A stretch of DNA of 64,000 nt, taken from NCBI RefSeq assembly GCF_029633965.1, contig NZ_CP091277.1:1113940-1177939 (forward strand). Direction: 5' to 3'. Below the pieces are notes generated by a model. The model saw nothing but the letters and a program-made list of their open reading frames with translations. It made no database searches and had not been told where the DNA came from. Numbering within the stretch: position 1 is the first letter of the stretch; the number at the start of each line of letters is the position of its first letter. Below, one piece after another: positions 1 to 64,000 of the stretch. This stretch comes from Methanogenium sp. S4BF (GTDB lineage Archaea > Halobacteriota > Methanomicrobia > Methanomicrobiales > Methanomicrobiaceae). The position numbers and the translations under genes were made by a program.

Positions 1-269
1 AGCGGACGCTGGATGCCGTCATACACCATACCCAGAAGGCCGGGACCCAGTTCAACAGAGAGCGGGGCGCCGGTTCGCTCCACTGATTCGCCCGGGGCAA
101 GGCCGGTGGTATCCTCATAGACCTGTATGGTCGCCACATCCTCAGAGAGGCCGATGATCTCACCGATAAGCCCGGTTCCCCCCACATGCACCACCTCATA
201 CATGAGTGCCCCCCGCATCCCGTCCGCTTCCACCACCGGACCGGTGATACGGATGATACGCCCCGTCAC
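1..269 (-). CDS. atpA: A-type ATP synthase subunit A, N-terminal part (cut by window edge)
   Basis: Catalytic subunit of the archaeal A1Ao ATP synthase; only the first ~89 codons are in the window. The translation reads [16 protein letters not shown] and later [19 protein letters not shown], the typical N-terminal beta-barrel and following segment of A/V-type A subunits. The start is GTG, and it overlaps the atpF stop in a GTGA arrangement, so translation is coupled. The nucleotide-binding domain lies outside the window. Family assignment is secure from sequence and from gene order H-I-K-E-C-F-A. Confidence 0.95.
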
Positions 270-577
270 CGCTCCACCCCCGGCATATGCCTGCCGGCAA
301 CTTTCCGGACCGCGGCACTCACCCTGTCCTCACCCCGGACCGGACCATCCGGCCCGGGAATGCCAATAATAACCGGATATGCTCCCCGTGAGGGAGTAAG
401 CGGCATTTCTTTGAGATAACGGTCAAGAACACATACCACGCCCGTATCCGGGAGCTCAATCACCTCTTCGAGAACATGGCGTGCTTCCTCCGCATCACGG
501 CAGACATGGACGTCAGGGATTCCCCCTGCCCTGCAGGCAGAAACGGTCATTCGATCACCGATTGCAATAATTTTCAT
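266..577 (-). CDS. atpF: A-type ATP synthase subunit F
   Basis: Central-stalk subunit of 103 residues, the usual length for archaeal subunit F. It begins [12 protein letters not shown] and has a Rossmann-like pattern, with the conserved [12 protein letters not shown] region near residues 48-60 corresponding to the family's strand before the flexible C-terminal helix. It overlaps atpC upstream by an ATGA junction and atpA downstream by GTGA, as expected for the aha-type operon. In the complex it contacts A/B and modulates ATP hydrolysis. Function is inferred from family and position. Confidence 0.9.
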
Positions 578-1764
578 TCTTCCGTCTCCTCCAGCACAAG
601 TACCCGTTCAATCTCCTCCGGCGTCAGGGAAGCGCTGACCCCCCCTGCAATCGCCTGCATATTCTGCGCCTCATATCCGAGGGTGACCATATAGCGGAGC
701 AGCGGCCCGCTCTCCAGATGATACTGGTTTGATACCGCACGGACCATGGCAAGCATGCACCGGTCAAGGGACGACTCAAGCACAGGGATATCACGATCCC
801 TCACGGCCTCAGGGTGGCGGGAGAGATATGATTCATACTGTGTTCCCGCAAGTGCCTGCATAAGGTCCGGCAGCGATCCGGCCCGCCTCACATGTTCGAA
901 CCGGTCACCGGTGATCTCGAATCCTCCTTCAGGAATGAGATGATGATCAGACTCTTCCCGGCCGGCCCCAAATGAGAGGGCGCGGGCCAGCACCCGGATG
1001 TTTGCGATATCAATCATCCGGCCGGCAATCTCGGTGACCGGAGGCGAGAGGGAGACATCCACACTCCGGGCCGCAAGTGAGAGATTCTTCATCACGGCAA
1101 TCTGCACCAGCGCGGAGAAACGGGCAGGGCTGCCCGCTGCCTCACGATATGCTGTGGCGAGCACCGGACCGAAGGGAGTCTGGGCAAACCTGCTGAGTGC
1201 ATCCTCAGGCCCTGCGGCATGTACAGCCTTGCGCACCAGATCCGGAGTTAACGGGCCGGCCGGCGACACCTGCCGTTCAAGATCTGCGGGAGAAACATCC
1301 CGCGCCCTGCCTGCAACAATCCATGCAGCTTCCCGTGTCACAAGCATCTGCCCGTATGACGCAAAAAAATGCCCCACACTGTCCGGAACATTCTCGCTGA
1401 GGCTCATCACCTTATCATAATAATATCCACGGATAGCCTGTTCCGCAGTGTCGGCATCCATCTCTCCTGCAGACGGAAGACTGTGGCCGGCACTCCGGAA
1501 GCGGTCAAAGAGATCATGGGTGGTGTGTGCTTCAAGCACGGCCGCAACCGTTACCGGGTCCACCATCGGATTACCGATGGCCCGCACCCGTGCATCCGGC
1601 CTGGCAAATACCGCAATATTCAGAATAATACGAAAATATCCGGCTGATACTGCGAGCATCAGCCCTATGAGAATGGAAATGGCAAGGGCGGCAACGAGGA
1701 GAGCAGTTGCGTCATCTCCGGAGAGAAGACCGGAGAATACAGTAGAGAGTGAAAGATCAGTCAT
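574..1764 (-). CDS. atpC: A-type ATP synthase subunit C
   Basis: Subunit C (V-ATPase d homologue) is the funnel-shaped adaptor that seats the central stalk on the K ring. The protein of 396 residues starts with a membrane-proximal hydrophobic stretch (about residues 18-45), followed by the repeated helical region typical of the family, with motifs such as ANIRVLARALSFGAG. An in-frame TTG lies three codons upstream, but the ATG at 1764 gives an 8-base overlap with atpE, fitting the tight packing of the operon. The family normally lacks such a long hydrophobic N-terminus only in some lineages, so that part is unremarkable. Confidence 0.9.
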   Translation of the reverse strand: MTDLSLSTVFSGLLSGDDATALLVAALAISILIGLMLAVSAGYFRIILNIAVFARPDARVRAIGNPMVDPVTVAAVLEAHTTHDLFDRFRSAGHSLPSAGEMDADTAEQAIRGYYYDKVMSLSENVPDSVGHFFASYGQMLVTREAAWIVAGRARDVSPADLERQVSPAGPLTPDLVRKAVHAAGPEDALSRFAQTPFGPVLATAYREAAGSPARFSALVQIAVMKNLSLAARSVDVSLSPPVTEIAGRMIDIANIRVLARALSFGAGREESDHHLIPEGGFEITGDRFEHVRRAGSLPDLMQALAGTQYESYLSRHPEAVRDRDIPVLESSLDRCMLAMVRAVSNQYHLESGPLLRYMVTLGYEAQNMQAIAGGVSASLTPEEIERVLVLEETEE

Positions 1765-2353
1765 GCCCGTCAAAAAGTATCCGTGCTGTTTCCCGGGTCA
1801 AATGCTCCCGCATACGTTCAAATCTGGCAGAAAACCGCTGATCGCACCGGTGATTCCGGCAGGTCACCACAATTCCGCCCCCGCTGCGGTCGATGGCTTC
1901 CTCGCGAAGCAGGGCAGCGGTTACCTCAGGAAATGCTGCAAGCGCCCTTTCAGCTGCATCCTGATCTTCCTCCCGGAAGAGCACATGGTGCTCCCCGGGA
2001 CCGACGGCCTCCTGTCCTTCTGCTATCAGCCGGCGCAGCACATCAGGATACGCCGGTGTGTGGGGAAGGTGAGACAGGTGTTTTTTTGCCCCGGAAAAGC
2101 ACCGGCTGATAGCTTCTTCCCGTACCTCCCGCACCCCGCCCCGTGCTGCCAGCTCCGCCCGTGCGAGAAGCTTCCTGCGGCGGGCCATTGCTTCACGTCT
2201 GCCGTCAGCCGAGATGGCGATATATGCTGCCTGTGCTGCTGCATCACCCTCACGCCGGATGCGTGAGACCTCATCATCCGCCGCACGCAGAATGCGTTCC
2301 GCTTCTGCTGCCGCATCTGCATTTATCCGTGCAATAATCTCTTCCACACCCAT
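1757..2353 (-). CDS. atpE: A-type ATP synthase peripheral-stalk subunit E
   Basis: Peripheral stalk subunit of 198 residues. The first ~100 residues form a long Ala/Glu/Arg-rich coiled-coil helix (MGVEEIIARINADAAAEAER onward), and the C-terminal half is the globular head that binds subunit B. The pattern DRSGGGIVVTCRNHRC near residues 150-165 matches the conserved E-subunit head. The ATG directly abuts the atpK stop. It pairs with subunit H to make the stator. Assignment rests on motif, length and operon position. Confidence 0.92.
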   Translation of the reverse strand: MGVEEIIARINADAAAEAERILRAADDEVSRIRREGDAAAQAAYIAISADGRREAMARRRKLLARAELAARGGVREVREEAISRCFSGAKKHLSHLPHTPAYPDVLRRLIAEGQEAVGPGEHHVLFREEDQDAAERALAAFPEVTAALLREEAIDRSGGGIVVTCRNHRCDQRFSARFERMREHLTRETARILFDGHD

Positions 2354-3802
2354 TCACGCACCTCCGAAGAGCCCAATACCGAACATGATTAACACGGCAA
2401 TTAGCAGCCCGAATATCGCAAAGGTCTCTGCCATTACGGCAAACACGAGGCTTGCCCCCATTGCATCGCTCCGCTGGGCGGTGGCGCCGATGCCTGAGGC
2501 GGCCGTCATCCCCTGACCAATGGCAGAGAGACCGGCAAGACCGACGGCAAAACCGGCACCGATGGCGGCAAGGCCTGCTGCCGCGGTGGCCGTGACATCG
2601 CGGGTGATCATGCCGGTGAAGGCCATAATGAGAATTGCTACAAGCAGCCCGTAGATGGCCTGGGTCTCCGGGATGACGGTAAAGACCAGCGCCTTCCCGA
2701 ACATCTCCTCATTCTCTGCAGTGGCTGCAATGCCCGCCGATGCCGCAATACCCTGACCAATAGCAGAGATTCCTGCAAACCCGACGGCAAAACCGCAGGC
2801 GATGGCGGCAAACCCGGCGGCAAGAGTGGCAGTGACATCGCGTGTGATCATGCCGGTGAAGACCATGATCAGGATGGCAACGAGGAGGCCGTATATCGCC
2901 TGCGTCTCGGGTATCACCGAAAAGACCAGGTTCTTGCCGAACGTCTCCTCGTGCTCGGCGGTGGTCGCAGTGCCCGCCGCAGCGGCAATGCCCTGGCCGA
3001 TTGCAGAAATGCCTGCAAGGCCAACGGCAAACCCGCACCCGATGGCGGCAAACCCAAGGGCAAGACTTCCGGTAGGCTCTCCCGCAATCATCCCGGTGAA
3101 GGCCATAATAAGAATCGCAACCAGAAGGCCATAGATGGCCTGCGTCTCGGGTATTACGGAAAATACCAGGTTCTTTCCAAAACTCTCCTCATGCTCGGCA
3201 GAGGCGGCCGACCCTGCAGCAGCGGCTATGCCCTGTCCGATGGCAGAGAGGCCCGCAATACCCACCGCAAGACCGCATCCGATGGCAGCAAGGCCGGTCG
3301 CCTCTGTGGCCGCAGTGTCTCCGGTCAGAAGGCCGGTGAAGGCCATGATAAGAATCGCAACAAGCAGACCATAGATGGCCTGAGTCTCAGGAATAACGGC
3401 AAAGATCAGGCTTCTGCCCATCGCAGAGTCATGCTCGGCGGTGGCCGCAATACCTGCTGATGCCGCAATACCCTGACCAATCGCTGAAAAACCCGCAATA
3501 CCGGTCGCAAGGCCTGCGCCGACCGCGGCAAGACCCATGGGGAGCGGCACATCCCCGCCCCCGCCGCCGATGATGCCGGTTGCAAGCAGGATGAGGACCG
3601 CAACAAGCAGGCCGTACATGCCCTGCGTCTGGGGTACTGCCTGAAAGACCAGGGCCCTCCCGAACTTCTCCGGCCGGACTGCAATAACCCCGGCACCGGT
3701 GGCACCGGCAATCCCGACCCCGATGCCCGACCCGATGGCAGAGAGGCCGACGGCAAGGCCAGCTCCTGTCACGGCAAGAATGGTGCCTGCATCAACTGCC
3801 AT
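2354..3802 (-). CDS. atpK: A-type ATP synthase rotor subunit K, six fused hairpins
   Basis: Membrane rotor (proteolipid) subunit. A single-hairpin K is about 80 residues; this protein has 482 and contains six tandem two-helix hairpins. Hairpins 2-5 carry IPETQAIYG in the second helix and SAIGQG in the first. Hairpin 6 carries AETFAIFG. Hairpin 1 has VPQTQGMYG, so its ion-binding Glu is replaced by Gln. The Thr-Gln after the Glu and the Gln in helix 1 resemble the sodium ligands known from Enterococcus NtpK, which suggests, but does not prove, sodium use. The start codon overlaps the atpI stop by one base (TAATG). Multi-hairpin K subunits are known from Methanocaldococcus (three) and Methanopyrus (thirteen). 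Confidence 0.96.
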   Translation of the reverse strand: MAVDAGTILAVTGAGLAVGLSAIGSGIGVGIAGATGAGVIAVRPEKFGRALVFQAVPQTQGMYGLLVAVLILLATGIIGGGGGDVPLPMGLAAVGAGLATGIAGFSAIGQGIAASAGIAATAEHDSAMGRSLIFAVIPETQAIYGLLVAILIMAFTGLLTGDTAATEATGLAAIGCGLAVGIAGLSAIGQGIAAAAGSAASAEHEESFGKNLVFSVIPETQAIYGLLVAILIMAFTGMIAGEPTGSLALGFAAIGCGFAVGLAGISAIGQGIAAAAGTATTAEHEETFGKNLVFSVIPETQAIYGLLVAILIMVFTGMITRDVTATLAAGFAAIACGFAVGFAGISAIGQGIAASAGIAATAENEEMFGKALVFTVIPETQAIYGLLVAILIMAFTGMITRDVTATAAAGLAAIGAGFAVGLAGLSAIGQGMTAASGIGATAQRSDAMGASLVFAVMAETFAIFGLLIAVLIMFGIGLFGGA

Positions 3803-5766
3803 TACTTCCCCTCTGGTGGTTTGGTGTGTATTCTCTGTGCCGCAAAGGGGGAAAACGCCCTGCCTCCCGCATCAAAGAACCGGCCGAAAAATTCCACATA
3901 CTGGAGGCGGAGGGCATGAATGAACCCTCCGAGGCACTGGAGGATCAGGTTTGCCGCATGCCCGATCACAGCAAACAGAATCCCTGCGATGAGAAAGACC
4001 GGCCCGATTCCCATAATCATCCCTGAGAGGATGTTGATCATCATCGCAATGCCGCCTGTGGCAAGAGCCAGTGCAAGGATACGTGCATAACTGAGCCAGT
4101 CTCCAAGGTAACCGGTGAGAGAGAAGAACCCGAGCGGACCATTGGCCCACAGAATACCGGCGATACCAGCAGCAGCACCTGCCCAGGCAATGGTGGTGAC
4201 AAGCGGTGAGAACGCAGCCCAGCCAAAGAACGTGAGGATAAGGACAGCAGCAGAGGGCTGGAGCAGAAACCAGATACCTTCCGAGAAGAACAGCTCCCTC
4301 TGTTCACCGCACCGGAGATGTTCGTATGCCGCAATGCCCAGACCGAGGTTGAGATGAACAACGCCAATGACCAGCGCCAGAATGAGCAGGGCGAGAGGAT
4401 CATTCAGGGGTTCAATGATCGTAAACGGCAGCGTGATGCCGAAAAACGCCGGCAGATTGCCGAAGAAGCTCCCCATAAGGAGGCCGAAGACCGTCCCTGC
4501 CGCACCACAGGCGCAGAGGACAACGGCAAGGTCGTGCACGGTGCCAGGCGCATGCCCTGCCCCGCGGAGGACCAGGACAGCGATGAGGAACAGCAGGATA
4601 CCATACCCGGCATCCCCAAGCATAAGACCGAAGGTAAAGACGAGAACCGGAGCGAGAAAGAGCGTTGGGTCAATTTTGCCATATGCAGGCATGCCAAACA
4701 TGGCGGTGAGAAACCCGTACGGCGCCAGCCAGCGGGGATGGGCAAAGGCTGACGGGACATCCCCGTCAGCGGATTCTGTGGTGCAGAAGAAGAGGCCGTC
4801 TGCCGATCGGTCACAGAGCGATCGTATCCGGGGCAGGTCACGTGTTCTGGCCCACCCCTGCATGACGATAAGAGACCCGGTCTCCCCAAACTGCGGAGAG
4901 GCATCTTCACGCTCCCGCATGACCCCCAGCTCCTCTGCCATCGCCTCAAGTGCTGCATAATGAGTCCGGGCCAGAACCTCAAGGGAGGCCTCAATCCCTG
5001 TTTGCTCCTGTTCAAGCCGGGTTCGTTCCGTCCGGACGGCTGCAATGCCGTCTGATGCCGTGCCCTCCGTCATCTCGGGAGTAAAATCCCGGAATGCAAG
5101 TGCCCGGAGCACACGGTCTGCATCTGCCGATGCATCCGGATGGGCGATGCATACAACGGTTGCCGGATGGTCTCCCACCCCGCACAGGAGAAATGCGGCA
5201 GCAAGCTCCGGCATCTCTTCGTTCAGGTGCATTTCAATATCTGCGCATTCGCCTGACGGGATGATGCCCGCCCGCACCTCCAAAAGGCCCGTCCCCCCCA
5301 GGCGGCCGGGGTCGATACCAAAGGGAAGGAGCAGGTGAAGCGTCTCCTCTTCCTCATCCAGCCGTGCCATGCGTTCCGCTATTGCAGCATCACGGGCATG
5401 CAGGGCGAGGATTTTTTCGGTTATCTCTGAGAAACGGGTCGATTCTTCAAGGACGGACGCGGCATCGGTGACAGGGAATGATATGGTGTGGTCCGGTGGG
5501 CGGGAAAAGAGCGCCAGAACCGCATTCTTCTCCGGGACAAAACCTGAGAGAGTCTCAACGGCCCGTTCCAGACGGGACCGGGCCTCAGCAATATCCGGGA
5601 CGGCAGATGATCTGCGGCACGGGGTGACGAGTGCATGGAGCCGTTCCTCATCCGTGACAGGCAGGAGTTCAACCACCCCCGCCTCGTGCAGGGCAGCGAT
5701 CATGGCATCCCTGCGGGCAGTATGCACCCCCACCGTGAGACGCACCATCTCAGCGGGTCTGAGCAT
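3802..5766 (-). CDS. atpI: A-type ATP synthase subunit I (subunit a)
   Basis: Large membrane stator subunit of 654 residues, homologous to V-ATPase subunit a. The N-terminal half (about 1-330) is cytoplasmic and mixed alpha/beta with coiled-coil segments that bind the peripheral stalks. The C-terminal half has seven to eight membrane helices. The conserved HALRLQYVEFFGRFFDAGG near the C-terminus is the family hallmark close to the ion channel. The ATG at 5766 overlaps atpH by 17 bases. It forms the ion half-channels against the six-hairpin K subunit encoded next. Confidence 0.95.
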   Translation of the reverse strand: MLRPAEMVRLTVGVHTARRDAMIAALHEAGVVELLPVTDEERLHALVTPCRRSSAVPDIAEARSRLERAVETLSGFVPEKNAVLALFSRPPDHTISFPVTDAASVLEESTRFSEITEKILALHARDAAIAERMARLDEEEETLHLLLPFGIDPGRLGGTGLLEVRAGIIPSGECADIEMHLNEEMPELAAAFLLCGVGDHPATVVCIAHPDASADADRVLRALAFRDFTPEMTEGTASDGIAAVRTERTRLEQEQTGIEASLEVLARTHYAALEAMAEELGVMREREDASPQFGETGSLIVMQGWARTRDLPRIRSLCDRSADGLFFCTTESADGDVPSAFAHPRWLAPYGFLTAMFGMPAYGKIDPTLFLAPVLVFTFGLMLGDAGYGILLFLIAVLVLRGAGHAPGTVHDLAVVLCACGAAGTVFGLLMGSFFGNLPAFFGITLPFTIIEPLNDPLALLILALVIGVVHLNLGLGIAAYEHLRCGEQRELFFSEGIWFLLQPSAAVLILTFFGWAAFSPLVTTIAWAGAAAGIAGILWANGPLGFFSLTGYLGDWLSYARILALALATGGIAMMINILSGMIMGIGPVFLIAGILFAVIGHAANLILQCLGGFIHALRLQYVEFFGRFFDAGGRAFSPFAAQRIHTKPPEGK

Positions 5767-6076
5767 GCCCGGTCACCTCCCCGACGACGAAGGTGACGGC
5801 CTCATCAAGCCTGGCGTCGGTCCCTTCCCGGATGGATGCAATTTCCTCTTCTGCTGCCGCACGAATCTTTTCCACCTCTGCTGACACCTCCGCCTCTACA
5901 GTAGCGATGAGTGCTGCCACCTCGGCCCCACCCTCCCGCCGTGCATCTGCAACAGCTGCCCGGGCATCTGCATGGGCTCTCTTTATGCGGCCATCCGCCT
6001 CTGCGCGTGCCTGTGCTATCACTTCCAGTGACGCCGCTTCTGCCTCCCGGATACGGATAATTTCCTGGAATGGCAC
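5750..6076 (-). CDS. atpH: A-type ATP synthase peripheral-stalk subunit H
   Basis: First gene of the operon, 108 residues, nearly all a heptad-rich Ala/Glu/Arg coiled coil, as expected for subunit H, the partner of E in the peripheral stalk. I chose the GTG at 6076 because CAGGAG lies eight bases upstream and the product then begins VPFQEIIRIREAEA, matching the family length (about 105). An ATG at 6115 is in frame but has no good ribosome binding site. The operon runs H-I-K-E-C-F-A on the minus strand. Confidence 0.88.
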   Translation of the reverse strand: MPFQEIIRIREAEAASLEVIAQARAEADGRIKRAHADARAAVADARREGGAEVAALIATVEAEVSAEVEKIRAAAEEEIASIREGTDARLDEAVTFVVGEVTGHAQTR

Positions 6077-6204
6077 ACAGAACTCTCCTGTGTGATGATA
6101 TCCCCCGCCAGTCATTAAGCATTTCGCCCTTGCGGAGAAGGGAGCAGGCGGTTATCAGGGAGATGAACAGGAATAGTGGACCATCCATACAACCGGATAC
6201 GGAG

Positions 6205-6262
6205 TATCAAATACGTAAATTTAAGTAAGAACCAGTCCTATCTTAGTAGGCACTACAACATT
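6205..6262. promoter_or_regulatory. Divergent AT-rich promoter region of atpH operon and tRNA-Glu
   Basis: The interval between the minus-strand ATP synthase operon and the plus-strand tRNA contains the AT-rich core AAATTTAAG at 6217-6225. It lies about 38 bases before the tRNA and could be its TATA box. Read on the other strand, it could also serve the ATP synthase operon with a leader of about 140 bases. Both uses are inferred from spacing only. Confidence 0.4.
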
Positions 6263-6337
6263 GCTGATATAGTGTAGTCCGGCCAATCATGCAGGACTCT
6301 CACTCCTGCGACTGGGGTTCGAATCCCCATATCAGCA
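6263..6337 (+). tRNA. tRNA-Glu, anticodon CTC
   Basis: A complete cloverleaf can be drawn. The acceptor arm GCTGATA pairs with TATCAGC. The D region TAGTGTAGTCCGGCCAATCA is the same as in other archaeal tRNA-Glu genes. The anticodon stem CAGGA/TCCTG encloses the loop CTCTCAC with anticodon CTC, and the T arm is TGGGG-TTCGAAT-CCCCA. The discriminator is A at 6337, and CCA is not encoded. No intron is seen. A decayed integrase follows on the same strand, so this gene is a likely former attachment site. Confidence 0.97.
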
Positions 6338-6395
6338 TCCTGACCTTTAAGAACGGTCACTCTTTTTGTATACTGTCCTCGGTAACCTCTGTTTA

Positions 6396-6945
6396 ATGAC
6401 TCAGACAGCACCCCGCCGTAGCGAAGCAAATTTCACAAAATCAAGAGTGAATACGCCACAAATTCAATCAATCGTGCGGTAAACCATGCCCAGATTACCG
6501 AGGATGATTTCAAGCTCCTCTACGAGTATGGTACCTGGCACAAATCCGGTCCCACCATCTGCCCGGCCCGTGTCAAGAAATAATCTTCCATGTGGCAGGA
6601 CCGCGAAGATTCATCAGCCCTTTTCATGAGAACACTATCGTCAACATCTACCAGGTATTGACAGCATCAAATCAGCCAACAACAAACACGTGCGGCTGTA
6701 CAATCAAAACACCCGATCCGACTTCGTTGTGATTCCCAAACAATTCTCCATCCGGATGACAGAAAGGGAATACACCGGCATCAGTGATAAATATTCAACC
6801 AGATCAAGCCACCCTCCAAGGAGGCCATGACCAAAGAGGCGAACGACATCCTCACCAAAGAAGAAGTCACTGCTATGATTCAGGCCTGCCATTTCTGCCT
6901 TCCTCAGCAGACCCTGTTCCTCACGCCCCATCCGCACCGACTGTT
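6396..6945 (+). pseudogene. Tyrosine recombinase (integrase) remnant, frameshifted
   Basis: Three reading-frame pieces together resemble one archaeal phage-type integrase. Around 6430-6580 the frame reads INRAVNHAQITEDDFKLLYE, like the N-terminal SAM-like core-binding domain. Around 6640-6760 comes HENTIVNIYQ and then, in another frame, IKSANNKHVRLYNQNTRSDF. Around 6800-6890 the frame reads PPSKEAMTKEANDILTKEEV followed by TAMIQAC, the usual entry to the catalytic domain. The catalytic Arg/His/Tyr region is missing. The breaks mean no functional protein. Position just 3' of tRNA-Glu fits a tRNA-integrated element that has decayed. Confidence 0.72.
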
Positions 6946-7107
6946 CTGCGAACCAATCTTCGAAGTACCCCAACTGGCGATTATGTGGTTTATTTTCCCG
7001 GTCGAATTCATTCAGCTCGGCTTCAGCAGATAATTTTCTTTGCATAAATTACTGCTAAATAAATTTGAAACAATTCTTATTAATAAAAGAATAATTTCAG
7101 AGGAAAA

Positions 7108-7662
7108 ATGGCAGTAAATACTCTTATAATCAGGGAAGCAAACGAGTCCGATCTTCACGATGTTATCCAAGTCGAAAAAGAGGCCTTCGGATATGAAAAA
7201 GAAGCAATCTTAGTATCCCAACTTCTGGAAGATGAAAGCGCAGAGCCGACAATATCATTACTGGCTTTTAAGGAAGACGAAGCAGTCGGACACATCCTGT
7301 TCACAAAGGCAGCAATTGACGGAAAAGACCCCTCGCCTTTGATCTACCTTCTTGCACCTTTGGCAATTAAACCTGAACACCAGAAGCAGGGAATCGGCGG
7401 AATGCTCATCAATGAGGGCTTAAAAAAGTTGAAGGATATGGGTGTTGAAATGGTCTTTGTTCTCGGACATGAGAACTACTATCCGAAATATGGGTTTATC
7501 AATGATGCCGGCAACATGGGATTTGCTGCGCCGTATCCAATTCCGGAAGAGCAGGCAGGTGCATGGATGGTGCAGTTTTTGGGTTCAAAGGATGTTGAAG
7601 GGATTACCGGTCGGGTTGTATGTGCAGATGCATTAAATAAGCCGGAGCATTGGAGAGAGTGA
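7108..7662 (+). CDS. GNAT family N-acetyltransferase (YhbS-like)
   Basis: Predicted acetyl-CoA-dependent acetyltransferase of 184 residues. The acetyl-CoA binding loop is PEHQKQGIGGMLINEGLKKL (about residues 92-111, Q/R-x-x-G-x-G/A type), followed by VLGHENYYPKYGF, a pattern of the YhbS/COG3153 branch. GAGG lies just before the ATG at 7108. The coding sequence is visibly richer in A and T than its neighbours, and it sits beside the integrase relic, so it may have come with that element (inference). The acetyl acceptor is unknown. Confidence 0.85.
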   Translation: MAVNTLIIREANESDLHDVIQVEKEAFGYEKEAILVSQLLEDESAEPTISLLAFKEDEAVGHILFTKAAIDGKDPSPLIYLLAPLAIKPEHQKQGIGGMLINEGLKKLKDMGVEMVFVLGHENYYPKYGFINDAGNMGFAAPYPIPEEQAGAWMVQFLGSKDVEGITGRVVCADALNKPEHWRE

Positions 7663-8037
7663 GAGAGTCACGGTCGCAGAGGACAGGAGGGTGGTCGCAT
7701 AGGTCAGGCACTCCGATGGAGTTTTGATGAGAGCCGTCAGAATAAGGAGAAATCTGCGCATTATTCTCTATCAAAACAGAAATTTTTTCCAATTGTTAAT
7801 TTAGAGCGAAATACTTGTGGGTTTTGAGATTTTAGAGAAAAGCCGGATTCAGGAATCCGGCAGACCTCATCCTCCCATGCTTCAAAGGGACAGCCCTGAT
7901 CTCACAGAATGGCGAAGAGAGAGAGATACGATACCAGATTACTCATCCCCAACGCTGATTCCAATGGAATAAATAGAGTCTGTCCGGACAGGACGCAATA
8001 TCTGCCAGTACCGTTCAAAATCACCCGAATATGAAAT
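7663..8037. other. Intergenic region with a strong hairpin
   Basis: No convincing gene is seen here. A near-perfect hairpin with arms GCCGGATTC (7842-7850) and GAATCCGGC (7853-7861) is the only clear structure. No run of T follows it, so it is not a classic terminator. It could be a transcript end or a relic of the mobile element upstream. Confidence 0.4.
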
Positions 8038-8050
8038 GAATATATTTTTA
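8038..8050 (+). promoter_or_regulatory. TATA-like box for the C69 peptidase gene
   Basis: The AT-rich stretch around GAATATATTTTTA lies about 25-35 bases before the ATG at 8075. With usual archaeal spacing, transcription would begin very close to the start codon, giving a short-leader or leaderless mRNA. This is inferred from composition and spacing. Confidence 0.5.
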
Positions 8051-8074
8051 CCCTAACCTTCCTCATTTTTTGAC

Positions 8075-9892
8075 ATGGTGACCAGATTCAAAAACAACAT
8101 ACGCAGTACACCATGCGTATTCTCAGTTCTGCTGATATTCATGCTGATCTCAGCACCCGTATCCGCATGCACGATCTTTGCCGTCACCCCCGGCGCCTCA
8201 GAGGACGGCTCCATGTATGTCGGACACACGAATGATGGTGTCGGCTTTGACTGGAGAAATTACGACGACATCAGCCTCATCTACATACCGGCTGCAGACC
8301 ATGCACCGGGTGAGAAGCGGGCCGTCGCATTCGATCCCAACAGCGGCTCCGATGCGGCCGGAAATAAGGCAGACGGCAGTTCCGAGGCTGTTCTCGGGTA
8401 TATCGACCAGGTGCCCCACACCTATGGTTACTATACCGCATCCTACGGCATGATAAACGAACATCAGCTGGTAAGCGGCGAGTGCACGGACTATGCCAAA
8501 ATCCAGCTCGGTGCAGAGGAAGGGAAGCGAATCTTCTATTCGTCTGAACTTTCCAATGTGGCCCTCGAACGCTGCACAACCGCACGGCAGGCAATCGAAC
8601 TGGTCGGAGAACTGATTGAGACATACGGCTACTACGGCACCGGTGAGACCCTCATCTTCGCTGACCCGAAGGATGCATGGGTTATTGAGATGTGCTCCAG
8701 TCCGGAAGGCACCGGCGGCCTCTGGGCGGCAGAGAGGATACCGGACGGAGAAGTCTTTGTGGCCGGAAACGAATTCCGGATTCGTGAGATCGTTCCAAAC
8801 GACCCCGATATGCTCTACGCGACGGACCTCTTCCGCATCGCAGAGGAGAACAACATGTGGACACCTGCGGACGGACCACTCGACTGGCTGGAAGCAACAA
8901 GCTATGGCGAATACTCCCACCCCTACTACTCCCTGATGCGTGTCTGGAGCATCCAGCACCGTCTGGCGCCATCACTTGGACTGAGCCCGTATGTGGAGAA
9001 TTCCTACACACAAAGCTATCCGTTCACCATCACACCCGACGAAAAAGTCAACCTGACAACCGCGTTCTCTCTCTTCCGGGACCATTACGAGGGAACGGAA
9101 TTTGATCTGACAACAGGCGTTGCCGCTGGGCCCTTCGGCAATCCGTACCGGTATCTCGGCCCCGCCGATGCCCACACCGATTTCCAGAATGAGACGTCCA
9201 TTGAAGTCCGTCCCGGTGCAAACCCCCGACCTGTCTCCGCAGTGTTTTGTGCCTACAGCTATGTAGCACAGGCACGGGCAGGCCTCCCCGACCCTGTGGG
9301 CGGGGTGCTCTGGTTTGGCCCGGCCGTCACGTACGAAACCGTGTATACACCAATGTACGCCGGTGCCCTGAATGTATCAATCCCCTATGCCACCGGCGAC
9401 AGGAAAGTGTATGATCCGGAATCTGCCTACTGGATCTTCGATTTTGTCACCAACTGGGCAATGCTCCGCTACGATGCAATGATTGTTGATATCCAGGCAA
9501 AACAGTCAGGACTTGAATCTGAGTCTATTGAAGCAGTAAAGACAACAGACGCACAGGCAGTTGAACTGATTCAGGCAGGAGATGAAACAGGGGCACGCCA
9601 GCTCCTCACCAATTTCAGCGTGGAAAGAGGCGATGAAATAATTGATTATTGGAAAGCCCTCACCGGCATGCTCGTGGTAAAATATTCAAACGGCCTCATC
9701 ACCGACCCCACAAATGAGAGTGTTGAAGAGTCCGGCTATCCGGCGTGGTGGTATGATACCGCAGATTACCAGTATGGCCCCCGGGTGTATGAGCTTGACG
9801 CACTTCGCGAGACAGAGGGCCTCAACTATACCGGCCGGTCTGTATGGGTGCCAAAAAATGCATCATTTGATGAGATTCTGAGCCTCATCTGA
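8075..9892 (+). CDS. Secreted C69-family dipeptidase (Ntn hydrolase)
   Basis: Peptidase of 605 residues from the C69 / PepD dipeptidase group. A signal peptide covers residues 1-31 and ends ISAPVSA. Cleavage there would expose Cys32 of CTIFAVTPGA, the N-terminal nucleophile of this class. GHTNDGVG, the conserved glycine- and aspartate-rich continuation, and later TLIFADPKDAWVIEM are family motifs. The C-terminal ~150 residues are helical and typical of archaeal members. It is expected to act outside the cell on small peptides. The gene has its own TATA-like box and no SD, so it is probably near-leaderless. Confidence 0.9.
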   Translation: MVTRFKNNIRSTPCVFSVLLIFMLISAPVSACTIFAVTPGASEDGSMYVGHTNDGVGFDWRNYDDISLIYIPAADHAPGEKRAVAFDPNSGSDAAGNKADGSSEAVLGYIDQVPHTYGYYTASYGMINEHQLVSGECTDYAKIQLGAEEGKRIFYSSELSNVALERCTTARQAIELVGELIETYGYYGTGETLIFADPKDAWVIEMCSSPEGTGGLWAAERIPDGEVFVAGNEFRIREIVPNDPDMLYATDLFRIAEENNMWTPADGPLDWLEATSYGEYSHPYYSLMRVWSIQHRLAPSLGLSPYVENSYTQSYPFTITPDEKVNLTTAFSLFRDHYEGTEFDLTTGVAAGPFGNPYRYLGPADAHTDFQNETSIEVRPGANPRPVSAVFCAYSYVAQARAGLPDPVGGVLWFGPAVTYETVYTPMYAGALNVSIPYATGDRKVYDPESAYWIFDFVTNWAMLRYDAMIVDIQAKQSGLESESIEAVKTTDAQAVELIQAGDETGARQLLTNFSVERGDEIIDYWKALTGMLVVKYSNGLITDPTNESVEESGYPAWWYDTADYQYGPRVYELDALRETEGLNYTGRSVWVPKNASFDEILSLI

Positions 9893-10033
9893 GTATCAGC
9901 CAACCATATCATTTTTTTATTTCAGTTCAGCGGACACCGACTCCTGCCGAAGATGGATAATAACCGGTGCCTGCCGTAACCGATTCCCTTCCGCCTGACC
10001 ACAACAAATGGCATCAGGAATGCCTACCTGCAG

Positions 10034-10918
10034 ATGACCGTCTCACCCGACCGGGTGGATGCAAACGGCGGCAGCACAGCCATCCGGATATTCCGTCAGG
10101 GCGACGACGGAGTGACAGAAGTGCTGAACACGACCTCCCTCGGGACTACCGCTGACGGCATGATGATCTTTGAGGCATTCTCCCCCAGTGGCTTCTCCTC
10201 ATTTGCCATAGCCGCGACCACTGCGCAACCCACTCCAACACCAACACCTATACCCACACCTGCGCCGGTTCCGGGGGGCGACAGCGACAGCAGCACAACC
10301 TTTTCAGCTGCAACAACCGGCGCCCTGCGGGCCGGAGAAACAGCCAGCCTTTCGGTCAGCAACTCACCGGTCACCCTGATTGCGGTAGATATGAAGACAG
10401 ATGCACCTGCCCTGCTTGTTACCGTAACCGACCAGCAGAACCGTCCGGACGGAGTGCCGTTGTCTGGAAACAACATCTGGCGCTATCTCTCTTTCACACT
10501 CTATCGTGCAGACCCGGCTGCGATAGCCGATGCCATGATCACCTTTGGCGTGCCTGAAGACGTCCTCGGTGGAAAGACAGCGGTGCTGATGCGGCTGAAC
10601 GGTCAGGAATGGGAATCACTCCCGACCGAACCCGCAGGCACGGATGGGAAAAACCTGCTCTTCACCGCTGAAACACCCGGGTTTTCCTGGTTTGCAATCG
10701 CTATCGTAGATGCAGCCGCATCAACGGGTGATGTTCCGGAAGGCGTCCCCACAGAACCAGCCGAACAGCTCCCTGCAGCAACTTTCACGCCTGCTTCCCC
10801 AACGACTCAGGCTACCACCACCCCCACCTCTGTACCCCCCACACAGACTCCACTCCCCATAGCAGGAGTGCTGTTCGGTGCTGCAGGAATCGCCTTCCTC
10901 TTCAGGAGAATGCGATAA
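10034..10918 (+). CDS. Surface protein C-terminal fragment with PGF-pre-PGF-like domain
   Basis: The 294-residue product begins in the middle of a domain: the tail FEAFSPSGFSSFAI is followed by a Thr/Pro linker, a full PGF-pre-PGF-like domain (about residues 90-225, with MRLNGQEWESLPTEP and ETPGFSWFAIAI), a second Thr/Pro stalk and a C-terminal anchor TPLPIAGVLFGAAGIAFLFR followed by basic residues. The last part looks like an archaeosortase-type sorting tail. The reading frame stays open and domain-like upstream to a TAA at 9977, with no signal peptide, so this is probably the 3' remnant of a larger S-layer-related gene. Confidence 0.7.
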   Translation: MTVSPDRVDANGGSTAIRIFRQGDDGVTEVLNTTSLGTTADGMMIFEAFSPSGFSSFAIAATTAQPTPTPTPIPTPAPVPGGDSDSSTTFSAATTGALRAGETASLSVSNSPVTLIAVDMKTDAPALLVTVTDQQNRPDGVPLSGNNIWRYLSFTLYRADPAAIADAMITFGVPEDVLGGKTAVLMRLNGQEWESLPTEPAGTDGKNLLFTAETPGFSWFAIAIVDAAASTGDVPEGVPTEPAEQLPAATFTPASPTTQATTTPTSVPPTQTPLPIAGVLFGAAGIAFLFRRMR

Positions 10919-11076
10919 TTACCTCCGGGACCACAGGGGCACACCTCACCTTTTTCTTTTTTTATTCACGGTTTTTCCTTTTCGATCAGAATCCGGCACC
11001 CCGAATTTCAACTGACAAAATAAGGGCAAACAGAGACAGGTTCACTCCGGAAAAAAAGGAGATGCAGGACTTTATT

Positions 11077-12201
11077 TCAGGAATCTGCATCAGGTCGGAC
11101 GATTGTTGCCATGTGTGATACCGTTTCATCATCAAAAACGGGTATTGTAGTAATGAAATAGCGTTTGATACCGGATGTATTCGTCATATCGACAACTCCC
11201 TGCCATGCTGCACCCCGTTTAAAGAGTTCCCGGTACCCGTCTGCATCTCCAACAAAGGCGGGAGGAAGCATTTCGAAGACCGGTTTGTCTATTTCAGGTG
11301 TACCATATGACATGGTCAGGCAGAACTCCTGAAAGGCCGTATTGAAAAGAACCAAGTTAAGCTGGCTGTCCATAAAATATACCGGATCCTTGATGATCTC
11401 AATCACCTGGCGCGGTGTGACTGCAGAAACCTCAGGCGGTCCGGCTACAATCGGATGGGTCAAAACAAGGACAAACTCACGCAGTTCACCGTCAGAACCA
11501 CGAATCGGCTCAACGGTAAGAGTGAACTGCTGCTGTTCCCCCGTGCCTGTCGTGGCAACAACCGTATCCGACCAGCGGATCAGTCCCCGTTTAGTCTTTT
11601 CCATGCGATCCAGGGAATCAATAAAGGTCTCCATATCTGTCACGCCGGGATCCAGAATACTGAAGAGAGTGTGATTTCCAATCTCTTCTGTGCTCCAGTC
11701 CCAAAGTGCCTGTGCAGAGGCATTGAACCTCCGCAGAGTACCATCCGGCCCTGTTGAGATGACTGCATCGGGGATCAGGGAGAATATCGACGACAGAATT
11801 GCCTCCTCAACCTGAGATTTCTGTGAGGATGTGTGTTTGCCAATCGCCAGTTCAATATTTGAATACAGTTCCCGATCATTGAACGGTTTGGTCATAAAGC
11901 CATATGATTTGGTTTTGATGACCCGTGATACTGTTGTATCATCCGAGTATGCCGTGAGAAAAATCACCGGGATGGTGTAATACATGTTAATCGCATTTGC
12001 TGTTTCAATGCCATCCATCGTACCTTCAAGACGGATATCCATCAGGATCAGATCCGGCCAGGTTTCTTTTGCGATACGAATGGCATCATTCCCCCGACTT
12101 GCCACCCCTACAACTTCATATCCCATGTGTTTCAGCGAGGCCTCAATCTGCATCGCCACAATAGCTTCATCCTCAACAATCAGAATTCGTTTCTTTGTCA
12201 T
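11077..12201 (-). CDS. Response regulator REC-PAS-PAS
   Basis: Protein of 374 residues with an N-terminal receiver domain (about 1-125): acidic pair in VEDEA, phospho-acceptor Asp in LILMDIRLEG, Thr in VIFLTAYSD and Lys in MTKPFNDREL. Two PAS-like domains follow (about 130-250 and 265-374). No DNA-binding or enzyme output is seen. It follows the neighbouring regulator (12223-13257) by 21 bases, and both lie directly downstream of the large kinase, so the three are likely one transcript and one pathway. Such REC-PAS proteins are common in Methanomicrobia. Confidence 0.9.
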   Translation of the reverse strand: MTKKRILIVEDEAIVAMQIEASLKHMGYEVVGVASRGNDAIRIAKETWPDLILMDIRLEGTMDGIETANAINMYYTIPVIFLTAYSDDTTVSRVIKTKSYGFMTKPFNDRELYSNIELAIGKHTSSQKSQVEEAILSSIFSLIPDAVISTGPDGTLRRFNASAQALWDWSTEEIGNHTLFSILDPGVTDMETFIDSLDRMEKTKRGLIRWSDTVVATTGTGEQQQFTLTVEPIRGSDGELREFVLVLTHPIVAGPPEVSAVTPRQVIEIIKDPVYFMDSQLNLVLFNTAFQEFCLTMSYGTPEIDKPVFEMLPPAFVGDADGYRELFKRGAAWQGVVDMTNTSGIKRYFITTIPVFDDETVSHMATIVRPDADS

Positions 12202-12222
12202 TTTTACACCTCTTCATTATCC

Positions 12223-13257
12223 TCAATCATCCCAGATCTTCTTCAGGGATGAATGGCAATCAGATTTCAGTACACCCACATCAATCTGTGAAAGTGAGAT
12301 CACCACCTGTTCTGCATGGGCGGCAATCTGCTGCATAACGGTATTCCCGTGTCCGTTGAGTCCCCTGAACTCACCCAGAAGAGACAGGACTTCATCATAG
12401 GTCTCAAACAATGACTGAATCCGGGATTCGAGCTTCTTCGCATACGTTGCATCAGACACCATGGTGACCACAAACGAATCACCCCCAACGGTAACAAACG
12501 GCCGGAAATGGATATCCACAGCATGTTCCCCTCCATCCTGCCTGAATACATTTCTCATCCGGAGCGGTTTATTCCGGGCAAATACCTCCCGATAGTCATT
12601 AACTGTACCCACCAGAACAGCCGGTGCAACCTCATACACCATCTGTTTTTTTCCACACTCTGCAGTACTGAACCGACTGCACAGACACCGAAAGGCATCA
12701 TTGAAGAGTACAAGCCTGAGATTTTTATCCACCACACAGACCGGAACATTCAGAGATTCAAGAGCCAGCCGTTCCAGTCCCACCGTATTTTCATGCAGGT
12801 CCTGCTTCTCCGCCCTCTCCGGTTCACGGGGACGAGGTAAGGGATGATCCTCTTTTGCCACGGGTTCGCTGGTTTGCCGGATGACCCTGTGCTTATGAAA
12901 TGCCATCTCAATGGTTGTATAGAGGTCGCGTTCCCGGAATGGTTTGAGAAGATACCCGTAGGGCTGGGTCTGGATGGCACGGGAAAGTGTCGCCTGATCC
13001 GAGTGGGCAGTCAGATAAACGACAGGGATTGAGTAGAGTGAACTGATGCGTGTGGCCGCTTCAATCCCATCCATCGACCCGTCAAGGCGGATATCCATCA
13101 GCACCAGATCCGGCATCACCTCTCCTGCCATCTGGATGGCATCCGGCCCGTTTGTCACCGCACCTGCTACCTGGTACCCCAGCTTCTGCAGAACATCTTC
13201 CAGGGTCATTGCCACAATCACCTCATCTTCGACAATCAGAATTCGTTTCTTTTCCAT
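12223..13257 (-). CDS. Response regulator REC-PAS
   Basis: Protein of 344 residues. The receiver (about 1-122) has VEDEV, LVLMDIRLDG with the phospho-Asp, VVYLTAHSD and LLKPFRERDL. A linker rich in Pro/Glu precedes one PAS domain (about 170-290), and a helical tail follows. The ATG at 13257 is preferred over a GTG two codons earlier because GGTG stands just upstream. It lies 16 bases after the histidine kinase gene. The receiver is clearly paralogous to that of the next gene downstream; no output domain is present. Confidence 0.9.
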   Translation of the reverse strand: MEKKRILIVEDEVIVAMTLEDVLQKLGYQVAGAVTNGPDAIQMAGEVMPDLVLMDIRLDGSMDGIEAATRISSLYSIPVVYLTAHSDQATLSRAIQTQPYGYLLKPFRERDLYTTIEMAFHKHRVIRQTSEPVAKEDHPLPRPREPERAEKQDLHENTVGLERLALESLNVPVCVVDKNLRLVLFNDAFRCLCSRFSTAECGKKQMVYEVAPAVLVGTVNDYREVFARNKPLRMRNVFRQDGGEHAVDIHFRPFVTVGGDSFVVTMVSDATYAKKLESRIQSLFETYDEVLSLLGEFRGLNGHGNTVMQQIAAHAEQVVISLSQIDVGVLKSDCHSSLKKIWDD

Positions 13258-13273
13258 AGACACACCATTAAAC

Positions 13274-16200
13274 TCATGATTTCTTTTTTTCCGGGAATTT
13301 CATCGTAAATTTAGCACCATTTTCACCGTCAACCTCCAATGTCCCCTTCAACTGGGATCGGAGCAACCGTGCCACCAGCTTGAGGCCAAGGGAATTTGCG
13401 GTATAAATATCAAAATCCGGGGGCAGGCCCCGACCATCATCGGCAATGATGAGCGTCAGAAGGTCATCGTCATCCCGGTGCAACTCAACAGTGATTATGC
13501 CATTTTTATCCCCATCGAAGGCATATTTTACAGAATTAGTCAGTAATTCATTCACAATGAGGCTGCAGGGAATCGCAGTATCAAGATTGAGTGAAATATC
13601 ATCAACCAAAACATTCAGGCTGATGTGCGAGGTATCGGTTTCTGAGCGAAGAATATTTGAAGCCAGTCTCTGCAGGTGTTCCCGTGCATGTATGAAAGCG
13701 AGGTTCTCAGACTGGTACAGGCTTTCATGCACCAGTGCCATCGTCATAATCCGGTTTTCACACTCCTTGAGGTGAACTACAGCATCGTCATCCCCCATGG
13801 AGAGCGCCTGGAGCTTAATGAGCCCCGATATGATCTGAAGGTTGTTTTTCACCCGGTGATGAATCTCCATCAGGAGCACCGACTTTTCGTCCAGCGAATC
13901 CTTGATCTGTGTCTCGTAGTCCTTCAGTTCAGTGATATCAGTAAAAGAGAGCACATGCCGTTTCGTTCCGGGGATCAGGTCAATGCTGATGTAGCATTGC
14001 CGTAGTTTTCCCCATTTATCGCACAATTCTGCTTCATACTGATGTGAACGTCCCCCGGCATCGCGATCTGCCTCAGCGAAATAATTCCTGACACCCTCCC
14101 GGTCATTTTCAGCGACAAATACATCCCATTTCAGCTTACCTTCCACTTCACCCAGCGGATATCCGAATAGTTTTTCCAGGGTCAGATTTCCCAGAGATAT
14201 GAGGCCGTCCTCTTCTACGAGCGCCAGTGCAGTGCCGCTGGTTCCGAAGATCGTCCGGTAGAGAGTTTCAGAATAATAAAGTGCTTCTTCTGCACGTTTT
14301 GTCTCAGTCACGTCAACCACCGAGGCCATCAGACAAACCGGCCAGCCCTGATCATCAATGATATCCGAGGCATGCGCCTGACCGATAAAAGAGGATCCAT
14401 CCTTCTTCTTAGCCTCGATTTCACCGACGAAGACACCTGTTTCATACAGGCCGCTGAGCAGATCAGCCCCCTGTTCTCTCAGTACCAGCAGTTCGTCCAT
14501 ACCCCTGCCAGGCATTTCAGCAGGAGATTCATATCCCCACATTTCGACTGCTGCGTCATTGGCATAGGTAACGTTTCCGTTGAGATCAAAGATCACAACA
14601 CCACTGATAGCTGAAGATATCGCATAGTCCTTGATTTTAAGTTCCTTTTCAGCATCACGCCGTTCCTCTTCAAGGGCGATGCTGTGGAGTGCAAAACCAA
14701 TATCATCAGCCACTTCAACAAAGATCGCTTTCTCTTCTGCGTCTGAAGCAAGATCCCGGGGAAGGGAAATACTCAGGAGACCATAGACATCCCCCTCATG
14801 CTCAAGCCTGACACACATCTGGCCATAGCCATCCGGGTGCCTGCTGATGACCGGGTCCACACAGACAGGGCAGGGATCCTCAAAAATAAATACGTCGGAT
14901 GACGACAGCACCTCGTTGCATGAGACTGCCAAATCGGTGCGTCGCATCTGTTTTGCCTGCTGAATGAAGGCATCATCGTATCCTTGCTCTGATGTCCGGC
15001 ATATGACACCACCCTCTCCATCAAAAAGATGAATGGCAGCACGATAGTAGCCACGGGTCTCAGTGAGTGTCTTGCATACCTGCTGTACTAACCGGTCCCG
15101 GTTCTTTTCACGGACGATGAGCTCATTGACATTCCGCACAGCCAGGATCACCTGATGAAGATGTTCAACCCGTTCTTCTGCCGCTTTCCGCTCGGTGATA
15201 TCCATGAGCGTCCCGACGATGGCAGTGCCGCCCATGTATGATATCGGGGTCCCATACACCTCACAGACAATCTCATCACCGGATTTTTTGATTCCCCGGA
15301 ACTCGTAGTGTGCAGAGTCAGCTTTACCGGAAAGTCTCTCCCGGATATGCCCTTCAACTACAGGGAGATCCTCCGCATGAACAAGCAAAGAGTATTGGCT
15401 GTCAATCAGTGCTTCACGTTCATATCCAAACATCTCCGCACCGCGGGGATTGATATAGCGAAGAATACCATCCTGAACAATATACGTGCAGACCAGTGAC
15501 TTCTCCACCGGATCTCTGAATACTTCGTCTACTTCGTCGCGATGAATGGCAGCACCGATGATACCTGCTGCAGCCTGCAGGGCATCTATCTCGGTACGCG
15601 TCCACTCGCGATCATGCACACAGTCATAGAAGCCAATAAAGCCCCACCACTGCGAATCCGTGAATATCGGCACGACCATGAACGAACGGATGCCCCACGG
15701 CTCAAAGTATGTACGTTCACATTCAGGGAAGTCCCTGACATTCCCCGAGAGAGGCACGCCGGCAGAGAGGGATGCCTCCCAGCGGGCAAAACCGTCCGCG
15801 TAGCACACATCACGCAGACGATCTCCATTGGGAAGGGAGGCAATCCCATCCGCGGTCCAGAAACCATAGTTTTTGGTACGGAGCAGGCCTGATTCAGTAT
15901 CAATATAGTTCTGGAACACATAGGCCCTGCTTGATCCGGTTGCCTCTCCCAGACGCTGCATGACATCTGAGAGATGGGTGTCCCATGCTGTGTCACCAAG
16001 GAAGTGGCCGGCAGAGAAACTCACTGCGTCAAGTATGGCATCACGGCGCCGGAGAGCTTCTTCTGCACGCTTACGCTCGGATATATCACGGGAAATGCCA
16101 AATAAGGCAGCCTGCCCACCCCACACTCCCAGTGTGACCTTCGTTTCAACGGGAATTTCTTCCCCATCCTTCGTCATAAGGGGAAGACGGCAGAAATCAG

Positions 16201-17962
16201 AGATTCCCGCCATCATCTCAGCGACAACCGCTGTCACCTCATCCCGTGCCCATACAGGGTGCACTTCAGGGATGGCCATCATCTGCAGTTCATCTGCTGA
16301 GTAGCCCAGCCGTTTTGCAACCACCGGATTTGTGTGGAGAATCAGGCCCCGCTCATCACACACAAAGAGAAAGTCCTCAAGCGAATCAAACAGCATCTGG
16401 AGATTTTTCCGGCTCTCACCAGAGGAGACTTCAGCCTGAATGCGTGCAATCGCATTCCCTACCTGTGCTGCGATGGTCTCAAGCTCTGTCCGGCTCTCAA
16501 GGGGGATATCATCCGGTTCATAAGATCCGACAGTAAAACACCCAATCACAGATTCCCTGTCCATAATGGGTATGCACCCCACTGTCCGGAGACCGCCACC
16601 GGTTTGCCTAAAAGCATCTCCGGATTTCGGAAACACACACTCAGAATAACATGGCTCCCCGCGAAGAATGATCTCACCCACTTCTGAGTCAGCAGAAAAA
16701 AACAATGGTAACGATTCGGTTACAGGAGCACCAGCCCCAGAGGAGGCAAGAATAAAGTCACCCGTTCTTTTATCGATGAGATAGAGCCCGCCACGATCCA
16801 GTCCGGCTACCTTCATCGCAGCACCAACGGAAAGCTCGGATGCACGTGTTACCGATGATATCGATGCCAGCGCAACACCAAGGTCACGCTGAATACAGGT
16901 CCGGAATTCTGCCCGTTTCTGGAGGGTGACGTCACGGAATGTGACAATCGTTGCCAATTCCCCATGGAATGAGATTCGTTTCCCCCGTCCCTCTACAGAC
17001 AGGGTCCTTCCATTGAATGTCTGAATCTCAAAGACGCCCTGAAATGTCCCATTTTCATCTACAATCTCACTCTCGGATGGAGGATGCATCTGAAACGGGG
17101 TCCCGGAAAAAAGAAAGTTCCGGAGATTTTTTTGTTTCAGTTCAGCCACTGAGCCAAGCCCCGAAACGGTAACCGCAGCCTTGTTGCCAAAAAGAATCGT
17201 CCCTTCGGCATCATAGATAACCGAGGGGTCGACCATATTGTCTGCCAGGAAATGAAAGAGCTCTTCCCGCTCTGCGATCCTCCGTTCTGCTCCCTTTCTT
17301 TCCGTGATGTCGGCAATATTCACTGCAACATTTCCATCCGGAAGCCGTGATGCAAAGAGGAGGAGGTGCTTTTCCTTACCATCCGCCAGGGTACGTGATA
17401 TTTCATGGTTCTGAACGTACGTTTCATGGCGCATATGGTCAAGAAAGGCCTTCATCTCCGCATCATCCCTGCAGAATGAAGCAAATCCGGAATGACTGCA
17501 TCCGGGAATGGCCTCCATCAGGTTTCTGCACTGCTCGTTCTGCTCAATGATCATTCCGGTATCTCCATCAAGGACACAGATACCATTTCCCGAATTATCG
17601 AAGACATTCCGGTAGCGCTGTTCATTCATCTGCATCTTCATGGAAAGTGAAGAGATGACCACCGTAATACTAATGTACACATAGAACTGCGTCATCGCCG
17701 GGACTATCTGCAGGAGGGATTCAGGCAGAATGAAAAGAGCAAACACGATGAGGTAGAGGACCCCGGTAAGAACACTCAGCATCACTGCCTGACGTGGATA
17801 TTTAAACGCTCCCAGAAGAATCGGGAAATACAACAGATGTGCAATAATCACGTTGGTTTCACCGGAGAAGAAATAGAGAGTCAGCTCCGAAATGATGAAA
17901 CTAAATATTGCAATGCCAAGTATGAAGTTATTGAGATATTCTCTATTATTCAGGTATTTCAA
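13274..17962 (-). CDS. Giant membrane-bound multi-PAS/GAF histidine kinase
   Basis: Sensor kinase of 1562 residues. Four to five membrane helices occupy about residues 10-115. At least six PAS and three GAF domains follow in alternation (for example PAS near 117, 235, 520, 830, 1115 and 1230; GAF near 355, 640 and 955). The C-terminus is a HisKA_2-type dimerisation/phosphoacceptor region with MEIHHRVKNNLQIISGLIKL and an HATPase with NELLTNSVKYAF and DDGRGLPPDF. No ATG is available near the N-terminus. A TTG at 17962 follows GGGGCGAT, and a stop lies six codons upstream, so a TTG start is likely. Two response regulators follow immediately. Confidence 0.92.
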   Translation of the reverse strand: MKYLNNREYLNNFILGIAIFSFIISELTLYFFSGETNVIIAHLLYFPILLGAFKYPRQAVMLSVLTGVLYLIVFALFILPESLLQIVPAMTQFYVYISITVVISSLSMKMQMNEQRYRNVFDNSGNGICVLDGDTGMIIEQNEQCRNLMEAIPGCSHSGFASFCRDDAEMKAFLDHMRHETYVQNHEISRTLADGKEKHLLLFASRLPDGNVAVNIADITERKGAERRIAEREELFHFLADNMVDPSVIYDAEGTILFGNKAAVTVSGLGSVAELKQKNLRNFLFSGTPFQMHPPSESEIVDENGTFQGVFEIQTFNGRTLSVEGRGKRISFHGELATIVTFRDVTLQKRAEFRTCIQRDLGVALASISSVTRASELSVGAAMKVAGLDRGGLYLIDKRTGDFILASSGAGAPVTESLPLFFSADSEVGEIILRGEPCYSECVFPKSGDAFRQTGGGLRTVGCIPIMDRESVIGCFTVGSYEPDDIPLESRTELETIAAQVGNAIARIQAEVSSGESRKNLQMLFDSLEDFLFVCDERGLILHTNPVVAKRLGYSADELQMMAIPEVHPVWARDEVTAVVAEMMAGISDFCRLPLMTKDGEEIPVETKVTLGVWGGQAALFGISRDISERKRAEEALRRRDAILDAVSFSAGHFLGDTAWDTHLSDVMQRLGEATGSSRAYVFQNYIDTESGLLRTKNYGFWTADGIASLPNGDRLRDVCYADGFARWEASLSAGVPLSGNVRDFPECERTYFEPWGIRSFMVVPIFTDSQWWGFIGFYDCVHDREWTRTEIDALQAAAGIIGAAIHRDEVDEVFRDPVEKSLVCTYIVQDGILRYINPRGAEMFGYEREALIDSQYSLLVHAEDLPVVEGHIRERLSGKADSAHYEFRGIKKSGDEIVCEVYGTPISYMGGTAIVGTLMDITERKAAEERVEHLHQVILAVRNVNELIVREKNRDRLVQQVCKTLTETRGYYRAAIHLFDGEGGVICRTSEQGYDDAFIQQAKQMRRTDLAVSCNEVLSSSDVFIFEDPCPVCVDPVISRHPDGYGQMCVRLEHEGDVYGLLSISLPRDLASDAEEKAIFVEVADDIGFALHSIALEEERRDAEKELKIKDYAISSAISGVVIFDLNGNVTYANDAAVEMWGYESPAEMPGRGMDELLVLREQGADLLSGLYETGVFVGEIEAKKKDGSSFIGQAHASDIIDDQGWPVCLMASVVDVTETKRAEEALYYSETLYRTIFGTSGTALALVEEDGLISLGNLTLEKLFGYPLGEVEGKLKWDVFVAENDREGVRNYFAEADRDAGGRSHQYEAELCDKWGKLRQCYISIDLIPGTKRHVLSFTDITELKDYETQIKDSLDEKSVLLMEIHHRVKNNLQIISGLIKLQALSMGDDDAVVHLKECENRIMTMALVHESLYQSENLAFIHAREHLQRLASNILRSETDTSHISLNVLVDDISLNLDTAIPCSLIVNELLTNSVKYAFDGDKNGIITVELHRDDDDLLTLIIADDGRGLPPDFDIYTANSLGLKLVARLLRSQLKGTLEVDGENGAKFTMKFPEKKKS

Positions 17963-18788
17963 CAGAATCGCCCCACATCATGTTTTTTTCCGACCGGATT
18001 CTCTCTGAAAAACAGGTGCAGGATAACATCCATTGCACCGGATTGGTTGCTCTCCGGTACACTGACGCACCATCTTCGATAACTCTGCCCTGATGCTAAA
18101 CGTTCAGATATTTTTGATGCAAAAGTACTTCCAACAGCATTTTCGACCAGAATCGCACCCGCGTGCGCATATGGGTAAAACACGCATTTCCCGGATGAAA
18201 GTGCCGCTGTCGCTATATCTTCAGTATTATGAAACAGATTATTTACCAATACTTCAGTTCACCACCTTCATCGCGGGGGGGGGATCAGGTAAGCAATGCT
18301 TACATCTGAAGGTGAATCTGCCCGGAATGATGCCTTAATATACTACTTGCAGTCCCCTCATTAATAATAGGCTATGTTTCAATCATTGAAACAAATTATA
18401 CATAAATAGGTTTAGAGCATGTGATGAGGATAGTCAGTCAGATCGGCAGCACAACCTGCCTGACGCTATTGCTGAAAGAGTGGGCGCACATATCATCAGG
18501 CACCCGGGTGCCATCCCGGGCAGAATGGATCATCCCGCCATCGTACTGACCCTTCCTTCCGGAGTTTTATGAATCCTCCGGGAAAGTCATCATGACACAC
18601 CTCATCGTAAATCTCCCACAGAGTTTCTGAAGAAGCTCTTCAGATAGCCAGCCGGGCATTTTCTATGGCAGAAAATTGACTTCGATAAAATATCCGGGAT
18701 TCACGGATTCATATAATTCACAGAAAGAAACAGCAGAAGATGCATATCTGAAGGTCATGATATGGCACAGACAACTCTTTTTCATTAT
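17963..18788. other. Long intergenic region with palindromes and GC-rich hairpins
   Basis: No gene of recognisable family lies here. The region holds a perfect 19-base dyad (18375-18393), a TATA-like stretch (about 18396-18405) and a GC-rich downstream segment. That segment contains the self-complementary GGCACCCGGGTGCC (about 18499-18512) and a hairpin CCGGAG/CTCCGG around 18560. A 42-codon open frame starts at 18424 and has no family resemblance. An unrecognised small RNA or short peptide gene is possible, but unproven. Confidence 0.35.
18375..18393. promoter_or_regulatory. Perfect 19-base palindrome beside a TATA-like box
   Basis: TGTTTCAAT-C-ATTGAAACA is an exact inverted repeat with a one-base centre. 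It ends three bases before the AT-rich TTATACATAAATA. This geometry suits a dimeric repressor or activator site next to an archaeal core promoter on the plus strand. The regulated transcript is unknown. Confidence 0.45.
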
Positions 18789-19187
18789 TTACTCAGTTCT
18801 GTGACGGGAAAGCGCGACTTCAATTATACTGAACAGCTCCTTTTCACGGAATGGTTTTGTAAGACATCCATCAGGACTCAGGCGAATGATGCTCTGCATA
18901 ATCTCGTCATCTGAGTGGCCCGTCAGAAAGACAACAGGCACACCATACTCACTGAGAATCGTATCAGCGGTCTGTATCCCATCAAGAGCACCATCAAGCC
19001 CGATGTCCATCAGGATCAGATCAGGAGAGAAGTCTGCCATCCCGCCCAGCAATTCTTCACCGGATGAAAATGTGACAACTGAATACCCCACGTTCTGCAG
19101 AACATTCTCAAGCATCATCGAGACAATTTCCTCATCTTCAACGATGGCAAGCTTCTTTCCACAGGAGAAAACTGAGTTTCTGTTCAC
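18789..19187 (-). CDS. Stand-alone response regulator (REC only)
   Basis: Single-domain receiver of about 132 residues, with VEDEE, LILMDIGLDG containing the phospho-Asp, VVFLTGHSD and LTKPFREKEL. I prefer the GTG at 19187, which has a G-rich run (GGGGGTTG) upstream, over a TTG at 19199. The domain is closely similar to the receivers of the two REC-PAS proteins downstream, which suggests duplication and a shared kinase. It could be a phosphate relay or sink for the 1562-residue kinase (inference). Confidence 0.9.
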   Translation of the reverse strand: MNRNSVFSCGKKLAIVEDEEIVSMMLENVLQNVGYSVVTFSSGEELLGGMADFSPDLILMDIGLDGALDGIQTADTILSEYGVPVVFLTGHSDDEIMQSIIRLSPDGCLTKPFREKELFSIIEVALSRHRTE

Positions 19188-19814
19188 ACCAACCCCCAAT
19201 ATTTAACAGCTAAATACAGAACATATCTCAGACAAAGAAGATATTCATCCTATCTGAAACCGCAACATTTTTCTGTATGTACAAACGGAAAACAGTTTGG
19301 GTTTACTATTCTCCGGGACTTTGGGAAATGAAGGGTCCTCGGAATTTATCTGATGATTTTACCCCTGCACATATCTGATACTGTTCCGGCTCACGCGGTA
19401 CGACCCTGTCGATAGTGATTGGGAGAGCGGAACGAACAAAATCCCAAACAGGATTTTTCCAATTTTCCAATGTACAGACATCTGCCATCATCTTCAGGAG
19501 GATGTTCGAGAACGGATACTAAACAGATGCAAATGGATTTGCGAATCAGCCGCCACCAACAGCCCTCCATACCGGAGGTATGACAGAAATTGTCGCACAA
19601 TCGGTTTGAACGCATGCCACATCCCGTACCACTGGCATATCACCCTCACCTATCCATGCACGCCTGCCACATAAGAGAACCGTCGCTGATGCCATGCAGA
19701 ATAAATTACACCCCACAGCCGAAAAGAGACACAATGGCATTACCATCAGTGATTCAGGGATTCTCAAGCGAAGGGGGGGAACCACCCCCCGATACAGAAT
19801 TTCGGGCAGCTCAG
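19188..19814. other. Intergenic region without recognisable gene
   Basis: About 600 bases lie between a response regulator and the convergent end of the S13 lipoprotein gene's neighbourhood. Short open frames occur on both strands, but none has a family motif, a ribosome binding site or sensible codon use. I see no tRNA or repeat array. It could be a decayed gene. Confidence 0.4.
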
Positions 19815-21416
19815 TCAGAAATATGCATACATCGCAACCGCAACCCCGTTCACATCTCCGACGACCCCCTGCAGGTCATCCATTGATTCAAGTCCCGGAA
19901 CATTGTTCACATAGATGCAGAAGGTGAGATTGGTCCCTCGTTCTGTCGTCATATATCCCAAAAGTCCGCGTGAATAAACAAAGAGACTGCCCGACTGATC
20001 TCCCGCCACCGAAGTTCCGGTCTTTGCATGAATCTCTCCATATCCCGGGTCACCGGGCTGAGCTCCTGTTGCAAGGGTGCCGTCCACCCCAAGCACCGGC
20101 ATGGCATCTTTCAGGGCATTGTAATTCTCCAATTTAGCAACAGCTGAGGTGAGAGCAGTTCCCGCACGCGGGCTGATACGGTTTAGGATACTGCCTTCCC
20201 CGTCAACCAGAAGAAGCGTATCAGAATTCACACCGACCGACTCAAGATACTCCCCTTCGACATACAACCCTGCATCGACCATATCATATCCTTCATGGGC
20301 GGCAATGATTCCCAGAAGACAGTTTGCATAGAGGTTCTGGCTGACTTTGAGGGTCACTTTCGCATACTCGGAGAACGGCGGGGAGGTCAGTTCAGCGATT
20401 TTCATTTTCGCTGCATACCCACCCCTTTCAGGAAGGAGGCCGGATGGATTCTGCCCTGCTGCCGGTGCATCGACTGCAACCCCAGCATTCTCCAGCGCAT
20501 CAATAAAAAGACTGCGTGCAAACGCGGACGGAACCATGACACTGGACGTAAGGGTCACTGTTCCCGCATCAACGGGAATAACACCGTCAACTTCAATCAC
20601 CTGCTGACCGCTGTAATCCGGAATTGAAACCGACATCTCACTACCCGCAGAAGCGGTGACCACATGGTTTGCGACGGTATAGGCCGATGACTTCGGCCTC
20701 CAGTCAACGGCTGCCGGTTCACCCGGGGCTCCCGGCACAATCGTCACATCAATCAGATTGTCGTTCACCACAATCGGGGTGACAATCCCCTTGTCCATCA
20801 ACCGTGCCTCCCGGAAGAGACGGTCATCTATTGCCACATCCCCGAGGGTATGGACGCCGGATGCCGCCACCTCCTGTGCAAGAGTCTGCATTCCGGCAAG
20901 CGGGTCTGCCTCCACCAGCATGCAATGCCCAAACGCCCCGGCATCCACATGGTCCTCATTTGTATATGTGAGAGTATCTCCGGGTCCGGCCCGGCCCCCC
21001 ATCGCAAGGTCGCCTGAAGCTACCAGGACCAGATTGTCACCCGTCTGATACACCGGTGTCACAAACCGGTAGTCCGGCCCGAGAACGTCAAGGGCTGTTG
21101 CAACCGTGAAGACCTTTGTTGTTGAACCGGGAGTGAACAGTTCATCACCGTTCAGTGACAGGAGCACCTCACCGGAATCGGTGTCGCGTGCCATCGCACC
21201 CCAGGTCGAGAAACGGTATCTCTCCTGCGAGATGATGCGGTCAATTGTTTCTTTCATCACAGAAATATCTGAATTCCCAGCCGAATCGCCCCCATTATCC
21301 ACCGGCGGCGCAGTGCACCCACAGACGCATGCAACAGCAAGAAGCATCAGCACCATTCCAAAGGCAGGAGATATCCGTTTTCTCCACATTCTCATCCCAG
21401 ACCGCATCATTGCCAT
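19815..21416 (-). CDS. PBP4-like (S13) D-Ala-D-Ala carboxypeptidase lipoprotein
   Basis: Serine peptidase/penicillin-binding-type protein of 533 residues. A basic N-terminus and hydrophobic segment end in a lipobox-like VCGC with Cys34. The three active-site motifs of the family are present: STTK (Ser98 and Lys101), SQN in VSQNLYANCLL and KTG in IHAKTGTSVAG. The insertion between STTK and SQN matches DacB/PBP4. Bacterial homologues cut D-Ala-D-Ala bonds in murein. No murein genes are visible here, and Methanomicrobiales are not known to make murein, so the substrate is unclear; a D-amino-acid peptide or beta-lactam-like compound is possible. Confidence 0.88.
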   Translation of the reverse strand: MAMMRSGMRMWRKRISPAFGMVLMLLAVACVCGCTAPPVDNGGDSAGNSDISVMKETIDRIISQERYRFSTWGAMARDTDSGEVLLSLNGDELFTPGSTTKVFTVATALDVLGPDYRFVTPVYQTGDNLVLVASGDLAMGGRAGPGDTLTYTNEDHVDAGAFGHCMLVEADPLAGMQTLAQEVAASGVHTLGDVAIDDRLFREARLMDKGIVTPIVVNDNLIDVTIVPGAPGEPAAVDWRPKSSAYTVANHVVTASAGSEMSVSIPDYSGQQVIEVDGVIPVDAGTVTLTSSVMVPSAFARSLFIDALENAGVAVDAPAAGQNPSGLLPERGGYAAKMKIAELTSPPFSEYAKVTLKVSQNLYANCLLGIIAAHEGYDMVDAGLYVEGEYLESVGVNSDTLLLVDGEGSILNRISPRAGTALTSAVAKLENYNALKDAMPVLGVDGTLATGAQPGDPGYGEIHAKTGTSVAGDQSGSLFVYSRGLLGYMTTERGTNLTFCIYVNNVPGLESMDDLQGVVGDVNGVAVAMYAYF

Positions 21417-21704
21417 TCAGTTGAACGGGCATGGTTTATAGCAATAAAGATTCCGAAATTCATTTTCCAGGTAATGATATGAAAAAGCCGGATGTTTCCA
21501 AAAATCATCGGATTCACTCCAATGCCTCCATGTAGAGAGAAAATTGGAACAGCCTTTCACGACAATATATCCGGCACCAGCCGGCCTGCACTTGTGAACA
21601 GTGTCGCTCAGCTGTTATCTGAATAAAAACAGAGTCAATTTGATTGAGTTAACATGGAGCCAAGTCAACCACATTTTTATTTCAGAAACTGCAAATGTGA
21701 ACAT

Positions 21705-22529
21705 ATGAGTAAAAATCATCTCCAGGCAGTGCTTCTCATTGTCGCACTTGCCTGTTGCATGGCCTGTGGATGCACATCCGAGGCCACACCTGCAGACAGC
21801 ACCCCTGTTGCAGGAGAGTCCGCATCAGCCGAATCTCTGGTTGTCTACTGCGGCGCTGGCCTGCGTGAACCAATGGACGAAATCGCTCAGGTCTATCAGG
21901 AAAAAACCGGCACTGAGATTAAATACACGTACAGCGGCTCAGCTCAGCTGCTCTCACAGATTGAACTCCTCCAGTCAGGCGACTGCTATATGCCCGGTGC
22001 AAAGTCATACATCGACTCCGCAGCAGAGAAGGGATTCATTAACTCCAGTGAGAAGACCATCTACCATGTGCTTGCCATCGCTGTCGCACCCGGCAATCCA
22101 AAGAATATCACCACCCTTGCCGACCTGACAAAAGACGGCGTCCGTGTCGCAATCGGTGAACCCACAGGACCTGCTGTCGGCAGTGCAGCAAAGAAAATGC
22201 TGGATACGGCCGGCTGCTGGGAAGACATGCAGCACAATATTGTCGTACAGTCAGGGACCGTCAACGAACTGCTGGTCTACATGAACATGGACCAGGCAGA
22301 TGCTGCTATTATCTGGGAGGACCTCCTTGACAACTCAGACCTTGAACAGGTCGACATTCCGATTCATGAAGGGTTCATCAAAGTGATCCCCATCGGCACA
22401 CTCTCATTCTCAGAAAATCCGAAGGATGCACAGGCATTTGCTGACTTCGTCTCATCTGACGAAGGCAAGGCCATCTTTGTGAAGCACGGATTTGAGACAT
22501 ATCCCTGTGCCAAATACGGGGATGCATAA
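21705..22529 (+). CDS. modA: Molybdate/tungstate ABC transporter binding lipoprotein, copy 1
   Basis: Extracellular binding protein of 274 residues in the ModA/TupA class. A signal peptide ends in a lipobox-like ACGC, anchoring it to the membrane. The mature part has GAGLREPMDEIAQVYQEKTG and YSGSAQLLSQIELL, which carry the oxyanion-binding serines, and YMPGAKSYIDSAAEKG. The start MSKN at 21705 is chosen because the second copy begins the same way and the signal peptide then has normal length. A TATA-like CATTTTTATTTC lies about 30 bases upstream. Mo versus W preference cannot be read from the sequence. Confidence 0.9.
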   Translation: MSKNHLQAVLLIVALACCMACGCTSEATPADSTPVAGESASAESLVVYCGAGLREPMDEIAQVYQEKTGTEIKYTYSGSAQLLSQIELLQSGDCYMPGAKSYIDSAAEKGFINSSEKTIYHVLAIAVAPGNPKNITTLADLTKDGVRVAIGEPTGPAVGSAAKKMLDTAGCWEDMQHNIVVQSGTVNELLVYMNMDQADAAIIWEDLLDNSDLEQVDIPIHEGFIKVIPIGTLSFSENPKDAQAFADFVSSDEGKAIFVKHGFETYPCAKYGDA

Positions 22530-22705
22530 TTTTTTCTCTCTTTTTTGTGCTCCGGCATCATGGCATAATATCCAACAGAATCCGGCAGAAACATCACACG
22601 GATTTCAGCGTATCATGCAAATTGGCCCCCCCGTACATCGAATCATTTGGGGAATAGGCAATGATAACATCGTTCTCATACGCCCATCATTCCAGGCAGA
22701 TACGC

Positions 22706-22731
22706 CGAGTTAATCATCATCAATTAACCCG
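22706..22731. promoter_or_regulatory. Inverted repeat upstream of second modA
   Basis: CGAGTTAAT and ATTAACCCG form a dyad with eight matches in nine positions around an eight-base spacer. It stands about 20 bases before the TATA-like TTTTTATAGCAAT and about 50 bases before the modA copy 2 start. A metal-responsive regulator such as a ModE-type protein would be a natural ligand, but no such gene is in the window. Confidence 0.4.
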
Positions 22732-22779
22732 ACTGGAAATCCGGGTCTTTTTATAGCAATATCCTAAAATATTGAGCAT

Positions 22780-23598
22780 ATGAGTAAAAATTACGTGGTT
22801 TTTTTTGCCATCATAGCAGCCCTCTGCCTCTGTCTGGCATGCGGCTGCACATCTGAGGCATCAACGACACCCGATTCGCTGCAGTCCGTAACCGAAGAGA
22901 AATCATTGATTGTATACTCCGGCGCAGGACTGCGCGAACCGATGGATGAAATCGCACAGGTTTATCAGGAAAAGACTGGCACGGAGATTAAATACACATA
23001 CAGCGGTTCAGCACAGCTGCTCTCACAGATGGAGCTCCTGCAGGAAGGAGACTGCTACATGCCCGGTGCAAAAGCATACATCGATTCTGCCGCAGAGAAG
23101 GGATTCATCAACTCCAGTGAGGATGTCATCTATCATGTCCTGGCCATCGCTGTTGAACCCGGCAACCCGAAAAACATCTCCTGTCTGAAAGATCTCACGG
23201 AAGATGGTGTGACCGTCGCTATCGGTGAACCCACCGGAAATGCGGTGGGAATCGCCACCCAGAAGATCTATGAGAAGGCGGGCCTCTGGGAGGACCTGCA
23301 GGACAATATCGTCGTGCGGTCAGGCACCGTTAACGAACTTCTCGTATACATGAATATGGACCAGGCAGATGCCGCCGTCATCTGGGAGGACCTCCTTGAC
23401 AACTCAGACATCGAACAGGTGGACATCCCCCTGAATGAAGGGTTTGTCAAGGTCGTCCCGGTGGGCACCCTGACGTTCTCAGACAAGCCGGCAGAGGCAC
23501 AGGCATTTGCTGATTTCGTTGCATCAGACGAAGGAAAGGCTATCTTTGTAAAGCACGGATTTGAGACATACCCGTCTGCAAAATACGGAGATGCCTGA
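22780..23598 (+). CDS. modA: Molybdate/tungstate ABC transporter binding lipoprotein, copy 2
   Basis: Tandem paralogue of the preceding gene, 272 residues, with the same lipobox (ACGC), the same GAGLREPMDEIAQVYQEKTG and YSGSAQLLSQMELL segments and the same C-terminal FVKHGFETYP. Most of the mature protein is identical between copies; the signal peptide and short Ser/Thr linker differ. It has its own TATA-like box and dyad. Two binding proteins for one permease/ATPase suggest different expression conditions or different Mo and W affinities (inference). Confidence 0.92.
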   Translation: MSKNYVVFFAIIAALCLCLACGCTSEASTTPDSLQSVTEEKSLIVYSGAGLREPMDEIAQVYQEKTGTEIKYTYSGSAQLLSQMELLQEGDCYMPGAKAYIDSAAEKGFINSSEDVIYHVLAIAVEPGNPKNISCLKDLTEDGVTVAIGEPTGNAVGIATQKIYEKAGLWEDLQDNIVVRSGTVNELLVYMNMDQADAAVIWEDLLDNSDIEQVDIPLNEGFVKVVPVGTLTFSDKPAEAQAFADFVASDEGKAIFVKHGFETYPSAKYGDA

Positions 23599-23640
23599 AC
23601 ATTTTTCTTTTTTGCTGTGAAATTACAAGGAAATAATATG

Positions 23641-23754
23641 CATGGGTTGCGCAGTCCGAACCGAAATGAAACTGACGGCATTTCTTTACCCGCAATGGCT
23701 GCTGCAGTTCGTTTCAGGGCAGGCAACGCACCTGCATAACCCAGCTTCATTTCG
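23641..23754 (+). promoter_or_regulatory. Structured intercistronic region before trmO
   Basis: Two complementary segment pairs interleave. GGGTTG (23644-23649) and GCAG (23651-23654) pair with TAACCC (23737-23742) and CTGC (23732-23735). CGAAATGAA (23662-23670) pairs exactly with TTCATTTCG (23746-23754). That topology would be a pseudoknot. A competing hairpin GCAGG/CCTGC (23719-23723 and 23731-23735) uses part of the first pair. Such alternatives recall an RNA switch between modA copy 2 and the rest of the unit. No known riboswitch class is recognised. Confidence 0.35.
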
Positions 23755-23787
23755 AGTATCAGCAAAACCAGACCCGAGGCAGAACAT

Positions 23788-24303
23788 ATGACAGACATTG
23801 TATTCCGACCAATTGGTATTATCCACTCTGAACATACCGAGCATGAGAACACCCCGATTCAGGGGATATTCAACCCGTCACGGGGACAGATTGAGGTCTT
23901 CGTCGAATTTGCAGAAGGACTCAAAGACATTGAATCATTCTCTCACCTGATCCTCATCTATCACTTTGACCGTGCCACCGGGAAGAACCTGACCCGGAAG
24001 CCTTTCCTGGACGGAGAGAAGGAACGCGGCATCTTTGCCATCCGCCACTTCAACCGGCCGAACCCCATCGGCATATCCATCGTGAAACTGCTGGATGTGC
24101 ATGACAATATCCTGGAGATTGAGCAGGTGGACATTCTGGACGGGACGCCCCTTCTGGACATCAAACCCTATGTATATCAGTTCGACCACCGTGAGGAGGT
24201 CAAAAACGGATGGGTGGATAATACGCACATGGATGACATCGGGAAATGGAATGCCACCCCGAAAGGACTAAGAGACAAGGAGAGAACCAATCGTGAAAAG
24301 TGA
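23788..24303 (+). CDS. trmO: TrmO-like tRNA methyltransferase (TsaA/YaeB family)
   Basis: Protein of 171 residues in the TrmO family, which methylates N6-threonylcarbamoyladenosine at position 37 of some tRNAs with AdoMet. Family motifs are FRPIGIIHSEH at the N-terminus, RGIFAIRHFNRPNPIGISIV (about residues 88-107), DILDGTPLLDIKPYV and a DHREEVKNGWV segment. The ATG at 23788 follows GAGG. The permease gene overlaps its 3' end by 11 bases, so it is translated together with the transporter. Why it belongs there is not known; archaeal paralogues may act on other substrates. Confidence 0.88.
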   Translation: MTDIVFRPIGIIHSEHTEHENTPIQGIFNPSRGQIEVFVEFAEGLKDIESFSHLILIYHFDRATGKNLTRKPFLDGEKERGIFAIRHFNRPNPIGISIVKLLDVHDNILEIEQVDILDGTPLLDIKPYVYQFDHREEVKNGWVDNTHMDDIGKWNATPKGLRDKERTNREK

Positions 24304-25090
24304 CCTCCGGCGAAACTGGGTCAAGGTCACCACCATCGCGGTGGGTCTTGTTCTCACCGCTTTCATTCTCACCCTGCTCTTTCTTGTGATAACACACCCC
24401 TCTCCTGCGGCGGTGGCAGAGTCCCTGATGAGTAAGGAGATCCAGTTTGCGATCTACCTCAGCCTTGCCACATCCATCATATCCACCCTCCTGTGCGTAC
24501 TCATCGCAGTACCCGCCGCCTACGCACTGGCACGGTACAACTTCTGGGGCAAGAGCTTCGTGAGTACCATCCTTGATCTTCCTCTGGCATTGCCTCCGCT
24601 TGTTGCAGGTGTGGCACTCCTGCTCTTCTTTGGCACCACTCCCATCGGTGATGCTCTTGAGTCCATCGGGATTGTCTTTGTCTTTACCCCCCTTGGCATC
24701 ATCGTCGCCCAGTTCTTTGTGAACATGCCGTTCATGCTAAGGATTATGCGCTCAACATTCACCGATATCTCCCCCAGGTATGAATATGTGGCCTGTACTC
24801 TTGGATGCACCAACCTTCAGGCCATATGGAGAGTCACTATTCCGATGGCTGTGAACGGATTTCTCGCAGGCGCTGTCATTACCTGGGCAAAGGGCATTGG
24901 TGAATTCGGTGCGGCCCTGATGATCGCCGGCGCCACCCGCATGAAGACCGAGACACTGCCAATCTCACTCTTTCTGAATATGTCATGCGGAGAACTGGAG
25001 ATGGCCATATCTGCTGCAATCATCCTCATGGTGATCTCGGTGGTATCCCTCTACGTCTTCGAATACTTCGGAGGATCTGCGAAATTCTGA
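24293..25090 (+). CDS. modB: Molybdate/tungstate ABC transporter permease
   Basis: Membrane permease of 265 residues with about six helices. The cytoplasmic EAA-type loop is near YVACTLGCTNLQAIWRVTIP (about residues 163-182), including the Gly and Pro that contact the ATPase. The gene starts with GTG at 24293, preceded by AAGGAGAG at about ten bases, and overlaps trmO by 11 bases. It should form a homodimer with the ATPase encoded next. The sequence class is ModB/TupB, and the exact oxyanion is not decided. Confidence 0.9.
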   Translation: MKSDLRRNWVKVTTIAVGLVLTAFILTLLFLVITHPSPAAVAESLMSKEIQFAIYLSLATSIISTLLCVLIAVPAAYALARYNFWGKSFVSTILDLPLALPPLVAGVALLLFFGTTPIGDALESIGIVFVFTPLGIIVAQFFVNMPFMLRIMRSTFTDISPRYEYVACTLGCTNLQAIWRVTIPMAVNGFLAGAVITWAKGIGEFGAALMIAGATRMKTETLPISLFLNMSCGELEMAISAAIILMVISVVSLYVFEYFGGSAKF

Positions 25091-25104
25091 CACCGGTGAA
25101 CATC

Positions 25105-26163
25105 ATGCTGACAATAGAACACATATCAAAAGATTTGGGAGAGTTCATCCTCGACGATGTCTCCCTTGAAGTCAACGACGGAGAGTACTTCGTCATCATC
25201 GGGCCCACCGGTGCCGGCAAGACCATCCTTCTGGAGACCATCGCAGGAGTATACCCCCCTGATTCAGGCACCGTATCCCTCGATGGCAGGGATGTCACCT
25301 TTGTGCCGCCGCGTGAACGCAACATCACCATGGTCTATCAGGACTATATGCTCTTTCCTCACCTGACCGTTGCAGAGAATATCGGATTTGGCCTGAAGAA
25401 CCGGAAACTTCCTCCGGCTGAAATTACTGACAAGGTTGCAGCTGTGGCAGAGATCTTCGGCATCGGACACCTGCTCCACCGTTACCCGGACACCCTCTCC
25501 GGCGGAGAGCAGCAGCGGGCGGCAATATCACGGGCCATCGTCCTCGAACCCTCAATCCTGCTCCTGGACGAGCCCCTGAGTGCTCTGGACGGGCAGACAC
25601 GTGAGCGACTCAGGGCTGAACTTAAACGCCTGCATGCCGCCTTCAGGACAACAATCATCCATATCACCCATAACTTTGAGGAGGTGTTTTCCCTTTCATC
25701 ACGGGTGGCCGTGATGCACCAGGGCAGGGTCCTGCAGGTCGGGACCCCGGACGAGGTATTCCGGCACCCCAACTCAGCGTTTGTTGCAGAGTTCGTCGGC
25801 GTCCAGAATATCTTTCGGGGCACCTGCACGGAAACAGACGGCCTATCGGTGGTTCGTGTGGAGGGGGAAGACGGTCCCCACCTCATCTGTTCGTCCCTCT
25901 GCACCGCCAGCGCCGGGGTCACGGCAACCGTCCGGCCGGAAGACATCATGGTCTCACGTTCCAGAATCGAATCCACCGCACGGAATTGCTTTGCAGGCAC
26001 CATCACCGATGTGGCAGATAACGGTTCGATGGTTCGGTTATCCGTCGATACCGGTTTGCCCTTCATTGCCGCAGTAACCCGGCAGGGATGGTACGCACTT
26101 GGTGCAGAGATCGGAGATACCGTATATCTGACAGTTATGGCGCAGTCCGTCCATATATTCTAA
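25105..26163 (+). CDS. modC: Molybdate/tungstate ABC transporter ATPase
   Basis: ABC ATPase of 352 residues. Walker A is GPTGAGKT (33-40), the signature is LSGGEQQR, Walker B is ILLLDEPLSALD, and the switch His is in IIHITHNFEE. The C-terminal ~120 residues form a MOP/TOBE-like domain (ATVRPEDIMVSRSR; DVADNGSMVRLSV) that in the family can sense oxyanion. The ATG at 25105 gives the standard N-terminus MLTIEHISK; a GTG three codons earlier is possible. It lies 14 bases after the permease gene. Confidence 0.92.
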   Translation: MLTIEHISKDLGEFILDDVSLEVNDGEYFVIIGPTGAGKTILLETIAGVYPPDSGTVSLDGRDVTFVPPRERNITMVYQDYMLFPHLTVAENIGFGLKNRKLPPAEITDKVAAVAEIFGIGHLLHRYPDTLSGGEQQRAAISRAIVLEPSILLLDEPLSALDGQTRERLRAELKRLHAAFRTTIIHITHNFEEVFSLSSRVAVMHQGRVLQVGTPDEVFRHPNSAFVAEFVGVQNIFRGTCTETDGLSVVRVEGEDGPHLICSSLCTASAGVTATVRPEDIMVSRSRIESTARNCFAGTITDVADNGSMVRLSVDTGLPFIAAVTRQGWYALGAEIGDTVYLTVMAQSVHIF

Positions 26164-26565
26164 TTTTTATCTCACTCAATCCCGAATTATTACCCATATG
26201 TTCCATATGTGCGGCACCTCCCTGAAAACAACCCAAAACCCCCCCCCACCACGCACCATGATCTGCGCAAACATATGGGCAGGGGGTCCTGTGCCACCCG
26301 TCTGTCAACAACAATTTAAAACACAGGGGGGCACGACTGGTTTATTTATGGCAAAAACGATTATATTTGATGAAATTCATAAAAATTTTTAAAATTTAAA
26401 AATGGCTTTAATTGAACCAATTTCAAAAATAAAAATAATAATGGCTCAAAATACAATTTAGTGACCGAATATTTGAATAAACAGATTTCTGCCCAATTAT
26501 AATCAACAAAACCATTAAATCTTCAATTAAATGATGTATTCTTACAACATTATGTCGGAGTAGAC
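26164..26565. other. AT-rich intergenic region with CATATG-type elements
   Basis: No gene is seen. The first part holds, on the minus strand, GCACATATG and CATATGGGTAAT (26190-26212), which resemble the shared motif upstream of the NifX-like and DUF5320 genes. From about 26340 the sequence becomes very A/T-rich, as in archaeal promoter regions, and leads into the SpeD-like gene, which has GGAG before its ATG. Confidence 0.45.
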
Positions 26566-26979
26566 ATGGAACAGGTAGCAGTAGTATCCACATCTGATGA
26601 GGGGATCATCAGACAGTTCAAAGAGACGGATGCATGGGGTCTTGCGACCGCAGTCGATCTCAAGAAATGTAACCCGGAAACCATCCGGGATGCGGAAAAG
26701 ATTCGTGAGTTCGTAGTTCAGCTGTGTGAACTCATTGACATGAAACGATTTGGAGAAACACAGGTCGTTCATTTCGGTCCATGTGACCGGGTTGCCGGCT
26801 ATTCCATGACCCAGCTGATTGAAACCTCACTGATATCAGGCCACTTTGCCAACGACACAAACGCGGCATACCTCGATATCTTCAGCTGTAAGGAGTACGC
26901 TCCCGAGATTGTGGCTGAATTCTGTAAAGATTTCTTTGAAGCTGAATCCTGTACGACACAGGTTCTGTTCAGAAATTAA
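26566..26979 (+). CDS. SpeD-like pyruvoyl decarboxylase (AdoMet decarboxylase family)
   Basis: Protein of 137 residues. Although the sequence is divergent, key spacing of bacterial-type AdoMet decarboxylase is kept. Ser88 stands where the pyruvoyl-forming serine is expected, His93 five residues later, Cys108 twenty residues later in YLDIFSC, and Ser80 eight residues earlier. These correspond to Ser63, His68, Cys83 and Ser55 of the Thermotoga enzyme. The residue before the cleavage serine is Thr87 rather than Glu. Self-processing is therefore plausible. The substrate could be AdoMet, or ornithine/arginine as in neofunctionalised SpeD homologues. Confidence 0.75.
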   Translation: MEQVAVVSTSDEGIIRQFKETDAWGLATAVDLKKCNPETIRDAEKIREFVVQLCELIDMKRFGETQVVHFGPCDRVAGYSMTQLIETSLISGHFANDTNAAYLDIFSCKEYAPEIVAEFCKDFFEAESCTTQVLFRN

Positions 26980-27356
26980 GTACGGCCCGGATGGGTCGTA
27001 AACTCGTTTTTTTGTAGGAGAAAACACTCCTGCACTCATATCATTAAGACCCATGCCCTGCAGCATATACTGTTCCTTACGGTACAGGGAATGATGCACA
27101 TCTCTGTACCTTTGACATCCTGAATCCTGAAGAGTCTGTTTCTGAGAAATTACCCATGCCTTAATCAGAAGAGAACAGGAAAAAAAGAAAGGAGTGATGA
27201 TTTGGAAGTCTGGAGCAGACTGAATCATACGGGAGGAATTTTTGAGCGGTGAATTCCCCTCGCATGCAGAGGTGTTGAATGGGGGTATCCTCCTCCCCAT
27301 CTATCTCTTGTACGGTTCTGTTCAAAAATACCCGCCGGGGAGGGTGAAAGTATTCT
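26980..27356. other. Intergenic region without recognisable gene
   Basis: About 380 bases lie between the SpeD-like gene and the convergent end of the DNase gene. A T-rich stretch (CGTTTTTTTG near 27005) may end the first transcript. Short frames on both strands show no family motif. No RNA gene is recognised. Confidence 0.4.
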
Positions 27357-28697
27357 TCAGACAGCAGCGTCGACGGGAAACGATGACACCAGCACTCCGC
27401 CGGGACCATACAGGTATGCCGTGTCCCCGTCATTATTCCATACATCCTGAGCCCTTCCCCAATAGAGCACGCCTCCGGCTGCTTCACCGGTCCCGGTATA
27501 CACCGTGACCAGCTCCCCGGGCTCCAGGTGATGAAGAGGAAATGTATACCGGTTGCTTCCGGTATCGTCAGTGAGTATCCACCCGGTCAGATTCTGTGAC
27601 AGGGTGCCGGTGTTCTGAATGGTCACCCATTCGTCAGCCGGACTGACACCGGTGATCATGACAGCCCATCCTGAAGCTCCTTCTCCCGGCACAGCATCAG
27701 GAGGAGCAATGGTCACAGCAGGAGAGGTCGATGGTGTGGCACCTGCCGTCGTGGCTGCCGGTGCTGCCGCTTCCGGACTGCCAGTATCGCCTGTGGTAAA
27801 GACTGCGTATACCGGATAATGGTCCGAGACAGCGGTCAGGAGCGGAGGGGCCACCCCAAACCGCTCGTCATACCGGAATACACCGGCAGTGCCGGTATAT
27901 TCATCAGTGAGGGATTCGGTGATGACCATCCGGTCATAGGTCCTCACGGTATCTCCGGTCGTAGTATCCATGTCATTTCCTGTCAGCCAGTGATACCCGG
28001 ATGCACGGAGCGGAGTATCAGACTCCTCGTCAAAATACGTGCCATCCGCATTGAAGTCCCCCATCACAATCACATCCGGCTCCGACGGATACGCAGCATA
28101 GATCCAGTCCACAACATCGGTTAAGGCGGCAATCTCTTCGGTCGCCTCATCAGGGTCGGTATGAATAACCGCACATACCGCACTGACCGGGTCCTGCGTG
28201 CCTTCAAACCAGACGATAAAGGGCTCGCGATGGAACGGGTCTGTCCCCTCCGGTTCCGGGTAGGTCTGCGGCGCACCCTGCAGCCTCACGGTATCGGTAT
28301 TATAGAAATAGGCATACTGCTCCTTTGACACCGTCCGCCCCAGCCGATCGGAGGCCACATAGGCATAGCGTGAACCGTCGCAGTTCACTTCCTCAAGGAG
28401 GGCGGGAAGGGCTGTTCCGGAACTGTCACGGATCTCCTGAATGGCAATGAGATCATATGACCGGATTGTCTGCCCGAGCACATCCATCACATCCTCACGG
28501 GCGGCCTTTGTCGTGCCGAAGACCTGAACATTGAATGCACCAACCACAAGCCCGTCTTCTTCCGGGCCGGCAGTCACGGACGGTACAAACTGCAGGATCT
28601 CATCACCGTAATTTAGTGCACCGAAGATACCTGCAACAAGCAGTACAAAGATGCCAAGCTTTCCCAGGCGTGAACGTTTTCCCATCCATAGATACAT
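27357..28697 (-). CDS. Membrane-anchored DNase I-like nuclease with lamin-tail domain
   Basis: Protein of about 446 residues. One N-terminal membrane segment (about 10-30) precedes an endonuclease/exonuclease/phosphatase domain (about 50-305): AFNVQVFG, LIAIQEIRD with the metal-binding Glu, VIVMGDFNAD and VSDHYPVYAVF with the catalytic Asp-His. A Thr/Ala/Pro linker leads to a lamin-tail domain (about 345-446; PADEWVTIQNTGT, LTGWILTDDTG, LEPGELVTVYTG). It should be a cell-surface nuclease taking nucleotides or phosphate from extracellular DNA. Two ATG starts (28697 and 28685) are possible; neither has a clear SD. Confidence 0.88.
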   Translation of the reverse strand: MYLWMGKRSRLGKLGIFVLLVAGIFGALNYGDEILQFVPSVTAGPEEDGLVVGAFNVQVFGTTKAAREDVMDVLGQTIRSYDLIAIQEIRDSSGTALPALLEEVNCDGSRYAYVASDRLGRTVSKEQYAYFYNTDTVRLQGAPQTYPEPEGTDPFHREPFIVWFEGTQDPVSAVCAVIHTDPDEATEEIAALTDVVDWIYAAYPSEPDVIVMGDFNADGTYFDEESDTPLRASGYHWLTGNDMDTTTGDTVRTYDRMVITESLTDEYTGTAGVFRYDERFGVAPPLLTAVSDHYPVYAVFTTGDTGSPEAAAPAATTAGATPSTSPAVTIAPPDAVPGEGASGWAVMITGVSPADEWVTIQNTGTLSQNLTGWILTDDTGSNRYTFPLHHLEPGELVTVYTGTGEAAGGVLYWGRAQDVWNNDGDTAYLYGPGGVLVSSFPVDAAV

Positions 28698-28744
28698 CAG
28701 AGCCACAGACAAAAAAAGGATGCATATCCACCCTTTATTGTGGG

Positions 28745-29416
28745 TTAATACATATCACGGGAGACAACGGTCTCTTCAAACCGGCCGTCACAGAAGACCA
28801 TGACAGGCACCGTCTCACCCTGGCAAAAGCCCCGCATCGCAAGGTCATATGTCCGGCGGACATACCGAAGCCCCTCTTCTTCAAACAGTGCAAGAAGGGC
28901 ACGGATGAATGCTATTTGCTGGTCCAGATACTCTTTTTCGTAGCGGATAGTCTCCTCCGCCACTGCTGATGCGTCTTCAGACGTCATGGAGACATGGTAT
29001 TCCCCGTGCGTATTGAGGCCGGATAGATGGCACCAGTGCACATTCCCCGATTCGTCCGGCTCCCGATGCAGCATATACGGATATACCCGGCAGATCAGGG
29101 GGCGATCCCCATAGATGCGGCACCGGCCGGAATCATTCAGAAACGTGCATACATTTCCGTCCGCTGTCTTCAGTGCATACCCGGACACAAAGAACCGCCC
29201 GTTCTGGTCGCACGCCTCAAAATAGGGGGCGGGCACCAGCACATCAGGGTGCTCCTGCCGGATACGGCGCACATCCTCATCCAGCAAAAATACATGATCA
29301 TTGGCTGCCTTTGTGCAGCAGCGCCCACAGCAGGTGCAGGAGAATCCGGTTTCGCTGACGATATCAGCATAGTCTGCCACCGGGTATGTTTCAAGAAGCG
29401 CACGCTCCTCTTCCAT
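28745..29416 (-). CDS. YkgJ-family cysteine-cluster protein
   Basis: Protein of 223 residues with the CxxC-rich signature of the YkgJ/UPF0153 group: SCTCCGRCCTKAAND near residue 26, then CTFLNDSGRC and DRPLICRVYPYM around 90-115. These cysteines are thought to bind a metal or Fe-S cluster. The start at 29416 (MEEERALLETYPV) is chosen because upstream sequence lacks family resemblance. It is transcribed away from the DNA methyltransferase gene, with which it shares a 161-base promoter region. The exact biochemical role is unknown. Confidence 0.82.
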   Translation of the reverse strand: MEEERALLETYPVADYADIVSETGFSCTCCGRCCTKAANDHVFLLDEDVRRIRQEHPDVLVPAPYFEACDQNGRFFVSGYALKTADGNVCTFLNDSGRCRIYGDRPLICRVYPYMLHREPDESGNVHWCHLSGLNTHGEYHVSMTSEDASAVAEETIRYEKEYLDQQIAFIRALLALFEEEGLRYVRRTYDLAMRGFCQGETVPVMVFCDGRFEETVVSRDMY

Positions 29417-29577
29417 TCCCTTCAGCCGTCTCAGAATCACTGCCTTTGAGATTATCTCACCTGATGATCTGTTTCTTGCTGAACATACTTGCACCTTTCT
29501 TTGCCGGCAGACGTCCACCAATCACGCCTGATAAATCAGATGAGTGGGAAATATACCGTACAGAGACAGGGGCGTGC

Positions 29578-30414
29578 ATGAAGATATCGTCATCCATTGA
29601 GACTGACCGGATTTACCGGACAGATTGCCTTGAGGGCATGAAACAGATGCAAACCGGCAGTGTGGATATCGTAGTCACATCGCCCCCCTACAATATCGGC
29701 AAACCCTCTGCAACTCATGACGACACCATGCCCTATGATGAATATCTGGACTGGATGCACCGTGTCGCACATGAATCCCGCCGCATTCTTCGTGAGGACG
29801 GGTCGTTTTTCTTAAATATCGGCGGAAAACCCCGTGAGCCGTGGGTGCCCTATGATGTCATGCAGGAATTCAGGGAGGATTACGTCCTCCAGAATGTTAT
29901 TCACTGGGTGAAGTCCATATCGATTGCAAAGGAAGATGCCGGCAATTATGATGCCATAAGAGATGACATCTCCGTCGGACACTACCAGCCGGTAAATTCG
30001 GAGAGGTACCTCAGCCAGTGCCATGAACACATCTTCCATTTCACCCCCGCAGGCACAACAAAACTGGATAAGCTTGCCATCGGGGTGAAATATCAGGACA
30101 AGACCAATATCGGCCGCTGGAAACAGGCAACACAGGATCTGCGGGACAGGGGGAATGTCTGGTTCATCCCCTACAAAACCATCCGGTCATCCCGGCCGCA
30201 TCCCACCAGTTTCCCGGAGAAGCTCCCGGAGATGTGTATCCGTCTGCACGGACACACTCCGGATACAGTCGTCTGTGACCCGTTTATGGGCATCGGGAAT
30301 ACAGCACTTGCATGCATCACCCTTGGCGTCCGCTACGTCGGATTTGAGATAGACCCGGAATACTGCGACTGTGCTGAGGAACGGATACGAAGACGAATAA
30401 CACCGGAACCATAA
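29578..30414 (+). CDS. Orphan DNA methyltransferase (beta class, SPPY type)
   Basis: Site-specific DNA methyltransferase of 278 residues. Catalytic motif IV, TSPPYNIG (34-41), lies near the N-terminus, and the AdoMet motif I, CDPFMGIGNTALACI, lies near residue 235. This circular order marks the beta class. SPPY favours N4-cytosine but does not exclude N6-adenine. The region between (about 90-200) should be the target-recognition part. No restriction enzyme is adjacent, so it may be a regulatory or protective orphan. ATG at 29578 gives the standard N-terminus; longer frames upstream lack conservation. Confidence 0.88.
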   Translation: MKISSSIETDRIYRTDCLEGMKQMQTGSVDIVVTSPPYNIGKPSATHDDTMPYDEYLDWMHRVAHESRRILREDGSFFLNIGGKPREPWVPYDVMQEFREDYVLQNVIHWVKSISIAKEDAGNYDAIRDDISVGHYQPVNSERYLSQCHEHIFHFTPAGTTKLDKLAIGVKYQDKTNIGRWKQATQDLRDRGNVWFIPYKTIRSSRPHPTSFPEKLPEMCIRLHGHTPDTVVCDPFMGIGNTALACITLGVRYVGFEIDPEYCDCAEERIRRRITPEP

Positions 30415-31649
30415 TGGACGCTTTTATCGCACTCATTCTCACCATTGCCGTTATCGCTGTCGTGGCGGCCCGGCATGCCATCCCGCCGTTCCTCACCCTC
30501 ACCGGAGGAGCACTCCTGTTTGCCCTTCTGACAGGGATGGGGGAGGGAGCAGTTGCGGCATTTACCGCCGGCGCCGGGGCACTCTTCGCACTCCTCGGAA
30601 TTCCGGTCTACTGCGGATCGGTGATCGCCAAATTCCTGGCACGGGACGGCGGTGCGGAACGTATTGTAGAAGACATCGGGCAGGTTGCCCATCGGCCGGT
30701 TTCCGCAGCCGCCATCGCCGGTTACCTGCTCTCCGTTCCGATGATGTGCTGCATCACACCCTTTATCGTCCTCACACCGGTACTTGCGGGCATACGCAGA
30801 AAGCTGCACTGCACCACGTCACTCTATTACGCAGCAGCCTGCGGGTCAGTCATCTCGTTTGTCTTTCTCTACCCGCTTCCGGTCACCTACGCAATCACAA
30901 ACAGCCTGTATCCGGGGGATTTTGCCACCGGCAGCTATCTGCAGGCCGCACTGCCCCTCTCACTCGTTGCACTCATCATTGCTGCATACCTCTCTGGGCG
31001 GCATCATACATGCAGCACGGGCAGCCCGGAGAACGAAGAATCAGCTCCCGGCAGTCGCAGGCAGGCATGGATACCGGTCATACTGCCGGTCGCCTGCCTT
31101 GCCGCCGGACACCTGATACCACCCCTCTCCATTCTTGCAAACATCAATATCGCCCTTTTTGCCGGCCTCTGCGGTGCCATTCTCCTCTCGCCGGCACAAT
31201 CCCGCATTCCGGCACTGGAATCAGGTACAAAACATGCGGGGATCATCATCTTTGATCTCTGCGGCGCAGGCGGCCTCGGAGCGGTAGTTGCAGCAGAAGG
31301 AGGCATTGCGGCCGCCCTCCCCTCCCTCACCACCATTCTCCCGGCACTGCTTGTGCCCTTTGTCATCGCAGCACTCTTTCAGGCCGCACAGGGCTCAAGG
31401 GTTGTTTCTGCGGTCATCACTGCCTCCCTGCTTGCGGGAACAGAGATCATAGCCGCAGTACCCGCACTGCCCCTCGTCCTGATGACAGCAGCAGGGTGCA
31501 TGATGTTCAGTTTCGTAACAGACCCGTTCTTCTGGCTGATACGCCGGACGACAGGTGAAAGTGTGTGGGATGTCAGTATGCGGTATACGGTGCCGCTGTT
31601 CTGCGCAGGCATCATAACCGCCGGGATCACCCTGTTTATATTTATGTAA
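30414..31649 (+). CDS. GntP-family permease
   Basis: Integral membrane protein of 411 residues with about 11-12 helices. The pattern AALFQAAQGSRVVSAVITAS (near 325-345) matches the GntP/gluconate symporter signature, and the N-terminal half shows the paired LTGGALLFALLTGMG type segments. Its ATG overlaps the methyltransferase stop by one base (TAATG), so the two are cotranscribed. The substrate may be a hydroxy acid, but cannot be read from sequence. A functional link to the methyltransferase is not evident. Confidence 0.78.
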   Translation: MDAFIALILTIAVIAVVAARHAIPPFLTLTGGALLFALLTGMGEGAVAAFTAGAGALFALLGIPVYCGSVIAKFLARDGGAERIVEDIGQVAHRPVSAAAIAGYLLSVPMMCCITPFIVLTPVLAGIRRKLHCTTSLYYAAACGSVISFVFLYPLPVTYAITNSLYPGDFATGSYLQAALPLSLVALIIAAYLSGRHHTCSTGSPENEESAPGSRRQAWIPVILPVACLAAGHLIPPLSILANINIALFAGLCGAILLSPAQSRIPALESGTKHAGIIIFDLCGAGGLGAVVAAEGGIAAALPSLTTILPALLVPFVIAALFQAAQGSRVVSAVITASLLAGTEIIAAVPALPLVLMTAAGCMMFSFVTDPFFWLIRRTTGESVWDVSMRYTVPLFCAGIITAGITLFIFM

Positions 31650-31654
31650 AAACG

Positions 31655-33469
31655 TCAGAATTCCGGCATAACGGATAAGAACAGGAATATCTCTTCTTTA
31701 ATTTCACCGGCACTCAGCATAACACGTCCCTTCTGGAATCCCTTGCTGTTCATGTTCCCGGTATTGAGCGTCACATGCACGCCCCCCTCCCCCTCAACAG
31801 GCACTGTAGTGGTTGCAATCTCAATCCAGGGAGCGTCTGATGTCACATGAATCAGAAGCGGACCATTTCCGGTCACAGTCACCGGCAGACGACAGGGGAT
31901 GGTTATGCCGCGGGCCAGATTGTGCATCGTCAGATGCGGCTCGGGAAGGAGAATTCCGGGAGTGCTGTCCGGCGTATCCATAATCACCTCACCGGATTCA
32001 GACCCGGCGGACTCAGAAACACCAGAATCATGTTCATCATGTTCATCATGTTCATGAACATCGAATTCCGGCACAGCCGAAACAGGAATTTCAGAATCAG
32101 GACCCTCACATTCATAAACCCCGGATTTGGATACGTCAGAATCAGGGCCTTCACCTTCATGAACACCGGATTCCGGCATCCCTGATTCAGGCATCTCAGA
32201 CATGGGCATCACGCACCCTGAGACAAACGACTCTTCCACAACAGATTCTACCATACCAGACACCTCATCCTCCAGAACAGGAGGGAAAGCAGATGAAGAC
32301 GGTGGCACGGGAAGGGACGATGGCACCCTCTCTTCTGCCGGAGGGAGGGTGTCTGCCTGTACGGGTTCATCACGGGTGGGAAATGGAATTTCAGCGGGGA
32401 ATATATCCTGTGCCCCCCGGCTGCACCACGGGCATGCCGACAGGTGACCGCCGAACCAGTGATTCAGGTTCGCCCTGCAGTGTTTCATTGCCATGATCTC
32501 AGAGAGAAGGCAGTCCTTCCACTCCCCTGCTGAGGGGCGGCGCTTTGGTTCTGCAATGCCGTCTGCAAAACACCGGAAAAAAAGACGCCGGAGAGACGGG
32601 GGGATAATACGGTAATCCGGTGCAAAGGAGGGAGGATAAATGTGCTGATCGGGTGCGGCAAAGGCAAATACCCCGTTTTGGATCTTCTGCTCGATACCCG
32701 GCAAGGCTGAGACACCCTCTCCTCCCGCCTGAAACGGATGGACACCACCCATGAGAAGCTTGAAGACCATGACCGCAAGGCCAAAGAGATCGCCATAATA
32801 CCGGTCGACACGTTTCTCCACGAAATTATATCCCTGAAGTTCCGGCGGCAGGTATTCCCCGGTACCTACAGAGGAGGGAAAGATACGGCCCGATATACCG
32901 TCACGAATCTGAAATGAATCACAATCGATAACCGCGACTGCGGCCGTGCGGGCGATGAGAATATTTCTGCCGGAAAAATCTGCGATACAGTGTCCGTGAC
33001 GGTGGATGTCATCAGTTACGGCTGCAATGTTGTAGGCTGCAGTGAGCAGATACCGCCAGGAAAAGGCACCCCCAAACTGTCGGATACGATCCTGCGGGTC
33101 ATAATAACAGTGCGCTTCCCGGAAGAGATCGGTATCAACAAGAGGCATCGTATATCCAACAAAATTCCTGCTCCCGAGAGGCGAATCAAAGAGAACAGAA
33201 CCCGGCCACGCGAGCACAACAGACCCGTGCCTCTCCCTGCGGTTTATCAGACCGGCGCCCGGCGGATGTGCCACCATTGCCATAATCTTCTGAAAAAGGG
33301 TTGCAGTACACCGGTTTTCATAGAATATCTTGGCACAGTATTCGGGAGTGCCCTCAATGAGAAAGATCTCCCCTTCACCTCCGGCTTTCAGAAGTTCAGT
33401 GAGATGGACCGGTGCGCCTGCCCCGTCATACACAACACGTTTATCCAGTATCTTCACCTCTCCCTTCAT
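31655..33469 (-). CDS. Ser/Thr protein kinase-like protein of a TerY-P triad
   Basis: Protein of 604 residues. A kinase fold (about 1-310) has Lys in YCAKIFYENR, the catalytic loop IADFSGRNILI and DCDSFQI in place of DFG. A zinc-ribbon-like piece follows (Cys, His and CPWC in HWFGGHLSACPWC, about 335-350). Next is an acidic low-complexity stretch (about 390-500, with MPESGMPESG and HDEHDEHD). The last ~85 residues form a BACON/Ig-like domain. The ATG at 33469 overlaps the PP2C gene by 29 bases. Kinase plus PP2C plus vWA is the TerY-P triad described for tellurite-resistance-linked stress signalling. Confidence 0.85.
   Translation of the reverse strand: MKGEVKILDKRVVYDGAGAPVHLTELLKAGGEGEIFLIEGTPEYCAKIFYENRCTATLFQKIMAMVAHPPGAGLINRRERHGSVVLAWPGSVLFDSPLGSRNFVGYTMPLVDTDLFREAHCYYDPQDRIRQFGGAFSWRYLLTAAYNIAAVTDDIHRHGHCIADFSGRNILIARTAAVAVIDCDSFQIRDGISGRIFPSSVGTGEYLPPELQGYNFVEKRVDRYYGDLFGLAVMVFKLLMGGVHPFQAGGEGVSALPGIEQKIQNGVFAFAAPDQHIYPPSFAPDYRIIPPSLRRLFFRCFADGIAEPKRRPSAGEWKDCLLSEIMAMKHCRANLNHWFGGHLSACPWCSRGAQDIFPAEIPFPTRDEPVQADTLPPAEERVPSSLPVPPSSSAFPPVLEDEVSGMVESVVEESFVSGCVMPMSEMPESGMPESGVHEGEGPDSDVSKSGVYECEGPDSEIPVSAVPEFDVHEHDEHDEHDSGVSESAGSESGEVIMDTPDSTPGILLPEPHLTMHNLARGITIPCRLPVTVTGNGPLLIHVTSDAPWIEIATTTVPVEGEGGVHVTLNTGNMNSKGFQKGRVMLSAGEIKEEIFLFLSVMPEF
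32027..32056. repeat. In-frame 9-base tandem repeat inside the kinase gene
   Basis: ATCATGTTC occurs three times in a row and then continues with ATG. On the coding strand it encodes the HDEHDEHD stretch of the acidic linker. Unit number changes would alter linker length without shifting the frame. Confidence 0.85.
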
Positions 33470-34262
33470 CTGACACAATTACAACCAGAGTCTTATCATC
33501 TTCTGAAAAGGTAATGAACCTATCTGATGACAGAAGCCCGGCAATGGCCCGGTCACCCTCCGGTGTTCCGGCGAGCGGGGCAACTGCCGAAAAGAAGGGA
33601 CGAAAAAACGGGACGTATGGGTGGTACCCGTCCGGTTTTTTCTCAAGGACCAGCCGTTCGCATCCGTCCGTAAAGACCGAACATGCAGTAACGGCAGGCA
33701 GGTCGGATGAAAGCACACAGGCATCCTCATATCCCTCATCGGTGAGCGGCACCACTTCATTCACGTAGCGTCGCTCATGAGGGGCAGAAAGCAGGACAAT
33801 CTCATCCCCCTGCAGGCAGACCACCGCCCCATCCCCGATCCGGGCTGTTGCCACGACATTCCCATACCAGAGAAGAATAATCAGGGTGCAGGCAAACGAA
33901 CGGGGATTCGCTCCACAGGCAGCCGCCCGGGTCATGACCGCATCATGGGCAGCTTTGCAGGCCGCATTCAGCATCCGGCTGTTCTTTTCAATATCGGCAT
34001 CGCACCCGGCTCCATCCGGCCAGGGACGAAAAAAAGATGTCAGCGCCGAAACAGCTGCTGATACCGCAGCCAATGCACCCTCTCTGCCATGCACCGCACT
34101 TCCCAGCCCATCTGCAACAGCGACCGCCGCACCTGACCCGCCAAAGACCGCCGCATCCCAGGCATCCTGACAGGGCATCTCTCCCGCATCATGCGACGGA
34201 CCGGCAACAGCAGCACCGGAAATCCGGTAGCGGACTTCTGCCGGGAGAGAGTCGGGCATCAT
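33441..34262 (-). CDS. PP2C-family protein phosphatase of a TerY-P triad
   Basis: Protein of 273 residues. PP2C metal-binding motifs are CQDAWDAAVFGG near the N-terminus, AVAVADGLGSAVHG (the DG motif), ARIGDGAVVCL in the middle, SVFTDGCERLVLE and DDKTLVVIVSDE at the C-terminus. It should remove phosphate from Ser/Thr, opposing the kinase encoded just downstream. ATG at 34262 is used; GTG at 34271 is also possible. Its start lies 20 bases after the vWA gene stop. Order vWA-PP2C-kinase on one strand supports a single signalling unit. Confidence 0.88.
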   Translation of the reverse strand: MMPDSLPAEVRYRISGAAVAGPSHDAGEMPCQDAWDAAVFGGSGAAVAVADGLGSAVHGREGALAAVSAAVSALTSFFRPWPDGAGCDADIEKNSRMLNAACKAAHDAVMTRAAACGANPRSFACTLIILLWYGNVVATARIGDGAVVCLQGDEIVLLSAPHERRYVNEVVPLTDEGYEDACVLSSDLPAVTACSVFTDGCERLVLEKKPDGYHPYVPFFRPFFSAVAPLAGTPEGDRAIAGLLSSDRFITFSEDDKTLVVIVSDEGRGEDTG

Positions 34263-34281
34263 GCACCACACTCAGCGGATC

Positions 34282-34983
34282 TTATAGGAATGGTATCTCG
34301 CCCCATCCTGCGGGACCGAAGAAGTCTTCCAGTATGACCTGGTCACCGGTGCCGGATGTGGACACCTTCGCCTGGCTGCGGGAGAGCCAGACAAACATCT
34401 CGGAGAACCGATTCTCCCTGAGCCGGACCGGGTCACGCCCCGGGGGAGAAATGGCAGCCAGAATATTCATATCCGCCGGTTCTGCACCAACAGCGAAGAA
34501 CAGAAAATCTCCATTCTCCTCACCCGACCGGATGGCACCGGTCACCTCCTCCCAGAGTGGGTCACCATCATACATATCGGTCGGCTCCCCATCAGTGACG
34601 AGAAAGATCCATGGCCGGTATGAATCCATCCCTGCTGTATGGTATTGCTCCTTTCGTTCCTTTACCAGGGCAATGGCACACTGTATCGCCTCTCCCATCG
34701 GAGTCAGTCCGGCGGCGATTATTCCGGGAGGTGTGAACTCCTCAACGAGAGAGAACGGGTGAGCCACCTCAACGGTCTCACCAAATGTAACAACTGCGAT
34801 ATCCACCCGTTTACGGGCAAGTGCATCAGAACTCAGTTCTTCTTTGAATGCCCGGAGCCCTTCGTTCAGATCATCAATTTTGCCATGAATGGACATCGAC
34901 CCTGAAGTGTCAAGCAGCAGCACGATAGGACAATGGGGCTCCCCGGGATACGCAATCTCAACCAAATCCTCTAATCCGCTCAT
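34282..34983 (-). CDS. TerY-like vWA protein of a TerY-P triad
   Basis: Protein of 233 residues made of one von Willebrand A domain. The metal-ion-dependent adhesion site is complete: DTSGSMS near residue 26, the Thr in LTPMGEAIQCA and the Asp in LVTDGEPTDMYDG. This matches the TerY branch, where vWA proteins are thought to be scaffolds or phosphorylation targets of the partner kinase/phosphatase. It is the first gene of the unit and is divergent from the TPR gene at 35154. No TerD, TerC or TerB genes are in the window. Confidence 0.87.
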   Translation of the reverse strand: MSGLEDLVEIAYPGEPHCPIVLLLDTSGSMSIHGKIDDLNEGLRAFKEELSSDALARKRVDIAVVTFGETVEVAHPFSLVEEFTPPGIIAAGLTPMGEAIQCAIALVKERKEQYHTAGMDSYRPWIFLVTDGEPTDMYDGDPLWEEVTGAIRSGEENGDFLFFAVGAEPADMNILAAISPPGRDPVRLRENRFSEMFVWLSRSQAKVSTSGTGDQVILEDFFGPAGWGEIPFL

Positions 34984-35110
34984 ATATACTCACAAACACC
35001 GTCCCGGAATAATCATATCCGGTGACTGAATATTTGACGGTGCCCCCTATAAAATACGCTGTCATCGATTCAGCCCCATCCTCCGCCCCGAAACACCCCC
35101 ACCACCACAA

Positions 35111-35124
35111 CATATAATATATAC
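35111..35124 (+). promoter_or_regulatory. TATA-like box for the TPR protein gene
   Basis: CATATAATATATAC stands about 30 bases before the ATG at 35154, so the transcript should have only a very short leader. It is one of the clearest TATA boxes in the window. Confidence 0.55.
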
Positions 35125-35153
35125 CTGTGCCCATTCTGGAGCAGAGACTAAAT

Positions 35154-35630
35154 ATGAGAAACATCAGCAGTAGGGGTGACTGCTGCAGAGTTCTTGCCTT
35201 ACTGGGGATTGTCGCATTCTGTATTGGCGGGGGGGCAGCAGAAACAGGGACACCACCCGATTCATTTGACTACGCAAATGCAGGCATTGCACTGGCGAAT
35301 GCAGGAGATTATCAGGCGGCACTGGCGTATTATGATAAAGCACTTGAACAGCATCCAGATATTGCAGAGATACATTACAACAGGGCAGTTGCACTGGAGC
35401 ATCTTGGAATGCGAGAACTGGCGGTCTCAGAATATGAGGCTGCCATTGAAATTGACCCGAATCTCATGGAGGCACAGACAAACCTGTTTCTCCTGACGCT
35501 TGATATCATCAATCCGGTGACGATTGCATTGGCCACCCTCGGCGGATGCATACTCGCTCTCTCCCACCACAGGCATAAGAGAAAAGAGGAGATGGAAAAG
35601 CGGGTTCTTCAGGGAATCATCCGGGAATGA
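35154..35630 (+). CDS. Exported TPR protein with C-terminal membrane helix
   Basis: Protein of 158 residues. A signal peptide (about 1-33, ending CIGGGAAA or similar) is followed by two to three tetratricopeptide repeats (ANAGIALANAGDYQAALAYY, AEIHYNRAVALEHLGMRELA). A membrane segment (IINPVTIALATLGGCILAL, about 120-138) and a basic tail close it. The start at 35154 is chosen because of the TATA box 30 bases upstream. It probably holds a protein complex at the outer face of the membrane; partners are unknown. It faces away from the vWA gene. Confidence 0.78.
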   Translation: MRNISSRGDCCRVLALLGIVAFCIGGGAAETGTPPDSFDYANAGIALANAGDYQAALAYYDKALEQHPDIAEIHYNRAVALEHLGMRELAVSEYEAAIEIDPNLMEAQTNLFLLTLDIINPVTIALATLGGCILALSHHRHKRKEEMEKRVLQGIIRE

Positions 35631-35806
35631 GATGTCCGACTTCTGCGAAAAGAGACGGCACCCATCCATTCTGAATACCGGGCCGTCCTTTCGTAAACCA
35701 TCGACACGTGCCGCGAACCGGCCAGCGGCAGATGATTCGCAAAAAATGTCATGGGAGTCGTGACCGAGCCGGACAATACAACCCCCCTCATTTCAGAAGT
35801 GATTCA

Positions 35807-37639
35807 TTATCCATTCCGTGAGAGCGGCTGAATGACAAACTGGCTTCCCGGTTCCCCGTGGTACACTGTGGGAAAACTGTATACTACCACCTTCTTTACC
35901 GTTCCGTCCGCATCAATCAGCCGCTCTTCCATCGGAGGCGCCACCTCGCCTTTTGAATAAACATGAATCATCCTGTCGGTGACAAAATCGAGATCATCAG
36001 GATGAATAAACCCGCTGAACGACAGCATCTCCACATCCTGATTCAATGGAATGCCCAGGAATTCCCGAAGTCGCGTATTTGCGTAGAGAATTTTTCCACC
36101 GGCATGAATACCAATCATACTGCCCGAATGGTCAAGCAGACTCTCATAGCGCTTCTCGGTCAGACGCAATGATTCCAGCATATTCCGGTTCTGGATCATC
36201 ATTGCAGCCTGATTAATAATTGTCTCAATAAGAGACACAGACCGTGATTCGATGTTCGTTTCCGATACAACAATACAGGTACCCAGAAGAACGCTGCCGG
36301 AAATAATTCCCATAGAAAGACAGAAGGACTTCTGCAGCAGCTCATCAAAGGCCCTCCCTGCAGCATCGCCAAAGGATGTGCAGAACTGAGCCGCACAATC
36401 AGGCGAAAATGGCTTTAGATTTGGGGGCGAGATACGCCGTGCAATCTCGATGGAACAGGGAAATCGCATCCCTTTTGCGCCATCAAGAATAGCCACCGGG
36501 TTTGTATTACCCCGATCATCCCCACAGAGCACCTCATGAAAATGATAGAACCCGCCATGGAGGGAGAAAAACAGGAGGAGTGATGAGGGAGCAACTTTTC
36601 GGAGATATTCTGCAGCATACAGGGATATACTATCCTCTTCGGACAGCATCACCAGTCCGCCGGAAAAATCAGATAACAACGTCAGATCCTCCACAAGATC
36701 ACATTTTGCTTTCTGAATCCGCATCTGTTCGGTAATATCACGACCAACTGACTGATAACCAACAAGCGTCCCTGAGTCAGTGAATATCCCCCGGTTTGTC
36801 CACTGGTGCCATGCCTCGGATCCATCCGGCATGATCACAGGATTTGCAAAGGAGACAACCGGATCATCAGGTGTGAGACCAGATAACCGGGATGAGACGT
36901 TTTTTTGGTATGCTGCCGGGATGGAAGGGGCAAATACCGTACCAATCACCTCCAGACGGTCGATGCCAAACGCCCTGCAGTATGCATCATTCACAAACGT
37001 GATTGTCCTGTCCGGACGATACCGGATGATAAATTCAGTCTGGTCTTCGACTACCGCCCGGTACAGCGCCTCTTTCATTCTGAGCTGTGCCTGGCATTCA
37101 CGCCGTTGTGTTATATCTTCAAAGATCAGTGTTGTCGCACCACCACCATCCGGCAGAACGGTTCTGATACATTTGGTCCTGAATATCTGTGACCCGTCAG
37201 CCGTTTCTACCGGTATCTCTTTTTCAAATATCTCGCCCGAGGGAGAGGAGGCGGCCTTCTCCATCACCTCATCATCAACGAGTGTGAAGGGAACTTCCGA
37301 AAGGCATTTCCCGGCGATATCATCGAGCTCGTACCCCTCGATCCTGAGAAAACGGGCATTCGCAAAGTCGATGTCGCCTGACGAGTTGAGAACAAGGATT
37401 GCATCAGACGTGAGGCTCAGCATCTCGGAGAGAGGCACACGGTCCGATATAAAATACAGTTTTGCTGTGCAGACCTTTTTTACTTCAACTTCACCGGATA
37501 TCAGAAGAACATCGAGATATTTGGCAACGGAGTTACGATTTATATGAATTTTACGCGAGATTTCGGTGATACTCATCCCTCGACGGTTCGATCTGAGCAT
37601 CTGTTTTATACGATCCAGTTCCGGAGAATACCTCTCCAA
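35807..37639 (-). CDS. HTH-PAS-PAS-GAF-PAS sensor-regulator without kinase domain
   Basis: Protein of 610 residues. An N-terminal winged helix (about 8-65; SITEISRKIHINRNSVAKYL) is followed by two PAS domains (about 72-185 and 195-310), a GAF-like domain (about 320-475) and a last PAS (about 490-605). No histidine kinase or other enzyme is present. It may be a one-component transcription regulator that senses small molecules. No ATG is near: a TTG at 37639 starts the winged helix cleanly, and a stop lies three codons upstream. The upstream 170 bases are AT-rich. Confidence 0.85.
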   Translation of the reverse strand: MERYSPELDRIKQMLRSNRRGMSITEISRKIHINRNSVAKYLDVLLISGEVEVKKVCTAKLYFISDRVPLSEMLSLTSDAILVLNSSGDIDFANARFLRIEGYELDDIAGKCLSEVPFTLVDDEVMEKAASSPSGEIFEKEIPVETADGSQIFRTKCIRTVLPDGGGATTLIFEDITQRRECQAQLRMKEALYRAVVEDQTEFIIRYRPDRTITFVNDAYCRAFGIDRLEVIGTVFAPSIPAAYQKNVSSRLSGLTPDDPVVSFANPVIMPDGSEAWHQWTNRGIFTDSGTLVGYQSVGRDITEQMRIQKAKCDLVEDLTLLSDFSGGLVMLSEEDSISLYAAEYLRKVAPSSLLLFFSLHGGFYHFHEVLCGDDRGNTNPVAILDGAKGMRFPCSIEIARRISPPNLKPFSPDCAAQFCTSFGDAAGRAFDELLQKSFCLSMGIISGSVLLGTCIVVSETNIESRSVSLIETIINQAAMMIQNRNMLESLRLTEKRYESLLDHSGSMIGIHAGGKILYANTRLREFLGIPLNQDVEMLSFSGFIHPDDLDFVTDRMIHVYSKGEVAPPMEERLIDADGTVKKVVVYSFPTVYHGEPGSQFVIQPLSRNG

Positions 37640-37808
37640 GATATATCAGCCCCTGACATAAAATCTCACAACCACCCATATATATAATTTTTTGATGCGA
37701 AAAATTGGTTATATACAATTACCCATTTTAACCAAATACAGGCAGATAATACTTTTTAAACCAGACAATCAGGAAACGATTGTAATGACCGGAAACAATA
37801 CTCTGCAA

Positions 37809-38666
37809 TCACCCCAGCTCAAATGAAGTGACGCCAAAGATCTCCTGCAGCGGAAGCACCGGGATATTCCGGGAGTACATTCTCGCGGTGCCGAAGACCT
37901 CCTCCATATGCCTGTTCCGGGCCATCGCTACTGCCGCAGCGTTTGGTTCGGGCGTATCAAAGAAGAAGACTTCTCCGGGAATCAATTCGGTGAGACCTTC
38001 AACGATGCGTTCTGCAATTACAGGCGTATCTGCAAAGACCGGTCCGATTTTATGCCCCTCAAAGCAGCGGCGAATCACCCCATACCCGCCGATGGATTCA
38101 TCCGGGTGAAGAAACGCCAGTGCCAGGGTTTCATCCCGCGATATCCATTTATCCACAAACCGACTGCGTTCTGCCGGGAAATGACGCCTGTCATATGCTG
38201 AAAGAGCATCAAAGGGCAGTTCCTGTGCAGACACCAGATCCGGCTGCGCACGCCCGTCTGCTGTACCCTGCCAGCGGATATTCCGGTATGCGTAGATGAG
38301 ACCGGCATTCTCAGCATATTTGTTCTGCATCTCAAAGACACCGTCTCCACCGAAATTTCTCTCTCCTGTATGGGCCATGCCATGATTCCAGAGTTTCCAC
38401 CCGGCCCCCTCTCCCCGGATATCCTCACGGATGATATAGAACCCCCCAAAGGAGAAAGACGCATCATAGTTGGTCACGACCAGTGTGCCTACGATCTCCC
38501 CGTCTCTCTCTGCGACAAACCACCCGTCCGGATCTGCCGCATAATGGCATTCCCCGTCATGGATCCCGGGATTCCACCCTTCAACCCGTGCCCATTCTAT
38601 GAACACGGGAACTTCATCTTCTGTAGCAGTGCGTATCTGCACATCTGTCCCGTCTATTCTGGCCAT
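37809..38666 (-). CDS. GNAT-family acetyltransferase with C-terminal extension
   Basis: Protein of 285 residues. The N-terminal ~140 residues are a GNAT domain (RTATEDEVPVFIEWARVEGW; YIIREDIRGEGAGWKLWNHG as the acetyl-CoA loop). The C-terminal half is like the second domain of YitH/HstA-type acetyltransferases (GYGVIRRCFEGHKIGPVFAD). The acceptor is unknown. The gene has an ATG start and no close partner on its strand. Confidence 0.82.
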   Translation of the reverse strand: MARIDGTDVQIRTATEDEVPVFIEWARVEGWNPGIHDGECHYAADPDGWFVAERDGEIVGTLVVTNYDASFSFGGFYIIREDIRGEGAGWKLWNHGMAHTGERNFGGDGVFEMQNKYAENAGLIYAYRNIRWQGTADGRAQPDLVSAQELPFDALSAYDRRHFPAERSRFVDKWISRDETLALAFLHPDESIGGYGVIRRCFEGHKIGPVFADTPVIAERIVEGLTELIPGEVFFFDTPEPNAAAVAMARNRHMEEVFGTARMYSRNIPVLPLQEIFGVTSFELG

Positions 38667-38904
38667 ATCGTACTATCCGGATATCGTTCCGGACCCTCCC
38701 TGTCAGATACCGGTATATCCTGCCGTTCCTGCAGACCTTCCCGTACCCTATAACAGATTAAGGGGCACCCTGCCATTTCATCCTTATGAAATCCTGCTGC
38801 ATGTCTACGGGCAGCACACGACACCATGCTGCCGCCACCCCCCATCTTCACCCGCACAACCACAGGCCGTGAATTTCTTCATCTCAGAGAACGGAATTTA
38901 TCTG

Positions 38905-39231
38905 ATGAAAGGCTGCAGACCGGGAGATATTATTCTGGCCCCGTTCCGGCTGGGAAACAGCACATATCCACGACCCCTGGTGATACTCGCAATAGCAAAT
39001 GATGAAGACCTGCAGGTCTGCCCGGTCACGTCCCGTCGCCCGTCAGACACGCCTGCCATGGAATGCTCCATCCATCATTTCCAAAAAGGAGGCCTTGATC
39101 TCTTCGAGGACAGCTATATTCTGCTCCATGAAACCGGGACTATCCGTAAAAAATCCATCCGCTCGAAAAAAGGAACCCTTGAGCCGGATTATTTCACGGC
39201 AGTCCTCGAGCGTGTCCGGGCAGACATATAA
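38905..39231 (+). CDS. Solitary MazF/PemK-like protein
   Basis: Protein of 108 residues with the PemK/MazF pattern: GDIILAPFRLG at the N-terminus, YPRPLVILAIANDEDLQVCP and VTSRRP in the middle, and KSIRSKKGTL toward the end. Members of the family are mRNA interferases paired with an antitoxin gene. No antitoxin-like frame lies immediately up- or downstream: upstream 238 bases hold no convincing gene. It could be an orphan toxin, a domesticated regulator or a relative with other function. Confidence 0.7.
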   Translation: MKGCRPGDIILAPFRLGNSTYPRPLVILAIANDEDLQVCPVTSRRPSDTPAMECSIHHFQKGGLDLFEDSYILLHETGTIRKKSIRSKKGTLEPDYFTAVLERVRADI

Positions 39232-39313
39232 GTGCCAGATAACAAAGAGGCAGACACGGGAGAGATAAAGAGAGCACACTCCGGCACGAACACGGACACC
39301 GCAGGGTGCTGAA

Positions 39314-39844
39314 TCAGTCAGAACCGGCAATTCGCGAGGGAATCACCTTTTCGGCCGTATCGCCAAAGATATCCTCATACATGACATACGCCGCATGCTT
39401 CATCCCAAGGCTGCGGTAAGCCTCGCGGGCCGCCCAATTCTCCTCTTCCACATACAGGCGAAGCCCCGCCACGTCCGGGCGCCGGTGTGCTTCACCGGAA
39501 ATCCATGCATATAACGCCGAGAAAACTCCTGTCCGTCGGCATTCCGGAACAATATAAACGCTCTGTATCCACCAGTAATGTCCGTTTCTCCAGTCACTCC
39601 ATTCGCGGGTAATCATGCACTGCCCGACCACCTTCCCGTTATATTCCGCCACCAGGTACCACCCCTTCGCCGGGTCTTTCAGAAGGGACAGAGCCCCGTG
39701 CTTTGCCGTTTCCGGGTCAAGCATCCTCCCCTCCGTCTCATATGCCATATCACAGTTTCGTGCAGCAATCACATCTCCGTCAGCAGGCACGGCAACCCTG
39801 ATCTGCAGGCCTGCATGCGCATCCGTATCATCTCCGGTCGTCAT
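39314..39844 (-). CDS. GNAT-family N-acetyltransferase
   Basis: Protein of 176 residues. GNAT features are IRVAVPADGDVIAARNCDMA at the N-terminus, WIQSVYIVPECRRTGVFSAL with the acetyl-CoA pyrophosphate loop (about 91-110; the usual final Gly is Val-Phe) and YVEEENWAAREAYRSLGM, which is the Asn-Trp...Ala...Y pattern of the last helix. It is a member of the common acetyltransf_1 group. Substrate unknown. Confidence 0.85.
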   Translation of the reverse strand: MTTGDDTDAHAGLQIRVAVPADGDVIAARNCDMAYETEGRMLDPETAKHGALSLLKDPAKGWYLVAEYNGKVVGQCMITREWSDWRNGHYWWIQSVYIVPECRRTGVFSALYAWISGEAHRRPDVAGLRLYVEEENWAAREAYRSLGMKHAAYVMYEDIFGDTAEKVIPSRIAGSD

Positions 39845-40090
39845 AAATCAGGAGAAAGGTAGTCTGCGGCACCAATGAGTTTTCCGGAATCAGCTCTCCA
39901 CAGCCGTCATCACTGCGGGATTCACGAACCAGGGGAAACCAGATACGAAAACGGAGTCATATCTGAGACGGCAGTGCAGACGGTCACCCCCGTAAGACCC
40001 GCCGGCAGATTCAGATCATACACCCGGGGAGGACAGATAAAAAAAAAGGGAATATTACCAACGTGAAACAGCCGGAAAACAGGAGATTTT

Positions 40091-40792
40091 TCACCCGAAG
40101 ATCCCAAAGAGCCCCCGTTTCGCCTTTTCTGCGTTTGCCAGCGATTCAAACCGTGCCTGCTCCTGCTCCATCGCCTGCACCTGCTCTCTGAGAAGAGTGG
40201 CAGTCTCCGGATCACAGCCGCACCCTTCAATCAGGCGGTTCATCTCGGCGATACGGACACGGTTCTGAACCACTTCCTGCATCATTGCATCTGCGGATGT
40301 ATGGTCGCCCCCAAACAAAAAGACCATGAACCCATTCTGCGAACGAATCCGTTCTTCATTCTGCACCGCATTTCGAACAGAACCATTAATCTCTTCAGAA
40401 AGACGGATCAGGTCCGGTGCGTTCCCTCCCGTAAGCGGAGCTGCGGCACGGAATGCAAATACCGCCCCCCCCGCCACCTGCACGGGAGAAATGGTGCCTT
40501 CTGCACCCGCCTGATATACCTGGTTTCGTTCGGCAACCATCGCCCTCAGGCGTGTTGCATTACAGGCCTCATCCGGACTGCACTCCTGTGTCCGTACCGT
40601 TACCTGTTCCCGTACCGTGACCCGTTCCTGCAGACTGGCATTATCAGGCCCGGCCGAATCATTCCCATATCCCGGGCCGGATCCGGGTCCGGCACCAATG
40701 GTGACACCCTGCGCTGCAGAAACCGGCATACAGACGAAAATGACAAGAAAAACTGCTGCAAGGATGCAGTATACATAACAGACTGATCTCAT
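40091..40792 (-). CDS. Secreted protein of unknown function
   Basis: Protein of 233 residues with a signal peptide (about 1-27, ending PVSAA). The mature part starts with a Gly/Pro/Asn-rich linker, then Val-Thr-Arg-rich repeats (ERVTVREQVTVRTQE), a helical region (about 85-160) and a coiled-coil tail (about 170-225, REQVQAMEQEQARFESLANA). Two Cys pairs (ECSPDEAC and GCGC) may form disulfides. I do not recognise a named family; similar signal-peptide proteins occur in methanogens. CATATGAGTAA overlaps its start region on the other strand. Confidence 0.72.
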   Translation of the reverse strand: MRSVCYVYCILAAVFLVIFVCMPVSAAQGVTIGAGPGSGPGYGNDSAGPDNASLQERVTVREQVTVRTQECSPDEACNATRLRAMVAERNQVYQAGAEGTISPVQVAGGAVFAFRAAAPLTGGNAPDLIRLSEEINGSVRNAVQNEERIRSQNGFMVFLFGGDHTSADAMMQEVVQNRVRIAEMNRLIEGCGCDPETATLLREQVQAMEQEQARFESLANAEKAKRGLFGIFG

Positions 40793-41007
40793 ATGAGTAA
40801 GACACCTCCTCGTTGTCTCCTGTCATTCCCTCATTCACTTCGGAAAGGACAGACATCCTCCATGTCATTCTTCACCGTATTTATGCATTCCGTCCGTAAA
40901 TGAAGGAAAAACGGACAGACAGGTGTAGAAAAATGGTCCCCACAAAGACAAACGGCACAGGAATATCTATATTGCCTATAGCAGAGAATACCCGGCGGTG
41001 AGCAACC

Positions 41008-42810
41008 ATGGATGGATATGCCAACAAAATTGCCTGGGTGGATTTGGGGAAGAAGAAGATCTCCATCCGGACAACAGATGCTGAGATGAAACGCCATTAC
41101 ATCGGGGGGAGAGGATTTGGCGCACACATCATCTCCTCACAGATGGACCCACGGACGGACCCGCTGGACCCCGCAAATATGATCACATTTATGACCGGCC
41201 CCACCACAGGAACCGGCATCCCTCTCGGAAACCGGTATGAGGTATGTACCAAGTCGCCCCTGAACGGGACACTGATGTCATCCAACAGCGGAGGAGTGTT
41301 TGGCTGGAAGATGAAGAAAGCGGGATTTGACGGCGTTGTTGTTACAGGAAAAGCAGATACACCTTCATATCTCTATCTGGAGAACGGGACTGCTGAAATA
41401 CGGAACGCAGCAGACTACTGGGGAAAGACAACCCACGAAACCACGGACGCACTCCAGGAGGATCTGGAAGATGCAAAGGCACGCGTGCTCTGTATCGGGC
41501 CCGCCGGGGAGCATCTGAGCCTGCTCGCCTGTGTGATAAACGACCGGGATCGTGCCGCAGGCAGAGGCGGTGCCGGTGCCGTGATGGGGGCAAAAAACCT
41601 GAAGGCCATTGTCGCAACCGGAGACATGCCAATAAAACCAGCTGATCCGGATCGCCTGGATGCGGTGAAAGAAAGAATCCGCACGAAAATTCAGGAGAAC
41701 GGCATATGCGATGGACTGCAGCTCTATGGCACATCAATCCTTGTCAACATCATTCACGGAAACGATATCCTTCCGACACGGAACTTCCAGCGCTGCAACT
41801 TCGCGAATCCTGAAGCAGTATCAGGGGAACGGATGAGGGAGACCATCCTGAAAAAAGAGAAGGGCTGCTATGCATGCATTGTCAAGTGCAGCCGGGTATG
41901 CGAAGTGGAGGGAGAGACGCATGAAGGGCCGGAGTATGAAGGGGTCTGGGGATTTGGCCCGGACCTCGGAATTGATGACCTGCCGCTCATTACACAGGCA
42001 AACTGGCTCTGCAACAAACTCGGTCTCGACAACATCGGCACGGCCGGCGCCATAGCCTGTGCGATGGAGATGAGAGAAAAAGGCTATATCAGCGAGGGTC
42101 CCACGTTTGGTGATGGCTCAGGCCTTCTGGAACTGGTCAGCCAGATGGGACACCGGGAGGGATTTGGCGCCGAACTGACAGACAGTTCGTACCGCTTTGC
42201 CATGAAATACGGCCACCCGGAACTTTCGATGAGCGTAAAGATGCAGGATCTGCCGGCATACGACCCACGCGGCCTCCAGGGGCACGGGCTTGCGTATGCC
42301 ACCAGTGTCCGCGGCGGCGATCATGTCTACGGCTACATGATATCACCGGAAGTGCTTGGTTCACCGGAGAAACTGGACCCCTATGCAAGCGAAGGGAAGG
42401 CACTGTGGGTGAAGATCTTCCAGGACCTGACCGCCGCCATTGATGCATCAGGCCTCTGCCTCTTTACCTCCTTTGCACTGAACGCAGATGATTATGCAGA
42501 CCTGATGTCTGCGACGACGGGGACAAATATCGATGCGGCCGAATTCCTGAAAATCGGGGAGCGGATCTGGAATGTCCAGAAGCTCTTCAACCTCGCGGTC
42601 GGATACACAAAAGCCGACGACACCCTCCCGGATCGCCTGCTCACAGAACCCCTGCAGGACGGCGCTCCGAAAGGACGGATCTGGGAACGACAGCCCCTGC
42701 TGGACGAATACTATGCAGAACGCGGGTGGGACAACGAAGGTGTGCCCACGCCTCAAAAACTCAAAGAACTCGGTATCACTGCGAAAGGAACCATGCATGC
42801 TCACACCTGA
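41008..42810 (+). CDS. Tungsten aldehyde:ferredoxin oxidoreductase (AOR family)
   Basis: Oxidoreductase of 600 residues, oxidising aldehydes to acids with ferredoxin as acceptor and a tungsten bis-pyranopterin plus one [4Fe-4S] cluster. Cluster ligands are Cys287, Cys290 and Cys294 (CYACIVKC) and Cys484 (ASGLCLF), as in Pyrococcus AOR. The cofactor motifs GRGFGAHII near the N-terminus and TKSPLNGTLMSSNSGG (about 82-97) are present. GGTGAG precedes the ATG. The E1-like gene overlaps its end by 14 bases. Substrate among AOR/FOR/GOR types cannot be decided. Confidence 0.92.
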   Translation: MDGYANKIAWVDLGKKKISIRTTDAEMKRHYIGGRGFGAHIISSQMDPRTDPLDPANMITFMTGPTTGTGIPLGNRYEVCTKSPLNGTLMSSNSGGVFGWKMKKAGFDGVVVTGKADTPSYLYLENGTAEIRNAADYWGKTTHETTDALQEDLEDAKARVLCIGPAGEHLSLLACVINDRDRAAGRGGAGAVMGAKNLKAIVATGDMPIKPADPDRLDAVKERIRTKIQENGICDGLQLYGTSILVNIIHGNDILPTRNFQRCNFANPEAVSGERMRETILKKEKGCYACIVKCSRVCEVEGETHEGPEYEGVWGFGPDLGIDDLPLITQANWLCNKLGLDNIGTAGAIACAMEMREKGYISEGPTFGDGSGLLELVSQMGHREGFGAELTDSSYRFAMKYGHPELSMSVKMQDLPAYDPRGLQGHGLAYATSVRGGDHVYGYMISPEVLGSPEKLDPYASEGKALWVKIFQDLTAAIDASGLCLFTSFALNADDYADLMSATTGTNIDAAEFLKIGERIWNVQKLFNLAVGYTKADDTLPDRLLTEPLQDGAPKGRIWERQPLLDEYYAERGWDNEGVPTPQKLKELGITAKGTMHAHT

Positions 42811-43531
42811 AGAAAAAGAACAGTTTGTACGCCAGATCTCAATTCTGGGAGAAGACGGGCAGGAAAAACTAAAACGCGCCTCTGTACTGGTGGCAGGGGC
42901 AGGGGGGCTGGGGACATCTGTTGCCCTCCATTGTGCCTTTGCCGGCTTCGGCACGATCCGTATCGCAGACTGCGACAGAATCGAACGCTCAAACCTCAAC
43001 CGCCAGACCCTGTACCGTCTGCACGATATCGGACGAATGAAAGCAGATGTGGCAGTGGAGAGAATACAGGGAGTCACCCCGTATCTCTGTGCAGAGGCGG
43101 TACACACCGTCATCACTGCAGAGAATGTTCTCCGGATGACAACGGGCATGGATATCATCATTGATGCAATGGATAACTACGACACCCGCTACATTCTTGC
43201 AGATGCGGCAGAAGAACGGGGAATTCCATTCATTCATGGTGCGATTGACGGATTTTATGGACAGGTTTCAACAATCGTGCCGGGCAGGTCCGCCTGTCTG
43301 CGGTGCATTGTCCCCCACCCGCCTCCACCCGGAAAAGTCCCGGCACTCTCCGCCACGACAGGGATCATCGGAAGCATTCAGGTAACGGAAGCACTAAAAT
43401 GCATTCTCGGGAGAGGCACCCTCCTTACCGACAGGCTGCTCTTGTGGGACGGCCTTCATTGTGAAATGGATACGATTGAGAACACTCCCCTGAAGGAATG
43501 TCCACACTGCGGAACCAAGAGGGGGAACTGA
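42797..43531 (+). CDS. ThiF/MoeB-type E1-like adenylyltransferase
   Basis: Protein of 244 residues that adenylates the C-terminal Gly-Gly of a MoaD/ThiS-like carrier. It has GAGGLGTSVALHCAFAG as the ATP loop (about 32-48), DCDRIERSNLNRQTLY, DAMDNYDTR and two zinc pairs (CLRC and CPHC). The ATG at 42797 overlaps the AOR gene by 14 bases. With the MoaD-like gene that follows, it should make the dithiolene sulfur of the tungsten pterin used by the AOR enzyme. Confidence 0.9.
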   Translation: MLTPEEKEQFVRQISILGEDGQEKLKRASVLVAGAGGLGTSVALHCAFAGFGTIRIADCDRIERSNLNRQTLYRLHDIGRMKADVAVERIQGVTPYLCAEAVHTVITAENVLRMTTGMDIIIDAMDNYDTRYILADAAEERGIPFIHGAIDGFYGQVSTIVPGRSACLRCIVPHPPPPGKVPALSATTGIIGSIQVTEALKCILGRGTLLTDRLLLWDGLHCEMDTIENTPLKECPHCGTKRGN

Positions 43532-43546
43532 ACCAAAGGAGATAAG

Positions 43547-43825
43547 ATGATAGTAACGGTAAAGACATTCGCAACCCTGCGCCGGTTTATGGAGAAGGAG
43601 GCAGAGGTGACCGTAGAGGAAGGCACCACGGCAGGGGAACTCCTGCTGATGCTTTCAGCAGCACATCCCGGCCTAAAAAGCGAACTCTTTGACGAGAACG
43701 GGGAACTCCGTAAATATGTAAACATCCTGAAGAACGGAAGAAATATCCATTTCCTGAAGAAACTCGGGACAGTCCTGGAAGAAGATGATTTGATTGCCAT
43801 CTTCCCCCCCTCCGGCGGGGGATAA
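43547..43825 (+). CDS. MoaD/ThiS-like sulfur carrier
   Basis: Ubiquitin-fold protein of 92 residues ending FPPSGGG; the C-terminal glycine is the thiocarboxylate site. AAAGGAGAT precedes the ATG. It lies 15 bases after the E1-like gene and completes an AOR-E1-MoaD set. Its length is close to the usual MoaD (about 80-90). Together they likely sulfurate the tungsten pterin. Confidence 0.9.
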   Translation: MIVTVKTFATLRRFMEKEAEVTVEEGTTAGELLLMLSAAHPGLKSELFDENGELRKYVNILKNGRNIHFLKKLGTVLEEDDLIAIFPPSGGG

Positions 43826-43942
43826 TGAGCGAAGATCTCACCATCTGCCCGGATACACTCCATTTTTAGGCATTCCCTGCTGCGGTGCCGGGATGGCCAC
43901 CGCAACCGTTGCAGATCGGGGGATGTTCGGATGCACACATAT

Positions 43943-43965
43943 ATGCCCATATGAGTAATATTACT
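43943..43965 (+). promoter_or_regulatory. Shared CATATGAGTAATAT element upstream of NifX-like gene
   Basis: ATGCCCATATGAGTAATAT ends 22 bases before the ATG at 43984. It matches the element at 46468-46486 in 18 of 19 bases. Just downstream it runs into AGTAATATTACT, a perfect 12-base palindrome. It could be a TATA/initiator region, an operator, or both. Confidence 0.6.
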
Positions 43966-43983
43966 TGACGGAGAGTATCCGCT

Positions 43984-44322
43984 ATGAACGTATGTATTAC
44001 ATCAAAAGGCGATTCACCAGAATCTGCTGCAGAAAACCGCTTCGGAAGGACACCATTCTTTATTGTCTACGATGATGAAACGGGAGATGTCATTGAGACC
44101 ATCAGCAATGCAAGCGCAAATGATGCCAGCGGCGTCGGCCCCAAGGTTGTCCAGATGCTGGTATCAAAGGGCGTCAATGTCGTCATCACCGGACAGGTCG
44201 GCGGGAACGCCAACAAGGGCCTTGAAATTGCAGGCATCCCCACCTATGCATTCGGCGAGGCAAAGACCGTTGCAGAGGCATACGCTGCATACAAAGCAGG
44301 AACACTGACCCGTATCGTCTAA
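43984..44322 (+). CDS. NifX/NifB-family (orange-protein-like) metal-cluster protein
   Basis: Protein of 112 residues of the dinitrogenase Fe-Mo cofactor biosynthesis family (NifX/NifY/NifB C-terminal/ORP). It has RFGRTPFFIVYDDETG, GVGPKVVQMLVSKGVNVVIT and GGNANKGLEIAGI. In Desulfovibrio, an ORP protein of this family binds a Mo-Cu cluster and is encoded beside MinD-type ATPases with ferredoxin domains; the same arrangement is found here. It is first of a likely cotranscribed set through 46465. It carries no signal peptide. Confidence 0.88.
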   Translation: MNVCITSKGDSPESAAENRFGRTPFFIVYDDETGDVIETISNASANDASGVGPKVVQMLVSKGVNVVITGQVGGNANKGLEIAGIPTYAFGEAKTVAEAYAAYKAGTLTRIV

Positions 44323-44346
44323 AGGAGTGACGATTCCATTACAGGC

Positions 44347-45201
44347 ATGAACATCGTCGTTGCCAGCGGCAAGGGCGGCACCGGAAAGACCATGGTCTCC
44401 GTAAATCTCGCATGGTCAATCTCACAGTCACGGGAGACACATCTGATAGACTGTGATGCAGAAGAGCCAAACGTCCATCTCTTCTATCCCGGCAGGAAGA
44501 CAGAAGAACCGGTAACCGTGAAGGTGCCTGAGGTTAGCAGCGAAAAATGCACATTATGCGGCGCCTGCGGTGAATTCTGCAGATATGGAGCAATTTCAGT
44601 CCTCACCAAAACCGTGATGTTCCAGGCACACCTCTGCCATTCATGCGGCGGATGCCTGCTGTCCTGTCCGGCAGACGCCATCACCGAGGTCCCCCGGCGG
44701 ATTGGAATGGTAACCCAAAGCCAGCCGTCTTCCTCACTCACGGTCATCTCAGGCATTCTTGACGAAGGGGAGATCGCAGCACCGGCCGTCATTACGGCAG
44801 CCAAAGAGGCAGGAGAGTGGGACGGCGTATCCATCCTTGACGGGCCGCCCGGCAGCGCCTGTCCGGTAATTGAGACAATGGAAGGCGCAGACGTCTGTAT
44901 TCTTGTCACCGAATCGACACCCTCCGGCCTCGCAGACCTCAGGAGAGCCGCACGCCTCGCAGAAGCACTGGGTATTCCTGCCGGAGTTGTCATCAACCGG
45001 AGTGATGGCGAGGATGGCCCGACACTCGCATTCTGTGCAGAAGAAGGAATCCCGGTTCTCCTGACGATTCCCTTTGACCGGGAAATCGCTGCAATCCAGA
45101 ACAGGGGTGCTATACTCTGCGCTGAAAAAGAAGAGTGGAAAGAATTCTTTTTCCGATTATATGAAGATGCCCTCACCATCGCCACCGGAGGCATCACATG
45201 A
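44347..45201 (+). CDS. MinD-type P-loop ATPase with ferredoxin insert, copy 1
   Basis: ATPase of 284 residues in the Mrp/MinD/NifH-like group. The deviant Walker A is KGGTGKT near residue 9. Two [4Fe-4S] motifs, CTLCGACGEFC and CHSCGGCLLSC, lie at about 60-110. DGPPGSACPVI is the Walker B/switch region. Family proteins are thought to carry or insert metal clusters. AAAGGAGTGA lies rather far (about 18 bases) from the ATG. Its stop overlaps the next start in ATGA. Confidence 0.9.
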   Translation: MNIVVASGKGGTGKTMVSVNLAWSISQSRETHLIDCDAEEPNVHLFYPGRKTEEPVTVKVPEVSSEKCTLCGACGEFCRYGAISVLTKTVMFQAHLCHSCGGCLLSCPADAITEVPRRIGMVTQSQPSSSLTVISGILDEGEIAAPAVITAAKEAGEWDGVSILDGPPGSACPVIETMEGADVCILVTESTPSGLADLRRAARLAEALGIPAGVVINRSDGEDGPTLAFCAEEGIPVLLTIPFDREIAAIQNRGAILCAEKEEWKEFFFRLYEDALTIATGGIT

Positions 45202-46073
45202 AGACCATCGCAGTGATGAGCGGCAAGGGCGGCACCGGAAAAACGATGGTAGCCGCCGGATTTGCCGTATTTTCCGATGAACGGCTGATTCTGGCAGACT
45301 GTGATGTCGATGCAGCAAATCTCAGCCTGCTCCTGGAGACGTCAGGGACGGCATGCCGCCCGTTCATGGGACTGGAGTGTGCATCCATTGACGAGACCCG
45401 GTGTGTCGGATGCGGACTGTGTGCAGTATACTGCCGGTTCTCTGCAATCGACCAGGGGGACGATGGAATATTCCGTGTCAATCCCCTGAAATGCGAGGGG
45501 TGCGCCGTGTGCACCCTGGTATGTAAGGAAGACGCAGTCACGATTGCCGAACGCCAGAGCGGCGAAGTCTGTCATTCTGACACACCTCAGGGTCCGCTCT
45601 TCCATGCAGAACTCTTCCCCGGCTCCGGCACCAGCGGCCGGCTGGTCTTTGAGGTGAAAAAGGACGCACTGAACAAAGAAGCAGATGCCCCGGCATTTCT
45701 GATTGACGGCCCTCCCGGGATCGGGTGCCCTGTGATCTCTGCGATCAGCGGTGTAGACGCTGTCGTCCTTGTGACCGAGCCCGGCATATCGGCCCTCCAT
45801 GATCTCCGGCGTCTGGTGACCATATGCCGTCAGTTTGGTGTGTCAATGTTTCTGGTGCTGAATAAAGCAGACCTTGACGAGGAACGCGCAGAGGATGTCA
45901 GGAGATACTGCGCACAGGAAGCAATCGAGATCATCGGCACGATACCCTTTGATCCGGCAGTCATTGAGGCCGCCCGCCGTGGGGAGTCTGTCGCAGATAC
46001 GGACACCCCGGCTGCCATAAGCCTGAAAAATGCATGGAAGACGCTCTCTTTGGCAATGGGGATCTCCCCATGA
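45198..46073 (+). CDS. MinD-type P-loop ATPase with ferredoxin insert, copy 2
   Basis: Paralogue of the preceding gene, 291 residues, with KGGTGKT, ferredoxin motifs CVGCGLCAVYC and CEGCAVCTLVC and DGPPGIGCPVI. The two copies likely form a heterodimer, as expected for paired MinD ATPases of ORP-type operons. ATGA overlaps join it to the genes on both sides. The substrate metal cluster is presumably that of the NifX-like protein. Confidence 0.9.
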   Translation: MKTIAVMSGKGGTGKTMVAAGFAVFSDERLILADCDVDAANLSLLLETSGTACRPFMGLECASIDETRCVGCGLCAVYCRFSAIDQGDDGIFRVNPLKCEGCAVCTLVCKEDAVTIAERQSGEVCHSDTPQGPLFHAELFPGSGTSGRLVFEVKKDALNKEADAPAFLIDGPPGIGCPVISAISGVDAVVLVTEPGISALHDLRRLVTICRQFGVSMFLVLNKADLDEERAEDVRRYCAQEAIEIIGTIPFDPAVIEAARRGESVADTDTPAAISLKNAWKTLSLAMGISP

Positions 46074-46465
46074 ACTGCGGTGCCGGAGGGGGAAACCGGC
46101 GACGCGGCCGTCCCCGACGCACCAGGATGATAGAAACGGAGGGGATATGGCGGTGTTACGGACCCTGCTGCACCCGGGGAGAACAGCACCCCCGTGAGAC
46201 GGTCACCCTCCTCCCCGAAGAGCTGGAGGCATTCAGGCTGGTTGACAGCGAGGGGCTTGACCAGGAATCCGCTGCAGAACGGATGCATATCTCCCGGAGA
46301 ACACTCTGGCGCGATGTCCATACTGCCCGGAAAAAAGTGGCTGATGCTCTCTCAGAGGGGAAGGTCATCATCATCTCAGACTGTGGAAAGACCGGTCAGG
46401 ACACCTGCATTCTCTCGGATTCAGAGACGGCAGAGGATGAAACACTGCCGCAACCGGAACTGTAA
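46070..46465 (+). CDS. DUF134-family HTH regulator
   Basis: Protein of 131 residues. The N-terminus has the basic RRGRPRRTR stretch, followed by a Cys-rich piece (CYGPCCTRG) and a helix-turn-helix (DQESAAERMHISRRTLWRDV, about 65-85) resembling sigma-factor region 4. DUF134 proteins accompany NifX-like/MinD clusters. It starts at 46070 in an ATGA overlap with the second ATPase. As the only DNA-binding protein of the set, it is the first candidate to bind the repeated CATATGAGTAATAT element (inference). Confidence 0.85.
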   Translation: MNCGAGGGNRRRGRPRRTRMIETEGIWRCYGPCCTRGEQHPRETVTLLPEELEAFRLVDSEGLDQESAAERMHISRRTLWRDVHTARKKVADALSEGKVIIISDCGKTGQDTCILSDSETAEDETLPQPEL

Positions 46466-46467
46466 TT

Positions 46468-46486
46468 ATGCACATATGAGTAATAT
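46468..46486 (+). promoter_or_regulatory. Shared CATATGAGTAATAT element upstream of DUF5320 gene
   Basis: ATGCACATATGAGTAATAT starts three bases after the DUF134 stop and ends 25 bases before the ATG at 46512. It is the twin of the element at 43943. CACATAT and ATATGTG also form an inverted repeat here (46471-46491). It implies a second transcript start inside the cluster. Confidence 0.6.
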
Positions 46487-46511
46487 ATGTGTGTTACCAG
46501 GAGTGATACAG

Positions 46512-46745
46512 ATGCCAGGATTTGATGGAACCGGACCCCTTGGACGGGGCGGACGGACAGGCCGCGGGATGGGGCGTTGCCCCCCTGTGGGAACAGTAGC
46601 ACCAGAAGAAGGAGCAGCAGCAGGGTCACAGGAGAGTGTACCCCCGGGACCCGCCTACCAGAATGGTATAGGGGGAGGATTCGGTATGGGTCGCGGCAGA
46701 GGAGGCCGGGGCCGGGGTTGTGGCCGCGGATTCGGCCGCAGATAA
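46512..46745 (+). CDS. Small Gly/Arg-rich protein (DUF5320-like)
   Basis: Protein of 77 residues starting MPGFDGTGPLGRGGRTGRGM, the recognisable N-terminus of DUF5320-type small proteins that sit beside NifX-like genes in anaerobes. The C-terminus is Gly-Arg repeat (GRGRGGRGRGCGRGFGRR). AGGAGTGA precedes the ATG. A single cysteine pair at best is available for metal binding. Function unknown; it may be an accessory of the metal-cluster set. Confidence 0.8.
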   Translation: MPGFDGTGPLGRGGRTGRGMGRCPPVGTVAPEEGAAAGSQESVPPGPAYQNGIGGGFGMGRGRGGRGRGCGRGFGRR

Positions 46746-47013
46746 CCGCTCTGAGATACACCGGGGATGCCATTTTCCCCAAAACGCAATTTTTCCAGAG
46801 ACAAAATCTCTTTCATTTACAGTTTCTTTTTCATTCAAAGCCCATTCAGGGAGTGGGACTGCCCCCTTCATGAGTACCATTGAACCGTGTTGCCCCCGCC
46901 CAAAACGGTCTGAATCAGGCATTTGAAAAAACGGACGCACCACGTACACCGTTCTTTGCGGGCAGACAAATTCCATATCATTAAACCCAAACACATGCCA
47001 GGTACGTATATCC

Positions 47014-47847
47014 ATGAAACCACGCGATACGCAGACATTCCTGATCGCCGCAATCATTGTTCTCATCGGTATCATTGCCTATCTCATCCTTTTCCCCTGC
47101 ATCACCCCTGCAGATGCACCCCCGGAGAAAGCACCTGACGCCCGTGACACCCTCTACCAGGTGTCAACCATAAACGCCCTCCTCCAGAGTGTCTATGACG
47201 GTATTGTCCCCATATCGGAGGCGCAGATGCACGGTGACACCGCCATCGGCACCACTGACGGACTTGACGGGGAGTTGATCGGCGTGGACGGCGGGTATTA
47301 TGTCATCCGTTCAGACGGGGTGGCATATCCGCTGGACGGCACCATCACAACACCCTTTATCTCTGCCACCTTCTTTGACCCGGATTTTACCATCCCGGTG
47401 AATGACACTGCAGACATAAGCGGGTTTGGGGAGCAGCTTGAGTCCGGCCTCCCCTCTGCAAACATGTTCTACGCCATCCGCATGGACGGCACATTTGACT
47501 ATGTAAAGACACGGAGTATGCCAAAACAGACCCGCCCGTATCCGAAACTTGCAGATGTGGTGGCAGAACAGTCGGTGTTTGAGTTCCACAATACAACAGG
47601 CACCATCGTGGGATTCTGGTCCCCTGATTTTGTGAGCGGCTTCAACGTGCCGGGGTACCACATTCACTTCATCACCGATGACCGCACCGCAGGCGGGCAT
47701 GTGCTGGACCTCCGGATGAACGACGGGGAGATAAAAGTCGACATCACCCCGGATCTGTATATAGTCCTCCCCACCGAGGGTGATTTTTACCATGTCAATC
47801 TCACCGAAGACCTGAGTTCGGCACTGGAATCTGTTGAGAAGAGCTAA
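47014..47847 (+). CDS. Membrane-anchored alpha-acetolactate decarboxylase
   Basis: Protein of 277 residues: an N-terminal membrane segment (about 9-29) and an acetolactate decarboxylase domain (about 45-270). The zinc ligands are in GYHIHFITDDRTAGGH (about 212-227), and the Glu-rich start (STINALLQSVYDG) is also typical. The enzyme makes acetoin from acetolactate. Cytoplasmic BudA lacks the anchor; this one should face outside, so its role may be different. No acetolactate synthase is adjacent. Confidence 0.9.
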   Translation: MKPRDTQTFLIAAIIVLIGIIAYLILFPCITPADAPPEKAPDARDTLYQVSTINALLQSVYDGIVPISEAQMHGDTAIGTTDGLDGELIGVDGGYYVIRSDGVAYPLDGTITTPFISATFFDPDFTIPVNDTADISGFGEQLESGLPSANMFYAIRMDGTFDYVKTRSMPKQTRPYPKLADVVAEQSVFEFHNTTGTIVGFWSPDFVSGFNVPGYHIHFITDDRTAGGHVLDLRMNDGEIKVDITPDLYIVLPTEGDFYHVNLTEDLSSALESVEKS

Positions 47848-48028
47848 AATCCTTCTTTTTTTCGGCCGGTTTAAACGATACCGGAATCCAAAAATGGAAA
47901 ACCGCATTTCTGCCTGCACGACGCCGGTGTTCACAGCCAGTGCATGCAGGCACCCATACAGCGTATGTAATACAGGATACGGATGAAAAATCCATGACCG
48001 AAACCAAAGGAGAGGAGGACGGGCAGGC

Positions 48029-48865
48029 TTAATCTGCTGCATTTTCTTCAGGCACACGGGCGGGAGGCGGAGGGAGAATGCCCTGCCGGGAGAGCTCACC
48101 CCATGCCCTGCGTGTCACTTCTGAGCTGAACTCAAACTCAGACCGGAGATCATTGACATATGCCTTGCCACGAATTCTCCGGTAAAAAGGGAAATCCTGC
48201 AGCAGAACCGTATATGGGCGTTTGGGAGAGATGTACACATATTTTGAGGTAATAAGAGAATCCCTGACAATATCCATCGCCAAATTGCCATCTGACCGGG
48301 GATCAATGAAGATATCAATGACGACCATCATTTCGGTCTTTCCGGAATTCTGGCTTGCAGTGGGCTCCTGAAAGATGGCATAATTCGGAATGGACACAAC
48401 CGAATCGTCAGGGGTTACCACCCGTGTCGCCCGCAGACCAATATCGGTGACTTCTCCATATGTACCGCTCACCTCTATCTTGTCACCAATCTGGTATGGC
48501 CGTTCAAAGGCGATCACAATTCCGCCGATGATATCAGCAAAGATATCCTTCAGCCCAAACCCGATTGCAGCACCAAACAGACCGGAAAACAACGCCAGTT
48601 CGGTAAGACCCGGATCAAAGATCGTCTTCAGGACGAAATATACTGCTGAGACATAAACGATTATTTTCAGGAGAGGGATAACCATCGTGACCGCAATGCG
48701 GTATCTGCCGGCCTTCTCTGAGAACCTGCGCAAAAGAAAAACGGCGACTTTGACAATGAGATATGCGCCAACAAATATCAGCACAATCGTGATAATCAGG
48801 TCCAGATCCGGGATGGCCGATGAGACCTGTGAAACGTCACCGGACAGGTTAGTAATTTCCGCCAT
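48029..48865 (-). CDS. MscS-type small-conductance mechanosensitive channel
   Basis: Channel of 278 residues with three membrane helices (about 20-50, 60-85, 90-115). The pore helix region LFSGLFGAAIGFGLKDIFAD and the beta domain (QIGDKIEVSGTYGEVTDIGLRATRVVTPDD) fit the MscS family. The C-terminal alpha/beta cage is present. Its ATG directly follows the stop of the ATPase gene upstream. It protects against hypo-osmotic shock. Confidence 0.92.
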   Translation of the reverse strand: MAEITNLSGDVSQVSSAIPDLDLIITIVLIFVGAYLIVKVAVFLLRRFSEKAGRYRIAVTMVIPLLKIIVYVSAVYFVLKTIFDPGLTELALFSGLFGAAIGFGLKDIFADIIGGIVIAFERPYQIGDKIEVSGTYGEVTDIGLRATRVVTPDDSVVSIPNYAIFQEPTASQNSGKTEMMVVIDIFIDPRSDGNLAMDIVRDSLITSKYVYISPKRPYTVLLQDFPFYRRIRGKAYVNDLRSEFEFSSEVTRRAWGELSRQGILPPPPARVPEENAAD

Positions 48866-49891
48866 CTACCACACCATCCTGTTCCGGGTCAGGTATCCTT
48901 TTACACAACTGAGCGCCCCGGGTCTTATCTGGAAATATCTGTTCTCTTCAACCACCAGACCCTGGTTTTTCAGCCGGAACAGAGCCTGTTTCAGGTTAAT
49001 CTCCGGACCTGCAATCTCTGCCAGATCCACCATGCTGACGGATTCCATGGAGAGGATGATTGTCAGCAGGAATGATTCATGGATATCCAGGTTGATCGCA
49101 CAGGGAACATCAGGAATATCCGCCACCCGTACCGTCTTCCCGTCCAGAGATCGGTCCCATATCCGTTCTGCCACCCCATAATTGCCATCTGCAATCCGGA
49201 TAATTTTGTCAAACGCGGCCTCTTCAGGGTCCGCCTTATGAATCCCGTTTGTCCCGGTTCCCCCTTCACGAAGATGGGGCACCGGGATTGTCACGGTTTT
49301 TTGGGAAAAGGGCAGTTTTACCGTGCGGTGCTGAGCAGAGAGAATAGGCTCCTCCCGGGGAGCGGCGTCATCAATAAATTCGATTTCATCAGTATACCGT
49401 GACAGGATAAGGTTTTTCAGGGTCTTGCTGTCAATGCCGGGAAGCTCTATCGTGACCGGAAAAAAGGTGTCGATATGCCGGGTGGCCCGGAGATAGGACC
49501 AGGTAAAACTGTTCCACTCAGTGACGAAGAGCCGCTCCGATGTGGAGAGATGGTCCAGAAAGGCATCCAGCATCGCAAACCCGCCTATCTTTCTCATTGC
49601 AAGGAAATGGCAGTGCTCCATCACCACAATATCATTATGACCGGTCATCTGTGTCAGAAAATCTTTGCTTTTGACAACAGAGAAAAAGGGAATATGGATG
49701 ACCCGATCCGGATGGCGGCGCAGTATCCCCTCCATCAGGACATTCTGCCCGGCAAACGGGTCTGCCACAACGGCGATGTGAGATGGGCGGGTATTGTCAA
49801 ATGCATCCAGCACTGCAGTGATGCGGTCCCATTCTTCCTCATACAGTATCGGATGAGTCAAATCCGCGGCAAAGTCAGGTTCCCGGGCCAT
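48866..49891 (-). CDS. AAA-like ATPase with winged helix, coupled to mscS
   Basis: Protein of 341 residues resembling archaeal ATPase/STAND-like proteins. The P-loop position reads VADPFAGQNVLMEG and lacks the usual Gly-Lys-Thr. DIVVMEHCHFLAM fits Walker B, and VTEWNSFTWSYLRA a sensor region. The C-terminal ~75 residues are a winged helix (SMVDLAEIAGPEINLKQALF). Nucleotide binding is doubtful because the lysine is missing. It abuts the mscS gene without any gap, so they are surely cotranscribed. Role unknown. Confidence 0.65.
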   Translation of the reverse strand: MAREPDFAADLTHPILYEEEWDRITAVLDAFDNTRPSHIAVVADPFAGQNVLMEGILRRHPDRVIHIPFFSVVKSKDFLTQMTGHNDIVVMEHCHFLAMRKIGGFAMLDAFLDHLSTSERLFVTEWNSFTWSYLRATRHIDTFFPVTIELPGIDSKTLKNLILSRYTDEIEFIDDAAPREEPILSAQHRTVKLPFSQKTVTIPVPHLREGGTGTNGIHKADPEEAAFDKIIRIADGNYGVAERIWDRSLDGKTVRVADIPDVPCAINLDIHESFLLTIILSMESVSMVDLAEIAGPEINLKQALFRLKNQGLVVEENRYFQIRPGALSCVKGYLTRNRMVW

Positions 49892-49916
49892 ATATATGAG
49901 ATAAAGGTACCGGAGA

Positions 49917-50618
49917 CTATATCCTTATCCATTGTCGGTCAGTGAACATTTTTGCCCAGGCACGGAGACTGCAGGGATCATCAGTCACCCACCCGTCTGC
50001 ATCCCACGCCGCTGCCCGCCGGTAGGCTTCAGGCGAATTCACTGTCCAGATAACAACAGACAGTCCCTGTCGGTGTGCCTCTGTAGTGAATTCCTGTGTG
50101 ACAGTGTCTGTACGGGGAAGAATGGCATCCGCACCGGCAGCATGCACCGAGGCGAAGGGGTCTGCACAGTCCGTGGAACAGATGAGTCCCGTCTTTACGC
50201 AGGGGAGCAGGCGTTTTGCCTCACGGATACTCTCCGAATGAAAAGAGACAATCCAAAAGGGATCCGGATCATATTCACGGAGAATGCTGCAGATGACTCC
50301 TTCTGAACCCGGTTCCTTGATCTCGGCGACAATCCCGCAGGAGGAGAGGCAGAGATCGCATACGTCCCGCAGGGTTGGCACCGGGAGGCCGTCCCCTGCA
50401 TCAAGCATTTGCACTTCCCAAAGAGTCCTTCCACCGACCGGCCCGCTGCCGTCTGTGGTACGATCAAGGGTAGCATCGTGGAGGATCACCGGAATATGAT
50501 CTCTTGTCAGGCGAATGTCAATCTCCACAAAATCCGCACACCTCATCCCTTCTTTCAGAGCAGATACAGTGTTTTCCGGATGCACAGCCCGTGCCCCCCG
50601 GTGTCCGACGATAAACAT
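49917..50618 (-). CDS. Glycerophosphodiester phosphodiesterase
   Basis: Enzyme of 233 residues that hydrolyses glycerophosphodiesters to glycerol phosphate and an alcohol. The catalytic HRGARAVHPENT (about 6-17), FVEIDIRLTRDHIPVILHD with the metal ligands and DPFWIVSFHSE are family motifs. WTVNSPEAYRRAAAWDADGWVTDDP is the C-terminal signature. The ATG at 50618 has a G-rich SD (GGGGGGAT). It may recycle lipid headgroups. Confidence 0.9.
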   Translation of the reverse strand: MFIVGHRGARAVHPENTVSALKEGMRCADFVEIDIRLTRDHIPVILHDATLDRTTDGSGPVGGRTLWEVQMLDAGDGLPVPTLRDVCDLCLSSCGIVAEIKEPGSEGVICSILREYDPDPFWIVSFHSESIREAKRLLPCVKTGLICSTDCADPFASVHAAGADAILPRTDTVTQEFTTEAHRQGLSVVIWTVNSPEAYRRAAAWDADGWVTDDPCSLRAWAKMFTDRQWIRI

Positions 50619-50890
50619 ACAATCCCCCCCTTCTGTCTCCATATCACATGTAACTGTCCCCCTGTCTGAAAGAGAGACAGAGAAAAAGAACCAAGAAGAT
50701 AGAGAGAGGTGAACAAAACAGGAAACCCATTCAGGACAGAGTGATTAAAATGATCAGAAAAAGAAACCTTCGGCTCATCGCCGGGGGGGATTTACACATT
50801 TATCCGGCTGACGAATCAGCGTCCGTGCCGGATTCACCGAATGATATCCGTGAAATGAACTCCCGGATACCGGAGCGGCAAAAAAGAAGA

Positions 50891-51151
50891 TTAGTATCTT
50901 CTGTATTCGGTACGCGGCCTCTGGGGACGTGCTTCATCAATTCTAAGAGTGCGGCCGGTAAATTCAGTCTCATTGAGAGCTTCCATTGCCTTCTCTGCCT
51001 CTTCAACTGTGCCCATCTCAACGAACCCAAATCCCTTGCGTTCAATGACACGGACATCCTTAACATCGCCAAAATCTTCGAATAATTCTCTCAGTTGAGC
51101 TTCTGTAACTGAATACGTAAGATTGCCAACGTATAACTTGCTGCTTTCCAT
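50891..51151 (-). CDS. Single-RRM RNA-binding protein
   Basis: RNA recognition motif protein of 86 residues. RNP2 is LYVGNL (6-11), and RNP1 is KGFGFVEM (39-46). A basic tail (RPQRPRTEYRRY) follows. It resembles small bacterial RRM proteins (cyanobacterial Rbp type), which are often cold-induced. TTGGAG lies before the ATG. RRM proteins are scarce in archaea, so lateral gain from bacteria is likely (inference). Confidence 0.92.
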   Translation of the reverse strand: MESSKLYVGNLTYSVTEAQLRELFEDFGDVKDVRVIERKGFGFVEMGTVEEAEKAMEALNETEFTGRTLRIDEARPQRPRTEYRRY

Positions 51152-51169
51152 TTAAGTACTCCAATCTGG

Positions 51170-51190
51170 GATAGTATCTCAGATAGTATG
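51170..51190. repeat. Direct repeat upstream of the RRM gene
   Basis: GATAGTAT occurs at 51170-51177 and again at 51183-51190, 13 bases apart, 20-40 bases before the RRM start. The sequence between and beside them is AT-rich, so it may be the promoter with a two-site operator. Confidence 0.45.
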
Positions 51191-51740
51191 TATTATCTTA
51201 GCGCTCATCGGTTATATTATGTCGTTCCGCACCATGTGATTTTATATCCCGATGAAATGACAAACCGGTGCATCATTCTCCATACGGGATCTGTCCTGAG
51301 CATCGGACGGTAGTTTTTTAAAAGAACACATTCCCCTGCAGGCAATACACCAATTATACTCCAATAATCCCCTGTATATTCCCATACCGATGAATTTAGA
51401 AGAGTCTTCTGTGTGAATGACCGGGTGCTGAAGTTTGACTCATGACATTCTCCCACACCCTTCCAGCCATCCCTGCAGTGGAATATGCAGCAATCCGGCG
51501 GCTTCTGTTTCCAACCACGGAAGAGTATCCAGACATTACCGCAGGATAAAGAAGACCATCAAATAAGGCAGGCATTGCCGTTTTATAGAAATCATATCTC
51601 CGGACCTCCGGTCCCTTACGTGCGGCAGTTATATTCATGGTATACACGGGGATCAGCCGAATTCACATCACATGCCGGTGGTTTCCCGATGACCATCACC
51701 TATTTATTTCCTGACATACAGTCTGGGAATGGTGAGAACC
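51191..51740. other. Intergenic region without recognisable gene
   Basis: About 550 bases lie between divergent transcripts. Short minus-strand frames (around 51217-51647) show no family motif or ribosome binding site. A TATA-like CCTATTTATT (about 51701-51710) lies about 30 bases before the small gene at 51741. Confidence 0.4.
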
Positions 51741-51932
51741 ATGATCTGTATGGGGTATGCAAATCTCTCAGCCGAAAACATCGAGAAGGTAAAGGCAATT
51801 GAAAAAGAGATGAACGTAACACTTCTGGCGTATGAAGTTCCTGCCTACTCATCTCTGAAGGAAGACGACCTGAAAAAGATCAAAGACCTTGAAAAAGATC
51901 TGGGACTGTCACTGGTTGCATACGAAGTGTGA
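51741..51932 (+). CDS. Small internally duplicated protein
   Basis: Protein of 63 residues with two copies of a ~25-residue unit. The first is IEKVKAIEKEMNVTLLAYEV and the second LKKIKDLEKDLGLSLVAYEV; an amphipathic helix is followed by a strand ending AYEV. GGTGAG stands five bases before the ATG; an earlier ATG at 51729 is also in frame. Similar short proteins occur in methanogens without known function. The duplication may give a compact alpha-beta-alpha-beta fold. Confidence 0.75.
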   Translation: MICMGYANLSAENIEKVKAIEKEMNVTLLAYEVPAYSSLKEDDLKKIKDLEKDLGLSLVAYEV

Positions 51933-51940
51933 TCAGACAA

Positions 51941-51990
51941 ATCAACTCAATTTCACTCAATTTTACTCAGTTTACCACAATTCAACTCAT
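51941..51990. repeat. Five tandem 10-base units
   Basis: ATCAACTCAA, TTTCACTCAA, TTTTACTCAG, TTTACCACAA and TTCAACTCAT follow each other without gaps. Four share the core ACTCA at the same phase; the fourth is degenerate. Ten bases is about one helical turn, so proteins could bind along one DNA face. The array starts nine bases after the preceding small gene. The remaining ~380 bases to 52374 are AT-rich and hold no gene that I recognise. Confidence 0.65.
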
Positions 51991-52374
51991 ATTTTGAATG
52001 CCTGAATGCTTCAGGAGAGAGGTGCACCCGCGTTCACACCCGGGACAGGGATGCGTTCACAATACCTTCGAAGAAAAAAGAACAGACCCGACAGCGGTAT
52101 AACCAGGATAATCCGGCAAAATGTGTCTCCAGCATATGAACATCGTGTAAATCATATTCATCAGATGGGTCCTTTCCAAATAAATTCCTGTATTTCCGTA
52201 AAATATCAGTTATTTATGAAAATAATCATAATACATGCTAATTTGAATGATACATCAGGGTAATACCATCCATAACTACGATGACGTAAGAAATACTGCA
52301 TTTAAGCCATTTAATCCAATATTTACAAAATTTAACAGCATTCAGCCAAATTTGCAACATCATCATCCGGCATA

Positions 52375-52384
52375 GATATAAATA
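52375..52384 (+). promoter_or_regulatory. TATA-like box of the six-gene coiled-coil operon
   Basis: GATATAAATA stands 25 bases before the ATG at 52410, so the first gene should be nearly leaderless. No other promoter is evident until the operon ends at 54433. Confidence 0.6.
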
Positions 52385-52409
52385 GAATTGCCCCACCATC
52401 CGTCATCGT

Positions 52410-52862
52410 ATGGAAGGGATAGAATTAACCATTCAGACACGGGCATTCCCCAGCCACGGACGGGCCCGTGTCCATGAATCAGTATTGCCCATGCTTGGGG
52501 TAAAAGAAGCGGAAGCCATAGAGGTAAAGAAGTTGCCCCTGATTGAGGACGAAAAACCAAAGCAGGTCACCCTCAGCATCTACGCTGACGCCATGGTTGA
52601 AGAAGGAGTGATACGGATAAGTCCGGAAGATATTGCAAAACTTGCTGCAGCAGAGGGGGACGTAGTTTATGTGCAGCGGAAGGTTCCCATAACAGAAGCT
52701 ATCAGTAAAAAGGCAGGCCAGACAGGACATGCAGTCAAAGAAGGAGTCACTCATGTGGGGGAAAGTATCGAAAAAGGTGCAAAAGGGGTTGGCGCAAAAA
52801 TAATGCCGGGGAAAGAAAAAGACGAACCTGAAACTGAACCTGAACCCAAACCAGAGGAGTGA
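52410..52862 (+). CDS. Cdc48-N-like double-psi barrel protein
   Basis: Protein of 150 residues. About 1-95 resembles the N-terminal double-psi beta-barrel of Cdc48/VAT: GRARVHESVLPMLGVKEAEA followed by an internal repeat GVIRISPEDIAKLAAAEGDV. The next segment (95-135) is helical with glycines (ISKKAGQTGHAVKEGVTHVG), and the tail is a Glu/Pro repeat. No ATPase domain is present. It begins a six-gene operon and may act as an adaptor like the Cdc48 N-domain. Homology is by pattern only. Confidence 0.65.
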   Translation: MEGIELTIQTRAFPSHGRARVHESVLPMLGVKEAEAIEVKKLPLIEDEKPKQVTLSIYADAMVEEGVIRISPEDIAKLAAAEGDVVYVQRKVPITEAISKKAGQTGHAVKEGVTHVGESIEKGAKGVGAKIMPGKEKDEPETEPEPKPEE

Positions 52863-52868
52863 GGGAAA

Positions 52869-53270
52869 ATGGCTGCAGAGTCATTTGCTCTTGAATGGTG
52901 GGCCTGGTTTCAGTCCTTCATATGGGTCATACTCCTCTTAATCGGCCTCATCATTCTCTATTACATCATCAAAGAGATACACGATTCAAAAGTGACACCC
53001 CGGCTTGCAGAGATTGAACTGGAGAAGGAAAAACTGCAGCTGATGAAACTCGATTATGCCCACAGGGGCCAGCCGTTCTTCCGGGTCACCCCGGAGAAAC
53101 TGGAAGAGATTAACACCCTTGACCAGGAGAATACCAGACTGGAAGCTGAAATCTTTGCAAAACAGAATGCGGTTGACCAGAGAATTCAGCGGCTGGAGAA
53201 TTCAGTGAAGAGCACAAAACTGGATCATCTGGTTGAGAAGATAAAAGACGAGGAGAGGAAAATCCGGTGA
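52869..53270 (+). CDS. Membrane-anchored coiled-coil protein, operon gene 2
   Basis: Protein of 133 residues. One membrane helix (about 15-35; IWVILLLIGLIILYYIIKEI) is followed by a long coiled coil (about 45-130) broken by QPFFRVTPEKLEEIN. The orientation is likely N-out, C-in. GAGGGAAA precedes the ATG, six bases after the first gene. I do not recognise a family. With the neighbours it could build a membrane-bound filament or scaffold. Confidence 0.78.
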   Translation: MAAESFALEWWAWFQSFIWVILLLIGLIILYYIIKEIHDSKVTPRLAEIELEKEKLQLMKLDYAHRGQPFFRVTPEKLEEINTLDQENTRLEAEIFAKQNAVDQRIQRLENSVKSTKLDHLVEKIKDEERKIR

Positions 53271-53276
53271 TGCATT

Positions 53277-53582
53277 ATGTATGAAACAGAAGGTTCCGGG
53301 ACACAGCAAAAGACCTCATTTACCGAATCACTGGCATCAGTACCAGGGTCTATTGACAGAAGTCTGCCATCGATGGATAAACGGCTGGGGAAATATATTG
53401 ATGCCCACATGTCACCTATCATCTCAGAATGGGGACTTGTCACACGATTCACCCTTGATAGTCTTGAGCACCGTCTTGATGCGGTCAGTGCAGACATTAC
53501 CGCACTCGAGAAGGAGAAGCTCGCACTGAAAGAGCGGGCGTCTGCCTTTGAGCAGGCCCTGAGTGAAGCGGAGGAGAAATGA
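53277..53582 (+). CDS. Small EW-motif coiled-coil protein, operon gene 3
   Basis: Soluble protein of 101 residues. Around residues 36-56 it has KYIDAHMSPIISEWGLVTRF, the first of three versions of a motif Y-[IL]-D-x-[HR]-[MF]-x-x-[IM]-[IV]-x-E-W-x-L in this operon. A coiled coil (about 58-100) follows. The start lies six bases after gene 2, and the stop overlaps gene 4 by four bases (ATGA). Function unknown. Confidence 0.75.
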   Translation: MYETEGSGTQQKTSFTESLASVPGSIDRSLPSMDKRLGKYIDAHMSPIISEWGLVTRFTLDSLEHRLDAVSADITALEKEKLALKERASAFEQALSEAEEK

Positions 53583-53806
53583 TGGCAGGGTTTGACGATT
53601 ACATGAATACCTATCTTGACCGCAGGATGAAGGATATCATTGATGAATGGAATCTGGGCACCATGCGGGATTTTGGTGATTATCAGGATCGTCTGCGTAT
53701 GGTCGAAACAGAAATACGGGAGATGGGCCGGTTTACCGCGGAAGCCGGCATGAAACTTACCGATATGGAACAGAGGCTTGAGAAAGTCAGGGAGGCGAAA
53801 CGATGA
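53579..53806 (+). CDS. Small EW-motif coiled-coil protein, operon gene 4
   Basis: Soluble protein of 75 residues. TYLDRRMKDIIDEWNLGTMR (10-29) is the second copy of the operon's shared motif. The rest (about 33-75) is a coiled coil (LRMVETEIREMGRFTAEAGM). Both ends overlap neighbours by ATGA, so translation is coupled to genes 3 and 5. It looks like a shortened relative of genes 3 and 5. Confidence 0.75.
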   Translation: MMAGFDDYMNTYLDRRMKDIIDEWNLGTMRDFGDYQDRLRMVETEIREMGRFTAEAGMKLTDMEQRLEKVREAKR

Positions 53807-54144
53807 CCATTGCTGAGATCATCCTGATTATCGTCGTTATCGCACTCATCGCATTCATTCTCTATTACTACTTCAGAGGATCATCCGGGCAGGTGTCAAT
53901 AAGCCGCCCGATGGAAAGCCGGGTGGATGAGTATCTGGACCGCCATTTTGAACATATGGTCGAAGAATGGTCCCTGATGGATAAATATCAGGTCCGGACA
54001 TTTCGTGAACATAATGACCCGGCACTCATCAAAGAAGAAAAACGCATGGATGGCCTGAAAGAGTTCAGGCATGAAATGACAGACACCCTTACCGGCCTAG
54101 AGGAGCGCCTGAATGTTCTGGAGACAGAGATCAGCGGGAAATAA
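53803..54144 (+). CDS. Membrane-anchored EW-motif protein, operon gene 5
   Basis: Protein of 113 residues with one N-terminal membrane helix (about 4-25; IILIIVVIALIAFILYYYF). EYLDRHFEHMVEEWSLMDKY (43-62) is the third copy of the shared motif. A C-terminal coiled coil (about 80-112) ends it. It seems to combine the anchor type of gene 2 with the motif of genes 3 and 4, so the three motif proteins may form one hetero-oligomer at the membrane. Confidence 0.76.
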   Translation: MTIAEIILIIVVIALIAFILYYYFRGSSGQVSISRPMESRVDEYLDRHFEHMVEEWSLMDKYQVRTFREHNDPALIKEEKRMDGLKEFRHEMTDTLTGLEERLNVLETEISGK

Positions 54145-54199
54145 CAGAAACGGTGAGCAGGGCCGGTTTTACTCACAGCTGAAAGGTGATATTCCTTCC

Positions 54200-54433
54200 A
54201 TGCGGAAACAGGGTGAGCCTCCGCAGAAGGACCCGTCTTCCTTCTCAAAGCATTACTGTGATCTCTGCAACGATGTCTTCCCTCTTACCAGGTTGCGCCA
54301 GTGCACGCTCTGCGGAAGATGGGCCTGTACGTCCTGCTGGACACAGGAATTCTACGTCTGCAAATCCTGCCACGGTGCATATAAACTTCACATTCAGCCA
54401 ACAGTGTCTTCAGATTCTCTCAAAGACGAATAA
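54200..54433 (+). CDS. Eight-cysteine zinc-finger protein, operon gene 6
   Basis: Protein of 77 residues. Eight cysteines in four pairs (CDLC, CTLC, CTSC and CKSC; core HYCDLCNDVFPLTRLRQCTL and GRWACTSCWTQEFYVCKSC) fit two zinc sites of FYVE/treble-clef style. AGGTGA lies nine bases before the ATG. It is 55 bases after gene 5 and on the same strand. It could mediate protein or lipid contacts for the coiled-coil set. Confidence 0.78.
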   Translation: MRKQGEPPQKDPSSFSKHYCDLCNDVFPLTRLRQCTLCGRWACTSCWTQEFYVCKSCHGAYKLHIQPTVSSDSLKDE

Positions 54434-54512
54434 TACAAGAAAAAAGGGGTTTCATGATGCTGCTGAATATCCCTGCGGGAAATGGCAAAATCCCCGTCAC
54501 AATTTTTGCTGG

Positions 54513-54857
54513 TTATCTCCCAAATGAGAGTGCTATAGCTTTTTCAATGTGCTTTTTTCCATCTTCGGCCTTTCCAAGCCGGGTCAGTATCTGCCCTTTG
54601 TAATACCATGCTTTCGAATGGTAGGGATCAACTTCAATTGCCCGTGTGTATAAGTCCAGTGCCTGCTCGTCGGCACCCTGCTTTTCTTTGCAGTGCCCCA
54701 TTACACAGAGCGCAGAGGAGAAGTTCGGCGAAAGGCGTACCGCCTCTTCAAGCGTTTCCATTGAACGTTCATAGTCCTCCCCGTGGTACAGTTCACACGC
54801 CTTCCGGTAGAGATACTCTGATTCTGCCTCTATCTGTATCATTTCTTTTGTCCTCAT
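54513..54857 (-). CDS. TPR-repeat protein
   Basis: Protein of 114 residues built of three tetratricopeptide repeats (SEYLYRKACELYHGEDYERS; SALCVMGHCKEKQGADEQAL; SKAWYYKGQILTRLGKAEDG). GGAGGTGA precedes the ATG at 54857 by four bases, which decides the start. It is convergent with the six-gene operon. Likely a binding adaptor; partner unknown. Confidence 0.85.
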   Translation of the reverse strand: MRTKEMIQIEAESEYLYRKACELYHGEDYERSMETLEEAVRLSPNFSSALCVMGHCKEKQGADEQALDLYTRAIEVDPYHSKAWYYKGQILTRLGKAEDGKKHIEKAIALSFGR

Positions 54858-55363
54858 CTGTTCACCTCCCCAACCAGACATACAGTATGCTGTCCGGGTG
54901 GACAATCTCCACATTTTCATCAGAGATAAAATAGAATTACGCACCTCAACTATGCATGGCACTCCAGAACCCGGCAGAATACTCCAACAGGAATCGCCTG
55001 TTGAGCCACAGCAATCGTTCAAAATCATCGGGAAGTCCGGTTTTGGGCTCCTCACTCAATACTATTAACAGGTCTGCCGTGCCGTCAGACATTTCCGGCA
55101 GGTGAAAACCGTCACATACAAAAAACCCTTCTCACGAAACAGGACAAAAGGACGGTAAAAACCGGTCTGTCACAGCAGTCTCCCGGAAACGCGTTCTCAG
55201 GAAAACAGATCAGTTCTGCTCGGCCGCGGATCATCGACAGGGGAGATGACATTATTCAGATGAAAGGACACTCCTTTCACAGAGCCTGCAGGCCCCATGG
55301 ATTTCTTCATCCGGATAAAAAAACTCCAGAAAAACCATCCGAAAAAAGAAGCAGGAATTCGTC
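54858..55363. other. Intergenic region without recognisable gene
   Basis: About 500 bases between two minus-strand genes hold no family-like frame, tRNA or repeat array that I can see. It presumably contains the promoter of the TPR gene and the end of the sensor kinase transcript. Confidence 0.4.
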
Positions 55364-57058
55364 TTATTCTGCAGCCTGTAAGGTGAACCGGATTGCAGCA
55401 CCTTCTTCAGGCTTCCCCCGTACACGGTCGTCCGCCCGGATGGTGCCCCCGTATTCTTCCACCAGGCTCCGGGCAATGAACAGTCCCAGCCCTTTCCCGC
55501 TCCGGCTCCCTCCTTTCCGGAACCGGTCAAAGATCAGGGGTTTCATATCATCAGGAATTCCCGGACCGTCATCTGCCACACAGACTCCGACAACAGGCCC
55601 TTCCTGTTCGACCGTGATGGTGATCTCCGGTTCCGGAGCCGCAAATTTGGCGCTGTTTCCCAGGAGATTCATAAAAATCTGTCCAATGAGGTCATCAGCG
55701 AGGACACATACATCCGTCCCGGAATAGTGGAAAATGACATTCCCGTATCGGAGCATCTCCGTTCGGATGACAGCATCAAGGTTAACCGCACGCAGAGCGG
55801 CGGTCCGCTCATGCAGTGTCCGGATGGTGGAAACATTCGTGATGATATCAATACTCTGATTCACGGATGAAAGGGATTTCTCAGCATATTCCCTCTCTTT
55901 CCCCTCCAGCGAATCGGAGAGGATCTCAAGATATCCCAGCGCACCGGCATTGGCATTATTGATGTCATGCGCCATAATATCGAGATAGAGATTCGTCTCA
56001 TTATTGGCCATTTCGAGCCGTCTGAGTAAAAATGCCCTCTCTACCGCAGTTGATATCTCTGAGCGGACCGTTTCCAGAAACGCCTTCGCCTCATCTGAAA
56101 CAGGGGGATTTGCCCCATTGAAAAGGAGAATGCCCCCCACAACCTCCATATCATGAACCAGCGGGAGAATTGCACCATTGATTATCTCAGGGTTCCGGAA
56201 GATGAAGTCAGCCGCTCCGGCAGTATCCTGACTGCGGGACAAAAATACGGAATTGCCGCCGGAAACAACATTTTCTATCAGAGGATTTTTGAGATCCAGA
56301 GTCCTGAACCTCTGTATGACCTCTCTATTGTCAGGATCTTTTCCGTATGTATACCTGCACTCTGCAGACTGATGGTCTTCACGAAGCGAGAATATTCCCC
56401 CCATCCGGTATCCAAGGAGATTCACCGTCTTTTCCAGCAGCGCAGAAAGAATCGCATCCGGATTGCCTGACCGATTCCCGATACTGATGATCTGATTCAG
56501 ATTATTGAGATTCTCATTTGAAATCCGCAGGTTTTCCTGTGCACGCAGAAGTTCATTGTGCTGCAGAATGGCTGCCTCATATGCAGAGAGGAGAAAGTCA
56601 AACGTCTTCATGCGGTCTGCAGGGAGATGGTAATTTTCACCGTCATGGGAAACGTCAATCGATTTCACGCCATTGTCTGCAGCCACACGCCGTTTTGGTG
56701 CAGAGAGGATACTCTTCACCCGCCCGATAAGGTATTCCTCATGGTAGGGTTTCGTGATGAAATTGTCTGCTCCTGCCTGAAGAGCACGAGCAACATCCCT
56801 GCTGTCGGAGAGGGCGGTGAGCAGGATAATCGGAATTTCGCGGAGTACAAGGTCTCTTTTCAGCGTTGCACAGAGTTCATACCCGTCCATCACCGGCATA
56901 ATAACATCACTGATTATCAGAGACGGTTTTCTTAACCGAACCAGTTCGAAGGCTCTTTTTCCGTCTTTTGATATCACTGCCTCATAGCCATGCCGCTTCA
57001 GCATATCTCTCAGGACTTCGGCCTGAGTACGGCTGTCTTCGACAATCAGGACATACAT
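55364..57058 (-). CDS. REC-GAF-histidine kinase hybrid
   Basis: Protein of 564 residues. The receiver (1-125) has LIVEDSRTQ, LIISDVIMPVMDG with the phospho-Asp, IILLTALSD and FITKPYHEEY. A helical linker and a GAF domain (about 210-355) follow. The kinase part has the H-box DIMAHDINNANAGALGYLEI (about 368-388) and an HATPase with NLLGNSAKFA, DDGPGIPDD and GKGLGLFIAR. HDINN-type H boxes are usual in methanogens. The ATG at 57058 gives the correct receiver start (MYVLIVEDS). It may respond to an upstream kinase and phosphorylate another regulator. Confidence 0.9.
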   Translation of the reverse strand: MYVLIVEDSRTQAEVLRDMLKRHGYEAVISKDGKRAFELVRLRKPSLIISDVIMPVMDGYELCATLKRDLVLREIPIILLTALSDSRDVARALQAGADNFITKPYHEEYLIGRVKSILSAPKRRVAADNGVKSIDVSHDGENYHLPADRMKTFDFLLSAYEAAILQHNELLRAQENLRISNENLNNLNQIISIGNRSGNPDAILSALLEKTVNLLGYRMGGIFSLREDHQSAECRYTYGKDPDNREVIQRFRTLDLKNPLIENVVSGGNSVFLSRSQDTAGAADFIFRNPEIINGAILPLVHDMEVVGGILLFNGANPPVSDEAKAFLETVRSEISTAVERAFLLRRLEMANNETNLYLDIMAHDINNANAGALGYLEILSDSLEGKEREYAEKSLSSVNQSIDIITNVSTIRTLHERTAALRAVNLDAVIRTEMLRYGNVIFHYSGTDVCVLADDLIGQIFMNLLGNSAKFAAPEPEITITVEQEGPVVGVCVADDGPGIPDDMKPLIFDRFRKGGSRSGKGLGLFIARSLVEEYGGTIRADDRVRGKPEEGAAIRFTLQAAE

Positions 57059-57282
57059 ATGCTCACCACGTCTATCGTGTATAAAATAAAAATCACGGAG
57101 ATGTTTAATATTCCGATGGATGTCTGTCTGAATGAGATGATGAAATACCAGGACAATCCCACCGATTTGAGGACTTCTCAGAAGAGAGCGATTCATGACC
57201 AGAAACAGCCTCTCAAAAAGATTCAGCTTAAACAGACCCGCCGCACCGGAGAAGTAAAAATAGGATGGAAATTTGGTTTCGG

Positions 57283-57891
57283 TCACCCAAAGTGATAGAC
57301 CGGAAGATCTGCCGGTGACACCCGGCCTGCCATAACAACAGCGGCAGTCTCCCGGGCCAGAACGAGGAGGTCATCACGGCCCAGAACGGCATCCGGTTCG
57401 TCCCCCACTTCACATCCGCGGACCGGATACATCTTATCAAAGCCAAGCTGCATGAACGTCGTGTTGTATTTCCGCATCATATCGTTCAGGTACTCCCGGG
57501 GCATGTTCTGTGTCACCACAAAGACCATCTTTTTTCCGGCGGGAATCCGTAAATCACACTCACCTTCCGTGTAGCCGAAGAACCCGTACCACCGGTCAAG
57601 GCACGCCTTCAGAAGCCAGGATACGTCTCGGAAATAGACCGGTGTTGCAAGAAGCACGATATCTGCTGCAGCGATGGACGCAAGCACCGGCGTGAGGTCA
57701 TCGTCAAGGATGCATGCCTCAGCCCGCCCGTCCTTGCAGGCCATACACCCGATGCATCCCGTGAACTTCATCGTCCGCAGAGAATACCGCTCCACCACTG
57801 CCCCCAGCCTCTCTGCTTCAAGGAGAAATTCCTCAGCTAAAACATCACTGTTTCCGTCCCGTGGACTTCCGAATACTGCTGCACACTTCAT
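57283..57891 (-). CDS. Iron-sulfur flavoprotein (NADPH-dependent FMN reductase family)
   Basis: Flavodoxin-fold protein of 202 residues. FMN-binding parts are FGSPRDGNSDVLAEEFL and ATPVYFRDVSW. Between them CIGCMACKDGRAEACILDDD carries four cysteines in CxxCxxC-x7-C, the compact [4Fe-4S] motif of Methanosarcina Isf-like proteins. These reduce O2, H2O2 or other acceptors using ferredoxin. The start is the ATG at 57891. Confidence 0.9.
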   Translation of the reverse strand: MKCAAVFGSPRDGNSDVLAEEFLLEAERLGAVVERYSLRTMKFTGCIGCMACKDGRAEACILDDDLTPVLASIAAADIVLLATPVYFRDVSWLLKACLDRWYGFFGYTEGECDLRIPAGKKMVFVVTQNMPREYLNDMMRKYNTTFMQLGFDKMYPVRGCEVGDEPDAVLGRDDLLVLARETAAVVMAGRVSPADLPVYHFG

Positions 57892-58035
57892 CTTTTTTCA
57901 CATCCTTTCGCTGACAGACAATACGTTCCGGGCATCACCCGATGCGAAGACAAAGGGCGCATGATATGAAAAAGGATGTGGTGCATTGCAGAAAGGATAC
58001 ACGTTTTGAAACCGGGCATTACACTGACCATTTCT

Positions 58036-58758
58036 TCACCCGGCGTATGTACAGAGCAGTTCACAGTTTCTGCAATGATGAACCGTATCTTTTGCGGGGT
58101 CACCGGGAGTCCGGAGCGAAACGGATGCCTTGTCTGCATTCATCCGGGAGAGGCACCGGTCACGGCTGTAATGTCCGCCGGAAAATGCCTGCTGCGGACA
58201 GTGCATCCGGCACGGACGGGCGCATTCACTGCATGGAGTCAGACATTCACGAACCCGTGCCGCCTCCACATCAAGGTCTGCCCATAATGCCCGAAACCGT
58301 ATCCGCGGGCCGAAATTGGGCACAATGACCAGATTGTTCATCCCGAACACACCCAGACCGGCAAGAACTGCCGCATCTTTCAGGTAAACGCCACCGTCAG
58401 AGACGGCATATGGTATGTCATGCGCCTCGCGCCCATAGGCCTCACGAATCCACCGGGAGAGTGCAGTCGTGATCCCATACAGTATGCGGTCTCCGGGTGT
58501 GCTTCTGCCCTCCTCCCACCAGTCCATCTCCGGGTGCTCCGGGTCATGATACAGCCCAAGCACGATGACTGAGCCGGAATCACGGGCAAGCCCCTGCGGG
58601 CCGGCACGCTGTGCAGAGGGGCAGTCTGTGAGCATCTGCACCGGAACAAATCCTGCGACGCTCGCACCGAGAAGAATGGCTCCCTCAATAGCGGCGTCCA
58701 TGATCTGACGGTCCGAGTCTCCCTTCCGTATATCCTCCGGAACCTTTCGTTTCATCAT
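58036..58758 (-). CDS. QueG-like [4Fe-4S] protein
   Basis: Protein of about 240 residues resembling the epoxyqueuosine reductase (QueG) group. The N-terminal two-thirds resembles the cobalamin/flavin-like fold (SVIVLGLYHDPEHPE, AAVLAGLGVFGMNNLVIVPN, GPRIRFRALWADLD). The ferredoxin part is C-SE-C-ARP-C-RMH-C-P, with one residue more between the second and third Cys than usual, and a second Cys set lies in HHCRNCELLC. Real QueG is rare in archaea, so another corrinoid or redox role is possible. Confidence 0.75.
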   Translation of the reverse strand: MMKRKVPEDIRKGDSDRQIMDAAIEGAILLGASVAGFVPVQMLTDCPSAQRAGPQGLARDSGSVIVLGLYHDPEHPEMDWWEEGRSTPGDRILYGITTALSRWIREAYGREAHDIPYAVSDGGVYLKDAAVLAGLGVFGMNNLVIVPNFGPRIRFRALWADLDVEAARVRECLTPCSECARPCRMHCPQQAFSGGHYSRDRCLSRMNADKASVSLRTPGDPAKDTVHHCRNCELLCTYAG

Positions 58759-59011
58759 ATCCCCGGCATTCCATAGGCACGTTCGGTGAATATATATGTG
58801 TGCCCGGAAATGAAACAGCACATCCCAATACATCACCGGGAAATTTTTCCGAGAAATACGAAAAAATGATGCCGTGCGGATGGCGATGGCTGAATGAATA
58901 TCAGGTGCATATGCATCCCTGAGGAACGCCGGTGAGAGATAAACAATTATATTCGGACACCCCGGAATCCCGCAGAAACGACAAGGGAAAAAATAACAGA
59001 CTCAGGAAATC

Positions 59012-59233
59012 CTAATCCGACCCACCGGAGTCTTCAAAGAATTTCATACCCGCCGGTGCATGTTTCCCCACTTCCTTGTAAAAGTATTTCACATACACCG
59101 GGTCTGAATCCTCAATCGACTGCTGAACAGTGCGAACCAGCCAGGTTGGCAGAATATCTTTCTTATCCAGTGAGTTCATAATCACAACAACTGCTTCATC
59201 CACATCGGTATTATTTTTCCATCGGTATCCCAT
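59012..59233 (-). CDS. Small conserved-looking protein of unknown function
   Basis: Protein of 73 residues with a normal codon pattern and an ATG start. It is predicted to be helical and acidic (VDEAVVVIMNSLDKKDILPT; RTVQQSIEDSDPVYVKYFYK). No known family is recognised. A short stand-alone gene with AT-rich flanks (TATATATACATAA around 59276) supports expression. Confidence 0.6.
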   Translation of the reverse strand: MGYRWKNNTDVDEAVVVIMNSLDKKDILPTWLVRTVQQSIEDSDPVYVKYFYKEVGKHAPAGMKFFEDSGGSD

Positions 59234-59320
59234 GACACATCACCTGCTGTCCTGAGGGGGTATAATGTGAAAGCTATATATATACATAACGCAGGCCCGG
59301 GTGAACCGCTCTGCTGATGA

Positions 59321-59887
59321 TTATTCCCCTGCATGGCACGCATCCTCCCAGAGAGACTTCCGGTAGATCAGGTTGAGCGCCAGAGCAAGCCGTTCACAGA
59401 GGCTTTCAGACCATACCCTGCCAGTGCATGACCGGTGTTCTTCACCATGCCTGAATCGTCCGGGACAGTGGTTCCCCCCTGCCGTCTCTGCCTGAAGAGC
59501 CGGGTCTGCTTCAATCGCTGAAAAACAGTCAGCGATCACCTGTGGTGCCGGCCAGCCACCCGCCCCCGGTTTCATGGAATAGAGGCCCGTCCTCCCGACC
59601 ACACGAATTTCTTTGAGCCCGAAGAGGGATGCCTCTTCCAGATCGCTTCGGGTAAAGGAACGGTCTGAAGGGTGGTTATGGGTCAGAATACACCCTCTGA
59701 TCTGCTGAGTCATCTCTTCAGGGATAACGGTAAAAAACCCTCTTCCGGTGTCAACGGCACGCAATGTCAGTACCAAAGCCCCTTCTGCAGAGAAAATCCC
59801 CGTCATCTCAGCATCAGTCAGGCACCGGATGGTGCGTTCAAACCGGAGAATAGCCGGGTGAACCGTAACAACAGGATCAGTATTCAT
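59321..59887 (-). CDS. JAB/RadC-like metalloprotease-fold protein
   Basis: Protein of 188 residues. The JAMM-type metal motif is THNHPSDRSFTRSDLEE (about 90-106): His-x-His and a distal Asp, with one residue less than in RadC between them and Thr in place of the usual Ser. It is followed by KEIRVVGRTGLYSM, the usual strand after the motif. The N-terminal HhH part of RadC is missing. Start at 59887 (ATG) is preferred to a GTG at 59959. Function may be isopeptidase or unknown. Confidence 0.72.
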   Translation of the reverse strand: MNTDPVVTVHPAILRFERTIRCLTDAEMTGIFSAEGALVLTLRAVDTGRGFFTVIPEEMTQQIRGCILTHNHPSDRSFTRSDLEEASLFGLKEIRVVGRTGLYSMKPGAGGWPAPQVIADCFSAIEADPALQAETAGGNHCPGRFRHGEEHRSCTGRVWSESLCERLALALNLIYRKSLWEDACHAGE

Positions 59888-60455
59888 GCTTTCCGCGTTC
59901 TGCGCACCATCCCTTCCCCGCCGGAATACCGGAACCACGGTTGAGCGGTATCTATCCACATCCGGACCATGGTTTGATTCAGGCGAATACTATCTCTTCT
60001 GCTTATGCTATTCAATGGTTCTGCCGGAATCACGGATAGCTCACAACCAGACAGGACAGGGAGATACACAGAAGGCTCATCTGTACATCAACTCCATTGC
60101 GGAAAGATGTCCTGTCAGGATACGAAATGCAGGCAGTTCAGATTACCTGCAAGAGTCCTTATTCCCCGTCATTCTGCCCGAAGATCCCGTCCGGAATGAT
60201 CCGGGGTCCAAAAACAGCATTTCTACCGGTTAAAAGGGAGATGTGGCACCTGCAAGGAATAATGCTCCCCCTTTTTTGGATAAGCGGTGATCCCCACAAA
60301 TGTTTCCGGAACACCGGCCTCCGGTGATCTCTTCAGGGTCTCGGAAAAACCCGCAATTTTGAGCAGAGGGGAGAAGATACCGATTCAGAAATCTCATCCG
60401 TCCCGGGTGAACCCGGCATCTCACGCATCCGGGGATGAACATAGGGAACCTGCCC
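59888..60455. other. Intergenic region without recognisable gene
   Basis: About 570 bases hold several short frames, none with motif or ribosome binding site. Because the REC-PAS gene upstream (on the minus strand) ends abruptly after its PAS domain, decayed kinase sequence could lie here, but I could not recognise kinase motifs in any frame. Confidence 0.35.
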
Positions 60456-61349
60456 TTAGAGGTCACAGGAGATGATGTCAAACGGATATCTCTCTGCAAG
60501 CGAGCGAGAGTGTTCCTTACTATACCGCAGGGACTCATCTGCACGTTTTCGCCAGGTAATATCCCGGGATATACCGAGTATGGCAAGCGGCTTTCCATAT
60601 CCATCCCGCAGGCACCGGACGGAGTTTTCCACCCAGATGGTAGATCCATCCTTACAATACTCCTCTGTCTCAAAGAAAACAGTGCGGTCCGGATCAGCAG
60701 TCCCGGTTGCTTCACGTGCCAGTTCTTCCTGGAACCGTTTCATGACCAGTTCACAGGATGCCGGTGTCATCTTCTCTTCAAGGGTCTGGGCCAGATCCTC
60801 TTCAACCGTGAAACCACGCATTTTTTTACACGACGGGCTGACATACGTCAGGTTAAATTCCATATCAAACATCCAGATATTATCTGCGACATTATCTGCA
60901 ATGAACCGGTACCGCTCCTCACTGTGCCGCAATGCCTCCTCTCCTCTCCGGCGGGAGACGGCATACCGGATTTTATTTGTGAGTTCGGCAAACTGCGCCC
61001 GGGGGACACCCCCTTTCTGGATGTAGAAATCAGCCCCGTAATTGAGCGCTTCTATAACCACCTCCTCACGCCCACGCCCCGTGAAGATCAAAAACGGGAT
61101 ACCGTTCCCCTCAGCCCGAACATGTTTCAGGAATTCGATGCCCGTCATCTCCGGCATCTCGTAGTCAGATACGATGGCATCGAACGGTTCTTCACTAAGT
61201 TTCCGAATGGCTTCCAGGGCATTCGGTGCGATGGTCACATCAAAGTTTCCGGAACGTTCAAGGTATTGTCGGGTTAGTTCAAGAAGTGCAGGCTCATCAT
61301 CAACATATAAAAGAGAGATTCGTTGTGATTCAGTGCCTGCAGATTCCAT
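60456..61349 (-). CDS. REC-PAS protein, possibly truncated
   Basis: Protein of 297 residues. The receiver (about 10-130) has LLYVDDEPALLELTRQYLER, IVSDYEMPEMTGIEFL with phospho-Asp and FLIFTGRGREEVVIEAL; the Thr and the usual Lys (FYIQKGG) are present. A PAS domain (about 140-275) ends with LGISRDITWRKRADESL. Many methanogen relatives continue into a histidine kinase, but this one stops 25 residues later. It can be a natural REC-PAS protein or a shortened kinase. Confidence 0.85.
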   Translation of the reverse strand: MESAGTESQRISLLYVDDEPALLELTRQYLERSGNFDVTIAPNALEAIRKLSEEPFDAIVSDYEMPEMTGIEFLKHVRAEGNGIPFLIFTGRGREEVVIEALNYGADFYIQKGGVPRAQFAELTNKIRYAVSRRRGEEALRHSEERYRFIADNVADNIWMFDMEFNLTYVSPSCKKMRGFTVEEDLAQTLEEKMTPASCELVMKRFQEELAREATGTADPDRTVFFETEEYCKDGSTIWVENSVRCLRDGYGKPLAILGISRDITWRKRADESLRYSKEHSRSLAERYPFDIISCDL

Positions 61350-61660
61350 GAATTAACATTTCACAATACATATTAGATAATGTTTGGGAAATGTCACAGG
61401 GATTTACAGAAAATAAATCCAGCTCAGTTAAAAGAGAATGACCTGGTTGTTGTTTTTTTTGTCCGGCTCACATTCGTGAAGACAGGCATTCTCCGCAATA
61501 TTCAGGAGGCAAAGACGGAATTGGGGGAGTCATATGGATTACCCCCGCAGGATAGAGTTTCCGGATTGATCTGCTCCGGCATCGGCAGTATGGAGAGGAT
61601 ACCCAGACAAGTACCAATACTACCGGTCTGAAAAACATTCACCCGGAATGTGCCATGGAT
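61350..61660. other. Intergenic region without recognisable gene
   Basis: About 310 bases between two minus-strand genes. One plus-strand frame (61380-61631) has no motif or SD. I see no RNA gene or repeat. Confidence 0.4.
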
Positions 61661-62875
61661 TCATTCAGCCACCGTTATACGGAATAGTTTGTCGCCAGGT
61701 CTGACCGGAAACGGTAATTTTATTCCGCAGTTCTCCCCTTTCCTGACAGACGGCACAGACCGGTGATGGACCTGTATCTCTTCGATGACATGGTAGTGCG
61801 CCGGTGTCTTTTTGCCGTAGATCAGAATGGTATCACCGACACTCAGCCCATCGGCACGGATGGCAAATTCCGCCACCTGAATGTTCGTATAATAGTTCAC
61901 CACCTCGCCGCAGTAGGCCTTTGCCTCGGTGGCGGCAGGACCACGGCTGCACCATTCGGCATCCAGACCGTGGTAAAACCCTTCGGAGAACCCTCTGTTG
62001 TAGGTCTTTGCCAGCTCTTCTTTGAGCCGGGCGCCAAGCAGGGGGGTATACTCTCCGGCATCAATTGCATCCAGCGCCCGCCGGTAACAGGACACTGCTG
62101 TTTTTACATATTCCGGAGGCCGGATGCGTCCTTCAATTTTAAACGAACGGATGCCTGCTGCGATCAGGTCGGGCAGGATCTCAATCGAGCACAGATCCTT
62201 CGGGCTGAGGACATAATTATGCCCTATAATATACGCATTGTCCTCATCCTCCACATCGGTTATACGGTACAGCCGGCGGCAGGGCTGTATGCACTGCCCC
62301 CGGTTGGCGGATTTTCCGAATGTTTCAGCAGACAGAAAACACCGCCCCGACTCACTCACGCACATCGCACCATGGACAAAGGTTTCGACATCACAGTCCA
62401 CCCCATCCGATTTCGCCAGTCTGCATATATGAGCGATATCCTCCAGAGCACATTCCCGCGCCAGAATGATACGGGAGGCACCCAGTTCTGCATAGAATGC
62501 AAATGCCTGATAGTTGGAGACACTTGCCTGTGTGGAGATGTGAACCGGGATACCTGCTTCCCGTGCCAGACGAAACACGGCCATATCCCAGCAGATAATG
62601 GCATCCACGCCGGCATCTTTGGCAGCAGACACAATCTGTGCCAGTTTCTGCATCTCGTGATTGTGATAAATCGTATTGAGGGTCAGGTATCCCTTTGCCA
62701 TGTGTCCATGCAGATACCGCATGATACCCGGCAGTTCATTTATCTCAAAATTGCCGGCGTTATCCCGCATATTCATATGTTTAATGCCGAAGTATACGGC
62801 ATCAGCTCCATTTTCGATAGCTGTCTGTAGACAGGACCAGGTACCGGCCGGGGCCAGAAGTTCAATATTTTTCAT
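61661..62875 (-). CDS. Peptidase U32-family protein (YegQ/RlhA-type)
   Basis: Protein of 404 residues with the TIM-barrel U32 domain. LLAPAGTWSCLQTAIENGAD starts it, and HISTQASVSN, FVHGAMCVSESGRCFLS and NRGQCIQPCRRLYRI (about 180-205) carry the four cysteines that bind a [4Fe-4S] cluster in U32 enzymes. Bacterial relatives add hydroxyl groups to tRNA, rRNA or ubiquinone from prephenate-linked pathways; many were first called collagenases. In methanogens the substrate is not known. Confidence 0.9.
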   Translation of the reverse strand: MKNIELLAPAGTWSCLQTAIENGADAVYFGIKHMNMRDNAGNFEINELPGIMRYLHGHMAKGYLTLNTIYHNHEMQKLAQIVSAAKDAGVDAIICWDMAVFRLAREAGIPVHISTQASVSNYQAFAFYAELGASRIILARECALEDIAHICRLAKSDGVDCDVETFVHGAMCVSESGRCFLSAETFGKSANRGQCIQPCRRLYRITDVEDEDNAYIIGHNYVLSPKDLCSIEILPDLIAAGIRSFKIEGRIRPPEYVKTAVSCYRRALDAIDAGEYTPLLGARLKEELAKTYNRGFSEGFYHGLDAEWCSRGPAATEAKAYCGEVVNYYTNIQVAEFAIRADGLSVGDTILIYGKKTPAHYHVIEEIQVHHRSVPSVRKGENCGIKLPFPVRPGDKLFRITVAE

Positions 62876-63118
62876 GGGTTTCCTTCACACACAGGGAATA
62901 GTATCGTCAATATTGTCAGTATCGTCATTCAGGAGTATTACCGCTCACGGTTCCGGCATAGGTTTCCCGGTCTGACCGGAGGCACGGATGACAGGGCGTC
63001 ACCATTCCACTCTCAGACTGCACCCCCAAACTGATTATCGGGCATGCATAATCAATCCTGCCCATTTCCGGGTCACGGGAACAGAACCCGAAAAAATCGG
63101 AAAAAAAGGGAGATGTGC

Positions 63119-64000
63119 CTAATCCTGCCGCGACTCGAGTTCACGTGCCAGCCGGGACCTCTCAAGGGCGACTCCCAGCTGGAGACCGATGGAAGAGATA
63201 TTTTCGAGGCTGGTTGGCATATAGGGCTTTACGTCCCTGCTGCCCATGTTTAAGAGACCCACGACCGTGTCACCGGTTTTTATGGGCAGGATGAGGAGAG
63301 TGCGCAGCCCGGTTGCCCTCATTCCGGGGTCCAGCATGGCGTACTCAGGCATCTCGGAAGTGATATAGATGATATTTCTCTCCCGGAAGGCCCGTTCAAA
63401 GAGGCCGTTGAAGATACCGGAAATGCACATATTTCTCAGGCTCTCCGGCATGTTCCTGTGCACCCTCGCTGTCATCTCATCCTTCTCATCCTTGAGATAG
63501 ACACAGCCCATCTCAAATCCCAGCGACGTCATCGCCGATTCAATGGACTTCTCCAGAATCAGGGTCTCATCACGGGCATCATTCAGGATTCCTGATATCC
63601 CGTTCATCGCAAGGAGCGTGTTGATATACTCAGACCTCTCCCGGTCCAGACGCTGCATCTTCAGGGCACCGGATATTTCATCTGCGACTATCTCCACATT
63701 TTCAATCTCTGTTGTGCTCACATCGGTATCCATGACCAGCAGTATTGCTCCCATCGCCCTCTCCTCCTCGATTATCGGAACGGCGATGGCGCTTTTCACG
63801 GCGGGACTGCCGGTACCTTCACTCAGGCAGGCAATAACAGGGTCGCCATCCCCGGCGGAAACATTTTCAAGGGTTGTCATGCACCGGGTAATAAGGGGAG
63901 AGAGAACGGCCTGCATCCCGTCGGTTACGGTGAAGGTACTGTATGGAATCTGCAGATCAGCCATGAAGACAGCACAGTGAACAAATGGCAGCAGCTTATC
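63119..64000 (-). CDS. GAF-GAF sensor protein, cut by right window edge
   Basis: The reading frame is open through the right edge, so the true start is outside. The visible part (about 293 residues) has one GAF domain (about 1-115; VKSAIAVPIIEEERAMGAIL) and a second (about 130-285; FEMGCVYLKDEKDE, LLILPIKTGDTVVGLLNMGS). It ends with a short helix and a stop, so no kinase follows. An internal ATG at 63964 lies within domain sequence and is not the start. Role: small-molecule or redox sensing, partner unknown. Confidence 0.85.
   Translation of the reverse strand, partial: DKLLPFVHCAVFMADLQIPYSTFTVTDGMQAVLSPLITRCMTTLENVSAGDGDPVIACLSEGTGSPAVKSAIAVPIIEEERAMGAILLVMDTDVSTTEIENVEIVADEISGALKMQRLDRERSEYINTLLAMNGISGILNDARDETLILEKSIESAMTSLGFEMGCVYLKDEKDEMTARVHRNMPESLRNMCISGIFNGLFERAFRERNIIYITSEMPEYAMLDPGMRATGLRTLLILPIKTGDTVVGLLNMGSRDVKPYMPTSLENISSIGLQLGVALERSRLARELESRQD

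Follow-up and report, generated by a model that had tools for sequence, protein, structure and literature searches.

A six-gene operon of Methanomicrobiales with the architecture of a candidate membrane-surface scaffold

What might be built from six small proteins that are encoded side by side, in a nearly invariant order, by only a part of one archaeal order? The question is raised by six plus-strand open reading frames, here called A, B, C, D, E and Z, which form one tight operon at positions 52410-54433 of the window, the 64,000-nucleotide stretch of the Methanogenium sp. S4BF genome (2.51 Mb, a single contig) that was analysed. The original prediction, made from the DNA letters and their translations, described a six-gene operon whose members are separated by 6 bases or overlap at ATGA, and saw in it a membrane-attached hetero-oligomer that it could match to no named system. 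The layout stands: the ORF coordinates give 6-base gaps or ATGA overlaps at the junctions inside the operon. The 55-base gap placed before the last gene does not. Gene Z starts at the ATG at 54113, not at 54200, because the added N-terminal residues align with those of the orthologues and the resulting 32-nt overlap with E is the most frequent arrangement among orthologous loci; the supposed gap is therefore coding sequence.

The single TATA box that had been placed ahead of the operon recurs at a like distance elsewhere. In the window it reads TATAAATA (52377-52384, plus strand), with its first base 33 nt 5' of the first ATG, and a TATA-like A+T box lies about 30 nt 5' of the first ATG in most orthologous loci. 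This spacing suggests that A through Z are co-transcribed, probably on one polycistronic mRNA with a short leader or almost none.

The gene set is inherited as a unit. The order A-B-C-D-E-Z is kept in nearly all of 47 loci, as a survey of neighbourhoods across the order reveals; the comparison of gene order took in 40 wider loci from three families and six named ones, and among the operon loci compared no fixed partner gene accompanies the six. Its occurrence is restricted to a portion of the Methanomicrobiales, where 69 of 199 genomes, representing 16 of 38 genera, carry gene E. When 345 genomes sampled across the phylum were searched, the profile of E had no match outside the order. The few matches of the Z profile outside the order are weak, short zinc-finger matches, all in genomes without E. 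In a 49-genome panel, B is present in all 28 operon-bearing genomes and in none of the 21 others; A is strongly matched in the same 28, with weak matches inside long frames in 4 of the 21. Gene E and PF14445 (Prok-RING_2), the Pfam family of Z, scored above its cut-off, coincide in 100 of 100 genomes, 27 of which carry both, and all PF14445 matches above cut-off in the order fall in operon-bearing genomes. The presence of A, B, E and Z is all-or-none in the genomes compared, and the scattering of homologues without their partners, which the original prediction had named as evidence against a joint system, is not seen. Across the six families the pairwise distances rise and fall together (correlations of 0.81-0.89), a result that would equally follow from plain vertical descent. 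Searches for viral copies of the operon and for gene E on plasmids found none, so by these tests the operon is not mobile cargo. Second copies of A-E exist in two draft genomes (L067, 467-2233; L070, 968-2929), with no zinc-finger gene found nearby; each of these genomes also has a finger-bearing copy elsewhere.

The middle of the operon encodes four proteins, B, C, D and E, for which Pfam offers no convincing family. Three of them share the motif Y-[IL]-D-x-[HR]-[MF]-x-x-[IM]-[IV]-x-E-W-x-L: C (53277-53582), a soluble coiled-coil protein; D (53579-53806), soluble and, at 75 aa, the smallest E-W protein; and E (53803-54144), in which an N-terminal membrane helix precedes an E-W domain and a coiled coil. 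The motif reads YIDAHMSPIISEWGL in C (53394-53438), where E51 and W52 are invariant, YLDRRMKDIIDEWNL in D (53612-53656) and YLDRHFEHMVEEWSL in E (53932-53976), all on the plus strand. Its proposed conservation holds up in the orthologues, E-W-x-L being present in all 46 C proteins, in 44/46 of the D and in 39/46 of the E proteins, with EY or EF in the remainder. Profile-profile comparison relates C to D (probability 98.5, E 2e-15) and D to E (probability 98.4, E 6e-15); together with the conservation in orthologues, this relation argues that the shared motif is not a chance resemblance, and at the profile level C, D and E are paralogues. The fourth protein, B (52869-53270), consists of an N-terminal membrane helix followed by a coiled coil; it lacks the E-W motif and gives no clear relation to the E-W proteins in the same kind of comparison (probability 41).

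A strongly hydrophobic N-terminal helix occurs once each in B and E, the two proteins (52869 and 53803) for which a membrane helix had been proposed, and in neither C nor D. Its approximate limits are 52914-52973 in B, from hydropathy and alignment, and 53809-53871 in E, from hydropathy (mean best 19-residue score 3.1), both on the plus strand. Lysine and arginine follow the helix far more often than they precede it, with mean counts of 3.9 after and 0.1 before in B, and 2.9 after and 0.2 before in E. Given this positive charge after the helix, the coiled coils and C-termini of both proteins are predicted to be cytoplasmic.

Gene A (52410-52862) was originally described as encoding a Cdc48-N-like barrel, and profile and fold agree. 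Residues 1 to about 90 fold as a Cdc48-N-type double-psi beta-barrel: the CDC48_N profile of Pfam matches 23/23 A orthologues (best E 2.9e-8; E 7e-6 for the window's A, which is below the curated cut-off), and the AF2 model has pLDDT mostly above 90 across the barrel, with low confidence in the tail. In Foldseek this confidently modelled barrel comes closest to the N domains of Cdc48/p97 (E 1.7e-7 at best), and most of the matches superpose to about 1.5 Å over ~87 residues; A thus shares its barrel with the N domains of Cdc48, VAT and p97 and with stand-alone archaeal double-psi barrels.

The original prediction overlooked the tail behind the barrel. It is built of 11-residue amphipathic repeats of the type K-A-G-x-x-V-K-E-G-A (52689-52805, plus strand; for example KAGETVKEGAV), and its length ranges from 24 to about 90 residues among A proteins without an additional domain. 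Averaged over windows of the tail, the helical moment is greatest at 98 degrees, with a value of 0.36 against 0.22 +/- 0.05 in shuffled sequences; this is the angle of the 11/3 helix, a periodicity known from alpha-synuclein and the apolipoproteins. The tail also matches apolipoprotein- and synuclein-type chains; the Apolipoprotein family PF01442 matches 10/23 A orthologues, below its cut-off. The 11-residue repeat and its 11/3 periodicity are features that the A tail shares with apolipoproteins, alpha-synuclein, perilipins and group 3 LEA proteins, whereas A differs from proteins of the apolipoprotein type in that the repeat is fused to a double-psi barrel and encoded in an archaeal operon. 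Repeats of this kind also occur in desiccation-type (LEA) proteins, which need not bind membranes when hydrated, and the A tail is best regarded as a putative lipid-binding segment.

Gene Z (54113-54433) encodes a helix followed by a binuclear treble-clef zinc finger, C-x2-C-x11-C-x2-C-x4-C-x2-C-x7-C-x2-C (54257-54370, plus strand), the spacing of which is identical in 43/43 orthologues scored. The eight-cysteine finger was correctly recognised at the outset; that the operon resembles no named system does not extend to Z, which belongs to PF14445. This profile matches 22/22 Z orthologues, with E down to 2.6e-38, and covers the window's Z over positions 1-54 of 56 with E 1.9e-24 and 86 bits against a cut-off of 22.4. 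PF14445 presumably traces back to the 2011 survey of prokaryotic RING domains by Burroughs, Iyer and Aravind. A literature search, outside which that survey lay, found no paper on the whole operon. Burroughs, Iyer and Aravind (2011, doi 10.1039/c1mb05061c) is cited in PMC11354881 for RING families of prokaryotes.

Although Z clears by a wide margin the curated cut-off of a family named for RING, its spacing and its model are nearer to FYVE. The separation of ligands 4 and 5 is x4 in all 43 orthologues scored; x4 is the spacing of FYVE and PHD fingers, whereas RING fingers have a short x2-3. The AF2 model of Z (mean pLDDT 81.9) supports the fold with confidence; compared with solved structures, it comes closest to FYVE domains (Hrs, endofin, EEA1, CARP2, rabphilin and melanophilin), at E 0.12-1.3. 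FYVE_2 matches 16/22 Z orthologues, at best with E 2.6e-5 and 24.8 bits against a cut-off of 27.2. Like the fingers of rabphilin, melanophilin, EEA1 and CARP2, Z combines the x4 spacing of its eight cysteines with a helix before the finger; unlike typical FYVE fingers, it lacks, in the alignment, the PI3P-binding motifs WxxD and R(R/K)HHCR. On the strength of spacing, fold matches and FYVE_2 matches, we treat Z as a candidate FYVE-like adaptor finger that bears a RING family name. A small GTPase was considered as a Rab-like partner of Z, and the search was uninformative, Roc-type matches being found in genomes both with and without the operon.

Two membrane anchors, three separately maintained paralogues, an amphipathic protein and an adaptor finger together point to a hetero-oligomeric scaffold at the membrane surface, which would coat, stabilise or organise the cytoplasmic membrane; we put the probability of this reading at roughly one half. 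Of the membrane-attached hetero-oligomer originally proposed, co-inheritance and motif conservation now stand as observations, and the physical assembly, like the role in membrane maintenance, is what we infer. Read from the architecture, the mechanism could run as follows. B and E would be anchored in the cytoplasmic membrane by their single N-terminal helices, with the coiled coils inside. C, D and E, as products of gene duplication, may pack through the short Y-L-D...E-W helix and the coiled coil behind it, building a scaffold on the inner face of the membrane, to which A would dock by its Cdc48-N-type barrel. Where membrane is exposed or strained, the 11-residue amphipathic repeats of A could settle on the lipid, making A the lipid arm, and in some lineages a TrkA-C domain would add ligand control. 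Z would act as an adaptor, its helix and FYVE/RING-like two-zinc finger bringing in a client or a regulator.

The net job of such a scaffold, to coat, stabilise or organise membrane, would be comparable to that of PspA/IM30 elsewhere. The likeness is one of analogy, and lies in a proposed role at the cytoplasmic membrane by way of amphipathic helices and coiled coils. No sequence relation was found, PF04012 matching neither the B and D orthologues nor the window's C and E, so that a reading of these proteins as PspA homologues was dropped; the operon, in contrast, encodes a set of six proteins, among them two with true membrane helices, one with a barrel and one with a zinc finger. PspA is found in 2/49 Methanomicrobiales tested, with positive controls in Haloferax and Methanosarcina, and is also missing from 20/21 genomes without the operon. 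Because PspA is nearly absent with or without the operon, the six genes are not simply its replacement, and they may nonetheless share its job. A set that is invariant across three families of Methanomicrobiales must serve cells nearly devoid of PspA.

Neighbouring genes in a minority of loci touch on the same theme. A DUF308/HdeD-family membrane protein is encoded on the same strand, directly downstream of Z and less than 300 bp from the operon, in seven loci (L006, L047, L051, L068, L073, L074 and L075); in four further loci a gene of this family lies about 600 bp upstream, and in three (L043, L044 and L052) a gene for a DedA/VTT protein lies downstream. These minority neighbours are at most a hint of stress at the membrane or envelope.

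The component folds are already known and the zinc finger has its Pfam family; two parts known from membrane traffic and quality control in eukaryotes, the Cdc48-N-type barrel and the FYVE/RING-like finger, are here combined with a putative archaeal scaffold. A bolder, less probable reading is that these eukaryote-like trafficking parts jointly form an archaeal machine for membrane remodelling or tethering, unrelated to PspA and ESCRT. Such a machine might combine the Cdc48-N-type barrel with a synuclein/perilipin-like lipid-coating tail, a coiled-coil scaffold of three paralogues and the FYVE-like adaptor finger.

The main rival takes the same two eukaryote-like parts as a protein-quality-control or ubiquitin-like module, in which Z would be a RING-type, E3-like protein and A a Cdc48-N-like adaptor, delivering membrane proteins to Cdc48 and the proteasome in an archaeal analogue of ERAD. 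The prokaryotic RING name of the Pfam family of Z, the p97/Cdc48 N fold of the A barrel and the encoding of both alongside membrane-anchored coiled-coil proteins speak for it. Yet Z has an x4 spacing that is not that of RING and is nearest in fold to FYVE domains, and A, its barrel apart, lacks both the second subdomain of the Cdc48/VAT/p97 N domain and the AAA ATPase domain, having the amphipathic tail or a TrkA-C domain instead. The 49 genomes searched, some carrying the operon and some lacking it, gave no match to an E2 (UQ_con), in a search that had no positive control, and no neighbour beyond the six genes is conserved. On this evidence we consider a quality-control module unlikely.

The TrkA-C domain opens another route, that of a ligand-gated signalling or osmotic-response complex, in which a nucleotide or an ionic state would be sensed by the TrkA-C domain or the tail of A and relayed by the coiled coils at the membrane. 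The domain sits at the C-terminal end of A in several lineages (best E 1.2e-9; Pfam matches in L049, L069 and L070, and a similar, unmatched extension in L057), where it suggests ligand control, and in 16 loci response regulators are encoded no more than several kb away from the operon. The majority of A proteins, however, lack TrkA-C, and neither a transporter nor a kinase is a fixed partner, which leaves a signalling or osmotic-response role quite improbable.

The lipid-coat resemblance of the A tail, together with weak phasin-like profile matches for D (6/20, best E 0.0016), would also suit the coat of a storage granule or organelle such as a PHA granule or gas vesicle, but the marker genes do not track the operon, class III PHA synthase being found in 0/18 operon-bearing genomes and in one genome without it, and gas-vesicle protein in 0/28 genomes, so we regard a granule coat as very improbable. 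Least credible of all is an archaellum or motor accessory with FlaC/D/E-like coiled coils, a superficial likeness that rests on small coiled-coil and membrane proteins sharing one operon: Arch_fla_DE, which occurs in 6/6 operon-bearing genomes tested from family f1, in 0/22 from family f5 and in many genomes without the operon, does not track it, and archaellum genes are not conserved neighbours.

Being small, and either soluble or predicted to span the membrane once, the six proteins lend themselves to direct tests of assembly, lipid binding and structure, which could settle what an orphan RING family of Pfam does.

Two further genes upstream of the operon deserve mention. A plus-strand gene at 51729-51932 of the window encodes a 67-aa protein of two similar halves, NIEKVKAIEKEMNVTLLAYEV and DLKKIKDLEKDLGLSLVAYEV, which has no Pfam match and, among the loci compared, is present in those of Methanogenium only. 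On the minus strand, at 50891-51151, lies the gene for a stand-alone RNA recognition motif protein (RRM_1, E 4e-23); such proteins are, to our knowledge, uncommon in archaea, and this one is present in the Methanogenium relatives and at two other loci.
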